The notes under the pieces were generated by a model, which did no database searches, was not told where the DNA came from, and worked only from the letters and a program-made list of their open reading frames with translations. The translations under genes and the position numbers were made by a program. A stretch of 64,000 nt of DNA from Polychytrium aggregatum (Eukaryota; Chytridiomycota; Chytridiomycetes; Polychytriales), in contig NW_026516208.1 of the NCBI RefSeq assembly GCF_025602895.1, positions 186,001 to 250,000 on the forward strand, written 5' to 3'. Positions 1 through 64,000 of this stretch are shown piece by piece; position 1 is the first letter of the stretch, and each line of letters opens with the position of its first letter.

Positions 1-1
1 A

Positions 2-820
2 CGAGAGGTCGTCCCGAATCCGATTCTGTCGTTACTCAAGGCCAGGCTGGAGAGATGTCAGCTCTTTTCTCAGAACGTCATCTTCGTCTTTAATCGCAGC
101 GGTAAGCCACTGTGGAGCTTCGGGGGCATGCTGGCTCCGCTCTGTGCCGATTTACTTTGCTCTGGTTCGGTTGGGCCTGGTCTGATCTGTGGATTGCTGA
201 ACCGCCCGAGATTCCCGGACACGAGCTTGGCGACCGTGGTGCCGATAGTTGTCATCTGATCGACTGCACGCTTCATACTTTCAAACCGGCCCATTTCAGA
301 TGAGGCTGGGCTGCAGATCGACTGCATTGGCTTCATGGCCCAGATATTCTCGTGCAAGGAGCTAGGGAGCTTTTTCTATACCAACGACATCAAGGTGATT
401 GTGGATATTCTTCTCCGCGAAATCGTCGACTTTCCCGAAGAATCGGACCTGGCAAGTACTTTAGTCCACATCATCGATGTCGCCCCTCTCGAGGCTTGGG
501 CTGCTCCTCTTGAGACTTGTGCCGTTCTTCTCGGCGCTGGACCGGCTGGCTGGTCATTTCTTCTTTACCTAACCAGGGACTCGCACATCCATAACCACGA
601 TCCCCATTGTCGGCAATATTCACAGATCCGCCTGGAGTACATGAAGGTGCTGGCCATGATCCTGCGTTGCGACATTTACGGCAGCGACCTCAACCGATAC
701 AAATGCCGCGACATCCATCGCACGCTCGTCGGGATCAAGAACGACCCTCTCTCCAAGACTGAGGTGAACCGGCTCGCCGAGAAGATCCTGGGCGACTGCG
801 CGGATGCTCTGGTGTTCTGA
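2..820 (+). CDS. Ldb17/SPIN90-family protein, C-terminal part (5' end outside window)
   Basis: Partial gene; exons 2-101, 300-451 and 626-820 join in frame and end in TGA. The hallmark stretch of the Ldb17/SPIN90 leucine-rich domain is visible: a segment reading FSQNVIFVFNRS, then GSFFYTNDIKVIVDILLREI, then an EYMKVL helix. In yeast and fission yeast this family acts at cortical actin patches, where SPIN90/Dip1 proteins activate Arp2/3 to make linear seed filaments; that role is inferred from the family. The second intron (452-625) starts with GCAAGT and ends CACAG: phase 0 on both sides fits only a GC-AG intron. The intron also happens to be open in frame, so retention would not stop translation. 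The upstream exons lie before the window. Confidence 0.8.
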
Positions 821-1428
821 TGCATGAAGGATCGCCGTGATGCTGGCGCCTGATGAACGGGGCCTGCGTGTGGATTCAGCCCATCTGTAGCGAAGCGGGC
901 ACCCTGGCATGGGTCCGGCATGTCGCTTTATTCTGGGTCCTGAATTCATAGTGCAACATGATCACTGTGTGCAGGCCGACTGCAGAAACCGGAGGGCGAC
1001 GCGGTGTCTTGACTCGGAGACTGACGAGGGGACTACCTTGGTTACCGATAACCACCACAGACAATGGGCCATCTCGGGCAGCGCTGTCCCAGGCATCTCT
1101 GGTCTGGTCTGGTCTGGTCTGGTCTTGGTGGCGCCGCTGGACCCACCGATCCGTCGCCGTGTTCCCACGGCTGTCGCCGTTCCGGCACCTCGCTTGCTCT
1201 CGCTCGCTCTCGCCCGCTCTCGCTTGACCCCGAGCTCGCCCGAGTTTGCTGGAGCGCATCTTCGTTCTCATCCAGACCTTCCGTCGTCGTCTTGCCCAGC
1301 CATCTTGCCCAGCCATCTTGCTGCAGAGCCGGCCCGAGCAGACCCTCGCCTGCGAGCTCTGGCTTCCCCGAGAGCCAGCGCACGATCCATCTGCGTCCCA
1401 GAGCCCTCCTGCTCACCCGCTTCCTATA
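821..1428. other. intergenic region with GGTCT repeat
   Basis: No gene is supported here. It contains a short GGTCT tandem run (about 1101-1125) and C/T-rich DNA leading to the lipase start, which is probably promoter and 5' leader. An open frame extends upstream of the chosen ATG (to 1246), but that part has no recognisable protein character. Confidence 0.5.
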
Positions 1429-4400
1429 ATGGCTGCCAATGCCTCCGCCGGTCGCTCCGCCCTCTCCGACCCCCAGCTACCAGCCGAATCCGAGGGCCCA
1501 TCATCGATAGAACTCCGGCCGACAGCCTCACCCTCGGTCTCGCCGGTAGTGTTCCCTCCCGGGCTGATTCGCCCAGGGCAAGCTATGGCCCAGCCCTTTC
1601 TGCATGCCAACCCAAGCAATCCTGACCCAGCCGACTGCCCCAGCCCCGTCGATTACGCCGACGCTGTCGATCCTGCCTTTGCGCCAGCAGCAGCAGCACC
1701 GGGCGGCCCGTCAGATCAACAGCCCTCTTCCAAACGCAGGATCCGCAACATATTTGCTTCGTTCTACACTCCATCGTCTGGTGGAGTCTCTTCCGGTGCC
1801 AGGCTTGCAGAGGCCCCCGCGCCTCCCACCGACCCCGTTCCCTCGTCCGCCAAGACCGAGCGCTTTCCGGCCAACATGTACAACTACCTCTTTCGCAACG
1901 CCAACTCATCTTCCTCTCAATCGTCTGACTCGGCCATGGATCCGTCCGAATCGGATGAGTATTCCGAGGATCCCGATCCAAAGGGATACCAGAGCGATTT
2001 TGGCTCGTATATGCAGCCGCGCTTTTCGCCGACCTTTGCCCGACAGGCCCAGAGCGAAACCGAATACGACGATGACGACGATGAAGACGACGATGACGAA
2101 GACGATGACGAAGACCACGACGAAGACGAATACGATGAAGATGATGAGCCAGCGTACGCAAGCGCCGACTCTGGTGCGACCTTTCCATACGATATACACA
2201 ACAACGTCTTTGCGGCCGAGTCATCGGGTGCCAACTTGAATGCCATGTTATCTCACAAGCGGCAGTGGCCATCGTTTGCGTCAATCTTTGGTCTCGACCC
2301 GTTCCACTACAAGATCCCCCGAAACAGCGTCGAGAGCATGGATGTCTCGTCCATGCCAGTCTCTCCTGTTGAGGAGGGCGGCCTAGGTCTGGCTCTTACT
2401 GCTGCTCCTACTGCCGCTGCCGCTGCCGGTACCCCAGAGCTCGCCGAGCTACCAGGACCTCCCCAGGTGGCAGGCCAATCGGCGATAGCAGAGACATCGG
2501 GCCAGCCCGAAGTGCCCATGTCGCCCGAGTCCACGGACTCGACTCCAAGGGCATCGCGCCATCCAACCGTCGCCCCGCTCGATCTCCCACAGCCAGTCTT
2601 CGACGAGCCCAAATCTGGGACGCGGCCGTCCAAGATTCCGACGCATCTCAAGGTCGACACCATGACCTCGCCTGAGCCCATCAATCACCACTTTTTCGAT
2701 TTCTTGAAGGGCGACTTGATTGTCCTCGGCGGCTTCTACGGCTCGTTCCTGAAGAACAAGCATACCGAACATCGCTCGTGGCTTACGATGGAGGCTGTTC
2801 TGTCCTGGGGTGCTCCCGGTATCAAGCTCCCCCTCAGCTTTGACGAGGTTGAAAACGATGCTCATGTTCCCAGCGGGTAGGCCGTCCAAGCAGTCGAAGG
2901 GGGAATGAAGCACGCCATTGGCACACAGTCCACTCGGCTAGAGAGAGCAATGCGATGGCACTTAGTGTGTTACACTGCCAAGGGGCCGGGAGCCAATCTG
3001 GCAGACTGCCTCAAGCTTTGCTAACGCACTTTGTTACTCTTTCATGGGACGATAGCATCCTCGATCGGTTTGGCCCGTTGAATGTCTGTGTGGAGCTTCT
3101 CCGCGAGCTTCGCGGATGGGAATCACGAAGCAAGGGCACATTCCGTCTGCACACCTTTGCGTGAGTGATCGGGACTTTGACGTGGCGCTCTAGCACGAGT
3201 TTCCCGCAAGCTGTCGGATCCCCGATCGTCCTCTGTGTATATTGGCTGCTGCTTCAAGACAGCCATCTCACCGTCGTTTCGCTATGGGCGATTTGCTTCT
3301 TCTGCGACTTAGATACGATTGGCGAAGAGAGGGCCAGTATGCATCCAAGCAACTCGAGAAATTCATGGAAAACATATACGAGAAAAATGGACGCCAGCCC
3401 ATCATGGTTGTTGCACGTAAGTTGGGGTTCGGTGTTGTGGCCGCCTACTCTGTTGCTTCTCTCAGCTGTCCTTCTCTGGATATCCCATTGGCACCCGGGA
3501 ATCCGACAGCGACCCTTCGTATCGTTTGATTGGTGTGCTGATTCTGGCGTGAATCTGCAGATTCCATGGGCGGTTTGATCACGCTATCGACTGTGAATCG
3601 TCGACCTGAGCTCTTCCGAGGCTGCGTATTTGCTGGAACCCCTTTCCATGGGGTCCATCCCATCCTCTGGGCGTTTCACCGCGGTGCACCGCTGATGATC
3701 AACAAGAAGATTCTGAGCGCCGAGCTTCACTTTTCGCTACGGAGCTCCTTCTTGTTCCTGCCCAAGGACGGCCGAGGACTGGTCAACGACAAGGACGACG
3801 ACATCATCATCGACTACTTCAACCCAAACAAGTGAGTCCTCGCGCTGCTCCGGTGATTGCATAGCACCGTACCTCCTCGGCCATGCAGACGCACTATGCG
3901 CGGTCCGCAGTACGCAATCGTCATAGACTCACCATTCGATCGATGTTTGTCCTTCAGGTGGTGGGAGTACCGTCTCGCACACACGGTGCGCAAGGCCGAT
4001 TCATTCACGGCCATTAGCCCGTACCTGTCCGATGCCCTCCGCATGGCCAAGGAGTTCCACGAGTCCCTCCGGTTCCAGAAAGAGCTGGCGTCGCGATACC
4101 CAAATTTTGTGCTCATGATATCGGATCGCTTCCCGACGGCCACCCGCTTCAAGGCCAGCGTCAAGACCCGCAAGCGCACCCCCGGCCAGCAGGAAATCTT
4201 CATCAGCCGCCCCTGCAAGTTCGACGGCGGCGACGGTGTCGTTTCGCGCGAGAGTGCGAGCCGCATGCCGCACGGATACTCGTATGCCATTGTCGAGTGC
4301 GGCACGAGCCATGTGGGCATCATGAACGATCTGCCGGCCATGCGCCGGTCGCTCAAAAAGGCGTATGCGGGAGAGTCAGTCTGGTCCGATCTTGATTCGC

Positions 4401-5371
4401 CGCGCCAGCCCAGCTCCACATTCTCAAACTTCCAGGCTTTCCTGATGCACTCGTCGCACAAACGCACCAACAGCCGAGAGACCAAGGCGCCAACCGACGA
4501 GGATCGCCCCGCGACGCCGAGCCGCCACCACCATCACATCTCCGTTGGCTCGACCGCCGTTGCCAAAAAGGCCTTCAAGGCCAAGGTTAGGAAGGCCCGG
4601 AGTTTGGATTTGGGGTTCCGGATTCGCAAGAGCAGTAAGAATCTCGAGATACCGCAGCTAATCCCGCCGCCTTCAAATCCCTCCGAAGTCCGCGACAAGC
4701 CCTTCTTCAAGCGCCGACAGAAGAAGCGCACTGCCGATTCCGGCGTGCCCCGCCCCGATGGCCACTTTGACACCGGCGCCATTGCAGCCTTATCAAGCCC
4801 CGAGTGCGCTCCCTCAGGCCCCTCCCTGGCTCCATCTGCCCATCTCGAGTTCGGACATCCTCCGTATCCTCCAATCAGCGGAAGCGATACCGACTATCAG
4901 GACTATACTGACAACGACGATGCAGATACTGACGATCAGCAAGACAAGTATGGTCCAGAGCGTGGCCCTCGCCGTTCAGGCGGGCGCTCCAGCGGCCCCC
5001 GACTTCTGGCTTCCGTGGGCGGCAATGCCAGTACTGGATCTGGACCTGGGCCAAATGAACAGCCCCGCTCCACTCGATCTTTCCTGCGATTTGGCGGACC
5101 GCCGCAGCAGCCGAGCGGGGGCGACCCCGTACCCACTGTTGTCACTCCAGGAGGGCCTCAACAGGTTCAGCTCGATGATTCCCGAACCGACGATGAGCTG
5201 GAACCCCTCTCAGCTCATCCAAACGCTCCTCAATCCAGCTGGAATCGTCTCAAGAGCCTTGTGAACACCAAGGCCCGCTTCAAATCATCCAAGCGTCGCG
5301 ATGGCGCTCAGCGCCGAACCTCCGAGCCCCTCGACTCGGAAAATCCGCAGAGCGAGCTGCCTGAACAGTGA
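1429..5371 (+). CDS. LCAT-like alpha/beta-hydrolase (putative lipase) with disordered ends
   Basis: Five exons, 1429-2876, 3056-3160, 3313-3416, 3561-3831 and 3958-5371, join with matching phases into about 1113 residues. Residues 1-420 are Pro/Ser-rich with an acidic Asp/Glu run (about 2069-2150). The catalytic fold follows: a strand and oxyanion-like turn DLIVLGGFYGS near residue 428, the FAYDWRR signature typical of lecithin:cholesterol acyltransferase-like lipases, and the nucleophile elbow AHSMGG with Ser554, whose His codon is split by an intron. The last ~450 residues are Lys/Ser/Pro-rich and disordered. No signal peptide is evident. The family hydrolyses or transfers acyl chains of phospholipids or sterol esters; the substrate here cannot be told. 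The start was placed at 1429 because upstream codons look like leader. Confidence 0.75.
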
Positions 5372-6289
5372 TGATCGCCATCGGCAATCTCAGCGGGACC
5401 TTTCCTCCTCGGGCCTGGATCGCGGCTCGCAACTCTTTGGGGACGTACAAACCGGTACCGCCTTTCCCAATTTCTCCCTCTGCCTTCCTTCACATCACCC
5501 CCCGCCTCTGCCTTTCTGTATTCACCTCCCGCTCTCTTTCCTTGGGCTGGACATTATCCTCTCCTGTTTGTACTTGATGCATTGGTGCTGCTGCTCGTCT
5601 CGCTAGAGGAGAAGAGCTGTTTGGTTCGCCCAGATGGCCGGGGGAATGTGGCTATTCTATACCTTGCTTTCCCCCTCCACCTCCCAGCACTCCCGCTCCG
5701 CCTCCTGCACATCTCCTTTGTCCTCGCTCGCGCCTCTGTCACCTCCCATTTTCAATCTCGTTTGAATGATGCTATCGTCTTTGATCACTCGGTTTTGCTG
5801 CTGCTTTTGCTCTTGGATGGCTCTGGTTGACGTGCAAGTCGGCACATGGATGTGTTTGACTTTGCTTCGATTGCTTGAACTTGATGATGCGCTCCCTGTG
5901 CAGCGCCGTGTACAGCGTACCCAAAGCGAAATATGACGCCCTGGTCCGAGAGCCAGAGCCGTCACTTTTCCACGGGTCTTGAATACACACACACACCCAT
6001 CACCCGGCATGACCCAACGGTGTGCACACAGCGTCTGCAAACCAAACGACTCGAGCCATCCGTCTCGAACAATCTGTATGACCCTTCCCGCTCCACGTCT
6101 CCTTCGGCGGGCTGTGGTGTTCAAAGGCCTTGGCGACATTGCGCGAGGAAGATTTGGATGCCATCAACGACTGTTTACTCCCCCATTTGCAAAACAACAG
6201 CAAATCTGTATCTTATCGACGGCATCGGTCTGAACCACCACTTTCGACACAACCCCCAAGAGGGCTTGGAACCAACTTGTCAATCTGGT
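5372..6289. other. convergent intergenic region
   Basis: This lies between the 3' ends of the lipase (+) and the carboxypeptidase (-). Much of it is C/T-rich (about 5460-5760), consistent with 3' UTR. No gene is recognised. Confidence 0.5.
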
Positions 6290-9200
6290 CTACTGAGCAC
6301 CAGCGAGTGCCGAGGCAACAAAGCTGTCGTAGTCGGGCGAGATGAAGAGATTGAACATCTCCAAGCTGTTGCTGGGCTGGTCATAGGGAACCTGGTTGCG
6401 AAAGCAGCGGTGTCAGATACATCGATGGGGTCGGTCGGCCGACCCGCGGACAGGGTGGATTTGCGCATCGGTTTACGGGAGATGTGTGTGCATGCGTGAG
6501 CAAGGTTTGGTATGTTCTTATCGCTTTCCCTTCCCCCCCTCTCTTCCTTGGACATTACCATATGACCAGCATTGTTAACGCGCAGGTAGGTCAGAGTCTT
6601 GTAGGTGCGGAAGTCTCCGACAAGCTTTCCGGTCTGGCTGCTCAGCCAGTGAAGGTCCTTGGCTCGGTTGAATCCCTTGGATCCCGACCACTCGAGCGCC
6701 AAGGTCAGGGCTCGGACACCCATCCAGTTGCAGATAAAGTCTGAGTCGTGGAGGTGTCGCACATGGGCGGTGTGTCAGTGCATTCCGTCGATTGAGAGCG
6801 AGGAAAGCCCATGGCACGGCCGATCATGGTCTATGGGCACCCATGTCGTGCAGTATGCCGAGCGAACAGGCCCATGCAGCATGCCGCTCGCTCTGCGTAA
6901 GCAGGTTTGTTCCATTACCTGCGTCACCGACATAGATCAGGGCCTTGATACCGTTGTCGAGCAGCTCAGCAAGCTGTGGGCCAAAGGAGATTTCTCTAGA
7001 TGAAAGCCGAGGTATCCGAGCCATAGAACAGTCACTCAATCGCGCACATCGAACCAGCAGCGCCATCTCCCTCTGTCGATCTGAGCAAAGCGATGCACAG
7101 ACAACAGGCTCAAGGGCGAGGAGACGAGAGAGCGCGGGGAGGTGATACGTACAAATCACCCGTCACGGAAAACTGTCGTCCGACATTGTTACTGCAGGTC
7201 TGGAACTTGCCGGCCTGGTCAGAGACACCGAGCTGGGCGCGCACTTCAGGGGTGTTGAGGTAGGCCTGGACATCGTTGATGATCGGATAGCAAAGGTCCG
7301 AGCCGGATTCGCATTTTCGGCGGATGTCGTAGACTTGCAGCGATATACGGTGGAGTCAGGATGAGGGTGAATGTAAGGGTGAGGTCGCTTCCAGCAACAA
7401 GCTGAGATACAGACAGGTACAACCGCTGATCGTTGAGTCAGCAGAGATGTTCAAGGTCCTGTTGCTAGCTGTGCTGCCATGGCTCAGTGTTGGAGCGCCG
7501 CGGGATCGTGCAGCGGCTTACCGTTCAGCCCGGTTTCTTGGAAGGGCTTCATGACGGCTTCGTTGCAATAAACCGAGGCGGGGACACAGGTGAATGGAGT
7601 TCTCCACCTGGGCGATGAGTGCGCATTACGGGGCTGGTGAGCATTGAGCGCCGTGTGACGTCTTGGCTGAGGGGGAGATGCATCAGCGGAGCCCTGCCTC
7701 CCGTCTCTCGATGCAGAGCGATACACACTGTTGGCAAGTGTCAATGAGCTCCTTGCAGGTGGGAATTTTGTGGGCCAGATCATCGCATGTCTTTTGCGAG
7801 AACACGTTCTTGTCTGTGTGGGTTGCGGTGGAAAGGCGGCTGGTCAGCATAGCACCAAATCGGGGCAACACACAAGCAGTGCTTGCATTATGAATGGCCG
7901 GTGTATAGTCCTGCATTATCGATGCGGTCTTTCCTCCAAGATGATGGAAGCCTGGGCACATCAGTCAAGGATGAGGTCTCGACTTACATTTGGGGTTCTT
8001 GCATCCGTAGGTGTGGTAGTGTTCGCTGCAGCAAGAAGACGATGCGCGTGGGAGTGTCGATTGGATTGCATGAGGAGCTACGAAGAAATGCATGGCCATG
8101 CCACGGCTTTCTCTCACAACGACCCACTTGCTGGCACTTCAAAGCACACCGGGAGCAGCAGGACCAGCAACGACAGGGGCAGGAAATACCCACAATTGCA
8201 CGGCCGAGTCCGTCAGTCCATTTCCGATGCCGATACTGGTGAGGGGGATCTTGCGCTCGGCGACAGCATTGTCCTTCCAGATGGCATGGGCAATGGCCGG
8301 GACGTAGTGTCCGCCATAGGACTCGCCAAAGATGTGGAAGGGCAGCTCCGAGTACTCGCCGTACTGGCCAAAGAAGAGCTTGAGGAAGGCCAGGACGTCG
8401 GCGGCGGCGGTTGGGGTGGTATGCGGGATCTTGGTGCCGTTGTCGTAGTACGAGAGTCCGACACCTGCAGGCTGGGTGGAGAAACCATTGGAACGATGAT
8501 GGTGATGTTGGTGATTGTGGTGGTAGGATGCCGGATTGCAGATCCCGATCAGAAGGTGGACGGATGCACTCGCGTCAGTGGATGGGGAGGAGGGAGACAA
8601 CGAAAATAGTCCTCACCTGGTCCAGGAACAGAACGTTGGACTGGGTGTTCCAGGAATGCGGGTTGATGTCGGTGGTGTTGCCGGCTTCAGCCACTCGGCA
8701 GGGGCCAAGCTCCATCAAGAGACCCAGCATCGAAGAGCATCCACTGCGAAGCCAGGGCATGAGCAAGGGTCGCAGCAAGGGTAACGGCAAAGGTATGAGG
8801 ACGAAATCGAGAGCGCAATCGAAATATATATATATATATATATATGCATGCATTGACACTGCAGGCGAGGCAAGAACAGGGCAATGTCGTTTCGCCATAT
8901 TGCCCAGCCGAGAAACGGGTGCAGACCGCCTCTGCCCACCAAGCCCAGCCCGAATACATACGGTCCGCCATTGAGCCACAGGGTAACAGGATCAGTTGCA
9001 GGGCTGGAGCGAGACTCGAAGAACCTGAGAGCAGAATAGGGAGCAGTTGTAAAAGCCGAGCAGGCGGGGTGGAGTTTTGGAAGAGCGACCAAAGTCCATA
9101 CAGCCGCAAAGTACCTCCAACCCGACCGGTTCTTGGCATTGCTGCCTATTGGGCATCGGATGATGGGGATGCAGCAGGCGATGTGCCGATTGTGTTTCGT

Positions 9201-9623
9201 TTTACCACTCACCAGAAGAAGAGGTGGCGGTTCTCGATGTCGAGATAGCCGTGGATCTGCTTGACGTCCGGGTCGCCTGAGATGATCGCGAGACGAAAGG
9301 AGCGGGAGTGAGGATGAGAGCCAGCAAAGACGCCGATATTGGAGCTGCTCGTTGACCGGAGGAGCATAGAGCGATGCGATGTGATTCTGGGAGAAGGAGA
9401 AGGCAAAGGAGAAGCAAATCGTGACCCCCGGCGATGGCGAATACCCACACAGTCGAGACGACTCCTTTAGGCGGATGGAATAGCCGGGAAGATCCTGGCT
9501 GCTGACGACAGACCAGGCAGAGAGATCGGCGGGTTCGTTGATCAGGTTGATGGGCTGTTGCTGGACAGCGAGGCCCCAGGCAGCTCCGACGAGCGAAAGC
9601 ACGGTGGCGAGCAGGACTCTCAT
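6290..9623 (-). CDS. serine carboxypeptidase, peptidase family S10 (carboxypeptidase Y-like)
   Basis: Twelve exons were derived on the minus strand: 9623-9449, 9276-9213, 9024-8962, 8743-8617, 8471-8194, 8025-7988, 7813-7729, 7607-7522, 7333-7153, 6995-6919, 6740-6559 and 6391-6290. They sum to 486 codons with all phases consistent. A hydrophobic signal peptide ([17 protein letters not shown]) opens the protein. Family landmarks appear in order: [24 protein letters not shown], the nucleophile [17 protein letters not shown] with the catalytic Asp at an exon junction, and NNAGHMVPYDQP with the catalytic His. Family members are vacuolar or secreted exopeptidases that remove C-terminal residues at acid pH. 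The Cys pattern matches disulphide-bonded family members. No defect is seen; vacuolar versus secreted fate is unresolved. Confidence 0.92.
8824..8845. repeat. (AT)n microsatellite in a carboxypeptidase intron
   Basis: About eleven AT dinucleotides lie within the third intron of the S10 peptidase gene. Length variation here should not affect the protein. Confidence 0.9.
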
Positions 9624-10737
9624 GTCGGCGACGGGATGGACTCGAGACGACGAAAGTGCAAGAGCAACAACAGACGAGCCCAAGGGTGACGATGTGAGGG
9701 AGGGAGGGGGAGGCGGCTGGGGCTTGGTGTCCCATCCCTCCGCTGCATGGACGGGGGTTGGCTGGCGAGCGAATGCCAGCCCACGAGCAACGACAGCGCT
9801 GTCCACGACCGCCTCGCTGGGGATGGCGGGAACGAGACAGGACAGCGATCCCGAGGACGGCCATGGGCATCATGCGCACGGAACAGCCATGGGCATCGCT
9901 CGCGGAGTGGTCATGAGAGACATCGGGACGATATGGACGGTGTGCCGGGTGCTGGCGAGATGCAGCGGGTCGTCTCCAGCCCGGCCATGGTTCGTTTTTC
10001 GTGGTCTACCAGCTCTATTTGGGCGATATATGCGGGGAATAGAAAGGGAGAAAGGCAAAGTCAATGGGGCCAAGCGAACAAATGGCAATCCAGCAAACGC
10101 AACTCAAAGGAAACGAAGGGCAGAACGGCATGGGACTGACAGAAAGTAAAGGCATGAAGGATACGGCATGGAGGATACGGCAAGGCAAACGACGGATACG
10201 AGCAGCATGGAGTTCGATAGAGGGCGCAAGCGCAAGAGTTGAACCGAGGAGCACCGATCAGGTAAGGGAGGAGGGCAAGCTGGGTGTCGATGACGAGTTC
10301 GAGTGCGCAACTGTGCGTGGGATGATAGATGTCGATACGAGAACGAAAGAGAGAAAGAAAGAAAGAAAGAAAGGAAGGAAGAAAGGGGAGTGTGGGAGAA
10401 GGAGAGGAAGCAATCCGAGCGAAATAAATAGTAGACAAGTCGGGAACGAGACCAATCGACAGCCGTGGCAGATCAGGGAAGCAAAGCGAGCGGCCCGCCG
10501 TCGTCCGTCGCCGTTGCTGCCGCATAGCATCCCAGCAACGGGACAGCAGCCACAGCAGCAGCGGCATCAGGAGCAGCGGGAACACCACGAGGGCGAGTGG
10601 GCGACGGCTCATGAGCCGCACCCACATCCAGGGAGGCTACCTGTAGCCTCTCCCCTCCCCTCCCCGGCCGTACAACTCCGGACTGAGTGGCCCCAAGGTG
10701 CCCTTGGATCTTGATGGACATGGTGCAAAGCGTCCCT
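9624..10737. other. promoter side of carboxypeptidase and 3' side of homeobox gene
   Basis: No gene is recognised in this 1.1-kb stretch. It contains a GAAA/GGAA microsatellite (10345-10385). Open frames here are shadows of compositional bias. Confidence 0.5.
10345..10385. repeat. GAAA/GGAA microsatellite
   Basis: A purine-only run of GAAA units passing into GGAA units, lying between the carboxypeptidase and homeobox genes. Confidence 0.85.
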
Positions 10738-13715
10738 TTACAGCGCTTCCGCAGCCACCGTAGTTTGCTTCTCGGCAAGCAGCCTCTTGTTCTCGGACTC
10801 GAGGGACTCCATTTGTTCCTTGTAGCTCTGGGACTCGGCCTGCAGCAACCGCAGTTGCTCCTCAAGTCGGTTGATCCGCTCGTACAGCTCGGTCGAGGAC
10901 TCTCCCGGAGCCGATCCCGAGACGTTGGGCACAGGTGCCGGATCGCCGACGGAGATCTTGGAGGGCGAGTCGGCATCGGTGTTGTTCGAGGGAACACAGT
11001 CCGAGTATTTGCCATCCAGCTCATCGGGCTTGGAAAGATGATCCTTGGCAGTCATGTCATCGGCCTTGCGGCGCTGTTGGTCATATTCCATCATGGTTCG
11101 CTCCAGGATATAGTTGCGATCGCGTGTGGTCCGGAGTTCCTTGCGTGTTTCGGCCAGCTCGTCTTGCAGTCTCTGTAGCTCGATGCGCAAGCCGGGCTCG
11201 TTGTCCGAGGAGAGGGCTGCTCGCCGCTGGTTGCTGACCTCGTCGTTGTGCCATACCGCACCGCGGCTTTGGCGTTCGAGAATGTCAGCGGCGGCACAGA
11301 CGTCCCGGTCCTCGGTGGGGTCGTACTGAGCATCGGTATTACGCGGAGCCGAAGAGTAGGTATGGGGAGAGTAGGTCTGCGTGCGGGGTGGCGGCTGGTG
11401 GTCGTCGTCCTGGCCAGAGGGTTCGTAGTATCGCGGCGAGTAGGACGGCTGTCGCCGCGGGGACTCTCGGCTAGACTCGTCTCGGCCAGGTGTATAGTGG
11501 TGCGGGGAATAGGCGGCCTTGGCTTGTTGAGCGGCCTGCTGAGCGGCCTGCTGGGTGGCCTGTTGGGTGGCCTGTCGATGGTTCTGGTACATGGTGCGGA
11601 CGTCCTGGTGGAACGACCGTGCAGAGATGGCGGAGCCACCGAGCTTCTTCAAGTTCGACTCTTCAGCAGCCATCATGACGGTGCTGAGCTCGGCGAGGAG
11701 GTCCATGCCCGAGGTCTTTGAGGGCTCGGACGACATGCTGGACAGCGTTGTGGGAGAGGGGAAAGGAGAAGGAAGCATGTCAGCAGTGTTGCCGGCCTGA
11801 TGGGGATAGGGGAGGGACGAGGGCAATGACGAGGACGAGGACGAGGACGAGGACACGGACGCAGAGCACGGCGGGGCAAGCATGGTGGCGGGTGTTTGAT
11901 TGTGGTGCAAGTGTTGAGCACGGCAGTGGATATCGTACGTGGAGTCGAGGTTGGAAGAGCCCGCAAATATGAACGATCCCTGGGTATGGACGGCCGGCGG
12001 AAGCTCGCGGACAGGAGAGCGTCTTTGCCGCTGCTGGTCCTGCTCTGGGTAGGGCTCTTGCTTGTTGTAGGAGGCATAGTCGGACTTTTTGTGCTTGTGA
12101 GCCTTGGAATGGCGCTTTCGGCCCTTGGAGTCCATCTTCTTTCTCTTCTGCGCCGAGCCGAGGTCGCCGTCTTGGCTGTGATACGAGGAGACGGACGACA
12201 GCGAGACGGATCGGACCGAGGAGCCCTTGGCATGGCGAGAGGCCGATCGGGGCCGTGACAGCGAGACCTCAGAGGACGAAGACGACAGCGGAGAGAAGGA
12301 ATATTCGCGGCCACGGCGGGGATCGGGCGAGGCCGATCGGGACGAAGAACGCGAGCTCACGGGCGAGTTGCCACGATCGAACGGATTGTTCTGCTGGGGC
12401 TCTGATATCTCGTGCGACGACTCTTTGCCCTTGGGAGGCGGCAGTGCCTTGGGGAGCTGGCCGGTGCGCTTCTCGCGGGTTCTTGCATCCTGGAACCAGA
12501 ACCGGACTTGATCGGAGGAGAGCTGCGGCCATGGAGGGCGGGGTGGCGGGTGCATGTGGATTTGTGCGGGTGCATGTCGATGCGTCGATGCATTGGTGCG
12601 TAGATGTGCGGCGGGACAGGAATGGTGGGAAGAAGAACAAGGATCAGTTGCCGATCGGAGCAAATACGATGGGAGCGCTGGGTGGCTGATGCCGGGCAAG
12701 CACCGATGGCGTGATGGAGGCGACGGGCCACACCGCAAGCATTGCTGTGCGAAACCCACAGGATCGGCGCTGCTTCCGTTCGCTCGTCTCGCCCGATCGA
12801 TAACGTGCCGTCGACACTGAAGAGCAAACGGAAGCAGCAAGCCACCGAGGTGCACCGAGGTGCAACGATAGCAACCAGCCCTCGCCGCCAGAATCCAGGA
12901 GACGGACCACAGCCCACCCCGCGCTTCTGATGGTGGGTGTCAGCCCACTCTCAGCCGCGACATGGATTGCTCTCATGCCCTGCCAGTGCGTGCAACCTGC
13001 GCTCCCACCAAAGGGTATTCTTGGGGCAGGCCACAAAGGCACGCTTCACCCCCTCCTCCTGAGCCGCGGCCCAGACCGTCCACTCGCAGGACGCACGATG
13101 GGGGAGGGCAAAGGCAGCAAGCGCGCCGACAGTAACATGGCGTCGGTGCTGATCGCTCGGGCGCCGGCCTACCTTGGTTTTGCCGGCCAGAGTGTTGATG
13201 TCGTTCCGGCTTGGGTATCGATTGATTTCATAGGCAGTCAAGAGGAAGGCAACCTGCTCGGGGGTCTTTCGCTGAGGCGGTGGTCGCAGGGTCTTGCCCG
13301 AGCCGGACATCTTGTTGATCGGAGAGGGGCTTGCGGCCTCGGATTGCGAGTGGGTCTCGGGAAAGTCGTCGAGTGCAGGCGTGGGCATGATGGGTGAGGG
13401 CGACACATGCTTGATGGAGATGCCGGGATTGGCAGCTAGGCCGGGAAAGGGTATGGCGGTTTTGGGGTCACCGCTGACAGGGACGGCCGAGGAGCGCTGG
13501 TATTGGAACGGGGTCGTCGGGCTGATGGGCATCGAGGGCTGGAAGGACATGGTCAGCGGATGGGTGCTGATGGTGGCGGGTTTCTTTGAGGGAGAGACGC
13601 AGTGCGATGCGAGTGCGACAAGGGCCTCGGCTGAAGGCAGGATCGATGGCGAGGCCGTGTCCTTTCTCGAGTACGGCGGCATCGAGGCGGACCACTGGGG
13701 CTGAGGAGGTTCCAT
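10738..13715 (-). CDS. homeodomain protein (atypical, Asp at position 51)
   Basis: Two exons, 13715-13173 and 12522-10738, are both multiples of three and give 775 residues. The homeodomain is split by the intron: exon 1 ends with helices 1-2 (RKTPEQVAFLLTAYEINRYP onward to AGKTK) and exon 2 opens with helix 3, QVRFWFQDARTREKR, around residues 186-200. The invariant WFQN of homeodomains reads WFQD here (residue 193). The rest is low-complexity: an RS/SP-rich block after the homeodomain, QAT/QAA repeats, and a C-terminal Glu/Leu/Gln-rich segment (NRLEEQLRLLQAESQSYKEQ) that should form a coiled coil and could dimerise. It is probably a nuclear transcription factor; its targets are unknown. Confidence 0.75.
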
Positions 13716-13841
13716 GTTGATGGCTTGGGCTATCGGTGGGTTGGATTGGGTTGGGTTGGTTGTTGACGTGAAGAGGGGATGGGGCACAACAGATCCACCA
13801 GAATCGATCGGGCAGTCCACCAGAGCAGATGGATGGGGAAT

Positions 13842-13917
13842 GGAGGGAAGGGAAGGGAAGGGAAGGGAAGGGAAGAAGAGGAGAGGAGAGGAGAGGAGAG
13901 GAGAGGAAAGGAGGGGG
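13842..13917. repeat. polypurine GGAAG / GAGGA tandem tract
   Basis: About 75 purines on the plus strand: GGAAG units followed by GAGGA units, just upstream of the homeobox start. Such mirror-like polypurine tracts can adopt triplex (H-DNA) structures. Confidence 0.85.
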
Positions 13918-15259
13918 GTATGCGAGACGAAACATGGTGTGGTTAGCGGTATGCAGCAGGCACATGCGCGAGGCCGGGTTGGTTGTGCAGGAGGGAACAC
14001 AAAAGGCGGGTCAGGACGGGTATCGCCGAGGCTTGCTTGTCGAGATCATGCCCCGGCCGGCTTGGGACGGACACAGATACCGACAGATCCAGCCAGAGCA
14101 CCCCGAGGAGCGTAGAGGCAGGACGATGGAGCAATGATCTCGGCGGTTGGGGGGTGATCAGCAAGACGAGGCAGCGGGCCATAGCGACAGGCCAGCCAAA
14201 GCTGCAACGGAACTCGATGGAGGGCATCATGAAGGGAGATAGGCGAGGAAATGGGTGCCAGGTGATCGAAGCCCGGACGGGGTGCGACGATGGGCGATCT
14301 GGGTCATGGGGAACCGATCGATCTGCTCGGAAGGGGGGGGTTGGAAGTGCATGATGGGTGGCGGAGGTGGTCTGGAAGGCTGGCAGGAAGGCTGACGGGA
14401 AAGGCTGAAGCGGGTTGCTTTTGAAGGGGATGGGCCAAGAAAAGCACTCTACCAACCTGCGAGACGATGGCCAGGCGACGGGAAGAGGGTCTTCAGGAAA
14501 CTAGAGCAGCGCGACGACAGGGGCCAAGGAAAGGCAGGGGGTAGACGCAGAAGCCGCCGGGGGGGTCGAGGGCGACGCAGGAGCGATGGAGGCGAAAAGG
14601 ACGGGCAGGAAGACGGGTTAGCGGCGTATGAGCATGTCCCGAAACACCATGAAAAAAAGAGGGAGAACGAGAGCGGGGCGAGACGGGGACGAGGGCACGG
14701 CGAGGACACGGCGAGGACGAGACGGGGGCATTCATGCGCCTGAGCCAGGGACAGAGAAAAAAAAACGATGGTGCGACGGCAGCGAGAAGGGAGCGAGAGG
14801 GGGAGAGAAGGGAGCGAGAGGGGAGCGAGAGCGGGGTGCAAGGGAGAGAGCGAGCTGCTGGGGGGTGTGTGGTGGACGGGATGGACGGGGTGGGCGCTGC
14901 AGAGAAGCGATAGGGACACATGCGAGAGTGGAGCGCCAGTGTGGAGCACAAGTGCAAAGAACAAGTGTGTGCCGCAGCTGTGTTGGAAAGTGCGCTGTGG
15001 CCGGGAAGAGTGCCGCGGCGCTTGTTGGAACAGCGGCATCAAGGCCGGCACAGCAAGGGAGGGGCGGGACAAGGCCGGACACAGGCAACAGGAACAGACA
15101 TACTGGTGGATGTTAAGGGGTGTGTTAAGGGCGATGAGGTGCTGAACCGGGGAGGCATTGGGGGCGACGGCGAGAAAGAGAAATGTGCAGGCATAGGCAG
15201 ACATGATGGATAGAGGATAGATGGATGGATATAAACAGATATAAACAGATATAACAGAT

Positions 15260-15261
<2 letters not shown>

Positions 15262-15290
<29 letters not shown>

Positions 15291-15300
15291 CAGACACAGA
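15262..15300. repeat. (GACA)n microsatellite
   Basis: A run of GACA units, preceded by two or three imperfect ATAAACAGAT units (about 15230-15260). Confidence 0.85.
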
Positions 15301-17159
15301 GACTGCAGCCAGACCGCAGCAAGGCCAGACACAGACCGGCGCGCCCCAGCAAGGCCGCCGCCGCGGCGTGTGTCCCAGCATGGCCGGCGCTTTCATGGCA
15401 ACATGAGCCTGGCGACAAGAGCGCGGCACTGTGCCTGGCCATGGGATCGCCCAGCAATGCCATGCGCTGTGCTGGGTCTGCTGCCGGATCTGATCTGATC
15501 TGCTGTCGGATCTGCGCTGGCTGTCTGATCTGGCTATCTGATCCAGGTCTGCCTCTGTCCGAAGGTCGCCGATCACATCATGTCTGGCCCGCATGTCTGC
15601 CCATCGGTCTATGGGCAGCGGAATCGCGGCCGGACCCTGGTGCTGCGGTCATGTCCCAAGGCCGTTTCCCATGCTGCGGCCTCCTCGCCTCGCTCCTCCC
15701 CCAAAAACAGCATGCCCAGGGCGGGGGGGCCCAAACGAGGGAGAGGCCAGACAGACACATGAAACAAAAACGCCAGGCAAGGAGGGTGTTTGTGTTCGCC
15801 CGCTTACCTGTTTGAGCGATCGAGCAAAGAAAAAGGAAATCCCCGTTGGCGACGTGGGACCAGGCGAGGACCAGCAGCGAGGACGGCCGAGAAACGAGAG
15901 ACGACGAACGAGGAACGGCGGTGGCGAGGCGAGGCGAGGCGAGGCGGCACAGGAGGGCGCTTGTCCGGAAGGCTGCCGAGAGTCTGGAATCGAGACGTGG
16001 GCAAGAAGAGCGCTGCAATGAACGCTGCAGAAGGAAAGCCGTCGAGCAGGTACGGATGAAATAAAAGGGGGAACTTTGAGCGAAATCAGCACGACAAACG
16101 GCAACAGCGGCACGAATAGGATGGGAAGCACGCCAAACAGACGAGCAAGGTATCGGAGCAGCAGCAGCAGCAGAGCCGAGAAGAACAGAAGGCGGATAGA
16201 TAATGGAGTTGAAGACGCCAAAGGCAAATCGGAATTCCCGACAGACGCTCCAGGGACACCAAAGAGAACAGGAATGCAACAAGCGGACGCAGTCGACGGC
16301 GATGCTGCAGCAATGCAAACACGCAGCAGACTCGGCAAAAGCCAACAGCGGTGCGAGACGAACAGGCAGAGCGAACGGGCAGAGCGAACGGGCGAGCAAT
16401 TCGCTTCTGCAACGGAAGAACGCAGGACCACGACGAGGCGGCACCGCAGGGCAGAGCAGAAGAAGAGGTGGTGGCTGGACAGGGAAGGAAAGAGAGAGAG
16501 AAAAACCTTCCTATTCTCCTTTAAATCGGCTTTCCTGCGCTTGTCGCTCTTCAATCTGGTTACGTTTGTCTGCTTTGGGCATCCTCCAGAATCCGCCTCT
16601 ATTCTCTCCCTCTTTCCCTCTCAGGTCAGGCACAAAAAAAAAACTGCGATAGGGATGAGATCATGCCAATCATAGCATAAGACATGTCGGGAACACTCAG
16701 GCGCTTGTTTTCATTATTACCGTCCTGCCCGGCTGTCCTTTCGTCCCCTGCTGGTCCTTTCTTTGTGACCCCCTTCTGTTCAGTACCTTCCAACAAACCT
16801 CCGGCCGCTCATTATGCCATGATTCATGGCATTGTTGATCTGCATCCGATCATTGATTCGCCTCCTCACTCCCCTCGCTCCCTTCGCTGCCGTCCTCCTC
16901 CTCCGCTTGCCGATGCTCTCGTTGCATGCACGGCATGTGCTCCCCGGATCGAGAGAGGCCGGCGCTTTCGTCCCTGCCGATGGCTGCTGGGTCAGCGCTG
17001 ATCAAGGCCCGTCCCTGCCTGTCGCCTCACCAGGCAGATCGATCCGTCGTGGTGGCTGACGTTGGCTCCTCGATCGCAGTGCTCCCTGGCTGCCTCCCTC
17101 CATCCATCCGTCATCAACAAGTGGCAGCCATGATGGCCGGCATGACCTCATCTGCCCGG

Positions 17160-17250
17160 CCTCATTCACCCATTCATTCACCCATCTATTCACCCATTCA
17201 TTCACCTATTCACTCACCCATCCATTCACCTATTCGCTCACCCATCCACA
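17160..17250. repeat. CATTCACC-type minisatellite
   Basis: Imperfect tandem copies of an 8-base CATTCACC/CTATTCAC unit over about 90 bp, in the gene-poor region downstream of the HAUS6-like gene. Confidence 0.8.
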
Positions 17251-17505
17251 GTCATTGTCCAGGGTGTTTCTCCGTCTCGGGCTCCATGGCACTCGTATCC
17301 AGAGGATGTTGCGGATAGATTCTCCTTTCCAATAAATGTGTATTTCCGGAACCCGATCTCCTCCTCCAAAAAAATTGCATGGACCACAACCGCTCATCAT
17401 GAGATCCGACACACATGCACATCCACGGGCTCGGTTCCGCACCGGCGGATGGCCGAGGGGCCCCCTTCCTCTTGATCTCGACAGGCACGATGTCTGAGGG
17501 GGCCG

Positions 17506-20500
17506 TCAAAAGTTGAAGTAGGCTGTCTCGTCTCCCTGCATCAGCGCGTTGCCTTCTTCCTCCAGGGCCTTGACAAAGCTGCTGTCTTCGCCAAACAGCA
17601 CGTCGTCGTCCTGGTCATGCAAGAAATCGAGCTCCTCTTCGTCTTCTACTCGTCGTCGCGTGGGATGGCCATCGGATAGGGAGCATGGGCGAGTCCCGGG
17701 GCAGAGCATCACGAGAGAGGGGGGTTGGCAGCGTCCAATCAGTATTGCAAGCTCTGCACTTCATCAGCCCCAGCGTTTCTCCGTTGCATACAAGAGGGGT
17801 CCCATACCGATCAAATCGACGCCGTTCATGAGCTGAATATCCTTCAGAGGCGAGGTTGGCTCGGCTGTGCGATAACGTGCAGAGGCAGGCCCGGGTTAGC
17901 ATGCGGAGAGTGCAAGCGACGACTGCATCCACTGAATTGCACTGCATCCCTGCATTCACTGCATCCACTGCATTCACCGCATTGCACCGCATTGCGCTGC
18001 ATTGCACTTACGCATCGGTCGTCCGAGCCATTCCGATGGCGAAAACACGGGCATGGTGTCGGCCTCGTGCACGGGCACGGTCATTTCCTGGAACCACATG
18101 TCTTGGTACTTTTGCTGCCTCTGCTCCGGATCGCCGGCCTCCTCCCTTCCCTGTGGCTGTTGCTGTGGACCGGCGTTCGAGTTGGCACTCGAGCTTGGCG
18201 TGGTCCGGGCTGCCCGTGGAGTCCTCTCGATCCAGACATTGGCCGTCCTCAGGTTCAGGGATTCGTCACCGGCACTGCCCTCGTCCTCAATCGCTGCCGC
18301 CGTCGCTGTCGGTCGGCCGGCGGGCTCGGATTTGATGCCACGGTGCTTTCGGCTTGGCGTTTCAATCACCACCAGACGGTCAGCAACGCTCTGGACCTGG
18401 TTGGCCCGGACGACACGATCGCCGCGTCCGATCGTCACGTTCTTACAGTCCAGGATCGTCAGCAAAGTCTCGTCGTCGTCGCTTTCGCTGCTGATGCTGA
18501 GCTCGTGGGTCGACATGGGTCCTTCGTTTGTGGGGGTAGAGGTGGGTGGAGAGGTGGAGGCGGAGGTCGGGGCCGAGGGCGACGTCGTCATGGGCTCTTC
18601 GCCCCCGACTTGCTCCACTGTTTCTTCGTCCGGCTCGCGGCATTGCCGAGCCTTGGTGTCGCTAGTGCTGCTATTGCGTGCCTGGGCAAGCCGCAGAGCG
18701 CTATGGATCACGACGTTCTTCAGCATCGACTGGCTCGGCGTCCGAGGGGTGCCAAACATGCCGACGGTGCCGTCGCCGCCACGGCCAGGCTCCCCCAGAT
18801 ACGCTGCCACCGGATTGAACCGCGAGGGTGTCTTGGGGGCATACGGGTGCTGCCGCAGCCGGGTGAGCATGAATGCAGGCGAGCTCGGTGGCTCGTTGGA
18901 CCCAGCAAGGGTGATTGGCACTCGCCGCCGATGCTCGAACCCGCCGTCGCTGTCATCGTCTTGGTCTTCGCTGCTGCTGTACGTCGACGTCTCGGTGTCC
19001 GAGTCGGTGCTGTCGTAGTGGTCCTGCTCGTCCAGCGACAGCGGCCCTGGATCGTGGTCGCGCGGAAGAAACAGCGGGACTTGACGTCCCAGTTGCTCGA
19101 CATGGACATCGGCATCGGTGTTGGCAACAGCGCCGACATCGTCGCTGACAGCGATGGCGGTTCCAGTCGCGGTCTGCTGGACAAGGATGGGCTCAGCGCC
19201 AAGGTCGTCCGCTTCGTAGTCAATGTCGATCAGATGCTCTTGTGGGGTCGACAGGTCGTACTCATCGACAAAGTTGCCGTCGTCCACGAACTCATAGTCC
19301 GCAGCGTCGTCGTCGTGATCCGAGCCGTCGTCGTCTCGCTCGGGGTCTCCACCGCCAATCTGGTCATTTTGGTGATGCGGTGGAGCGATGGGGTGGACGG
19401 GCTGGAACTGGAATTGGAGGTGGGGCGCACCGTTTCCAGAGGCCGCCCCCACATCCATGTCCATGCTCATGTCCATATCCATATCCATATTCGTATCTAC
19501 ATCTGCATCCATGTGCGACTTTTCGGTAGCTTGGGCAGTGCGAGCAGCGACCAGTTTGTCCTGGCGCGCTATCAACACTGACGGGCTGAGCAGAGGCGAA
19601 AAGTAGGGTTTGGCGATTTTGCTCGCCGAGACCGGGGTCTTCAGATGGCTTTCGTCTGCCTCAAAGGAATCGTCGTCGCTCGAAACCGTGAAAGACTTCA
19701 CTGGCGTTTCGGAAGCCAGAAGTGGTATGTCGTCAAAGCTAGTATCGAGCGTCGGGCTCGCCAGAGTCGAGACTGGCAAGCGACTGGCCCTTGGCGTGGC
19801 ATCGACTGCGAGAGGAGCAGCGTCGACATCTGCGAGCGAGAGTGGTACATCAGAAACGACTCCACCACCACCACCACCACCACCACCACCACCACCACTG
19901 CCACCGCCACCGCCACCAGATTCAGCGGCGATCCAGGTCAAGCCAAGAGAACCATGCGAGGGCGATAGACACCTGTCCGATGGCTACCTTTCTGCTGGAC
20001 GGTATCCGGTCTGCCCAGACTGAACCGCGAGATCCGGTCGAGGGCAAATGGCTTGATTTCGGACTGCTCATCATACGCATAATCGACAATCTGAATCAAG
20101 AGACAGCGGCATAAGCGAGAAAGGGCAAGCAGATCGACCGTGAATGTGTTGGTCGGACGAGGGAGGGGTAACACGATGTGCTCGACAGTACAGCAGCAAC
20201 AGCAGCAACGGCAGCAACGGCAGCAATGGCAGCAACGGCAGCAATGGTAGCAACGGCATACCTCATCGCATAGCTCTTCGATCTGCCGGTCCATTTTGCG
20301 AACGGGCGACCCTGGCGACGTTGGTTCAAAAAGCCGAGCCCCTTGGTCATGTGGCGATGGAACTGCGATGTGAGACGAAAATCGTTTTGGCTTTGGCTTG
20401 GTCGGCGTGACGACTCCATCAACAGGCTCCATCATCGTCATCATCGCTGTCGTCGGCGGCTTTGTCGTCGCGGACTTTCCAGATGGACGACCCTCCTTGG

Positions 20501-23500
20501 TGCGACCTTCTCGATCTGAGCTTTGAGTAGCCAACCCAGATCCAGACTTGGGCTGTCCGAGTGATTGCGAGTTGGCTCCGGTCTTGGCGCCGCGGGTGGG
20601 GACCTGAAGTTTGCTCATGCTGGGAAGTCTCGAAGGGGATTTGGGGCCGCTGGCCGCTGTCTTCTTGGAGACTGGCAGGCGTCTCTTATCTGCCACATAT
20701 TCAAGCGATGTGGAAGCGGGTTAGTAGCCGATCCTATCAGTGCTATCAACCGTCACAGAGTCTGTCGGCTTTCATCGCACAAGGTCCGATGACTCACCCG
20801 CGAGCGGAGCGTTTTCGTTTTCGTCTTCGTCTTCGTCTGTGATACGGGCCATCGAGAGCTCCGAGAGCTTGCTGGAGAGATTGGACATGGGCGGCGGTAT
20901 CCGCGAGTGCCCAGCCTTTGTCCCTAGGTGAGAGTTGCTGCGACGAAGCTCCTGCAGCACACGCTGCTGGATCACCTTGGCACGGTTGCGGTTGCGCTCC
21001 ATCTCGAGCTGCAAGTCCATGTCGATCTTGGCGCCGATGTTGGCTTGCATCTCTCGCCGGGCTTTGGCAATGCCCTCGGGAGTCGATAGCGCTCCCGAGT
21101 CTGTACAGGGTATCGAAGCAGAATGGTCAGGTGTCAGAATGAAAGAAAATCGAGAGCATGAGCTGGGGGATGCCATCCGACAGTGCCAAGGCGAGGTGTG
21201 GTATGGGATGATGTGCCACCAGGATGCTCACCGATGCGGGCGATCGTTGGTGTCGACGGCTGCACGATCGACTTTTTGTCCATGGCCTGGATGGCAAGTA
21301 CTGACTGCATCAGAATGGGGCTGCGAAGCTAGCTTGGGTGATGACACCGCATCTTGTTGCAACAGAGGCCCGGATTGTGCCCTCCCCCCTACTCATACCC
21401 ACAAACGACATCGATCCACAAGCGGCATCCATCCAGGACAAGCACACTTACAGCTTTTTTCTGAATGGCTCGTCGGATGCTCCAGGGCTTCCGAGGGCTC
21501 GTCAAACACAGATCGCTCTTGGTGGTGAACTCGTGCTGGCTGTTGATTGTGAGGACGAAACAGGCTTTCGTTAGCGGCAAGGCTCCTGGGTACAAATCTC
21601 TGGCTTTGTCGTCGTGATGAAGCAGCTCCCACCACCACCACCGCCACAACCACTACCGCGACCGCCACTCACTGTTGCCCACCTTTCGCATAGATCACGC
21701 TTGACCGAGATGGAGCTTTGCAGCTCTGCCAGGCGGTCCGCCAGCTTGGATTTCAGCGAGCGCACGGTTTTCAGCAGCATTTCTTGCTCTCCGGCACGGT
21801 GTGCTATCTGGGGAGTCAGTGAGTCGACACCTGGGACGTTGCGGGATGGAATAACGATGAGCTGGCGGGGTCTTGCTGGGCAACGCATCGCCGAGCCATG
21901 CAAACTTTGACCCGCTCTCGATCGACATCCCTGCGCCGTGACCGAGTCTCCCTCCCAACATACTTGACTGGCCACCCTCGGCCGCCTGGGCGACCGACCC
22001 AGAGACGTGGTTTAGAACCACAGTCGAGAGCTTCACGACGCCGACAAGATCCAGCTTCCCATCCTGGTAGGTCGATATTCCGCCAGCCGCCAGGGTCGGG
22101 TGGATCACTTGCGCGACCGTGTCGGGGATGCACACCCTCAGCTGCTCGCCGTCGAGCTGCGGCTTGGTCTTGGCGTCGAGGAAGGTCGGGATGACCTTCA
22201 TGATCTCGTCGTTGTACTTTTTCCAGGTCTCCATCGTCTTCCAGGTGCTTCGGACCGTCCCCACCCTGGCCTCCTGCGTCCGCTTCCATTCTTCGATCTG
22301 GCCGGCAGAGTATCGAGCCTTGATCATGGCACGGTGCTGGGTGACTTTGCCCTGTGGGTGGACCCGTGGCAGCAGCGTCGATCAGAGTCGTGCTAGCGAG
22401 GCGAATGACTGTGTCGCCGTCGCTATCGGAGCGCCGATGTCGACAGCAATACTGATGGCAGCGCCAAAGTGCGACGGCCATGATGCCATCGAAACGGTCC
22501 ATCGATCCGTTCTGCCCAGCACGTCTCCTGCTCGTGATGTGCTTCGATCGGCCTCCTCCTCTCGTGGAATGAACCGGCGCGACGTACCAGTTCAATGTTG
22601 GTCGCCACCAGCTCGTTCTTCATTTTATCCGCCAGCTCGTTCCACTCATCGATTTGCTGCTTGCGGTGTTGGGCCACCACCAAGAACTCGGACGAGCGAG
22701 CACAGATCTGGGTCTAGTGGTGGTGTGGCGATGGTGGCGACGAGGTTGAGTCAGAGAGAGCAACGCTGGATCCAGCTTGATCAATCAGGTTGCGTGACTG
22801 CCTCCCAATGATGCACAGGGGCAACATGCCCGCAACGAACCTTGAGCGAGCGGATGTACGCTTGTTGGACCAGGGGGCTCTTCTTGACAATGGACTCGCA
22901 CAAGACCGGAGGAGCTGATTCAAGGGCAGGAGGATCAGAGAGGAGGAACCAAGAGGCAGAAGAATATCAGTCAGGCGAATGATGATCCATGGAATATCAT
23001 TGCCCTCATGGGATATCGTTCGTGTCATTCAGAACATTCACGTCGTCCAGGGCATTCATGTCGTCCAAGGCATTCATGTCGCAAGCGAGGCTGCAGCTTG
23101 TGCAGCCGGGGAACGGTGTCTCTGTTTCTGCCATCATTTCACCCTAAATCTCTCTCCTCCCTTCCTCTCTTCCCACTCTCCCACTCTCATCCTCGACTTG
23201 GAGAATGCAATACCATACCGTCCATCTGCAACTCTTTGTCCTTGCCGACGGCTTTCCGGAGCACCGTGCAGGAGAGCGACAGCAGGGCCCGTTCGAATCG
23301 CTCGCCCCGGTACTCGTCGAAATAGGATTTTCGGATCTGAATGTCGCTCCAGAGCTCGCCGTCCCGCTTGAGGGCTTCGATCCACTTGAACGCCTGGTTT
23401 CGAAACTCGCGAGACTGCAGACGATCCAGGACCGGGTAGCAGGTTGAAAATCGCTGTGTGTGTGTGTGGTGTCGAAAGAAGGAGCATGAAGTGGAATCGG

Positions 23501-23878
23501 AAGAGAAAGAGCCGGAGAACCGGGGGGAGGGTCAAGATTGTGAGTGTTTAAGCTTCCAGATGCAGCAATGAGCGAATAGAGGTGAGAGAGAGAGAGTGAG
23601 AGAGAGAGAGGCGGACAATATAGTCTCGAGGAGGAGGGGATAGGGCGAGAGAACAGATCGCCAAGAGGGATGCTGGATGTGATCGTGGAAGCTCAGGTCC
23701 CACGGCGCACCTCCTTGGCCTTGGGCTCATCCAGGTTCGAGAGAAGAAACCAAATGACGGTCTCGGCGGCTTTGGTCGTCCATTCGTGCTTGGTGTAGAT
23801 GGCTCCGTCCGGGTCCTTCAGGCCGAGCAGCTGCAGGTTGGTTCGCAGGATCGCCTTGGTGCTCAGAGCCGCATCCAT
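17506..23878 (-). CDS. HAUS6: HAUS augmin-like complex subunit 6 homologue
   Basis: This is a multi-exon minus-strand gene. Exons with consistent phases are 23878-23711, 23453-23219, 22914-22841, 22707-22588, 22351-21964, 21803-21683, 21585-21452, 21300-21232, 21100-20798, 20689-20262, 20090-19988 and about 19829-18012. A final exon ends at 17506; the links after 18012 are tentative. The N-terminal part matches the HAUS6 N-terminal domain: a helix with LLSNLDEPKAKE, then CYPVLDRLQSREFRNQAFKW and WSDIQIRKSYFDEYR. Helical, Gln/Lys-rich middle segments (HRKQQIDEWNELADKMKNEL) should be coiled coil, and the last ~600 residues are acidic and disordered, as in animal HAUS6. Augmin loads gamma-tubulin onto existing spindle microtubules. 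Most yeasts lack it; its presence supports an early-diverging flagellate fungus. Confidence 0.78.
19858..19918. repeat. CCA/CCG trinucleotide run
   Basis: About 18 CCA/CCG units. In the preferred HAUS6 model it falls inside an intron just before the acceptor near 19830; read in frame it would encode polyglycine on the minus strand. RNA evidence would decide whether it is coding. Confidence 0.75.
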
Positions 23879-25193
23879 CAGACTCTGCGGGATGACGGAG
23901 AGGGAGGGCAAAGAGAGCCGAGAGGGAAGCCTCAGCCGGGAAGCAAAGGCTGGCGGAGAGGGAGATGGTTGAATTGGGCGGGGGGAGAAGACCGACAGGC
24001 CGGCGACGAAAAACAGGCCCGCTCGGCCGGCCGCGTGACACAACGACGACGAAACCCGCCCGCACCAGGGCCCAGGAACGAGGCGGCGACCCCTGTTCCC
24101 ACGGCACTTTGAGGCTCCCAGGTTGAGCTCTGCTGTCCGACGAGCCTATGCTGTATTATTCGACAAGCCGATGCTCCCCATCGACCTGAATCGGCCACTG
24201 GCGATGGCAGCAACATGAACAGGACGGGCTCGGGATGTAATTGTACAGGGAGATGGAGAGATAGAGAGCGGAGGAGAACAAAGAACGGCAAAATCGCATC
24301 CAGCGCATAGTAGAGATGGGGTGTATGTGGAGGAGGAGTGAGGATAAACACAACGGAGGGAAAGAAAAGGAGGACGGGCATGCTCATCAAGGGGCAAGCG
24401 GTCCCTGGCTGTTACCGGCAAACATGGCAGCAAGAAATGGAGGGAATAGAGCAATCAATCATGAGCGACACTTCAAAGCGGGCTGACGACGGATTGGCAA
24501 ACTGGTCGGGAGCCGGGCAGCAGGAAAAAAAACAAAATGGCACGAGTGGGTGGGATGGCAAAGACAGCGGCGGTACTTGTACAGGAACAAAGAAAAAAGT
24601 GAAAAAACAAAAATGATAGCTTAACAACAGAAAAGTAGCAATACGATGAGAACAACTACAAGTACAAAAAGACAAAACAAGAGCGACAAAATTACAGCAG
24701 TTACAACGACAGCTACAACAGCGACAACAGCGACAACACGGCAAAACAACACCGTAGGATAGCGGCGGGCAAGTGCAGCCAAGACAGTCCAGCATCAAGA
24801 GCTATGGCCCATAACGGAGTGATTCAGGTGGTTTGCAAAGCGAATGGCACATCATGGCAACAGCCATAGAACGGGCGCCGAAAAGGAGGAGGGTAATGGT
24901 GACGATAGTTGTGGTGATGGCGATGGGGGAAATAGCGGAGGCGCTTCGGCGCAATGACAACTGGCGATGGCGTGGGTTGCCGCAGGACATTCCCCCAGGC
25001 GCCGAGCCGTCGTGCCGAGTGCGGCCAGGTTCACGACACCTGGGGAAACCAGCAACCGACAGCCGTTCGAGGAGGGGCTCGTTGATAAGCTATGTGCGGC
25101 GGAGAGATCCCGCCATTGCCGGCACCGGAAGCGCTTGTGCAGGGTCGGTCCACAGTACCCGGGCGCTGCCAGCCGGTGTGTGTGGCGGACCAC
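23879..25193. other. intergenic region upstream of HAUS6-like gene
   Basis: Nothing recognisable apart from an A-rich plus-strand tract with CAACA-type units (24590-24760). It probably contains the HAUS6 promoter and the 3' UTR of the membrane-protein gene. Confidence 0.45.
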
Positions 25194-26721
25194 CTAGCTG
25201 TAGATGCTCATGGTATCGAGACTTGCCTCTCCGAACGAAATGGCTGTCATTACGGAGACACCGTCGGGATACTGCAGCGCTCGATCGCCCGTGCTCATGG
25301 GCGAAACGGCAGAGACGGGGGTGTTGGGATTGGTGGTGATGAGATGGTGGACGGTGCTGACGCTGCCGGCGGTCCCGAATCTCAGCGAGTTTCGCCGAAT
25401 GGATGGTGCAAAGATGGCCCGTGTGCTGAGGGCATCGGAGGGGCGGTTGTTGTGGGCGGTTGTGATGGTGACGATGCTCTGGTTGGCGATCGAGGTGGCC
25501 GAGGACCGAACCGACAGGGCTTTGGACCTACTGATGGAGGTGTCTCCGGCATCGTGCCCGCCATCCAGCGAGTGGCTTTGGACAGAATTCCGCCGAGACA
25601 GGGGCGATGAGATCCAAGCACAATATGTTAGGTGCAAGTAGCAACAGCAGTATCAGGCAGTGGCGATACCATCGGAGGCAGGAGAGGCGGCTGCCTCAGC
25701 ATCGTGGTATCAGCACAGCTGACCGCTTGGAAGCGGCAGAGCCGAGACGACCCAGGTGGACAGCGAATCAGCCGCTTGCTTGATACCATCCAGATACGAC
25801 AGCAAGATCCAAAGCGTGGTCCAAAGCGTGGTCCAAAGCGTGATCCAAAGCATGCAGCACAACGCTGTGGCGAGACGAAGGCGAAACACGAGGGGGCACA
25901 GCAAAGATGCAAGCGCAAAGGAGAGACCAACGAGCACCAAGAGTCATCGGGCGGCGGCGCTGGCGGGCAAGACGGGCTGAAACATATGGATACCACCCCC
26001 GTTGATTCGTCCGCCAAGGAAGATGAAAGAAGGAACCAGGCGGCCGGACGCTGTGACCTCGACGACAAAAGGTGTAACCTCGAAGACAGAAGGCGACAGA
26101 AGGAGGAGGCGGCGGGGCTTACCGGGTGGCCATCTCAAAGGACCGAGAGCTCTGGTTGTCGGGGTCGTCCTTGATCAGGATGATGCTGTGGGCCGACGAC
26201 GAGGACCGAGCAGGCGAATTGAAGGACAAGGTTGAGATGGGGCGAACATGGATCGAGTGGGAATCGGAGAGCATCACGGCCGAGCCGTTGTGATGCGGAC
26301 CAGGCAGCATCGAGGGAGCGACCGCCGATTCGTGCGGGTCGCTGTGGGCCAAGTGGCCCAAGCGGATGGGGTCGGCAGACTCGATGACGATGGAGTCCTC
26401 GCCCCAGTGGATGGACTTTGACGAGACGGTGCCGGAGGTGTTGCGGCCCAGCTTATGGGCCAGCTCGTTGTCGGCGGGCTTTGGTGGCCATGGAGGGCGG
26501 GGCCGGCGAAAGATCGAGAGGGGCCGAAGCAACGCCGGCAGCCGATAGGGCGATAGCTTGCTGGAGACCGACGAGTCGGTGGAGGGCGAAGTGCGCTGGC
26601 TGGGTGCAGGCTCGGCTATCCGAGACGAGTTTGGAAAGCAGCGACGGGGCAAGATGCACACCAGGAGGCCGATGACGACAGCGACCAGACAGACGATGGC
26701 GACGGCTGCCAACGCATCCAT
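25194..26721 (-). CDS. hypothetical single-pass membrane protein
   Basis: I do not recognise this family. Exon 1 (26721-26123) begins with a strongly hydrophobic N-terminal helix (MDALAAVAIVCLVAVVIGLL, then VCILPRRC), which looks like an uncleaved signal anchor. A Ser/Pro/His-rich, low-complexity tail of about 180 residues follows. The donor is GTAAGC at 26122. A second exon ending with TAG at 25194-25196 has similar Ser/Thr-rich composition; its acceptor is uncertain (about 25580-25600 by phase). The topology suggests a short outside or lumenal end and a disordered cytoplasmic tail, as in many fungal membrane-anchored adaptors. Function is unknown. Confidence 0.5.
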
Positions 26722-27265
26722 TGACGAAGGAGCGACCGGGCTGAAGCGAAGCTTGGCAGCGGACAGGCGGGAGGGAGAGCAGGGGGGTCTCGGAGAAAAA
26801 AAAGGGGGAGCAGGCCAGCGACAGCGCCGGAAGAAAGGAACGGACAAAAGGATGGAGCTCTTGCAGATCGGGGGAGAGCGCAAAGGCACTTGGGGCGACG
26901 GGCCTTGCTGGCCAACGGCAATTGCGGTGAGCGGCTTCGTGGCGCTGGGGCGAGACGCGGCCCGGCAGCGAGTCTCGGTATCTGGACGGCACCCGGGGGG
27001 GGGTGGATAGCAGAAAGGAGGTATCGAAGTGGTATCGGGATAACATCGGAGGGGTATCGGTGTAGATCGAGGTAATACCCCCGCTGGCTTAGATCAAGTT
27101 TGCGGCGGTATCGGCATGGCGTGGAAATGCCTGGACGGTGCGGAAATGCTGGGGCGGCGTGGAAACGCCTGGACTGCGATCGAATGACCCAGAGTTTGTT
27201 GTTTCGCCGACATCCGCACGATGCCGACATCTGATACCAATGCTTGAGCGATTACTGGTGCAATC

Positions 27266-27329
27266 TGGGTAATCACTGGGTAATCACTGGGTAATCACTG
27301 GGTAATCACTGGGTAATCACTGGGTAATC
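27266..27329. repeat. 11-bp tandem repeat, about 6 copies (TGGGTAATCAC)
   Basis: Near-perfect head-to-tail 11-base units run directly into a second tandem array. They lie in the divergent region between two genes. Confidence 0.9.
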
Positions 27330-27366
27330 GCTTGTGCATTCGCTTGTGCATTCGCTTGTGCAATCT
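27330..27366. repeat. 12-bp tandem repeat, 3 copies (GCTTGTGCATTC)
   Basis: Three 12-base units follow the 11-bp array without a gap; the last copy is diverged. Confidence 0.85.
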
Positions 27367-28029
27367 TGTGCAGCCGTCGAATACCCACAAACCAAGGTTC
27401 AGGTATCCCGTGAGCATGGCGAGTCATGTTGTTGCTCGTCCGCCGTCTGCCGGGCTGATACCCCCACACTTTCGGCCGAGAGAGGCACCGAGGGCATGCG
27501 TCTCGGCCCGCGAGTTTGTAATGTCCGGAATGCAAGCGAGCGATGCAAGCGATGCAAGCGATGCCTGCGACCAGCCCGATGTATCACGCCGATGCATAAT
27601 CCCCTGTGCATCACGCCGATGCATAATCTCCTGCGCATAATCCTGACACACGGCCCTGCGGCAAAACCCAGGGCCGACCGAGTCTTCTTCCCGGCCGTGG
27701 GGCCAGTGCCAAGCATTAGTCAGGCCGGGAGGTTCGTTCTCGCCGCCACCTCTCGCCTGTCCCGCCAAGCGCCCAAACCGCTGCCACGTCGCCCCCCCCC
27801 TCCACTTTGTTCGTGCGCTGCCACCAGGTGGGATCCACTGTCCCGCTGTCGCCGATATAAGCCGCGTTCGTTCCCACCACCGCCAGGGACTTTCATCGAA
27901 TTGTTGCGTTCCCACTCCTGATCTTGCTCCTGCTTTGGCCCCTGCTTTTGCTCCTGCTTTTGCTCCTCGACACGCCATCCGCATCCGTCCGTACTGAATA
28001 CCGCCTCGCTGCTGTCCTCCCACGATATT

Positions 28030-29145
28030 ATGGCCCCCGTCTCTCGCCCTCGACGCTCAATGGACCACCGCCTTACTCTGCAAGCCCTTACCAAACCGGT
28101 CTCTGGTGCTCGGGACTCGAGCACCGCCCAGACCATCGATGCTCAGCCCAACACCCCTCGGAGACGAACGTCGTCGGGCTCGTCTGCCGAGGCTGTGCGC
28201 CACCAGAATCTCTGGTTCGCTGCCGACTTTGTCACCTTTGCCATGTACCGCTTCATGTTCATGCCCACGGTGCCGCCCAACCCGCGTCCTGAAAATCTCT
28301 CGCCGCTGCCAAAGTTCGAATGCTTCTCACTTCTCACGCCCTCGATCTACCGGCTCCTTTCGGCCCATCCGAGCCTCAGGACCCTCATCCCAATTGCTCT
28401 CTTCTACTCGGCCCAGTTTCTCAAAATGGCGAGACACACTCATCAGTCCCGGCGCCGGCAGGCGCAGATCTCGTCCAGTACTGTGCCTCCCACCTCCCTC
28501 CCGACTCGTACCATACCCACAACCGAGCCACTGTCGTCCAGCTGCCCGTCCTCGACCTCGCCCTCGGATGCGTCGCCGCAGCAGCCTCCGTCCGACAATA
28601 CCTTCGCCGCCCCCACCACCGCCGGCGAGCCGCTTGCCATCACCCTGGTCGATTCCCACGGCTTGACGACAGAGTTCCCGACACAAGCCATCTTTTTTGT
28701 CTCCATCATCCTTGCCCAAAAGTTCCACTGCGACCAACGCTTCTCCAATGCCTCGTGGTCCAAGATTTTTGATATCCCGCTCGAAAACCTCAACCTATAC
28801 GAGCGCGAGCTCCTCCGTACCATCCAGTATTCGCTCAACATCAAGCCAAAGACCTACACCTCGTGGATCGTCATCTTGCGCACGCTCCAAACCGAATACC
28901 GCAACCGATTCATACAAGCCTCGGCACAATCCATGCCGGCTTGCAATTCGTCGCCAAGCCGACCTCGGCCGCTTTCGCCTTCGCCTCCCCGCACGGCCCC
29001 TCCCTCGGTTTCACGCCTGCCTTCTCCTTCGGCATCGCACATTCCCCCACCTTCGTTCTCACACATGCCTCCACCCTCGGCCTCGCATCTCCCTTCTCCC
29101 TCGCCCTCGGAGCTTTCGTCGTGCCACGCCGTGCTTCATTTTTGA
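28030..29145 (+). CDS. cyclin-domain protein, Pho80/PCL-like
   Basis: A single-exon gene of 371 residues. A cyclin-box pattern of the fungal Pho80/Pcl type is visible: an N-terminal helix (RFMFMPTVP region, residues ~75-85), then IPIALFYSAQFLKMARH, then after a Ser/Pro-rich insert FFVSIILAQKFHCDQRFSNA, SKIFDIPLENLNLYERELL and a final IQYSLNIKPKTYTSWI helix. The order 'alanine-rich helix, LAQKF, SN.SW, L...N..E.E.L' is the signature of Pho85 partner cyclins, which steer a cyclin-dependent kinase in phosphate and nutrient signalling or the cell cycle. The last ~70 residues are Pro/Ser repeats without domain character. The insert between helices is longer than usual. The exact kinase partner cannot be inferred. 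Confidence 0.72.
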   Translation: MAPVSRPRRSMDHRLTLQALTKPVSGARDSSTAQTIDAQPNTPRRRTSSGSSAEAVRHQNLWFAADFVTFAMYRFMFMPTVPPNPRPENLSPLPKFECFSLLTPSIYRLLSAHPSLRTLIPIALFYSAQFLKMARHTHQSRRRQAQISSSTVPPTSLPTRTIPTTEPLSSSCPSSTSPSDASPQQPPSDNTFAAPTTAGEPLAITLVDSHGLTTEFPTQAIFFVSIILAQKFHCDQRFSNASWSKIFDIPLENLNLYERELLRTIQYSLNIKPKTYTSWIVILRTLQTEYRNRFIQASAQSMPACNSSPSRPRPLSPSPPRTAPPSVSRLPSPSASHIPPPSFSHMPPPSASHLPSPSPSELSSCHAVLHF

Positions 29146-30713
29146 GACAACGCATCCTCGTGTCCCCGCAGGATCGCCAAGGAATCATCTCTTGGCTTTC
29201 CTCGGCGACCCCCAGACCTTTTGGGATACCCCCACCCTCGTACATTCGACTCATCTGACCCCCTCCCGGTCACTTGTTCAGTCTCGAGCATTTCTTGGTG
29301 TCCCTCACCTGGTCATCTCGCCCGTCCAAGAACGCAAATATGCCTGTCTGTGTGCCCCGACCCTCTGTTTGAGGCACCTCGTTGCGTTCTCACCTGGACC
29401 AACCAGACCCGCTGCTGTGGGATAATATGTGGAATATAATGTCGATCTGACACCAAATAGCCCCACGCACTGATGGGACACACGCTGGCGGGAGCAAATG
29501 GGCGATCTATCTGGTCTTGGTCGTGAATGCCGCATCCGCGCAGCGTCTGTCTCGGTTTCTCCTCGTCAGCGCCATCCGGCCCGATGCCGGGGTTTGCGAT
29601 TTCCTTCTCGCCGATTCGGGTGGACTTGTTGCTGGCTCTGGGCCCGTCCATACACCTGGCATCGCCTTCAAGGAAAAAAAGGGCACTCGTCATGTCTGCT
29701 GCCAGGCCACCCTCCTTGGGGCTATCCGCGCCATTTGCCTCATCGCCTCCGCCGTCGTCCTGCCAGGCCATCTCGCTGCCGCTCCTTCCTTCGCTCGTCG
29801 GTCGAGATGCAGAGGCCCCACCACCACCACCACCGCGCCGAGCCCAGAGCCGGCTTGGCAGTCGAGGGCCGTTCAGCAACCAGCAATCCAACAGGCCGCC
29901 AGCGGAGATCGCGGTGATCTGGTTCCACGCCAAGAGCAGAGAGGAAGTGCGGAATGCCAAGACCCGACGGCTTACATTTTATTCAGGGGCGGGGCTGCTC
30001 AGCCAGCGACATTGCCGCCGAGCCGGTGCCCGTTGATCGAGAGGCGCCTCAAGGCCTTGCTTTGGATACACCCGGGACGCTGTCTCTGGCGTCCACCGGA
30101 TACACCCGGGGTGCTGTCTCTGGTATCAAGTGGACGCATCCCGGATGTCGTTCTCTCGATGCTCGACGAGCCTCGGTGGCGCACCTGGGTCTGTTCCTCC
30201 TCGCCACGCCAGCCGACAGCCAGATGCCTGGTCAAATGGCAGGGTATGCGGCTGGACATGTGGGTGGATAGAGGACAGTATCTCCGTTTAGGCTTCGGCG
30301 ATGACTCTCGCCTCGTCACTTGGGCCGTTTGCCGGGCCCGCTTTGGCCAGGCCGCCATCATGCGCCAGTCGTTCCAGCATGCACATCCCCTCCCCGTGGC
30401 CGGCTGGGAGGAAGAGCCACCAGCTCCAGAAGATGCGAGGCAGCCGCGTGCCTGTCGAGTCAACCCCGACGCTCGCCGTGCCATTCATCCTGACTCACTC
30501 TCCCGACTCTGCGTCAGCATCTCTCCGAACCCACGGGATGGCCTATAAAGCTGTGCAGCCATCTCCCAGAGGCCGCCAGGCTCACCCAAGTCCTATCCCC
30601 TCTCTCTACCACAGCGATTGCATCCCAACTTGCCTCTGCCGGCCCGCCTCAACGCATCCTCGCAAACACCGCGCACCCATCTATCCATCTATCCATCTAT
30701 CCATCTATCTGCC
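29146..30713. other. intergenic region, no confident gene
   Basis: Overlapping open frames occur on both strands (for example 29517-30548 plus, 29313-29960 minus), but neither has a recognisable domain. A 34-bp tandem duplication lies at 30064-30124, and a CTATCCAT repeat run (30680-30710) abuts the next start codon. Confidence 0.45.
30064..30124. repeat. 34-bp tandem duplication
   Basis: Two copies, starting GGATACACCCGGG, spaced 34 bases apart and differing at a few positions. Confidence 0.75.
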
Positions 30714-31685
30714 ATGCCCAAGAAGATTATGGTCTGCGTCGACGACTCGATCTACGGCGTCCAGGCCCTCGAGCATGCCCTGGTCCATGCCGTCCAGGAC
30801 AATGACGATGTCGTGGTCGTCACCGTCGTCAAGCCGCAGGCGAGCGCCGACTATGCCGAGCTGGTCGGAGCCACCGGCGCCATATCATGTACGTCATCCA
30901 TCCAAGCACCGCAATGTCGGTCCCTCCCGACTATCCTGTGCCCGACCATCCGCACACACATGCGCAATGCTCGAATCGCACCACTGACAGTCCTTGATTT
31001 TGGCGTATACAGCATCCATCACGGACGAGGAGCTCCAGAGCGCCGTAAGTATCAAATGCCCATAACCGTGTCCATCTTTCCTATCCTTCCTTCCCTTCCT
31101 TCCCTTCCTTCCCTCACAACCGGTGCATCCCCGTCCGCCCTGCAATGCGCTTGCAGCACCACAGCCACCACCATCGGTCTCACTCCATCCTCCCGGCCAC
31201 TTCATTGCCTCGTTCCACACCCCACACAGGGCCTCATCGAAGTTCGCGACCTCCTCAAGAAGATTCTGATCAAATACCCCGTCCGCGCCAACTTTGTCGT
31301 CAAGGCACTCCTTGGTGACCCGCGCGAGTCGCTCGTCTCCTACTCCGAAGAAATCAGTCCCGACCTGATTGTTGTCGGCAGCCGTGGACGCACAGGACTG
31401 AAAAGGTACGGCCGAGAGAACCTGCGGGCTCGTATGCATCCTCATGTTCACCATGTACACACGTTCATATCAACTAACGTGTCCTTTCTGCCATGACTAC
31501 CCCGTCTCTCTGTATTGCTATCACTTTTTCCATGCACTGCTTCTACCTCTCCATCTACTACTTCCATCTCTGCATCGGACGACCGAACGCCTGAACTCTA
31601 TAGCCTTCTGCTCGGCAGTGTCTCGACCCATGTCGTCCACCACGCCCGATACCCTGTCCTGGTCGTCCGTCCACACAAGAACTGA
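30714..31685 (+). CDS. universal stress protein (UspA) family
   Basis: Four exons, 30714-30888, 31013-31044, 31230-31405 and 31604-31685, give exactly 155 codons (154 residues), the usual size of a single USP domain. It starts MPKKIMVCVDDS, the first strand with the nucleotide-contacting Asp. It ends with IVVGSRGRTGLKSLLLGS, then VSTHVVHHARYPVLVVRP, which fulfils the ATP-binding G-x2-G-x9-G-S motif of the ATP-binding USP class. USP proteins are small cytosolic homodimers that bind ATP or other nucleotides and accumulate under stress; the specific role here is unknown. Introns are 66-198 bp. A CTATCCAT repeat sits just before the ATG. Confidence 0.9.
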
Positions 31686-32562
31686 GCATCATCGTGCTGT
31701 CTCCGGTGCTGTCTTTCATCTGCGCCCCCTGTCCGCTCGCTCTCGACAAATGGCATATACTGTGTGCAGACATTTGGCCTCTCCGACTCCCCTTCCCAGC
31801 CATGTTGAGCAGCATCCTTTCCCTTTCCCAACCAGCTTCGCGACATGATCCCTCGCCCTTCCAATGCTTCTCTATTCCTTACTCCATGTGTCTGTTTCGA
31901 GTACTCTGATTGTATCGGGGCCTCTTTTATAAGGCTAGATTTTGGCGCAGCCCTTTCTTCAACACAAAGGCCTGGAAGCGGAAGACTCTCTCCCCCCTTC
32001 TCTCTCCTTTCTCACAATCGCATGGACCCCTTCCCTCCTTGTATGTGTGCATGATTCTGTAGAGTGAGTGTGCGTGTGATAGAGGAGAATACATACCCAC
32101 TCCCTGGTCCTTCTTCATTTGCAAACATGGCGTGCATATATTTCATGCATATCTCTACTCTGGCTCATCACCGCGAGATTGTGAAAAACATCAAAGGGCA
32201 AGGTTCCAGGAGAGACAACGAGAGCGGGAGCATCAAACAGGAAAGAGAGGCAACACAGCCCAGGATCGTCTTGACGGGCGCTCTCCCCCTCCTCCTACTT
32301 TCCTCCAAAGCGGTGAAGCTGTGTCTGGGCATGACGCACCATACTTGGACAGCCGGACAGGGTTCCTCTCCAAACGAGTAACAGCAGACAGGGATCAACA
32401 CCAACACCAACATCAACATCACCACCAACACCAACAACAAAAAGCAATACCAACAGCATCCCTTGGCTCCCAGCTTCCCTCCTTTGCTGATTTTCACTGC
32501 CCATACCCTCCCCCTCCCTTTGTTTCGGGCACCGTCGCTCCTTCCGTTGTCAAACAAGTGCT
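31686..32562. other. convergent intergenic region
   Basis: 3' flanks of the stress-protein gene and eIF3k. It contains a CAACACCAACA-type run (32395-32440). No gene is recognised. Confidence 0.5.
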
Positions 32563-34022
32563 TCAGGCCAGGCGGCCGTAGCCAACAACCTTTGTGAGCT
32601 GATCAAACTTTAGCGACTCTTGGACGATCGCAGGCTTGGGCTGGTTGTCTTTGGAGACGGGCAGGTTGATCACCGAGGCATCGCTCTCGTCGACGGCCCA
32701 GCCGTGAGCCTCGGCCCAGGCTTCAAACTCGCCTCGCTCCTCGAATGACAGGAAGCTCTTGAGCTTGTCGACCTGGATAGACTGGTACGTGATCGCCACC
32801 GTGTCCGAGACAAACTCACGGATGCGGCGCTCAAAGTGCGGGTACTCGGTCAGGAGATCGCGGGGTCCGTCGTCCGAGTCCAGGAAGCTCCAGAACTGTT
32901 GGAATTTGCACTGCTCCAGGTACTGCTGGAGCTCGATGAGCTTGGCCACGTTCGAGTCGGTGTAGGTCTCCTCGCTCAGGAGGCACAGACACAGCGAAAA
33001 GTCCGGATCGGGGAGGGCGCCCAGGGCAAGCAGCAAGACGCGGATGATGCTGCTCGAGTCGACCAAGGTGGGGTTGAACTGGTACAGCTTCAGGGTAGCG
33101 AGGCAGGCGTCGCGGTCGTAGGTGTCGTTGGCGATCTGCTCCTGGATGTACTCCTGGAGGACGGGGATGTTGTCGGGGTTGTATCTGTGCATCAAATGGG
33201 GGCGCCGCTGATCAGCATGTGGGCAGAGAGGGCCATGGGTCTCGGCGGCTGTGTGTCCTGGGCTGCTTCAAGTGTCCAGCGCTTCCCCAGCCAAAGCCAA
33301 AGCCACTGCCGTCTGCCAGCTGGCACATCCAGAGCGCGGGATCCATCATCTTGGCTGTCCTTGCGTCCTGCCCTTCCGATCGCCGAATAACCTCCCACTC
33401 CACGCCATCCTCCAGCATTCGTGGCTGATCCTTGTTTGTTGATCCGATGTCTTGGAGGAGTCGGAGGGCCTTGAGCGGAATCGCGCCGGCCGGCTCTGGT
33501 CACACATCTGCTCGGGCATCGATATCTTACCTATCGACGGTCTCGACAATGTTGTGGATCTGCATGATCGCGAATGTTCGTTGTTAGCATCAATGTCTGA
33601 GAACAATGTCCACACCGCCAGCGTTGCTTCGCCGTGCACCATCAAGCCATATAATCAGAGTACACTCGCGCAGTCGAACAAGAGAAAGCATAACAGGGAG
33701 GAGGAGGAGGAAAGGAGGGTGAACGACGTTGGATGTTGGACTCTGGACTGGACAAGATCATGCGTTGATGAATTGGCAAGTCGCTGTCCTCGGCTCCATT
33801 TGCAAGAGCCCATCCAGACTCTGCAAGTCTGTCCGACCTCGTAGCGTCGACCGGTCCTTCCTCGGCTCGGGTCGCCCTTCTGCCCCCTCTCCCGATGCCG
33901 ATCAGAACTGCCCTCATCCCTTGGGCATCCTCTTGGAGTGACCTTACATGCTCGGGACGGCTCTCGGGACGGGCGGAATAGTGAGGGGCCGTGAAGATAG
34001 CGGCTTCTTGTTCGCCGGACAT
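32563..34022 (-). CDS. EIF3K: eukaryotic translation initiation factor 3 subunit K
   Basis: Three exons on the minus strand, 34022-33948, 33559-33531 and 33184-32563, total 242 codons; family members are about 220-240 residues. The tiny 29-bp middle exon supplies IHNIVETVD and the junction restores DRYNPDNIPVLQEYI, the conserved opening of eIF3k. Further landmarks are LATLKLYQFNP, CLCLLSE, CKFQQFW and the winged-helix segment with ITYQSIQVDKLKSFL. eIF3k is a non-core PCI/winged-helix subunit bound to eIF3l in the 40S-associated eIF3 complex. Saccharomyces lacks it, whereas filamentous and early-diverging fungi keep it. The gene starts 560 bp from the divergent CTD kinase gene. Confidence 0.92.
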
Positions 34023-34581
34023 GCTGGGATCTTGTTTGCGAGGAGGCGGAGGATGGAGGAGATGAGGGGGGGGGCACGGTGCCGACAGCGATTGGGCAGA
34101 GTCCTATGTCCGGTGCCGGTGAGCGAGCGAGCGAGACAGAGGGCAAGACCACGACGAAAATTTTCTTGCTGGCGAGACAGAAAAAACGCACGTGACTGGT
34201 GGGCGAGACGAGAGGAGACGAGACGAGACGAGACGAGACGTGATGGGACGGGACGGGGCGAGGCACCCTGATGCAAGGGTGCGAGTCTGCTGGGTGCGCT
34301 CGGGGACACATCTTGGTCGGGAGAGCCAGAAGAGTCGCATGGACGAGTGCAGGGTAATGACCCGCAGGGCAATGCTGCCGGGTCGTTGGAGATGTCTGTT
34401 TGGGGATGCAGCGAGGCAGGCGAGACCCGCCGCGAGACCACCGCCGAGACCGCCGCCGAGACCGAGAGCGGCATTCTCGTCGGCTTGGGCTCGTCGTTCC
34501 GTTTGGCTCTCTCGCATCCTCTGCCTCCATCTGCTTCACCCATCCCGTTCCCGTCCAGCACCACCACAGCACCGTAATGCG
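34023..34581. promoter_or_regulatory. shared divergent promoter region, eIF3k / CTD kinase
   Basis: The start codons of two head-to-head genes are 560 bp apart, so this stretch must hold both promoters and leaders. It includes a GAGAC/GAGAGGAGAC repeat tract (about 34200-34240). An open frame in phase with the kinase continues through it, but its sequence is low-complexity and it is unlikely to be translated. Confidence 0.5.
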
Positions 34582-35322
34582 ATGATGGCGTCGCTGCCGC
34601 CCCGCTCTCCGCCGCCCCGCTTCGCTTCCGACATCCGCTCCAACGCAGACGACTGCGACATGGACATCGACCCCGAGGACGCTCCTGCCCAGCACCATCC
34701 CGCAGCGGCACCAGACCCGCCCAAGCCCCGCGGCGGCCTCTCTGGACCATCCCGCGACCAGCCGTCGCCGCCCAATGCATCCTTCCGGCCATCCTCGATA
34801 AGCTACCGTCGCAGCGCCCCTTCGTCGCCCAGCCGGCCCGCCCAGTCACACGCAGCCTATGACGACCGAAGGCGATCACCTCCTCCCCGCGAACCTCAGG
34901 CCGCAACCCCAACTCCCGGTCGCTCGGCATTCAGACAAGAATGGGCCAGTACGGAGTCAGGCTTGCGGTCGCACCCTACTGCTACGCCGCTGGCCCCTGA
35001 ATCGAGCGACCGATCGAGAGGATGGCCAGCACACTCAGACGACCGGCCCTCCGATCCCGGCCGCTCTTCGGGATACTGGCACAAGGACCGAGGGTATCCC
35101 GACTGGGGCTCGGGCGATAAAGACTCGGCCTGGCGCAAGGACGCTGCTCGCGAACGAGACTATGGATACGATCGAGATCGAGATCGAGACCGAGACCGAG
35201 ACCGTGACCGCGACCGAAACCGAGACCGTGACCGAAACCGGGACAGAGACCGCGAACGAGACCGCGAACGAGACCGCGAACGAGACCTCGAACGGGACAA
35301 AGAAAGAGCCCGCAACCAGGAT

Positions 35323-35360
<38 letters not shown>

Positions 35361-38300
35361 TGACCGTGACCGTGACCGAGATCGAGATCGAGACCGGGAT
35401 CTTGAGCGGGATCGGGATCGGGATCGTGAGCGCGATAGGGACCGAAATAGGGAACGAGAGCGCGGATTCTTCCGGGATGGCCGTGATGCTCGAGATACCC
35501 GGGACAACCGAGACAACCGAGACAACCGAGACAACCGAGACAATCGAGATAATCGAGATAATCGAGACAATCGGGACAGCCGAGATGCACGGGACCTCCG
35601 CGACGCTCGAGAGCCTCGAGACTCCCGAGATGCATGGAATCCTCAAGACGGCCGAGACAGCCGTGATCCTCGCGATCATCGCGATGCCCGAGACAGCCGC
35701 GATCCTCGCGACAGCCGAGAATGGGACCATCCCCGCGAGCGCGAGCGAGAGTGGTTCGACCACCGCCGATCCGAGCGACCGCGCGGATGGGACAGCCGCG
35801 ACCGCTTTCGAGAGCCGCCCCGTGAGCGGGACCAAGACCACCGAGAACAACAGCCGCGCGACCAAGAGTACCGAGACCGAAGTAGCCGTCCTCGCGACTA
35901 TCCCGCTGCGCCCTACGATGCCAACCGATCGTATCGAGACCATCAGGGCGATTACGGCCGCATGCCTCCATCCGATGGAGATGCTGCGCCGTGGCATCCC
36001 CCTCCAGATGCAGAATCTGCGTCTGGTCCTGCCTTTGCCCCAGCGCCAACCCAAGGTCATCTTGAAGCCGCCGGGGCTTTGACTTCTGCTGCAAACCAGC
36101 CACAGCCCACTTATCCATCGTCTGCCGTCGGACTTGACCCAGAGTACCCGTACCAACACAATGGCGATCCCTCAGCTTACGGTCCCCACTCCCATGGAGA
36201 CTGTGCGCTTCCTTACTCAAGTGAGACTCCTGCCGCCCCCCGGAAGCGCACATTTATCCTCAAGGGCATCGATCAGCATTTCGAGAATCTGCAGTCCATC
36301 GGCGAAGGAACTTATGCTAAGGTCTTTAAGGCCAAAAAACGCAACAGCGACGAAATCCTTGCTCTGAAGCGCTTTTCGATCGAATACAACGGCAAGGATG
36401 GCGTAAGTGACCCTGGTCCTGCAAAGGGGGGGGGTAACGTGTGGCACCTATCGCGCATAGGAACTGGAATTGTCCCCTGGGGTGGTAGGGTGCCCAACTT
36501 TTCGTATCAGGGTCGATGGAGTGCATGGTCCTAAATGCTAGCCAACGGGCGCGCCTGCTGCGTTTGACTGTCAACAAGTCATCACCGTGCTGATGTCATG
36601 CTTGCTCTTGGTCTTTGCTGCGGTTGCTAGTTTCCGATCACAAGCCTTCGCGAAATATCTATTCTCAAGCAATTTGCTGGACGGAATCTGGTGCACCCAA
36701 ATATCGTCGAGCTCAAGGGAGTTGTGCTGGAGACAGGTAGTGTGTCTGAATAGCAGCACGGCGCTTGGCATACGTGTAGCGACGGTTGTAAAGTCGTCTG
36801 ACGAGTCTGCTGCTCCTCATCGATCCATCCAGATGAGGATGCAAGTCTGTGGAAAGAGTTCGACGGCGGCAGGGCCGATGTCAAGAGCCGTGCGCATGAT
36901 GCCGGCAACTCCGGCCCGGAAGTCTGCTACAACCTCTGCTTGGTATTCGAGTACATGGAATACGACCTGACATGCGTGACCTCGCAAGCCATGAGCAGCA
37001 CGCCCCACGACCAGTACTATGGACTGGGCCATCTCAAGTGCATCCTGCAGCAGATTTTGGAAGGCCTGAGGCATCTCCACAGCCACGGCATCGTCCATCG
37101 AGACCTGAAAAGTATGTGATCGGTTGCTGGGCCGCCATTTGTGCGACGGCTCGGCTTTGTTCGATATCTGTTCCTCAAGTGCATAGTGGCAAACCATGCT
37201 AACGCTCGTCATGTGGTTCTCTGCAGCTGCCAACCTGCTTCTCAATCGCCGGGGCCAGGTCAAGCTGACGGATTTTGGGCTGGCCCGTCAGCTGTTCCCA
37301 CAGGACGACCCGCGGTACGACTACACGAATCGAGTCATTACCCAATGGTACCGGCCACCGGAGATCCTGATGGGCGCAACCCACTACGGCCCCGAAATCG
37401 ACATTTGGAGCGCAGGGTAATCAGTCGCTTCTTGCTTTGGATATCGCGTTGCTGCTTGTCACTTTGCCCTTCTGCTCGACTCGGGTGTGTGCTGCCCTTG
37501 CCGGGTTGTTGGCGCTGCTCTACAAATCAGCCAGAGATTGGAGCATCCGATTTCTGGTTCGCCCCTTGGCCGGGACAAATGCTTGTGCGAATGGCTAACG
37601 GACTGTTTGTGGCTGCAGATGCATCATGATGGAGCTCATCACTCGTCGGGTCCTGTTTTTCACAAGCGGCGACAAAAGCTCGGACGTACTCCAGCTCATC
37701 TCGATTTTCAAGATCATGGGCACACCAAACATCGATACCTGGCCCGGGCTCAGTAACCTCAAGATCTGGAACCGCTGCATCCAGGGATGCGAGTTTATGC
37801 CGAATGTGTTCCGTCGGATGTTTGAGCCGTAAGTAGTCATATCCAGCCTCTGTCGCTGCCTGAGCACTCACTCGGCCTAGCATTTGAGGCAGTGGTGCGT
37901 CAGCGAGCCTGTCTCCAAGTCAGCGACAATGTCTTGCTGGGCTGCCTCCACTTGTGCGTGTATGCAAGTCACATTGATGCCTGATCGCCTGGGCTTTGGG
38001 CGTCGTGCTGTGGTCGTGCAGCTCGTAAAGCATACACTGCTCGCTTGTGCTCATCTTTCTATCTCTGCAGACACTACTCTTCTTTGACCTTGGACCTTGC
38101 GGAAGCCATGTTGTCGATGAACCCCGAGGGCCGGATCAATGCCGAGATGGCCTTGCGACATCCCTTTTTTGACGAAGTGCCCTATCCATGTCGACCAGAA
38201 GAGTGAGTGTCGCATACAGCTGTCATCACTACCCGTCTGCTCGCGCATCCCATGGCCTGCGTTGGTCGGATCGATCATCTTGAAGGGACTGACGCACCAA

Positions 38301-40100
38301 CATAGCTGGCATGTGCACTAATGCCGCTTCTGCGCGCCTCTCAGACTTCCTCAGCTCGAACGAGAGTTTCACGATATGGACCGGCGCCAGCACCGCCACC
38401 ACAAAAAGGACCCGGTGCGGGCTCCAAGCGATGTCAAGGGCAAGTCCAAGCTTCAGCAGCTCCGTACGGAGGACGAGGCGCCGCCGCCGATTTCCCACCG
38501 CGGCTCGGGTGGCTCGCTAGAGTCCGAGAATGGCGCCTGCCCAAATGTTCCAACCTGCCCAGCGCCCAAGTCCGAACCCAGCGCTTCGGGCACGCCCCCA
38601 GTCAAGTTGCTCGCGGAGCACCACCAAAGTAGTGCCCAAATCAGTTTGGAGTCTCAGCAGCATCCATCTGAGCCCCAGGACGACTCGCGCACCGATGCGC
38701 CAGCGGCGACAGTCAAACCGGCCACGCAGTCTTTGGTAACAGCGACCGAGACTCTCGACAGCACCCAAGCACCGCGACCCGTACCCGATTCGCTTGCTCA
38801 CGAATCTGCTGCGGAGGAACGACGTGCTGAGTACGAGCGCGAAGTTCACGAGATCGAAAAGATCAAGCGCGCCGAGCGCGCGCTGGCCGAGGAAAACGTT
38901 GCTCGTCAGAAGGCCCTTGAGGAAGAGATTCGCGTCCAGGTGGAGGCGGAGCAGCAAAAGCACAGAGAAGAAAGCGCGCTGAAACAGCAAGCCTGGGAAG
39001 AATCGCAACAGCGTTCTCCGAAGCCCCTTCCTGACCAGCTCCCGCAGCACCCGCAGCATCCGGACAGCGTCCTCGACGAGCACTCCCGGGCCGAGACCGA
39101 GTCGGCGGTCGATATGGATCTGGGCATGGACACGGACCCTGTACCGATTGCCGAGCCGGCCGATACGACCGAGGCCCCTCCTGAGGAGTCAGGGGAGTCT
39201 TTCCAAGTTGCAGAGCAGCACTCATTTCCTCCTCCACAGTCCCCTGCCGCTGTTGTTGCTGCTGCTGCTGTTGCTGCCGCTGCTGATCCGCAAGGCTCGG
39301 TCCAGAACGGTGCTCCGTCACAGTCCTATACTCGCGAGAATCCTCGGTCGAATGGGGCACCACGCAAGCGACCTCTATCGCCCAGACAGCTTCGATCGCG
39401 CTCGAGGTCGTGGGGCCGCCGCCGCCGATACCCCCAGCGACGGGATCGCTCATGGTCGCGCTCTGCCTCCCGCTCTCCTTCACCTCGGCAGCATCGTCAT
39501 CGATACCCGGGTGGCCGCCACGTCCGACGGCCTTCCATCTCATACTCCTCTCCCTCGCGCTCACCGTCTCCGCAGTCCAGGTCGGCATCTCGCCATCCAC
39601 TTCGCTCAAACGGATTGGGTCGTGGACGCTCCCCGACACGGCGACAGCGTCCTCAGTCAAACTCCCGCTCAAGAAGCAGCCGCCGCTCTGCGAGTGTAGC
39701 CTCGGTTGTCCACGGACGCTCTGCAGCCTCGAGATCGCCGGGCCGCTCGCGCTCACGCTCGTGGTCCGCGTCGAGACCTCGGCGACGCCATTTGCCGAAT
39801 CGATCGCGGTCGAGAAGCCACGGTCGATATAAACGCCACAAGAACGAGCGATTCCACTCCCGCAGCCCTCCCCCGCGACATGCTCAGCGAGCTCCCTCGC
39901 CCCGCCATGGCGCTTCAGGTCCCGGCTCTGCCCACGGCGATACCTCCGGCAGCGCATACAGAGAGAGGCCCTCTGGCGATCAACCTTTCCGGACTGATGG
40001 TCCGTCGAGCAGCAGAAAACCGGACTTTGTCTCTCAGAACGTCCATGCCTCGGCTTCAGCCTCTACCTCGACCCGAGGCAGTGACAATAAACAGCGCTAG
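34582..40100 (+). CDS. CTK1/CDK12-type cyclin-dependent kinase (RNA polymerase II CTD kinase) with RD/RS-rich tails
   Basis: Seven exons, 34582-36402, 36631-36736, 36833-37111, 37227-37416, 37619-37828, 38071-38202 and 38345-40100, join exactly into 1497 residues. The kinase domain spans about residues 565-880: glycine loop [13 protein letters not shown], Lys596 in LALKRF, a PITSLRE cyclin helix (the CTK1/CDK12 group has PITSIRE or PITAIRE), HRDLK (Asp733), DFGLAR (Asp751) and T-loop YTNRVIT (Thr769) followed by QWYRPPE. The N-terminal ~400 residues hold very long Arg-Asp repeats and an RDN repeat; the C-terminal part is Ser/Arg-rich. This layout of RS tails flanking the kinase is that of metazoan CDK12/13, nuclear kinases for Ser2 of the polymerase tail that couple elongation and splicing. 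Confidence 0.9.
35166..35600. repeat. coding tandem repeats: Arg-Asp (GAYCGN) hexamers and RDN nonamers
   Basis: A 6-bp GA(C/T)CG(A/T) unit encoding RD runs for over 250 bp, then a 9-bp CGAGACAAC unit encoding RDN repeats 8 times (about 35505-35580). The minus strand is open through it as well, giving misleading long antisense frames. Confidence 0.9.
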
Positions 40101-40832
40101 GGCCGCAGCTGTGCTCCTCAAGCCCATAGGCTCCGCTTTCTGGAACTCAAGACCCGTTCTACCCGACCCGCTCGTGCTGTCCGTCCAAGCTGTCAGTGAA
40201 ATCCGGATGCGCTCCAAACTTTGAACCTGACTTGGACCTCTGTGGCTCCTCTGGATCCGATTTGATCAAGGCCACCGGTCTGCATCGCTCTCTAGTTGAC
40301 GCCTTATTTGTATTTCTCCACCCTTTTCTTCATTCATCCCTCCATCCACTCCTCGCTCTCTATCCACCCCCCCTCTCTCTCTCTCGCTTGCATTTTTTGA
40401 AATGATGATGGGCGATATACCCTGCGACTTTCGCACAGTATATCTGCACAAGTAGATCTCGATCCTCTCTATGAGCCGACACGAACTACCATCCACCCTA
40501 AGGAACCGGGCTCATGATGTCGCCTCCTCCCAACCGAATGCCTTTCATGCACATATCGTCCCCCATCAACTCGCACTCTGGTCATAACCTGCCTGGTACC
40601 CTCGCCGAACCGCAGTTTGTATGTATCACTTGCAAGCAATGCTGTGCGGAACGCCTTGGATCGGTCGGCTGGATTGCTGGAGCGGATTTTATCGCTGCAC
40701 AGATGAGTGCATGTGGATGGAGGCAGCAGTGCTTCTGCTCTTGCCAACTCATCCGGAGTGGCACTGGATCTGCGCGAGACCATCTGGGGTCGACACAGAG
40801 CTCGTGCAGCGCCCAATCAGCGACATCCCGCT
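40101..40832. other. 3' flank of CTD kinase gene
   Basis: Probable 3' UTR with a CTCTCTCT tract (40370-40390). No gene is recognised. Confidence 0.45.
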
Positions 40833-41569
40833 CTATGGAGAGGTTCGAGTAACCGCTGCTGTGCTAACAGTGTCGATCTCTGCTTGAATACGGGCTTGCT
40901 CCATCGCCTCAGACAGCACAACCATCGGTAAGCATCCATCAAGCTCCGGCGGTGTATCCGGCGCCGTCGACATGTGTATTGATTTGGGACCGCCTGCCAT
41001 GAGCGAGGATGCGCTTTTCCTTGGGCGCATGAACACCTGCCTGTATGCATTGCGGCATCGTTCGCGCCACAGACGGATTGCTTCCCTGGCAATTGATACT
41101 GGACAGGCATCGAGCCGCAGCAAACTTGCGTCGGTGCTTGGAAAGCGGCCCGCAGTCGCAAGCATGAAGGTGGTGCGATTGATGGCCCTCTCGATTCTGC
41201 TTTCCCACGGTAGAACCCCTTCCAACAGCCAACGACCAACCCACCAACCCATCAACCAACCAACCAACCAACCAACCAACCAACTCGGCTTCAGCCACGA
41301 ATCTTCCGCTTGCCTTGCACCACCCACCCGGCTCGTCCTTACTCTCGCTGCTCTTGTTGCTCGTGCCGATCTAATATCATTGATCGCTTGTTTCTTGCCT
41401 TGAAAGCGTCTGCAACGCCGAATCCCGGAGGATGGAACCAGGCCGCTCCTGCCGCTGCCCACATTCTGGCCACGCTGATTTCATGCATCGATACCGCTGC
41501 AGGACGCTTGCCGCCGCTGGCGGACTCGCTCGGCGAGGCAGCCGGTGCAAGCCCGGAGATCACCACCAT
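40833..41569 (-). CDS. possible unidentified gene
   Basis: Weak call. On the minus strand an ATG at 41569 opens a 57-codon segment with protein-like composition (SMHEISVARMWAAAGAAWFH). A second segment, from about 41190 down to a TAG at 40833, reads like a helical protein (DACPVSIAREAIRLWRERCR, then SEAMEQARIQAEI). The intervening stretch contains a CAAC microsatellite, suggesting an intron. The only donor-like site at the end of exon 1 is a GC (41398), and phases do not close cleanly. No family is recognised. It may instead be an accidental open frame. Confidence 0.3.
41231..41284. repeat. (CAAC)n microsatellite
   Basis: A run of CAAC/CCAACC units, not the TTAGGG-type telomeric repeat. Confidence 0.85.
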
Positions 41570-42831
41570 GTCGGCGGCAGATCAGCTGAACGGCTGAACG
41601 GCTGAACAATGACGAGATTGGGTGCGTGGGCGAGTGGCTGGCCACAGCACCCTGGAGACAATCGGGCACCGAAGAGAATCTCCCGCTGACCGATCAAGCC
41701 AAATGGAACGAGCAAGCTGTTCGAGAGCAACCCAGGCCGAATCAGAACAGGCGCGCTGTCCCCCAAGCGCCCAGATCCCTCGCTGATAGAGGATAGCCAG
41801 CCAACCCAGCGAAGGCCCGCCGTGGAAACGCACCAGCAACAACAACAGCAACAGGCACTCTGTCTCCTCGCCAAGTGCGATCGGAGCTGCAGAGTGTCAT
41901 CCGCCACCTTGGGCTCCAGAAGCGAGAGCAGGGTCCGTATCGAAGATATGGCACCACACAGCTGCACCAAGGCGCAGTCCGCACTCGGAGGTGAGTTGGT
42001 TGATGCTGCATCTGCTCCGTTGCCCTTTTGTCCACTGTTCCGGGTTCTCCTGTGCCTTCTGCTCGGCTGCCTTTCTCGATTGCCACCTGCGGCTTTGCCA
42101 TTGTCGATCCGCCAAGGATCCAATAAATGCACGACTGCGTCGGCTGTCGGTCCATCCAGAAACCCTTGCTCGAGCTATCTGGCTGCCACATCCCGGAAAA
42201 CGGTCGGGCTTGTCCAGGGCGAGAGTATCGTCTTCACCATCCTGTCTTGCTCTTGGTTGTTGGTTCATGGTCGGGTGTCGAGAACCGGCACCGTCGGGCC
42301 GAGATTGTAGATGTGTCGGGGCAGCCTTGAGCGATGGGGCCTGGCAGACCAGAGCGATCCAAGATGCAGTTGATCCCAGACAACCCTTTCTTGTGGCGAC
42401 AGCGTCTGCGAGCCTGTGAGCCGCCCTGCAGCCATCGGGCAGATCCGTTGGCAGACGATGGAGGTGGATGGACGTGGAGCCAGATCGGTCGAGCCGAAGC
42501 GACCAGCCGCCTGACAGAGCTTGGATTTTGCGGGACGGCCGTCGTTGTCGGTGACTCTATGCCCTGTGGCTCTGGAGCGAAATGGGTGGATGGACGCAGA
42601 CTCGGGCAGATGCACCCAGAATGCAGAGCGATGGAGGGGAGAGCCCACGAGTCTCCGCCTGTGCCGATCTCGCCCGCTTTCCTTCTGCGCTCGCCCAGCA
42701 CATCCACGACCGCATCCCGCGCACAGGCCCGAGGAGCGGACAGCAGAGGGAATACTCTACATTGTAAACGAAAGTGGTGTTTATTTCAGGCGGGAGGGGG
42801 CTCCGACGCATTGGCAGCGGGGCCGGCTTGC
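41570..42831. other. intergenic region, nothing recognised
   Basis: Open frames exist on both strands up to 42831 without domain signatures or convincing splice series. The part next to 42832 is the 3' flank of the OPRT gene. Confidence 0.4.
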
Positions 42832-43482
42832 CTAGGCAATACCGTACTTGGCCCTGTACTGCTTGATGTCCTCGACCTCCTTCTCAAAGCCAGACAGACC
42901 CGCGAGATACTCGATCAGATGCTCCATCTTGACAATCGAGATGACAGGAACCTTGAGATCCATCTCGACCTGCTGGATGGCCGAGTAGGGCGAGTCCTCG
43001 GTGACCCGTTCTTGGCGGTCAAGGGCAATGATGAGCCCGGCAACCTGGGCGTTGTTGGCCGTGATCAGTGCAGCCGACTCTCGGATGGCGGTGCCGGCGG
43101 TGATGACGTCGTCGATGATGGCGATTCTGCCCTTGAGCGCCGCGCCAACAATGTTGCCGCCTTCGCCGTGGTCCTTGGCCTCCTTGCGGTTGAACGAGTA
43201 CGGGACCGAAGCCTTGTGGTGCTCGTAGAGGGCAACGGATGTGGCCGAGACGAGCGGGATGCCCTTGTATGCGGGACCAAAGAGAACGTCGTACTGCAGA
43301 CCAGAGTCCACGATGGCCGAGGCATAGTATTTGCCCAGGCGAGCGAGCGCCTCGCCCGTGTTGAAGAGGCCGGCATTGAAGAAGTAAGGCGAGATGCGAC
43401 CGGATTTGAGCTTGAAGCTCCCAAAGGTCAGCACCTTGTTTTCAATTGCGAACTGCAGAAACTCTCGCTGGTATTCCTTCAT
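42832..43482 (-). CDS. orotate phosphoribosyltransferase
   Basis: A single-exon, 216-residue protein that looks complete. It joins orotate and PRPP to make orotidine monophosphate, the fifth step of de novo UMP synthesis, and is cytosolic. Conserved elements: [15 protein letters not shown] near residue 27, [10 protein letters not shown] near 68, and the PRPP-binding motif [13 protein letters not shown] near 118-131. The length matches fungal Ura5/bacterial PyrE monofunctional enzymes rather than the fused UMP synthase of animals. The neighbours are unrelated; BBS1 lies upstream on the same strand. Confidence 0.95.
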
Positions 43483-43989
43483 GGCGGCCTGGTTGCATGC
43501 GGAGATGCGTGCGGTGAGTTCGTTTGGGCCGGCGGTATTGCGCGGACGACAAATGCAAAAGGGGCCCTGGTTGCTATCACTGGTTGGGCGAGCTCAGGAG
43601 GCTGGCCAGATCAACCTCAAGCACCTCCAGGCGCAGATCGTGCAGCCAGCGACGACTCCTTGAGATCCCGCCCCCCCCCCACCATTCACACTTGCCAGCA
43701 GCCCTCCCTGCTGCAGCAGCGGTGACGGCGGCAACAGCATCGTCTATGTGCATATCGGCGTCAGAGCAAGCGGACAGCACCTGTGTGATCGAGCACAATG
43801 AAGCTTCGTGCCAATGTCGGAAAAAATTGATTGTGCGAAATGCTGGCCGCCCGCCGGTCATGTGAGCTGCGCGGATGCTGCGCCACTATCCTCCAGCCTG
43901 CGCCACACACTGTCCAGCCACAAAGAACCAGCACTCCCTCAAGCGGGCCATGTACTGCGAGTCATGGGTTGCAATTCATGTGCTGCAAT
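43483..43989. other. short intergenic region between BBS1 and OPRT
   Basis: About 500 bp containing a C-run (43668-43681); it should hold the OPRT promoter and the BBS1 3' UTR. Confidence 0.45.
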
Positions 43990-46900
43990 TCATGTCGGCG
44001 GATGAGTGCAGGCCATCGCGCCCAGGTCAACCTCGGCACACAGCAACGGCCCGCCCGGCCCGCGGCCGTGAACGACAACAGTGAGCTTTGGCGCTGGGAC
44101 CGCGAGGTTAGGAAAACTGCCGCCCGAATCGTCCCGCGCTGCTGTGTGCAAATCTGTCTCGAGCTGATATGCAAGCCCAGGCACCAGTAGCGGCAGCTGC
44201 AAAGCCGTGCAGGTGCGAGACGCCAAGTGGTAGCGTTGGGTGAACATGATCCAGATGTCAGATATCCGTGTAGACCTGCGAAAGCTCGCTGCAGCCGCTC
44301 CACAACCAGTATCGCTGGCTAGAGCCAATCTTACCTGGAAGCCCCTGCAGCGAGGTACAATGTCGCGTGAACTGTGTCGCAAATGCACAGCCAGATTCGA
44401 CAAAGGCTCTGTCCCAATGTTTTCCAGTCGCAGCTCGAGTCTGTAGAGCGGGCCCAAGCCGAGAAGCTGCCCGAGCAAGCAGAGCCATCAGGAGCGATTG
44501 TGATGATTCCGCACATGCAATGTGTGCCACTGTTGCTCACAGACGAGTGGCTGCACCGAAGAAGAGCCACCAAAGGATGGCTGCCTCCAAAGCACTTACA
44601 TTTGCGTCCAGCTTCACTGGGAGCGATGCCGACGATCCAGATGGGTCCGCGGATCGGGATTCCAATTGCATATACCCTTTGAGCGCCTGTATCCTGAGCT
44701 TGGTGAGACCGTGTTGGAATAATCGATAGAGATCTGCGAGGCGCATCGATATCAGAGCACCGATCCAAACCCCCATGTTACTCGCTGTAGTGGACATTTT
44801 GTATGCAGACCCTGACGGTGCTGGTGCGAGCTTCACGGTACTGATGTCCCCGCTTCCCACCTCCATATTGCCCCGGACTCTACCTGTTGCCTGGTCTCTT
44901 TCCCGATTCGACTGCTCCATGAATATCTTGGTCTTCTTTGGAACTGGAATGGGAATGTTTTGTTCCTTGGGTGGTCTCAGAACTGAATCGCCGCTGACAA
45001 GCTCGGTGCTTCTCTTGAGCCGCTTCACTAGCAGACCGCCCGAGGTCATCAGCATGACCAGGCAGGATTCTTCGCGAGCAAACGTTCCAAACCTCACGGC
45101 CTTGACAATTCCCTAGAGCCCAAAGTGCAGAGATGGTGACTTCCCATCCTCTAAGGTTCAGCACATCTATATACCCTCCGCTTGCAAGCTGCTTGACAAA
45201 GCAGTCAGCCCCAGCCGGTCGACCAGCTCATCCCGCGCATGGCAGGTGAACCGCATGGCCACCAGCTTTGGATTGTGCACAGAAAACCTACATCTGCGAG
45301 TATGCATGAGACCAGTATGTTGCCGTTGTAGATTCGGACATGTCGGTTCTCGAGTGCAACCAGATATCCGACATATCGCTTGGATGGATGTGCAAACGCT
45401 TCGATGCATGCGATTGCGGCCGGCATCAGGATAGAAAACCTTCGATAGCCCTGGACGCATGACGGGTCAGAGAGAGAGAGAGCGAGAGAGAGAGCGGCTG
45501 ATTCGATCAGACCCCACCCTTTATGACATCGAAACAGACATCATCTCACCTGGTAGTCGTAGCAGTATATGCAATGGTTCATACATGCAACGATGGCACT
45601 TTGCTCGAACACCAGCAGTCCAAGGGGCTGGACTTCGAGCTGGACGAGTCGCTCACATGCGTTCCTGCCAAGCAACGTCCGCGAATGTGAGTCGTCAATG
45701 CGGCAGCAAGATATGCAATCGCATGTCGAGCGGGGCGGCCTCGGGATCTTTACTCTTTTAGTCGGTACAGGCTTCCGTCACGGCACACAACCACGATTGT
45801 GTAGTTCCCTTGAAAGAGGCCCCGGGCCGATACAAATACAATCGGACTCGACAGCTGGAACTGACTCCGACCCGTCCAGTGCCGAACATACAAGATGGAA
45901 TGCACAACGGTGCAGAGTATCTCAGGGGTAAGTCCGTAAATCCAGCGCAGTAGCGCACAAGAGGACCGACAAGCACCCACGAGGAAGGGCGGTGTCTCGG
46001 ACTTGCTGCATGGACTCACCTTCTCGACGATGGTGAAGTTTGGGGGACTCAAAATGTATACGATCTTCTCCTCCGAGCCGACGATGAGGCAGTCCATGGA
46101 CTCTTCATCTTTGCTATGCCTTTTGATGGCGGCTATGCATGTGATGGCTGGCTGTACGTAGCGATAGGTCGCGAGTTCAGTTGAGCACTGGGTCAAGCGT
46201 CTGCCCCTCACTGAATCAATCCTCGGCCAAGTACCGGCCATCTTGACGGTTGCATGGACCAAGTAACTCACCTCGCGAGTCAGTGGCTGGTCCTTGACTT
46301 TCTGGACAAACTCGATCCGCGAAATCTCGTCGTCCATGGATAGAAAGAGCAGGGTCCTGTTGGTAAGCTCGCCGGTTGAGGACTCGCGGATTTCCCTGAG
46401 GAGTTTCCAGGCATCGTCGACACACTGCGGGTCGATTTGGCCAGATTCGTGTGTAGGCGCGGCCCGGATCGACTGCCAGACGTCTTCTTCCAAGGGATTC
46501 GCGGGAACCTTCGGGAGGGTGAACTTGAAGTACGGCCGTCTGTTTCGGTAGATGAAGAGCGAGGGTCCCGATGCCAAAGCCAGGGCCGGAATATTTGGCA
46601 GTGCCGATTCCGGGAAGAACGAAATCAAGCCGCATGGCAGGCTCTGCAGCGGCGTGTCCGAGAACGGCTGAGCGCCTGAGGAAAGAGAGGAGCAGCGATA
46701 TTTGCGGTCGATGGAAGTAAATGAGTCTTTTCATGCGACCTGAATGTCTTGGCTTGGAAGCCGCTCCCGCACTTGCCGGATGGCCAGGCATGACTCGTCA
46801 ACGGTGGTTGGGAAGATCGCTCTGTGCGTCCTCGACGACTTTCCCTGGAGCCCACCATGGAACGACAAACCTGTTCTCGCAAATACCGATCAGAATCCGC

Positions 46901-47362
46901 ATTACCTTTGAACGTTCTCAGTCGCGGGCTCACCTGCTCCAGCGGAGAATCGTCGTTGGCTCCATAGTCGACGGCCACTATGTTGTGCTCCCATCCACCA
47001 TCGAGATTGGTCAACACAAAACAGGACTGCGACGAAAATATGCGCGCAAGCGGGTCGTAGATAACGTGTCCCCACTGTCGGTTCATTTGATCAACGGCGT
47101 TGGCGTGTTCCTGCTCCGCATAGGTCACCAACGAGACAGAGTTCAGCCTTGTCTTGGACTCCCGGGAAGAGCGAGCAGGCTGGCCAGATCCAACATTCAA
47201 GGCCGGCGTCGAGTCGGTAAGTCGGTCCGCAGAGAGATGGTGAAAGTGCTGATATGAATGGTCAAGAGGCATGCCTGTTCCCGACTCGCGAGGCCCTTGG
47301 TCGCTCGCGGTGGGATCGTCCGTCGGCGGTGGTGGTGGTGACGATGGTGGTGGGTCCGCCAT
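43990..47362 (-). CDS. BBS1: Bardet-Biedl syndrome 1 protein homologue (BBSome subunit)
   Basis: A multi-exon minus-strand gene. It starts at MADPPPS (47362) and stops with TGA at 43990-43992; I did not place every border. BBS1 landmarks appear in order: HVIYDPLARIFSSQSCFVL near the N terminus; ALALASGPSLFIYRNRRPYF and PANPLEEDVWQSI (around 46400-46640); the propeller segment with DCLIVGSEEKIVYIL; TSGGLLVKRLKRS with PKKTKIFMEQSNRERDQA (44800-45100); ADLYRLFQHGLTKLRIQALK; and the final LLVPGLAYQLETDL. BBS1 forms a beta-propeller plus C-terminal appendage domain in the BBSome, which carries membrane proteins out of cilia with Arl6. Its retention fits a fungus with flagellate zoospores. Confidence 0.9.
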
Positions 47363-48048
47363 GGTGAGAAGCAAAGTCGCAGACAACAGGAAGAGCGATC
47401 GAGGCGAGCCGGGCGGATACGATTCAATGCAATGCCCGTGCGGAACCCTGCCTCCAAGCGATCGTCCTCGGTATCTGAGCGGCTTTGGAGCGTCGGGATT
47501 TGATGCAGCCAATGTCGACCAAGCCAGTCCAATGTCGGCGGTCGTTTTCGAGCGTGGGATCTGGCATCTGGGTATGGGCGCGCAAGTCTGGCTGCCGAGT
47601 TGCCCTCGGCGAGGGAAGCCTATTTCCCATGCAACACTTCGAAACGAACCAGGGTGCAATGCGCTGATATCACAAAAACATATCTCGGCGATACATGCCG
47701 ATAGGCTCTCAAGGAGTCGTCTCTGGGGCGCCTGAGTTTGCCTGGGCTTCGATTGAACCGTCCTGCACTCTCACCAGGTACATGACGGCTGCATCTCCCA
47801 TGCCAACCTCCCATCCACCATCTACTATTGCTGTGGCGGCCCATCAACGAGTGGGCCAGCCGATAGGATGCGTACTGCCAAGCCCACAGTCCGGACAGAA
47901 TGTGGGATTGACATTCGCAGTGAATTGATGCAGCAGAGCAGCCATGGCCGTGATGATCAGATACGGGCGAGGCGACGTGTCTGCCATCCGTCCAGTGCCA
48001 GGCGGAGGGATGTATTGAATGCAAAATTGGATGGCGAAGCGGGGATAT
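47363..48048. other. intergenic region between POLR3K and BBS1
   Basis: Contains the BBS1 promoter side and the POLR3K 3' flank. No further gene is recognised. Confidence 0.45.
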
Positions 48049-48815
48049 CTAGTTTTCTTTCCACTGATGAGAGCATGTTGGCCGAGTACACTGGCGGAGG
48101 AAGGAACAGAGCAATCCAGTAAGGACAAGGCCACAAACTGGCAAGCTTTCCACAATGCAACAGCTGAAATACAGTGGTCTGCACCTTGTAGAAGGTTGTC
48201 ATTGGCTCGTCGGCAGAGCGGATCTGGAGCTGGAAGTAGTATGCTCGATCGGCCTCGCACTTGGGACACATCACTGATGGCAAGATCGGGAGGACAGAAC
48301 GCCGACGGAGCAGACATGAAGGACTCTGTGAGTGAAGAGCGACAAAACACAACAGCGAATGCTGCGGTATTATGCGCTGCGGTATTGTGCGCTGCGGTAT
48401 TGTGTCAAGCTCCAGGAAACCGCATCAGGACGCAGCCGCCACACCGATGTTCCGATGCCAGAGGAGCGATTCGTGCAAGCCAGACGAACCTGCAGTCGTG
48501 TCCACGTTCTTCCAGGCATCTTCGCCGCCAAGGACGTCGTCGATCTCCTTCTTCTTGAACCAGCGCTTGCTGCCCACGGGCTGGCAAACGACAGGAGGCC
48601 GACAGCAATGTCAGAAAGCCGCGATGGCTGCCATGGCCGGATGTATCTGACGATCGCGCTTTCCCGGCACAAAGGCCATGGCAGAGCAATCTTTGGCAAA
48701 GACAACGCACCCTTTCGATCTGGCAGACGTATGGGCAGGTCTGGCACTGGAGTTCATAGCCGGTCATGCCGGACTTGACCAGCAGCAGGTTGGCGCAGTT
48801 GGGGCAAAAGTACAT
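48049..48815 (-). CDS. POLR3K: DNA-directed RNA polymerase III subunit RPC11/POLR3K
   Basis: Four exons, 48815-48711, 48565-48490, 48273-48185 and 48090-48049, give 104 codons, against 108 residues for the human protein. It has an N-terminal zinc ribbon with Cys4, Cys7, Cys24 and Cys27 (MYFCPNC, then CQTCPY) and a linker KKEIDDVLGGEDAWKNVDTT. The C-terminal TFIIS-like zinc ribbon has CPKCEADRAYYFQLQIRSAD, EPMTTFYK and a terminal CTRPTCSHQW. The hairpin carries the acidic catalytic RSADE motif used for RNA cleavage and for termination and reinitiation by Pol III. The last exon is only 42 bp and would be missed by ORF-based methods. It is divergent from NHP2, 342 bp apart. Confidence 0.92.
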
Positions 48816-49156
48816 GGCTCGTGGGACACGGGCTGGGCAGCCAGAGGGGCGCTTTGGTGCAGCGTTGGATTTCCGAGGAGCCGCAGGACAATCCAGCTGT
48901 CCACAGGCCGATGCAGGTGCAAGACGGGATGCCGTGCCGGCGTCGGTGCGGGCTGGTCCAGGAACATGCCGATCGCTGTCGCCGGTTGGCCTGGAGGTTC
49001 ATTTAATATGTCCCACGTGACGCTCGTTTTTTTGTTTTTTCGCCGCGGTTGGCGGACACGGCGACGGGGCGGAACGGCGTCGACGAGCGCACTTGCGATC
49101 CATCTGCCAACCCGACCCTCCACCCGAGCAGCAGCACCACCACCACCAGCAGCACC
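48816..49156. promoter_or_regulatory. shared divergent promoter region, POLR3K / NHP2
   Basis: 341 bp separate the start codons of two nucleolar/Pol III housekeeping genes transcribed away from each other. A T-rich patch (about 49027-49040) and CACCAC repeats precede the NHP2 ATG. No TATA box is evident. Confidence 0.5.
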
Positions 49157-50219
49157 ATGGCTAAGGACAAGACCCCCACGAAGGCCAAGGCCGAGAAGGC
49201 CGCCAAGACCGCCGATGCCGATGATGACAAGGAGGCGGTATCATACGAGACCCGGGTGCTCTCCGTGAGCCCGATCGCCCATCCTCTGGCCACCAAGAAG
49301 CTGACCAAGAAGCTGCTCAAGACCGTGAAAAAAGGTTCATGTCGGGACAGACTGGCGGTGTTGGCGCTGATTCTATGCGGGTGCCTGTCCGTGTGGCTGC
49401 GAGGCACCGGATCGGCCGCGGACGCAAAGCCGGAACGAGTCGTCGCTGTTGTCGATGATCGCGCTTTGCTGCTCGGTGCATCGAGCATTGTATCCGGGGA
49501 CAGCGACTGCACTGGGCGGACCTGGATGTAGACAGCCGACGGATCTCATGAAGATGGATTCTAACAACGTCTGTGGGACTGCATAGCTGCCAAGTCCAAG
49601 AATGTCAAGCGCGGCGTCAAGGAAGTCGTCAAGGGGCTGCGAAAAGGAAGCAAAGGGTAAGCAGCGGCACGGACTGCACGATGCGGCGCGATGATCAGAT
49701 CTTGTGTGGGATTGTATCAGATCGCATCGTGGGATATCGTATCAGATCGTGTGAGATCAGATGGTGTGGGATCAAGTCGTCCCACATCCGATCGGATATC
49801 GGCGGATATCGGAGGATACAAATCTGAGGCTGCAGTGTCTGTCCTCCGGTCTGATGCAAGCCCGCGATGATGTTTGCCGCCCCTGCTCTGAAAGTCGATC
49901 GCTGTCCTCGCACCGTCCTGGATCCTAATACTCCCGTTCCCTTTCTTCCATGATCCGTCGAATCGCCAGCGTTGTTGTCATTGCCGGCGACATCTCGCCC
50001 ATCGATGTCATCACACACGTCCCCGTCCTCTGCGAGGAGGCCGATATCCCATACATCTACGTTCCCTCCAAGGAGGATCTGGGGCTTGCCGGCTCCACCA
50101 AGCGACCCACCAGTGTGATCATGGTCGTCAAGAAGGATGCTGCCGAGTACAAGGAGCTGTATGATGAGATTCTGGGTGACGTCAAGGAGCTGAACCAAAA
50201 GCTCATCACCACGGTGTAG
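49157..50219 (+). CDS. NHP2: H/ACA ribonucleoprotein subunit NHP2
   Basis: Three exons, 49157-49334, 49587-49656 and 49970-50219, give 166 codons (165 residues). The first exon has a Lys/Ala-rich tail then SPIAHPLATKKLTKKLLKTV. The second gives KNVKRGVKEVVKGLRKG, the L7Ae/NHP2 RNA-binding helix. The third gives VVVIAGDISPIDVITHVPVL and IPYIYVPSKEDLG, the conserved kink-turn-binding core. NHP2 is a core protein of H/ACA snoRNPs that guide rRNA pseudouridylation and is part of telomerase RNP in many eukaryotes; it acts in the nucleolus. The protein looks complete. Confidence 0.95.
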
Positions 50220-51124
50220 AGCCCTCGGCATCTCTGGCCTCTGATCCCTCCCTCCCTCCTCTCCCCTCCTCTTCCTTCCCCTATCTAATCCGACTCCTGC
50301 CCGCCTCCATATGCATGATCACTCTCGCTATCTCGCTGCTCATCAGAAGAATATATATTTGCAAACGCGATCGCTTGGTCGGCGGCGTCGCTGGTGTCGT
50401 CGCTGCACATGGGCGGTGTGGCCCGGCTGCCGCTCTTTCGGACGATCGAGCGGCCCATCCTGCCAACGGGCTCTCGTTTGATGCCTGCACTCGTACGCCA
50501 ATCTCACCTTGGACTGGCGTTTGCTTGTGGTGTGGGCAGCCAGCCAAATCGTGCGCAGCCACAAGTGGCGACCAAACCCGCTGTCGGTCGGCGAGCGACA
50601 GGGAGATTGCAGTGCCTCTGCTGCTGCCGGGCGATTCGTCTCTGCTCCACATCCAGCCAGCACCGTCGGGTTCGTACATCTCTGTTGCTGGCGCCGCCGT
50701 CGCTGCTGCCCGAGGCTGTCCGGGTGTTGTCGCAGCACAGGCTCTCATCGGGCTGGCCGATCGGGCAGTATGAGGCCCCCTCCATCCCGTGTTTGCTTAC
50801 GCCCTATTTTGTATGTTGATCTGCATCGAATCGCCACCCCTCATCCCGGCTTGTTTCTTTGGTAAGCCCACGTAGCCTGCCTCGGCCCAGGAGCGACAAG
50901 CATTTGCATTGCCTGCGTCGCCCGTCTCAGCTGCCCGCTGCAACCGGTATCGCCAAGTGCATCCCATCGCCATCGCCATCGTCCTGACAGCGTCTCCGTC
51001 TCCACCCGATCCGATCCGCAAGCTCGCGGCCAGCAATACAAGACCCAAGCCGACTGCCAAAGGCTCCTGCTCACCCAGCCCGCTCAGCCCCGCACCCTCC
51101 AGCCGCCTGCCGCTCCTGGCTCAG
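50220..51124. other. intergenic region
   Basis: 3' UTR of NHP2 (C/T-rich, 50230-50290) and the promoter side of the Mpv17 gene. Open frames here show no domain character. Confidence 0.45.
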
Positions 51125-52659
51125 ATGAACAGGATATTTGCCGCCTACTCTCGGTTTCTGACCACGCATCGCTATGCGTCGCAGTCAATAACGGCCGGCA
51201 CGCTGTGGCTTGTGGGCGATATCGTGAGCCAAAAGTTCGATCCGCCGTCACCGCCCGCCCCGATCGGCCAGAAGAATGGTCACTCAACCTCGGCCGAGTT
51301 GTCAGCACACTCGACGCCATCGCATTCAAGTGTTGGTCTGTGGGGCATTGACTGGAAGCGAACGCTGACGATGACAACCTTTGGCTTTGTCTTTGCTGGT
51401 CCCGCATGTATGTTCATTGCCGCGGTGCCGTCGTGCCTGCGATCGAGGAACCGCTGAGCCGCTTAATTGCAGCGCCTCGATTCCCGGGGCGGTGTCGCCG
51501 TCGAAACGCTGGATCCGAGCGGCTCCATCCAGGCCCGCATCCAGCACTCGCATCCAGCACTCGCAACTCTGGACACGAGAACATACCTGTCTCATCCACG
51601 CCTCTGCTCTGTGTGGCGCTAGACACTTTTTGGTACCGGCTGCTTGAGGACAAGATCGGCGGATACTTTACTGCAGCGGTAAGCCTCCGGCCTTCTCCTT
51701 GCTCGCCGTCCTCGAGCGGCGAATGAGCCCTCTCGCGGACCACATGTGCTTGCTTCATGCACCCGGATTGCTCACATTCGCAGCATTTCGGATGCACTCG
51801 CCTCGCGTCTGACCGTCGTCTACTGTGGCCCAATCGAACCTTGCATCGCCGGCAATCCGTATGCCCTCATCATCCAGATCAAGAAGCAGCATCAGAAAAC
51901 TGTTACGATGAACATATCTAAAACAAACCTGCTGTGGAAAGTCTCGATTGCAAAAGGTTAGCTGCGTCGTGGGCGATGGATGTACCCCGCACCTCCCCCC
52001 CCTGAAGAACCACCCTGCTCGCCCACACCGTCGCAGTCAGCGTGATGAGCCCAGAGAGTGTCGCCCACCCAACGGCGTCTCTGGCTGACGTTTCCTGCTC
52101 TCAACACATCGCCAAACTGCCCCTGGATGCCACTCGATCACGGTTTTTGCCACTGGATGCCAACCGCACATCGCGTCGCTGAACGAACCGGCCTCAGTCA
52201 TCGCCGATATTGTCCTCTTTGATGGACCCTACCTGGCATTCTTCTTCATCAGCACCCATCTGATGTCAGGGTCGACCTTCAAGTCTGCGATCGAGCATAT
52301 GAAGGCCGACATCCTGCCCACGTTCTTCATGGATGTCATCGTTTGGACACCTGTGCAGCTCGCCAACTTCCGATGGATACCTGTGCTCTACCAGCCGGTA
52401 CGTGCTTGGAACACACTTTCGTTCTCAGTCCTGGAGGCGCTCCGCCCGGCTGCTCTGTTGTGGTTGGGCAATCTTGGATCCGTGTGGCTTTGTGTGCTGA
52501 CGGCCATTTCTTTGGGTATCTCCCGGCTATCTTCTCGGCTGCATGGACTGGTCTATGCCTCTGTAGGTGCTTGTGAACTCGGTAAATGTCGGCTGGAACG
52601 CCTACTTGAGCTATGTCAAACACCGGGAGGCCCCTGCCAAGGCTACATCAGAAAAGTAG
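51125..52659 (+). CDS. Mpv17/PMP22 family membrane protein
   Basis: Five exons, 51125-51407, 51623-51678, 51878-51956, 52198-52397 and 52567-52659, give 237 codons (236 residues), slightly longer than usual because of a Ser/Pro/His insert. Family marks: YSRFLTTHRYASQSITAGTL with VGDIVSQ near the start, RTLTMTTFGFVFAGP, WYRLLED, and the C-terminal signature WTPVQLANFRWIPVLYQ followed by VNVGWNAYLSY. The third exon is the least conserved. Members are four-helix proteins of the inner mitochondrial or peroxisomal membrane (Mpv17, Sym1, PMP22), thought to be stress-responsive channels. Which organelle applies is not evident from the sequence. Confidence 0.88.
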
Positions 52660-53117
52660 CTGTGTGCCACCCAAGTCTGCTCCATCTGCCCACCCTCCGT
52701 CGTCGTGGGAGGGGAGAGGGGCGGCCGGATGTCTCTGGATACTCTCGGTGTTAGGCGATGGTGTTGAATCGCCAAGTACCGGGGCCACCAAATGCCGAGC
52801 ACCTCTATCGAGGCCGGTCAAGATCGTGTTGCTGGATTGCACACATGTCGCGGGTCTCTGAGAGAGACATGGATCGAGACACTTCGTAGAATACATTGTC
52901 CAAGTGACCAACGGCGTTGGAATGCCGCAAAGCACATGTGCGATGGCCGGCGGGGAGTCGCCAAGGCCGACGATCGCTCCGCATGGCTCGAATCCATGGC
53001 ATGCGGACCCGGTTCCTCGGTGCTGAACCGATGCATCGGTCTCTGCTCTTGTCCTTGGGGCGGTGCTTCAATCTCATCTTGGCGATCGCTGCGAGCCCCT
53101 CCCCAGCAGCAGCATCC
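52660..53117. other. intergenic region
   Basis: Between the Mpv17-family and WDR25-like genes, on the same strand. An open frame runs into the WDR25 start but carries no motif. Probably terminator and promoter DNA. Confidence 0.45.
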
Positions 53118-55600
53118 ATGGATTCCCTTCGAGTCTATCAAAGCGACGATGATTCCAGCAATACCGAACATGCCGGCGATACCAGCGATGCCGCCCGTCC
53201 CAGCAACCGGCCTCCATTAGCTCCGTCGTTACCCTTGGCTCGCCAACCGCCAGCGAGCGCCGATCTTGGTCGGACACCACGGACTCTGCTCGAACGGCTG
53301 CCAGAACCATTGTTCGGGAATGCCGATCCACAAGAGACCAACGCCGCCATAGCAGCACACCCTTCGATCGCCCGGCACACCCTGGCCATGGCAAGCGCAC
53401 ATTCGCTCCAGCCCTCTCCTCAGAAACAAAGATACCCGACCTGCCTTCAGCCAGCACCAGCAGCACCAGCAGCACCAGCAGCACCAGCAGCACCAGCAAT
53501 CCCCGAGCAACACTCGCCCAACTACCGATCCGTGCACAATCTCAAACGCTCCAGGATAGATGAACCGCCGCGGGAGCTGCGACCCTACACCTCCAAGAGA
53601 AGCCAGTCTCGCCAGAGCCAACCGCAAGTCACCAGTGCGTCTCGCAACAGCCATATCCGAGACGGAGGGCATGGGTGTGGTTCGCGTTGGCCATGTCGCA
53701 TCCTTGATTCGATGCTGATTGTCCCTCCTCTGGATCGTTGCCAGCCGCGGACCATGCATCGACCGGTTCGCTTTCCCTCGAGCTCGCAGAGGACAGCCAG
53801 TCTGGAGAGCATGGGCCGTTGATCAAGAAATATTTGGGCGATCACGATTCGGCCGGCTCAGAATTACCGCGGACCGTCGGCCTGTTGCTGGAGGGACACA
53901 CCAAGGGTGTCAACCGACTGGCATGGCATCCTCGAGGTCAGTAGTTGACGATACTCTGACCGTCGAGCAGGTTTCGTCGCCAGAGGTGCCGGCGGCGTTG
54001 GAGATATTAACCGTGCTTGTGTTTCAAAAAAGGGTCGCTGTTGGCGTCTGCATCTCAGGACGGCACAGTGTTTCTCTGGGACTTCATGAATGGCAAATCG
54101 CCCACCCTGTCGATCCGCCACGACGGTGAGTTTCGGCATTGACCAATCCAAGCTGCCCACACGACCGATCGGTTCATGCAGCTCAACGCAGCCCGACTCT
54201 TTGCCACAGCGTCCGTCAAAGATCTGACCTGGAGTCCGGATGGAAGTGTACTTGCAAGCATAGGATTCAGCAAGAGGCTTCTGCAAACAGATGTCTGCAC
54301 GGGGGCCACTCTGTTCGTAAGTAGTCGATGAAATGTCTCTCGAGGCGATCGGCCGGCTCGATAGAGGCCGGATCGGGGAGTATGGCCGAGCACGGCTCTG
54401 TAGCAGCAGCAAGTATCTGCCGATGGAACCAAACATTGCTGACGCCTTACCATTCCCACCATGGTCCGATGCGCTGGTCCGTGCTCCAGACAGCCGAGCA
54501 TGCCGACTATGGGACCTGCGTCAGATTTCATCCAAGAAATCCCAACCTCCTTCTGTCGGGCACCGTCGGATCCGGGCTGATGCTGTGGGATACTCGGATA
54601 TCAAGCAACTGGTAGGACTATGGCTGCCGCTCTGCCGACTCGACCAAGAGCCACGATACAGTGACTTGACTTCTCCCTCTCCCTCTCTCTCTCTCTCCTG
54701 ACATACGGCTCGCACTCAGCCAGCGGCGCTTCCAAGGAAACTTTGGCCAAGTCCATGCTGTCGAGTTTGTGCCCGACGGCACCAAGTTCATCTCGACGGC
54801 GGATGTGCTGCGGCGGAATGCAGCCGACAAAGGCCTCGTCGTCTGGGACATTGAAACGGTAGGTAGATAGGCAGGCTGTGGAGATGTCGGGAATATAAAA
54901 TCGATCGACGCTGAGCGTCCAGGTTGGGTGCCATAAAGCAGCACACACTCTCTTGTCTCCCAGCATGGACAGAAAATCGAGTACGCACATTCAAGCACTG
55001 ACCGCCAGTACCCACCCACAGCCCACGGTGCTGTTCTCTTCGCTGTATCTGGAGGCGTATTCATGCCCATCGATCCGAATCCACCCCCATGAGCAACAGT
55101 TTGTCGCACTCTCGAACGGCAACTATGTTATGGCTTTTGGGCTGAAGCCACCATTCAAGCAAATCAAGTCGAGGGTAAGGCGAGGATACAAGCCGCCGTG
55201 AACATTTGAATTCCTGGGAGTTACTTTGGGATCTAGGCTGCCACACAAGCACAGTACTCACGGCTTCGGCTCCTGACTTTTTCTGGGCGCGATGTCGTGT
55301 CTGCTCCAGCGCTTCTCTGGACAGTCGGTCGACGCCTTCCCGATCCAGGTTGCGTTTTCTCCGTCAGGGGCGACCATGTCAAGCGGCTGTTCCTCGGGAA
55401 ATCTGGTGTTCTGGAGGTGGAGACAAAAGCCGCAAGATCGCAGGAATCGGCAAGAGCCAGCGGAACCAGAGAAGGTCGTTCGGCACGGACACGACGGACC
55501 ATCGATCCAGTTTGAATGGCGGCCGACCGTCCATGTGGCATCCAAAGTCGTTGGCGCCAGCTGTGGCTGGAGCGATGGGACAGTCAAGCTGTGGCAGTAG
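53118..55600 (+). CDS. WD40-repeat protein, WDR25-like
   Basis: Eight exons, 53118-53634, 53745-53936, 54033-54125, 54210-54316, 54490-54611, 54720-54858, 55022-55174 and 55310-55600, give 538 codons (537 residues), near WDR25's length. Residues 1-190 are disordered with an (Ala-Pro-Ala) repeat. WD repeats follow: GHTKGVNRLAWHPRG, LLASASQDGTVFLWDF, VKDLTWSPDGSVLAS, GTCVRFHPRNPNLLLSGT and VHAVEFVPDGTKFIS. WDR25's own NGNYVMAFGLKPPFKQIKS segment is present, and the last repeat ends DGTVKLW. The family resembles the splicing factor PRP17/CDC40, but the molecular role of WDR25 is poorly known. A transposon begins 49 bp after the stop codon. Confidence 0.85.
53451..53498. repeat. CAGCAC coding minisatellite (Ala-Pro repeats)
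   Basis: A 9-bp CAGCACCAG-type unit is repeated about five times within exon 1 of the WDR25-like gene, encoding an Ala/Pro-rich spacer. Confidence 0.85.
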
Positions 55601-55649
55601 GCATTGTGCCCCCCCTCCCACTCATAGAAGGGATTACAGGCAATCCAAT

Positions 55650-55662
55650 AAAAAACGGGACA
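55650..55662 (+). repeat. left terminal inverted repeat of the transposon
   Basis: Thirteen bases, AAAAAACGGGACA, matching the complement of 59347-59359. Just outside lies a small inverted repeat GGATT (55631-55635)/AATCC (55642-55646). AATAAA spans the border (55647-55652). Confidence 0.7.
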
Positions 55663-55720
55663 CCCAGGGTTTTGACCATTCATCGAATATTTTGTTACCC
55701 AATGTTATCGCGCGCTGGCC

Positions 55721-56649
55721 ATGACCATTCGCCACACATCCGACTTTCGCACCGCCGCATTGCGATGCTACGCCCTCATCCATAGCCTGCGTAAGGTCGC
55801 CTCCATATTCAGTGTATCCAAGAGCACCATCCATCGATGGCACCGAGGATGCAAGCTGGATGACCCATCCCGGGTCCCAGCTCGCAGATCCACTTCGAGC
55901 AGGCATGTCCAGTCATTCGCACCCTGATTGAACAGGACCCGTTCCAGACTGGTCCTGTGTTGCGATGCAAGCTCGAGTCCATCCTCCAGAGGAAAGTATC
56001 ACTCTCACTCTGCCACACTGCCATCCAGCGAGCAGGTCTCTCACACAAGAGGGCAACACACCTCTACAAGTCCAAGCGACTAGATGAGCGAGTGGCACAG
56101 TTCAGGGACCAGGCCCGCTCCATTGACCCACGACGGCTCGTTTTTGTCGACGAGACAGGGATCAGGAAATCCATTTTCCCTCTCTACGGATACTCACCGA
56201 AGGGTGCTCCGCTTCGCCAGCGCAATCACATGAAACACAAGTCTGTCTCGGCTGCATTTGCCATCAACCACTCTGGTGTGCTGCATCGCATGTACATCCC
56301 CACATCATTCAAGACACACTCGATGGTCGAGTTCTTTGAGCGAGCGACCTTCCCAGACGACTCTGTGATTGTGATGGACAATGTCAGCATGCACAAGACA
56401 AGGACTGTCCTGGACTGCATCGAGCGCCGAGGATGGTCAGTGATCTTCACCCCACCTGCCTCGCCCGACTTCAATCCCATCGAGAACTTCTTTGGGATTG
56501 TGAAGCATCAGTACAGGAAGGCAGCAGCGCTGAATGCCTCCGAGGGGTTCAGGATCGGGATGGTGACCCTGTTTGAGTCCGCCGTGCGGAGGGTGCTTCC
56601 AGATGTCTTCCCACGGCTGATTGAGCGAGCGATGCGCTTCTGGGGTTGA
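55721..56649 (+). pseudogene. IS630/Tc1-mariner DD34E transposase, split by a -1 frame change
   Basis: Reading starts at 55721 with a helix-turn-helix domain: a KVASIFSVSKSTIHRWHR helix pair, typical of this superfamily. That frame stops at 55927. The catalytic part continues in the -1 frame from about 55865 to a TGA at 56649. Residues of the DDE triad are all present: LVFVDETG (first Asp), VIVMDN (second Asp) and SPDFNPIENFF (Glu), with 34 residues between the last two, that is DD34E. A PxYGYSPKG segment is also typical. No canonical slippery heptamer or plausible intron is seen between 55862 and 55920. The likeliest reading is an inactivating indel, but some bacterial IS630 elements express their transposase by programmed frameshift, so function is not excluded. 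Confidence 0.8.
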
Positions 56650-56766
56650 GTTCCCTCCAATCAAGCCGCCGTTTTCGCGTTCACATCCCTGGCTTGAACC
56701 TCTCGGCGATTTTTGAACAGGGTCACTTCCCCAACCAGCCCGCGCAGACGGGTTCCTGCTCTCGGG

Positions 56767-56772
56767 TATAAA
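56767..56772 (+). promoter_or_regulatory. TATA-like box upstream of Fanzor
   Basis: TATAAA lies 130 bp before the Fanzor ATG and 118 bp after the transposase stop, suggesting that the nuclease has its own promoter. Confidence 0.4.
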
Positions 56773-56901
56773 TGCCACACCTTCGTCCTGCTGCTTTCTT
56801 CCCTCATCTCGCCTTGATCTGATCATCGCGCTATTGTACGATAAAAAAAAGTCTCTGCTCTGACCAGTACCACTGGCAGGCATCCAGCATCCTCTGTCCC
56901 C

Positions 56902-59274
56902 ATGCCTCCGAAGCGCAAGGGTGCCGGTGATGGCCAGCCTCGGCCACCCAGGCCCAAGAAAGCCAAGTCACAGTCGGAGCCTGTCTCTGGTTCGTATTCT
57001 GACCCCACGCATGCTTGGTCGTCTGTTGCTCCGTCGCTCACCACCACTGCTTCTGCAGATCCAATGGATGTCGATCCCACCGAGCCTGGTCCATCTACTT
57101 CCTCGAGTACCGGCAAGCGATGTCGCCAGTGCGATGGCACCGATCACGAACGCTGCAACACTAGCAAGTGTCCAAAATATCACCCCCTCAAGAGTTCTGT
57201 CCTCCCACTCGTGGATGGAAGGTCATCCGCCCCTCAGTTCAGCTGCTTCAAGCAGACGATGGATGGCTGTTGTCTCAATCCCGCTCTCCGCGACAAGATC
57301 CAGGCCACCGTCGAGGCCATGACCCAGATCCAGTTCGAGGCATCCAGGCTGCTCAACCTGCACATCCTCCGGTGCATCGAGCAGGATCTTCCCGTCCCCG
57401 TCATCTCCAAGTCCACCCCTGCTTTCATCCGCCAATGCTTCAAGATCGTCCAGGACGGTGCCCTCTCCCCGACCGGGGACAACGAGAAATACAACGAGCA
57501 TCTGGTCGCTTCCTTTCGCGACTACCAGACCACTCGGCACGCAGACCTGCCTCCGGCCCCTCGTCTGCCTGATGGTGCACACAGTCAGCTTCTCACACTG
57601 GCTGTCAATGCCTATGCCACCAACTGCACCACCCACCTCGACCTGGCCTACTGGCGACTCCTTCGCCGCTTCTGCGCTGCCGTCTTCCCAGCCAACAAGC
57701 ATAAGCACGAAGCCATCGAGGCCTGTCTCGAGCTCTTCGAGAAACCAGGGCAGACTCCACCCAAGGCCGATCTCGAGTTCATCTATCCAGACTTTGGCCA
57801 CGTCCTGGACGAGTTTCGGTACAGCAGCGACCAGGACCGCTTCCGGGCCCTCCACCGCCTCTCACACCATGTGGGAATCCTCGCCCGGGACAAGATGGTC
57901 GACAATGTCCACAAGTGGATCGACTGTGACATGCCCGCCCTCCGAGTCACCGAGCTGCAGCGCCAGGCCAAGCTGGACAGGCTCACTACCCAAGGCATTC
58001 CCTCCGACGACAAGAGGTTCGCCACGGCCAAGTCTGAGCTCGGCACCACCAAGGCCAAGATCAACAAGCTGGCCGCCAGGATCAACTGGGCCCTCAAGCA
58101 GCTCGCTCTTGACACTCCTCCGTCCGTGTGCACGATGGTCCCTCTGTGCACAGCCAAGGCCAAGTATGTCAAGATCGACACCGTCACTCTCTGGAATCTC
58201 CTTGGTCCAAAGAAACGCCTTGGACTCACCAGGGACAAGCTCAAGGAACAAGGTGATGACGGTGTCAACAACCAGGATCGTCTCTGGCGCAGTTGCTTCA
58301 AGCTGCGTAGTTCCCTCTTCCGTGACCGGGATATCAATCACAAGCTGTTCAACTACGAGATCAGCACCGATGGCATTGGATGCACCATCGGTCTCGTCAA
58401 GTTTGTGCGTCGAACCGATCGCACCGAGACCATCGAGCCTCCTCCGACCGCCGAGCAGCGCATCCAGGCCCACATCGGAGACCCAGACCCCAACCGCACC
58501 ACTTGGATTGGAATCGACCCAGGCGTCGGCTCCATCTTCACGGCGGTCATCCAAGCACCGGGCCAACAAGACGAGGTGGTCTCATTCTCCAATGGCCACT
58601 ACCAGCACATGTGTGGCCATACGTCCAACACCAAGTGGCACAACACCATGAAGTATCGACTCGATATCGAGACCTGGATGTCGACCACCCCCTCGCCCAA
58701 GGTGTCGTCCTCGGAGGCCTTCAAGGTCCATCTCACCCATGTCCTGCAACCGGAGCTTCGGGTGCAGCTCGACTTCCACCTTGGCAAGAAGGCCCGTCAC
58801 CATCGCTTCATGGGCCACAAGAGGCGCCAAGTGGCCGTCGACAGGATGTGCAAGGCCGTCCTGAAGCACGCCCCGATACGGACCGATGTGGTGATCGCCT
58901 TTGGCAATGCATCATGGCGACAGGGCAAGGGCTATGCATCCAGCCCTCGGAGGCAGCGGTTTGCTCGGTACTTTGAGCAATTCGAGCACCACCGACGCCG
59001 TCCCAATCACCATCATGGAAGTGTCAAGGTGGCCTCGACGAACGAGTTCAACACCTCACAGGTGTGCTCCAAGTGCCTGGAGCCAGTTCGGTTGGAAGGA
59101 CTCGATGCGCCCAGTGTTGCGAATTCCCACTTTGTCAGGAGCTGCAAGAATCCCAGCTGCCGGACAGTGTGGAATCGCGACGTCAATGCGGCGCGCAACA
59201 TGATCATAGTATGCAAGTCGATTGTGGAGATCGGAGAGCGACCGGTGGTCTTCACTCGGAGGCTACCAAAGTGA
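56902..59274 (+). CDS. Fanzor (eukaryotic TnpB-like RNA-guided endonuclease)
   Basis: An intact, intronless 790-residue ORF. Basic nuclear-localisation-like clusters (PPKRK, RPKKAK) open it. Residues 74-90 form a zinc-knuckle-like CRQC-x4-H-x2-C-x4-C. About 400 residues of helical REC/WED-like region follow. The split RuvC nuclease begins at GIDPGVGSIFTAV (Asp539). RuvC-II reads VVIAFGNASW, with Asn669 where TnpB has the catalytic Glu. The alternative Glu715 lies 46 residues on, in TNEFNTSQVCSKC, and RuvC-III is NRDVNAARN (Asp760). Zinc-finger cysteines are 722, 725, 748 and 753. This rearranged site is a known Fanzor feature. Fanzors cut DNA directed by an omega-RNA encoded at the transposon's 3' end. 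All key residues are present, so activity is plausible, though untested. Confidence 0.93.
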   Translation: MPPKRKGAGDGQPRPPRPKKAKSQSEPVSGSYSDPTHAWSSVAPSLTTTASADPMDVDPTEPGPSTSSSTGKRCRQCDGTDHERCNTSKCPKYHPLKSSVLPLVDGRSSAPQFSCFKQTMDGCCLNPALRDKIQATVEAMTQIQFEASRLLNLHILRCIEQDLPVPVISKSTPAFIRQCFKIVQDGALSPTGDNEKYNEHLVASFRDYQTTRHADLPPAPRLPDGAHSQLLTLAVNAYATNCTTHLDLAYWRLLRRFCAAVFPANKHKHEAIEACLELFEKPGQTPPKADLEFIYPDFGHVLDEFRYSSDQDRFRALHRLSHHVGILARDKMVDNVHKWIDCDMPALRVTELQRQAKLDRLTTQGIPSDDKRFATAKSELGTTKAKINKLAARINWALKQLALDTPPSVCTMVPLCTAKAKYVKIDTVTLWNLLGPKKRLGLTRDKLKEQGDDGVNNQDRLWRSCFKLRSSLFRDRDINHKLFNYEISTDGIGCTIGLVKFVRRTDRTETIEPPPTAEQRIQAHIGDPDPNRTTWIGIDPGVGSIFTAVIQAPGQQDEVVSFSNGHYQHMCGHTSNTKWHNTMKYRLDIETWMSTTPSPKVSSSEAFKVHLTHVLQPELRVQLDFHLGKKARHHRFMGHKRRQVAVDRMCKAVLKHAPIRTDVVIAFGNASWRQGKGYASSPRRQRFARYFEQFEHHRRRPNHHHGSVKVASTNEFNTSQVCSKCLEPVRLEGLDAPSVANSHFVRSCKNPSCRTVWNRDVNAARNMIIVCKSIVEIGERPVVFTRRLPK

Positions 59275-59360
59275 TCTGTTTTATTTCTTGTGGCTTTGCT
59301 TGACGCAAGCACAGCACATACTACATGTTCATGGAAACGGCTATATTGTCCCGTTTTTTT
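59200..59360 (+). ncRNA. candidate omega (guide) RNA scaffold of the Fanzor
   Basis: Inferred from position. In TnpB and Fanzor systems the omega-RNA covers the end of the nuclease ORF through the right transposon end, and the guide is the flanking DNA just beyond. Here the ORF stops at 59274 and the right repeat ends near 59360. The gap contains a perfect hairpin, GCTTG-ACG-CAAGC (59298-59310). The 5' border is unknown. The resident guide would start at about 59361. Confidence 0.4.
59347..59360 (-). repeat. right terminal inverted repeat of the transposon
   Basis: TGTCCCGTTTTTTT, complementary to the left repeat over 13 bases. AATAAA follows at 59364-59369. Confidence 0.7.
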
Positions 59361-59361
59361 C

Positions 59362-60048
59362 TGAATAAAGTGTAGCGCAGATCGATATCAATTTGGAACT
59401 GTACAGGACCTACAATGGCCAAAAATTGACTGGAATGCCGAACGAGACTGCCGTCGTCCGAGATGCGAATGCAAGCTGGATGTCAGTGCCAAACGAGTGA
59501 CCCATTAGTGGCGAGCACCACTCATGTGATTATCGAACTCGGTCACGGAATACAGTATCCGACTGTCTCGACTCTGGCTATTGCCTTTTTTTCTCTATCT
59601 CTAGAGGAGCTGTATTACTCGGAGAAATGACCAAGACAAAATGGAGGGGATGTCTACTGTGTTAGGGTGTCTGGGGTCGCCTTGAGCCGCGACGCCAAAG
59701 TGCGATGCATGTGCGAACGAGGATGCGTGTGTATGTATGGGAAGCATGGCTGTGCGAGAGGCGAGGAGGCAATGTAAATCGGAATCATCGAGAATGATCG
59801 TGGCGCGGGGGAAGTAGGGGCGAGAAAGGATGAGGGGAGGGCTAAGGGAGACTGGTGTGTAGTATAACAGTTCGATGTGCTTGCATTCATGTTTTCAGAG
59901 TGTCAGAGGTGCAAGGTCGTTTGGCGAAGAAGGGAAAGCAACGAATGAGCGAGAGCCATCCATGGGCGGCTTGCGGAATATTGATATGAACTTGGCAAGC
60001 CGAAGCCTACTATCCGTGAAGGCAGTCTTGGTTTGCCTCCGCAGCCGT
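59362..60048. other. flank between transposon and bZIP gene
   Basis: Convergent intergenic DNA without a recognisable gene. It starts with a possible polyadenylation signal (59364-59369), which could serve transcripts leaving the transposon. Confidence 0.45.
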
Positions 60049-62157
60049 TCACCATGGTCGAAGGGCCGAGTCTTTCTGGACAGGATCATGGCTATCAAGA
60101 GACGCGATGCCCTGTGACGGCGCCGAGTGATGGCTGCCGACACCGCTCGGAGAGGAGCCAAAGGGCGTCGATCCATGGCCCTCGGTAGAATCCAGCAGGC
60201 AGATAGGGTTGAGGCCGACCGGCGATCCAAGCAACAGCGACGGTGCCTCGCCGGCGACCTCGTGGGAGCTCGGCCCCAGCGATCCAAAGTCGAGCTGGCC
60301 CCGAGACTGCTGGTGTGTATCTGCTGTCGATGGCGAGCCCTCCCCAGAGCCGGCCGAGAAGTGAATGCGGCCTTGGATCTGTGCCTGGGCAAGGAGGTCC
60401 CTGCAGCTGGCAATCTGCTCCTCGAGCTCCTTGGTCTTGCTCATCAGCTGTGCGTTCTCCTTTGTCAACAGCGCCGAATGCTCTTCCATCTCACTGATCC
60501 AGACCTTCTTCTTGATCCGGCACCGCGAGGCAGACACACGGTTGCGCAACCGCTTGAGGGTCTTGCGGTCCATCTTGGCTGTGGCGACAATGTTTGTGGG
60601 CTGACCCTGGCCGCGAGTGCGCTTGGTTTGCTGCTGCTGTTGCTGCTGCTGCTGTTGTTGCTGGGAGGCCAATTGGGGTGGAATAGGAAGTTTCGCTATG
60701 CCTTCAGGTCCGTGTGGGAAGGGAGGCACATTTGCGATGTTGGGAAGGCTCGGCAGGCTCGGCAGGCTTGGGAGACTTGGTAAGCTGGGGAGACTCGTTA
60801 AGCCGCCGATAGCCCCGGGGATGCTCTGGCCGGCCTTGCGACTGCCGCGGACTGGCTTCTTGTCAAAGTCTCCAGGCGAGAGGACGCCTCGTGGTCCGCC
60901 GAGCATGCTGTCCATCAAACCACCGATCCCGACGAGTCCTCGACCCATGGCTTCGATCGTGGGAAAAGTGTTGCCGTGGCTGTCGGGGTTGCTGATGCCG
61001 GCCATGCCACCGCCAGCTATGCCCGAGATGCCGCTTCCGAGGCCAGCCACCATGTCGTTCATGGGACCAAGGCCGAGCATCATGCCGCCCATGCCGCCCA
61101 TGTTGGCTGAGCTACCACCGAGGTTGTTCAGCACGACGCTGCTGAGGCTGCCGATAGAGCTCAGGCCGGACATGCCGCCCATGCCGTTGATGCTGCTGTC
61201 GCCGCTACCGATGGACTTGAGGCCGCGCGGAAGGCCTACCATCATGCCCGGGCTTGTATTGTCGATGAGAGAAGGATTCATCATGCCGTAGGACTCGCTC
61301 CTCATCATGTACGGGAACCCGGTCGAGTTGGCATCGGACATGGCGAAGGGGTGTGAGCCGCGACTCTCAGGCAGCATTGGGTGCATGCTCATGGTGGTCA
61401 TGGGCGATATCAGATGGGCGTTGGCATGCGCTACGAGCCCGTCGACTCTTTCCTTTTCGTCATCGTGGATGTATTCGGCAAACTCCCCGTCATAGTCATA
61501 GGAGGGCTGCATCCAGTCGGCGTAGTTCACGCCGGCACAGGAGGCCAGGGTATCGTTGTTGCTGCCGCGATGCTTCTCGTGGTGGGTGGCAGCGACAACG
61601 GCGGCGGCATGTGCGGCCGCCGAGACCGTCAGATGGTTGGGGTACGCCCCATAGAGATCATAGCGATAAGGGGTTTTCAACTTGTCATAGTATCCGGGGT
61701 AGCCGACATCGCTCCGACCGTGGCCGGGTCCATCCATCATGCCGACGTCCGACGAACTGCATCGTCGAGGCTCTCGAACAGGAGCCGGGGTATTTTGTCG
61801 CTCGGATGGGTACTCGTGGAAGCCGTAGTAGTCGGCGGATGTTGGGATGGGCGGTGGGTTGATATTTGGGTCGTAGCCTGATGCGTGAGACGGCGACGAC
61901 TTGTTCAGCAAGTGTCGCAAATGATCTGGAGGCCATAGCAAGGGATGCAGGCCTCCACCCGTCGGCGAGGTATGCCCTCTACGGGACAGGGATACGATGG
62001 CTCGCGCTGCTACATGAGCGCAAAGCACAAGCGCTGGACGAGAGACCCTCACTGACTCACCGCCTTGCACAGCGTAGGCGCTGGAGATGTGGGGATAGTG
62101 GCACAGGTCTTTGATGCCTCCCCGCATCATGTGGCCCTTGTAGTCCGAGTCGCCCAT
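60049..62157 (-). CDS. bZIP transcription factor
   Basis: Two exons, 62157-62061 and 61925-60049, give 658 codons. The intron (62060-61926) has GTGAGT and CCAG ends; it is also open in frame, so a 702-residue retained form is possible. The basic region reads LKRLRNRVSASRCRIKKK, a clear N-x7-R bZIP contact motif with Ser-Arg-Cys as in CREB/ATF- and Pap1-like proteins. The leucine zipper follows (MEEHSALLTKENAQLMSKTK, then LEEQI). The bZIP sits at roughly residues 480-545. The remainder is Gly/Met/Ser-rich, with a Leu-Pro-Ser repeat and an 11-Gln tract just before the basic region. It should bind DNA as a dimer in the nucleus; target genes are unknown. Confidence 0.85.
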   Translation of the reverse strand: MGDSDYKGHMMRGGIKDLCHYPHISSAYAVQGGESVRVSRPALVLCAHVAARAIVSLSRRGHTSPTGGGLHPLLWPPDHLRHLLNKSSPSHASGYDPNINPPPIPTSADYYGFHEYPSERQNTPAPVREPRRCSSSDVGMMDGPGHGRSDVGYPGYYDKLKTPYRYDLYGAYPNHLTVSAAAHAAAVVAATHHEKHRGSNNDTLASCAGVNYADWMQPSYDYDGEFAEYIHDDEKERVDGLVAHANAHLISPMTTMSMHPMLPESRGSHPFAMSDANSTGFPYMMRSESYGMMNPSLIDNTSPGMMVGLPRGLKSIGSGDSSINGMGGMSGLSSIGSLSSVVLNNLGGSSANMGGMGGMMLGLGPMNDMVAGLGSGISGIAGGGMAGISNPDSHGNTFPTIEAMGRGLVGIGGLMDSMLGGPRGVLSPGDFDKKPVRGSRKAGQSIPGAIGGLTSLPSLPSLPSLPSLPSLPNIANVPPFPHGPEGIAKLPIPPQLASQQQQQQQQQQQQTKRTRGQGQPTNIVATAKMDRKTLKRLRNRVSASRCRIKKKVWISEMEEHSALLTKENAQLMSKTKELEEQIASCRDLLAQAQIQGRIHFSAGSGEGSPSTADTHQQSRGQLDFGSLGPSSHEVAGEAPSLLLGSPVGLNPICLLDSTEGHGSTPFGSSPSGVGSHHSAPSQGIASLDSHDPVQKDSALRPW
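60630..60663. repeat. CTG/TTG run encoding polyglutamine (minus strand)
   Basis: Eleven consecutive Gln codons on the minus strand in the bZIP gene, a likely length-polymorphic activation-domain feature. Confidence 0.9.
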
Positions 62158-64000
62158 AGATTACCGACGGCGGGATGCTGTGTGCAGACTGGATCAGCAT
62201 GCGCAAGGCCCAGCTTATCCACGTGGCTGTCTCAAAAGGGCGATCTGTCGACTTGATCCCGTAATTTATCGACAGTACGCACGGTATCCTGGGCCGAGTG
62301 CGATCCTGGTGGATGGGATATGCGGCGCTGTGCCTGTCCCATTTCCAGAGCAGCAGCGCGGGGCCGGCCTTACCGGTGGTGGGTCCGGTGTGTCGTTGAA
62401 TGTGGTGTGAGAGGAGGAGACGTGGGGGTGTAGATGGTTGGGTTCGAGCTGGACAGAGCGTCAGCCAAGGGTGAGATATCTATTCGCGTATATGAGCACC
62501 ACGATCGATAATGTCCTCTGCTGCGGCCTCACAGTAGCGAAGGGACGAACGAGCCGATGGCAAAGCTGCATCGGAGAGAATGGCTTACCTGAGACCACAG
62601 AGCGAGCTTTTGGGCAGGTCTTGTTGCTCAACACGGATTCAGGGCTACTGAAATACACCAGAGCGCAGGAAACGGAAGGGTGCAGGGTCGCGAACGCGTG
62701 AGAACGGGGTTGTGGCGACGAACGGCTTCTTGGTAAACGAAGGGACAATGGCACCAAAAGCCAGCGTGCATGAGTGCGCGGGGGCACATGAGAAGAGAGA
62801 TGCTCCAACTCGACAGAGACTGCCAGGGTCACGGCTTTCTCCAAAGGAGGGCTTTTCCGGGGGCATGATGGGGTGCGACTGTTGGCATGGGATGGTTTCG
62901 ACGAGTCCCACTCTCGAGGTGATTCAAAAGGGAGAATATGATGCGGCTCTGAAGCTTGACCCGTGACAAAGATCCCACACGTACGTCAAGACACCCACCA
63001 ACGATCACGGCTGACAGAGGATGCAAGATGTACAGACTCGAGTGGTGGTCGGGGGGGGGCGATTGGGAGGATCTGGTGGGAAAGAGAAGTGAGCCTAAAT
63101 CAGTGACGGAGGCTGATTTGACGGTGATGGTGGTGATGGTGATGGTGATGGTGAGGGGGAGGCAAGGGCGTGGTCGGACCACAATGTGGAAACCGAATGA
63201 GGGGACTGTGCAAATCCTCCCTGCAACGAGCTCGCGGGTGAATGCCGGTGCCCGAAAAAAATGTCCCGCGCGCAGTTAAGACTGTGTTGGAAGGGTGCAA
63301 AGGATGGCGGCAAACATCGAGTGCAGGTTCAAAGGAAGAGTGGCGAATAAAGAGAGCCCTTCAACGGAAAACATATCCGAGAAGGCGACCGGAAAGCGCA
63401 AGACGCGGTACATTTGGAATCTGATCGATGGCGCATGCTGCCACAGATGGCCAAGGCGAGATAGCGGAACGAAAGGAAGTGACGGGTGTCTGGAGGGAGG
63501 GGTGCCGCGCTCGTCGGCAGCGCAAGCATGCCGACGAATTGCCTCGGGGCTCGTTCAGCCAAAGGAACAGAGGAGGCGGCGATAGTCAAAGACGGCATTG
63601 TGGCAGATGCTTGGAGCACAGCTGAAAGCCTCGGAGATATCTGGATCGCCAGGAAGCCCTGTCAGCGCCGACAGATGGTCCATGTGCTTACCTTGGGCGA
63701 GGCGAGTGATCGCGCTTGATAGTATGCAGCAGCCCGTGCAGCAAAAGGATGAAGACAACCTCGATCCAGAACGGACAAAGCAAAGACCGATGCCCACCGG
63801 GTCAAGGCCGAGGGGCGGTTGGAGGAAACAGATGTCCAACACGGCCGTCTCCAGGAAGGAGATTTTATGGATCGGTCATTTTCCACCCTCGTCTCATTTC
63901 ATTTCATCTCATTTCATTTTTACGCCTGTCCTGAGGCGAGCGATCAATCGCTTGACCCTGGCCAATCTTCAATCACTGATCAACAATGGCCCTCCACGCC
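62158..64000. other. promoter side of the bZIP gene and window end
   Basis: No gene is supported in this 1.8 kb. It contains a GGTGAT run (63123-63155). An ATG at 63986 (Met-Ala-Leu-His-Ala) near the right edge could begin a plus-strand gene that continues outside the window, but too little is visible. Confidence 0.4.

Follow-up and report, generated by a model that had tools for sequence, protein, structure and literature searches.

The TnpB nucleases of IS200/IS605 and IS607 elements share a nuclease motif and a zinc ribbon with the Fanzor protein described here, and are shorter (the NCBIfam model has 389 positions, versus 790 amino acids). In those elements the guide RNA comes from the right end, a logic to which that predicted for the Polychytrium aggregatum element can be likened, while the transposase is an HUH or serine enzyme and not one of the DD34E type. 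Behind this work stands the question of what RNA-guided nucleases are for in the eukaryotic transposons that carry them.

Fanzor1 proteins inside Mariner elements were reported in 2013 for PUl-1 and PGv-1 (Bao and Jurka, PMC3627910). As described in the excerpts of that paper used here, these elements, like ours, combine a Mariner transposase and a Fanzor (Fanzor1 there, probably Fanzor1 here) in one unit with inverted repeats and TA duplications. In the same excerpts PGv-1 is a single-copy element with an extra endonuclease, whereas the P. aggregatum element has hundreds of copies, many of them open, so that the two are set apart by their descriptions; compared with PUl-1 and PGv-1 as described there, a one-sided flank motif can be read in our element. 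Since Mariner-Fanzor1 elements have been known since 2013 (PMC3627910), this kind of element is not new. Notable here are the copy number and the fact that open transposases occur together with a flank motif that can be read.

The second system for comparison is the well-studied Spu-1 of Spizellomyces punctatus, a Fanzor1 element with inverted repeats of about 30 bp and putative TA duplications (PMC3627910, in the part consulted). According to the consulted part of Saito 2023 (PMC10432273), no transposase was found within its repeats, a conserved CA precedes the left repeat, CA plus TA equals the measured TAM, CATA, and the SpuFz1 RNA scaffold is 75 nt long. Conserved bases before the left end and abundant ghost copies that keep the right-end RNA (PMC10432273, same part), a candidate RNA in our element, are further points of likeness; by contrast, the P. 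aggregatum element has a transposase and a predicted TAM of TTA.

A multicopy element with a transposase and a Fanzor

The window analyzed is a stretch of 64,000 nucleotides; coordinates below refer to it, and all features lie on the + strand. Alignment of copies places the element at 55637-59372 (3736 bp), with TA on both sides (the right duplication is at 59373-59374); copies align as far as the outermost letters, CAGGCAATCC... from 55637 and ...AATAAAGTG up to 59372. The terminal inverted repeats are 26 bp long (left, 55637-55662; right, 59347-59372, with an AATAAA hexamer inside at 59364-59369) and match at 19 of 26 positions, the inner 13 bp being identical and all seven mismatches falling in the outer half. 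The 13-bp repeat proposed from sequence alone does exist, its 12-mer core being present at 55651-55662 and 59347-59358 (two matches versus a mean of 0.11 in shuffled sequences); as termini, however, the 13 bp were rejected, because the copy alignment continues past them and they form the inner half of the longer repeats.

Searching the genome for the same ends, with up to three mismatches allowed, retrieved at least 276 right and at least 396 left ends, and none with reversed-pattern controls. There are 39 long copies including that of the window, to which the others are 95-97% identical. The proposed DNA transposon carrying a Fanzor is borne out: the lack of a second copy with these ends would have refuted it, and hundreds of copies have them in common, so that the element is by no means a lone unit. 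No third gene was recognized in the ORF list of the element, and an Rfam search of the window returned nothing at gathering scores.

The IS630/Tc1/mariner DD34E transposase region (55721-56649) lies upstream of the Fanzor ORF, is co-oriented with it and gives a DDE_3 match of 88.2 bits. An intact transposase in this copy is rejected: 4 bp that are present in 34 of the 39 long copies are absent after position 55892, which shifts the frame and leaves the DDE part open at 55957-56649. It follows that the window copy would need transposase supplied in trans. An open transposase of 310 amino acids is found in 20 of the 39 long copies. In one of these, L011, the triad consists of D145, D221 and E256 (75 and 34 residues between), and the protein scores 119.1 bits against the NCBIfam IS630 model (cut-off 100).

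The Fanzor ORF (56902-59274; 790 amino acids) is open in the window copy. A TATAAAT box noted by eye upstream of it, at 56767-56773, may represent its own promoter. The Pfam zinc-ribbon domain PF07282 is matched at 36.3 bits, above the curated cut-off of 26.3, with the match confined to residues 708-767. As had been claimed, the expected RuvC and zinc-finger residues are kept: the catalytic Asp539 (58516-58518), Glu715 (59044-59046) and Asp760 (59179-59181), and the C4 cysteines Cys722, Cys725, Cys748 and Cys753. The published TnpB/Fanzor motif, D-X(125,275)-[TS][TS]-XX-C4-X(5,50)-RD, is complete as D-X178-TS-XX-C4-X5-RD (D539, T718 S719, C4, R759 D760). The protein may belong to Fanzor1, which is distinguished from Fanzor2 by its clade, a long N-terminal half and the lack of an IS607 link; it has 790 amino acids and is linked to a DDE transposase. 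A single-sequence AlphaFold2 model had a mean pLDDT of 39.4, too low to use. No full-length sequence match to SpuFz1 was obtained; the C-terminal tails (RPxVFxR..P) are similar below significance (weak, E 0.33), and with a three-row profile SpuFz1 was retrieved at E 0.068, below L79, LaTranC and another transposase entry. The best PDB relative of the whole protein by sequence had an E of 0.89; among close relatives sought in IMG/VR, 2 and 54 pattern matches were retrieved and none was confirmed, and phage records gave no match. The protein is probably an RNA-guided DNA-cutting enzyme.

The Fanzor is open in 28 of the 39 long copies and both genes are open in 14; the latter include L011 and L021, which occupy the same site. 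Over the 39 copies pN/pS is 0.31 for the Fanzor and 0.21 for the transposase, versus 1.34 and 1.41 in shifted-frame controls; by this comparison both genes are under purifying selection. The slightly stronger constraint on the transposase, the restricted extent of the Pfam match and the spread of short copies that lack the Fanzor would also suit a Fanzor that rides along as a passenger or regulates transposition, the transposase alone driving the family. Given the catalytic residues of the window copy and a Fanzor free of indels in 37 of the 39 long copies and open in most, states that the assembly may blur for individual copies, we consider a non-working nuclease very unlikely.

The right end and its candidate guide RNA

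Seven short copies ("ghosts"), 283-385 bp in length and including two from the same site, lack the Fanzor protein, yet all seven retain the final 165-214 nt of the element: 165 nt (59208-59372) in four of the seven shortest copies and 214 nt in the other three. The 165-nt module shares 67 nt with the 3′ end of the Fanzor ORF. Its noncoding part together with the TA (59275-59374) is, by analogy with the SpuFz1 scaffold, a candidate omega-RNA scaffold, and the predicted guide would be derived from the flank (59375-59390, the length again taken from SpuFz1). The sequence at 59275-59372 was identical at all places scored, these being the best 40 of 449 candidates, and its diversity in the 39 long copies is 0.021, versus 0.042 for the 5′ UTR and 0.043 for the stretch separating the two genes. 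Hairpins predicted in the candidate scaffold had a z of -1.98, versus +0.53 for a left-end control; the predicted RNA structure is weak overall (z of -1.6 to -2.0). In a thin alignment of six sequences, one of 18 predicted pairs showed a compensatory change and the covariation term was unfavourable. Retention of the module by ghosts could also be explained if mariner ends require internal binding sites.

One-sided TTA at insertion sites

Flanks were counted without duplicate-site copies (L015, L021 and L025 on both sides, L031 and L035 on the left, L047 on the right, and ghost L049). TA adjoins 40 of 41 unique left flanks and 40 of 42 unique right flanks, and in five copies the repeat extends to TANNN. 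In the window the left TA (55635-55636) is preceded by T, giving TTA at 55634-55636. Of 40 sampled left ends flanked by TA, 38 have the same T, versus a background of 12.9% (p = 9e-32), and genome-wide 172 of 178 exact left ends have TTA and 6 a non-T. On the right there is no mirror preference, A following the TA in 7 of 40 (p = 0.25). Because in Spu-1 the conserved CA plus TA equals the TAM, we predict a TAM of 5′-TTA, with a guide RNA whose end would lie within the right flank. This idea receives indirect support from the one-sided TTA and the protein-less ghosts.

Alternatively, TTA could be what the transposase by itself prefers as a target, the unequal ends making this preference one-sided, with the Fanzor cutting elsewhere or at another TAM. 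The two repeats are indeed unequal, at seven positions in their outer halves, and seven of seven unique short copies without the Fanzor are at TTA too; as ghosts carry the same right-end module, however, their TTA does not separate a transposase cause from a Fanzor one. Known Tc1/mariner target preferences are roughly symmetric, yet no mirror preference for A is seen on the right side here, and we regard a transposase preference as rather unlikely.

Our preferred explanation, which as a whole we hold to be somewhat better than evenly likely, is that the window copy belongs to a large IS630/Tc1/mariner family in which full-length members encode both a DD34E transposase and an RNA-guided nuclease of the Fanzor1 type, with the following predicted mechanism. 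The transposase, to judge from its family, would cut the element out and paste it into TA. Transcription of the right end would yield a guide RNA that extends at its 3′ end into the flank. With this RNA the Fanzor would recognize 5′-TTA beside the sequence to the right of the insertion, an arrangement intact only in empty sites, and cut there, a step suggested by the precedent of Spu-1 and by the one-sided TTA. With an occupied copy as template, repair would then restore or spread the element, balancing losses by excision. Ghosts, which keep the right-end module, could be served in trans.

Of the 33 unique insertions, 17 were searched for empty sites, and none was found (16 junctions were used whole, whereas for L019 the query included 60 of the 90 bases on the left; the candidates scored were 40 out of 646 and 40 out of 108). 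In the sequences compared for paralogous empty sites there was one match only, between the L029 junction and its own locus, which has a related element next to it, so that the match was discounted as trivial. For 10 of the 17 queried insertions a second contig has both flanks at about element spacing. Since most flanks of such contig pairs differ by only 0-0.4%, the insertions could predate the pairs, and occupied second contigs support homing weakly.

Same-site copies and meaning for the family

Copies at the same site on two contigs are often as different as unrelated copies, which may be an assembly artefact or the result of ectopic conversion. With six duplicate-site copies removed (L015, L021, L025, L031, L035 and L047), variants more than about 50 bp apart are linked no more strongly than in permuted data. 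Sharing of minor alleles is at chance in L012/L015 (6 versus 7.1 expected) and L013/L025 (8 versus 7.3), despite flanks 99.6-99.9% identical on three of four sides; the right flank of L013/L025 is 95.6% identical over its first 610 bp, repeated sequence included. These observations would fit an assembler that has wandered among the hundreds of copies of a repeat and shuffled their sequences. Such shuffling of sequences, which would leave the family real and is compatible with the preferred explanation, is in our judgement fairly probable; if it occurred, per-copy statements such as open frames and the frameshifted transposase are unreliable. It sits less well with L011/L021, which have 32 minor alleles in common versus 9.6 expected, with L023/L035, which differ at only four sites in the first 1 kb, and with a pair of 384-bp ghosts, a length that the assembler should manage, that differ inside while 300 bp of flank are identical; moreover, mixing by majority vote would yield copies that are alike, not mosaics. 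Alternatively, the family may be a freely recombining population, in which the repair of RNA-guided or excision breaks across hundreds of sites switches from one ectopic copy to another, leaving paired sites with unrelated versions between nearly identical flanks. We think this quite unlikely; were it true, a nuclease-bearing DNA transposon would shuffle its own gene pool.

The family offers an open transposase and an open Fanzor in one unit; its natural insertions run to hundreds, and a predicted TAM and naturally occurring guides come with them. With both genes open in one unit and many insertions at hand, the cut-and-copy idea becomes testable for a cut-and-paste transposon, and the TTA prediction is specific and easily falsified. 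The insertion sites suggest how a Fanzor may help its element to persist.

Ends and copies of the element

Alignment of copies across the source assembly (64.7 Mb in 418 contigs, with the window at G000:C375:186001-250000) fixed the mariner-type transposon at 55637 to 59372, a length of 3736 bp, with TA on each side (55635-55636 and 59373-59374). The limits proposed in the sequence-only reading, 55650..59360, are subterminal, since copies align through 55640 and 59370 on to 55637 and 59372. The 13-bp inverted repeat reported there does exist as identical sequence, but it forms the inner part of imperfect 26-bp terminal inverted repeats.

Further copies sharing these ends, which that reading had called for, are abundant. 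A DNA search, in which 39 of 1298 candidates were scored, yielded 39 long copies including that of the window; 31 are contiguous, eight contain internal gaps, and the main pieces of the 38 others are 95-97% identical to it. A whole-genome pattern count allowing up to three mismatches returned 276 right and 396 left ends, numbers that take in copies on apparent second haplotype contigs, and 0 for reversed controls. With the Fanzor protein as query (57 of 1267 candidates scored), 56 full-length matches of 94-100% identity were obtained (one starting at residue 2), 43 of them without an internal stop; the 57th match consists of two separate pieces.

Eight short copies were also read. Seven are protein-less "ghosts" of 283-385 bp in which 97-207 nt remain from the left end and 165 or 214 nt from the right (two of them, L049 and L052, represent one site on two contigs), while the eighth, of 1114 bp, retains more. 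Divergent right ends were located in the flanks of copies L014, L019 and L049/L052, and their alignment predicts a hairpin near 59291-59313. Covariation in this alignment is minimal (one compensatory pair of 18, with an unfavourable covariation term). When single strands were folded, three stretches of the right end gave z-scores of -1.60, -1.81 and -1.98, and the left end gave +0.53.

Positions 943-1031, close to the window's left edge, hold a degraded right-end relative (46.5 bits, E 3.6e-13), probably an old ghost from a sister family. The remnant of a sister Fanzor element (65-66% identity over the last 129 residues), whose right end is related, lies at L013 5320-5843 and in L025, ca. 83 bp to the right of a family copy.

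The Fanzor and the transposase

The Fanzor open reading frame at 56902-59274 contains PF07282 and the complete published motif (D539, 178 residues, T718-S719, C722, C725, C748, C753, 5 residues, R759-D760), with Glu715 located N-terminal to the zinc ribbon. The expectation of an intact Fanzor with its RuvC and zinc-finger residues was borne out. Judged by this motif, the predicted protein firmly belongs to the Fanzor/TnpB group; it is likely, at a lower level of certainty, a Fanzor1. Similarity to Fanzors of solved structure was below significance: SpuFz1, the Fanzor1 of Spizellomyces punctatus element Spu-1, matched with E 0.33 when the C-terminal 260 amino acids were used and with 0.068 for a three-row profile, for which TnpB-like protein L79 scored best (0.015). 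An AlphaFold2 model built without an alignment was unusable.

The transposase has a DDE_3 domain, an IS630 model score above the cut-off and DD34E spacing, the last of these as had been read from the sequence. The window copy lacks 4 bp and so carries a frameshifted version; open transposase frames were found in other copies. A ca. 239-bp deletion that removes an N-terminal part of the transposase is common to L040, L041, L042, L044 and L056, which occupy different sites.

Across the 39 copies, pN/pS was 0.31 for the Fanzor and 0.21 for the transposase; shifted-frame readings of the Fanzor region gave 1.34 and 1.41. The Fanzor frame is open in 28 of the 39, the 310-aa transposase frame in 20 and both in 14, counts that are approximate if copies are assembly mosaics. 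Synonymous diversity in the Fanzor is 0.10 at codons 701-725 and drops to values of 0.009-0.035 across the final 65 codons, as expected for a right-end RNA overlapping the gene; the argument is weak, because codons 1-75 and some inner blocks are low as well.

A second type of nuclease occurs in the genome at L002, L003, L006 and L007, whose 477-aa open frames appear by eye to join an IS607 serine recombinase-like N-terminal part to a TnpB/Fanzor2-like protein. L002/L003 and L006/L007 form head-to-head pairs ca. 5 kb apart.

Occupied sites and differences between same-site copies

Seventeen of 33 unique junctions were searched for empty sites, and no contiguous empty site was found among the candidates scored. 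For ten of the 17 (L011, L012, L013, L014, L017, L019, L020, L022, L024 and L026), a second contig carries both flanks at about element spacing; for L010, L023 and L028 one flank only was found elsewhere, and for L016, L018 and L027 the search found no second contig. Such occupied second contigs are compatible with homing but do not demonstrate it, because divergence between contigs is no more than 0-0.4% in most flanks. At certain sites the two contigs are unequal in spacing (ca. 3735 vs. 3465 for L026; ca. 3738 vs. 3614 for L024). Both flanks of the window copy are present on contig C14, with 32 kb between them. Next to the left flank is a copy that is missing ca. 239 bp close to its left end and runs into foreign sequence after ca. 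190 nt; the right flank is bordered by an element end, so that either one interrupted element or two elements may be present.

Elements at one site diverge by 3.50% (L012/L015), 3.21% (L013/L025) and 1.07% (L011/L021), the average among copies being 3.87%. Except for the counter-example L011/L021, the interiors are about as different as those of unrelated copies, whereas flanks are nearly identical, apart from the right side of L013/L025 (95.6% over the first 610 bp, which includes repeated sequence). The ghost pair L049/L052 likewise differs inside nearly identical flanks, and comparison of the window copy with the corresponding sequence on C14 (L056/L057) shows 18 differences in the element's final 500 nt, against one in ca. 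1 kb of flank on the left and one in ca. 0.7 kb on the right. Past ca. 50 bp, linkage equilibrium holds among variants. An assembly mosaic is the likelier source of these differences, ectopic conversion being the alternative. Three pairs (L010/L031, L010/L047 and L023/L035) have one flank in common and the other not, through either ectopic exchange or misjoined contigs.

Predicted TAM and guide

A conserved 5' flanking motif, sought across copies as had been suggested, was found. T precedes TA in 38 of 40 unique TA-ending left flanks, compared with 12.9% for TA in surrounding sequence (p = 9e-32). On the right, the mirror-image A after TA occurs in 7 of 40 (p = 0.25). Genome-wide, second contigs included, 172 occurrences of the exact left end are preceded by TTA and six by TA with a base other than T before it. 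In five of the ten copies whose outermost three left bases differ from CAG (L019, L027, L032, L036 and L045), these bases equal the three after the right TA, giving 5-bp TANNN repeats. A sister element in L029 has an apparent 11-bp repeat.

According to the Spu-1 study (PMC10432273), CA is conserved before the left repeat of these Spizellomyces elements and, with TA, equals the measured SpuFz1 TAM, CATA, and a 75-nt right-end RNA extends 14-15 nt into the flank. By the same logic, we predict that the TAM of the window-family Fanzor would be 5'-TTA and that the guide of the window copy would begin at 59375. TTA may instead reflect a one-sided preference of the transposase, and short copies without a Fanzor likewise sit at TTA.

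The system had been put forward as possibly undescribed, and among the papers listed in the literature collection searched, none describes the family by its title and abstract opening; mariner elements carrying Fanzor1, however, have been known since 2013 (PMC3627910). The family would be a fresh example of this known kind.
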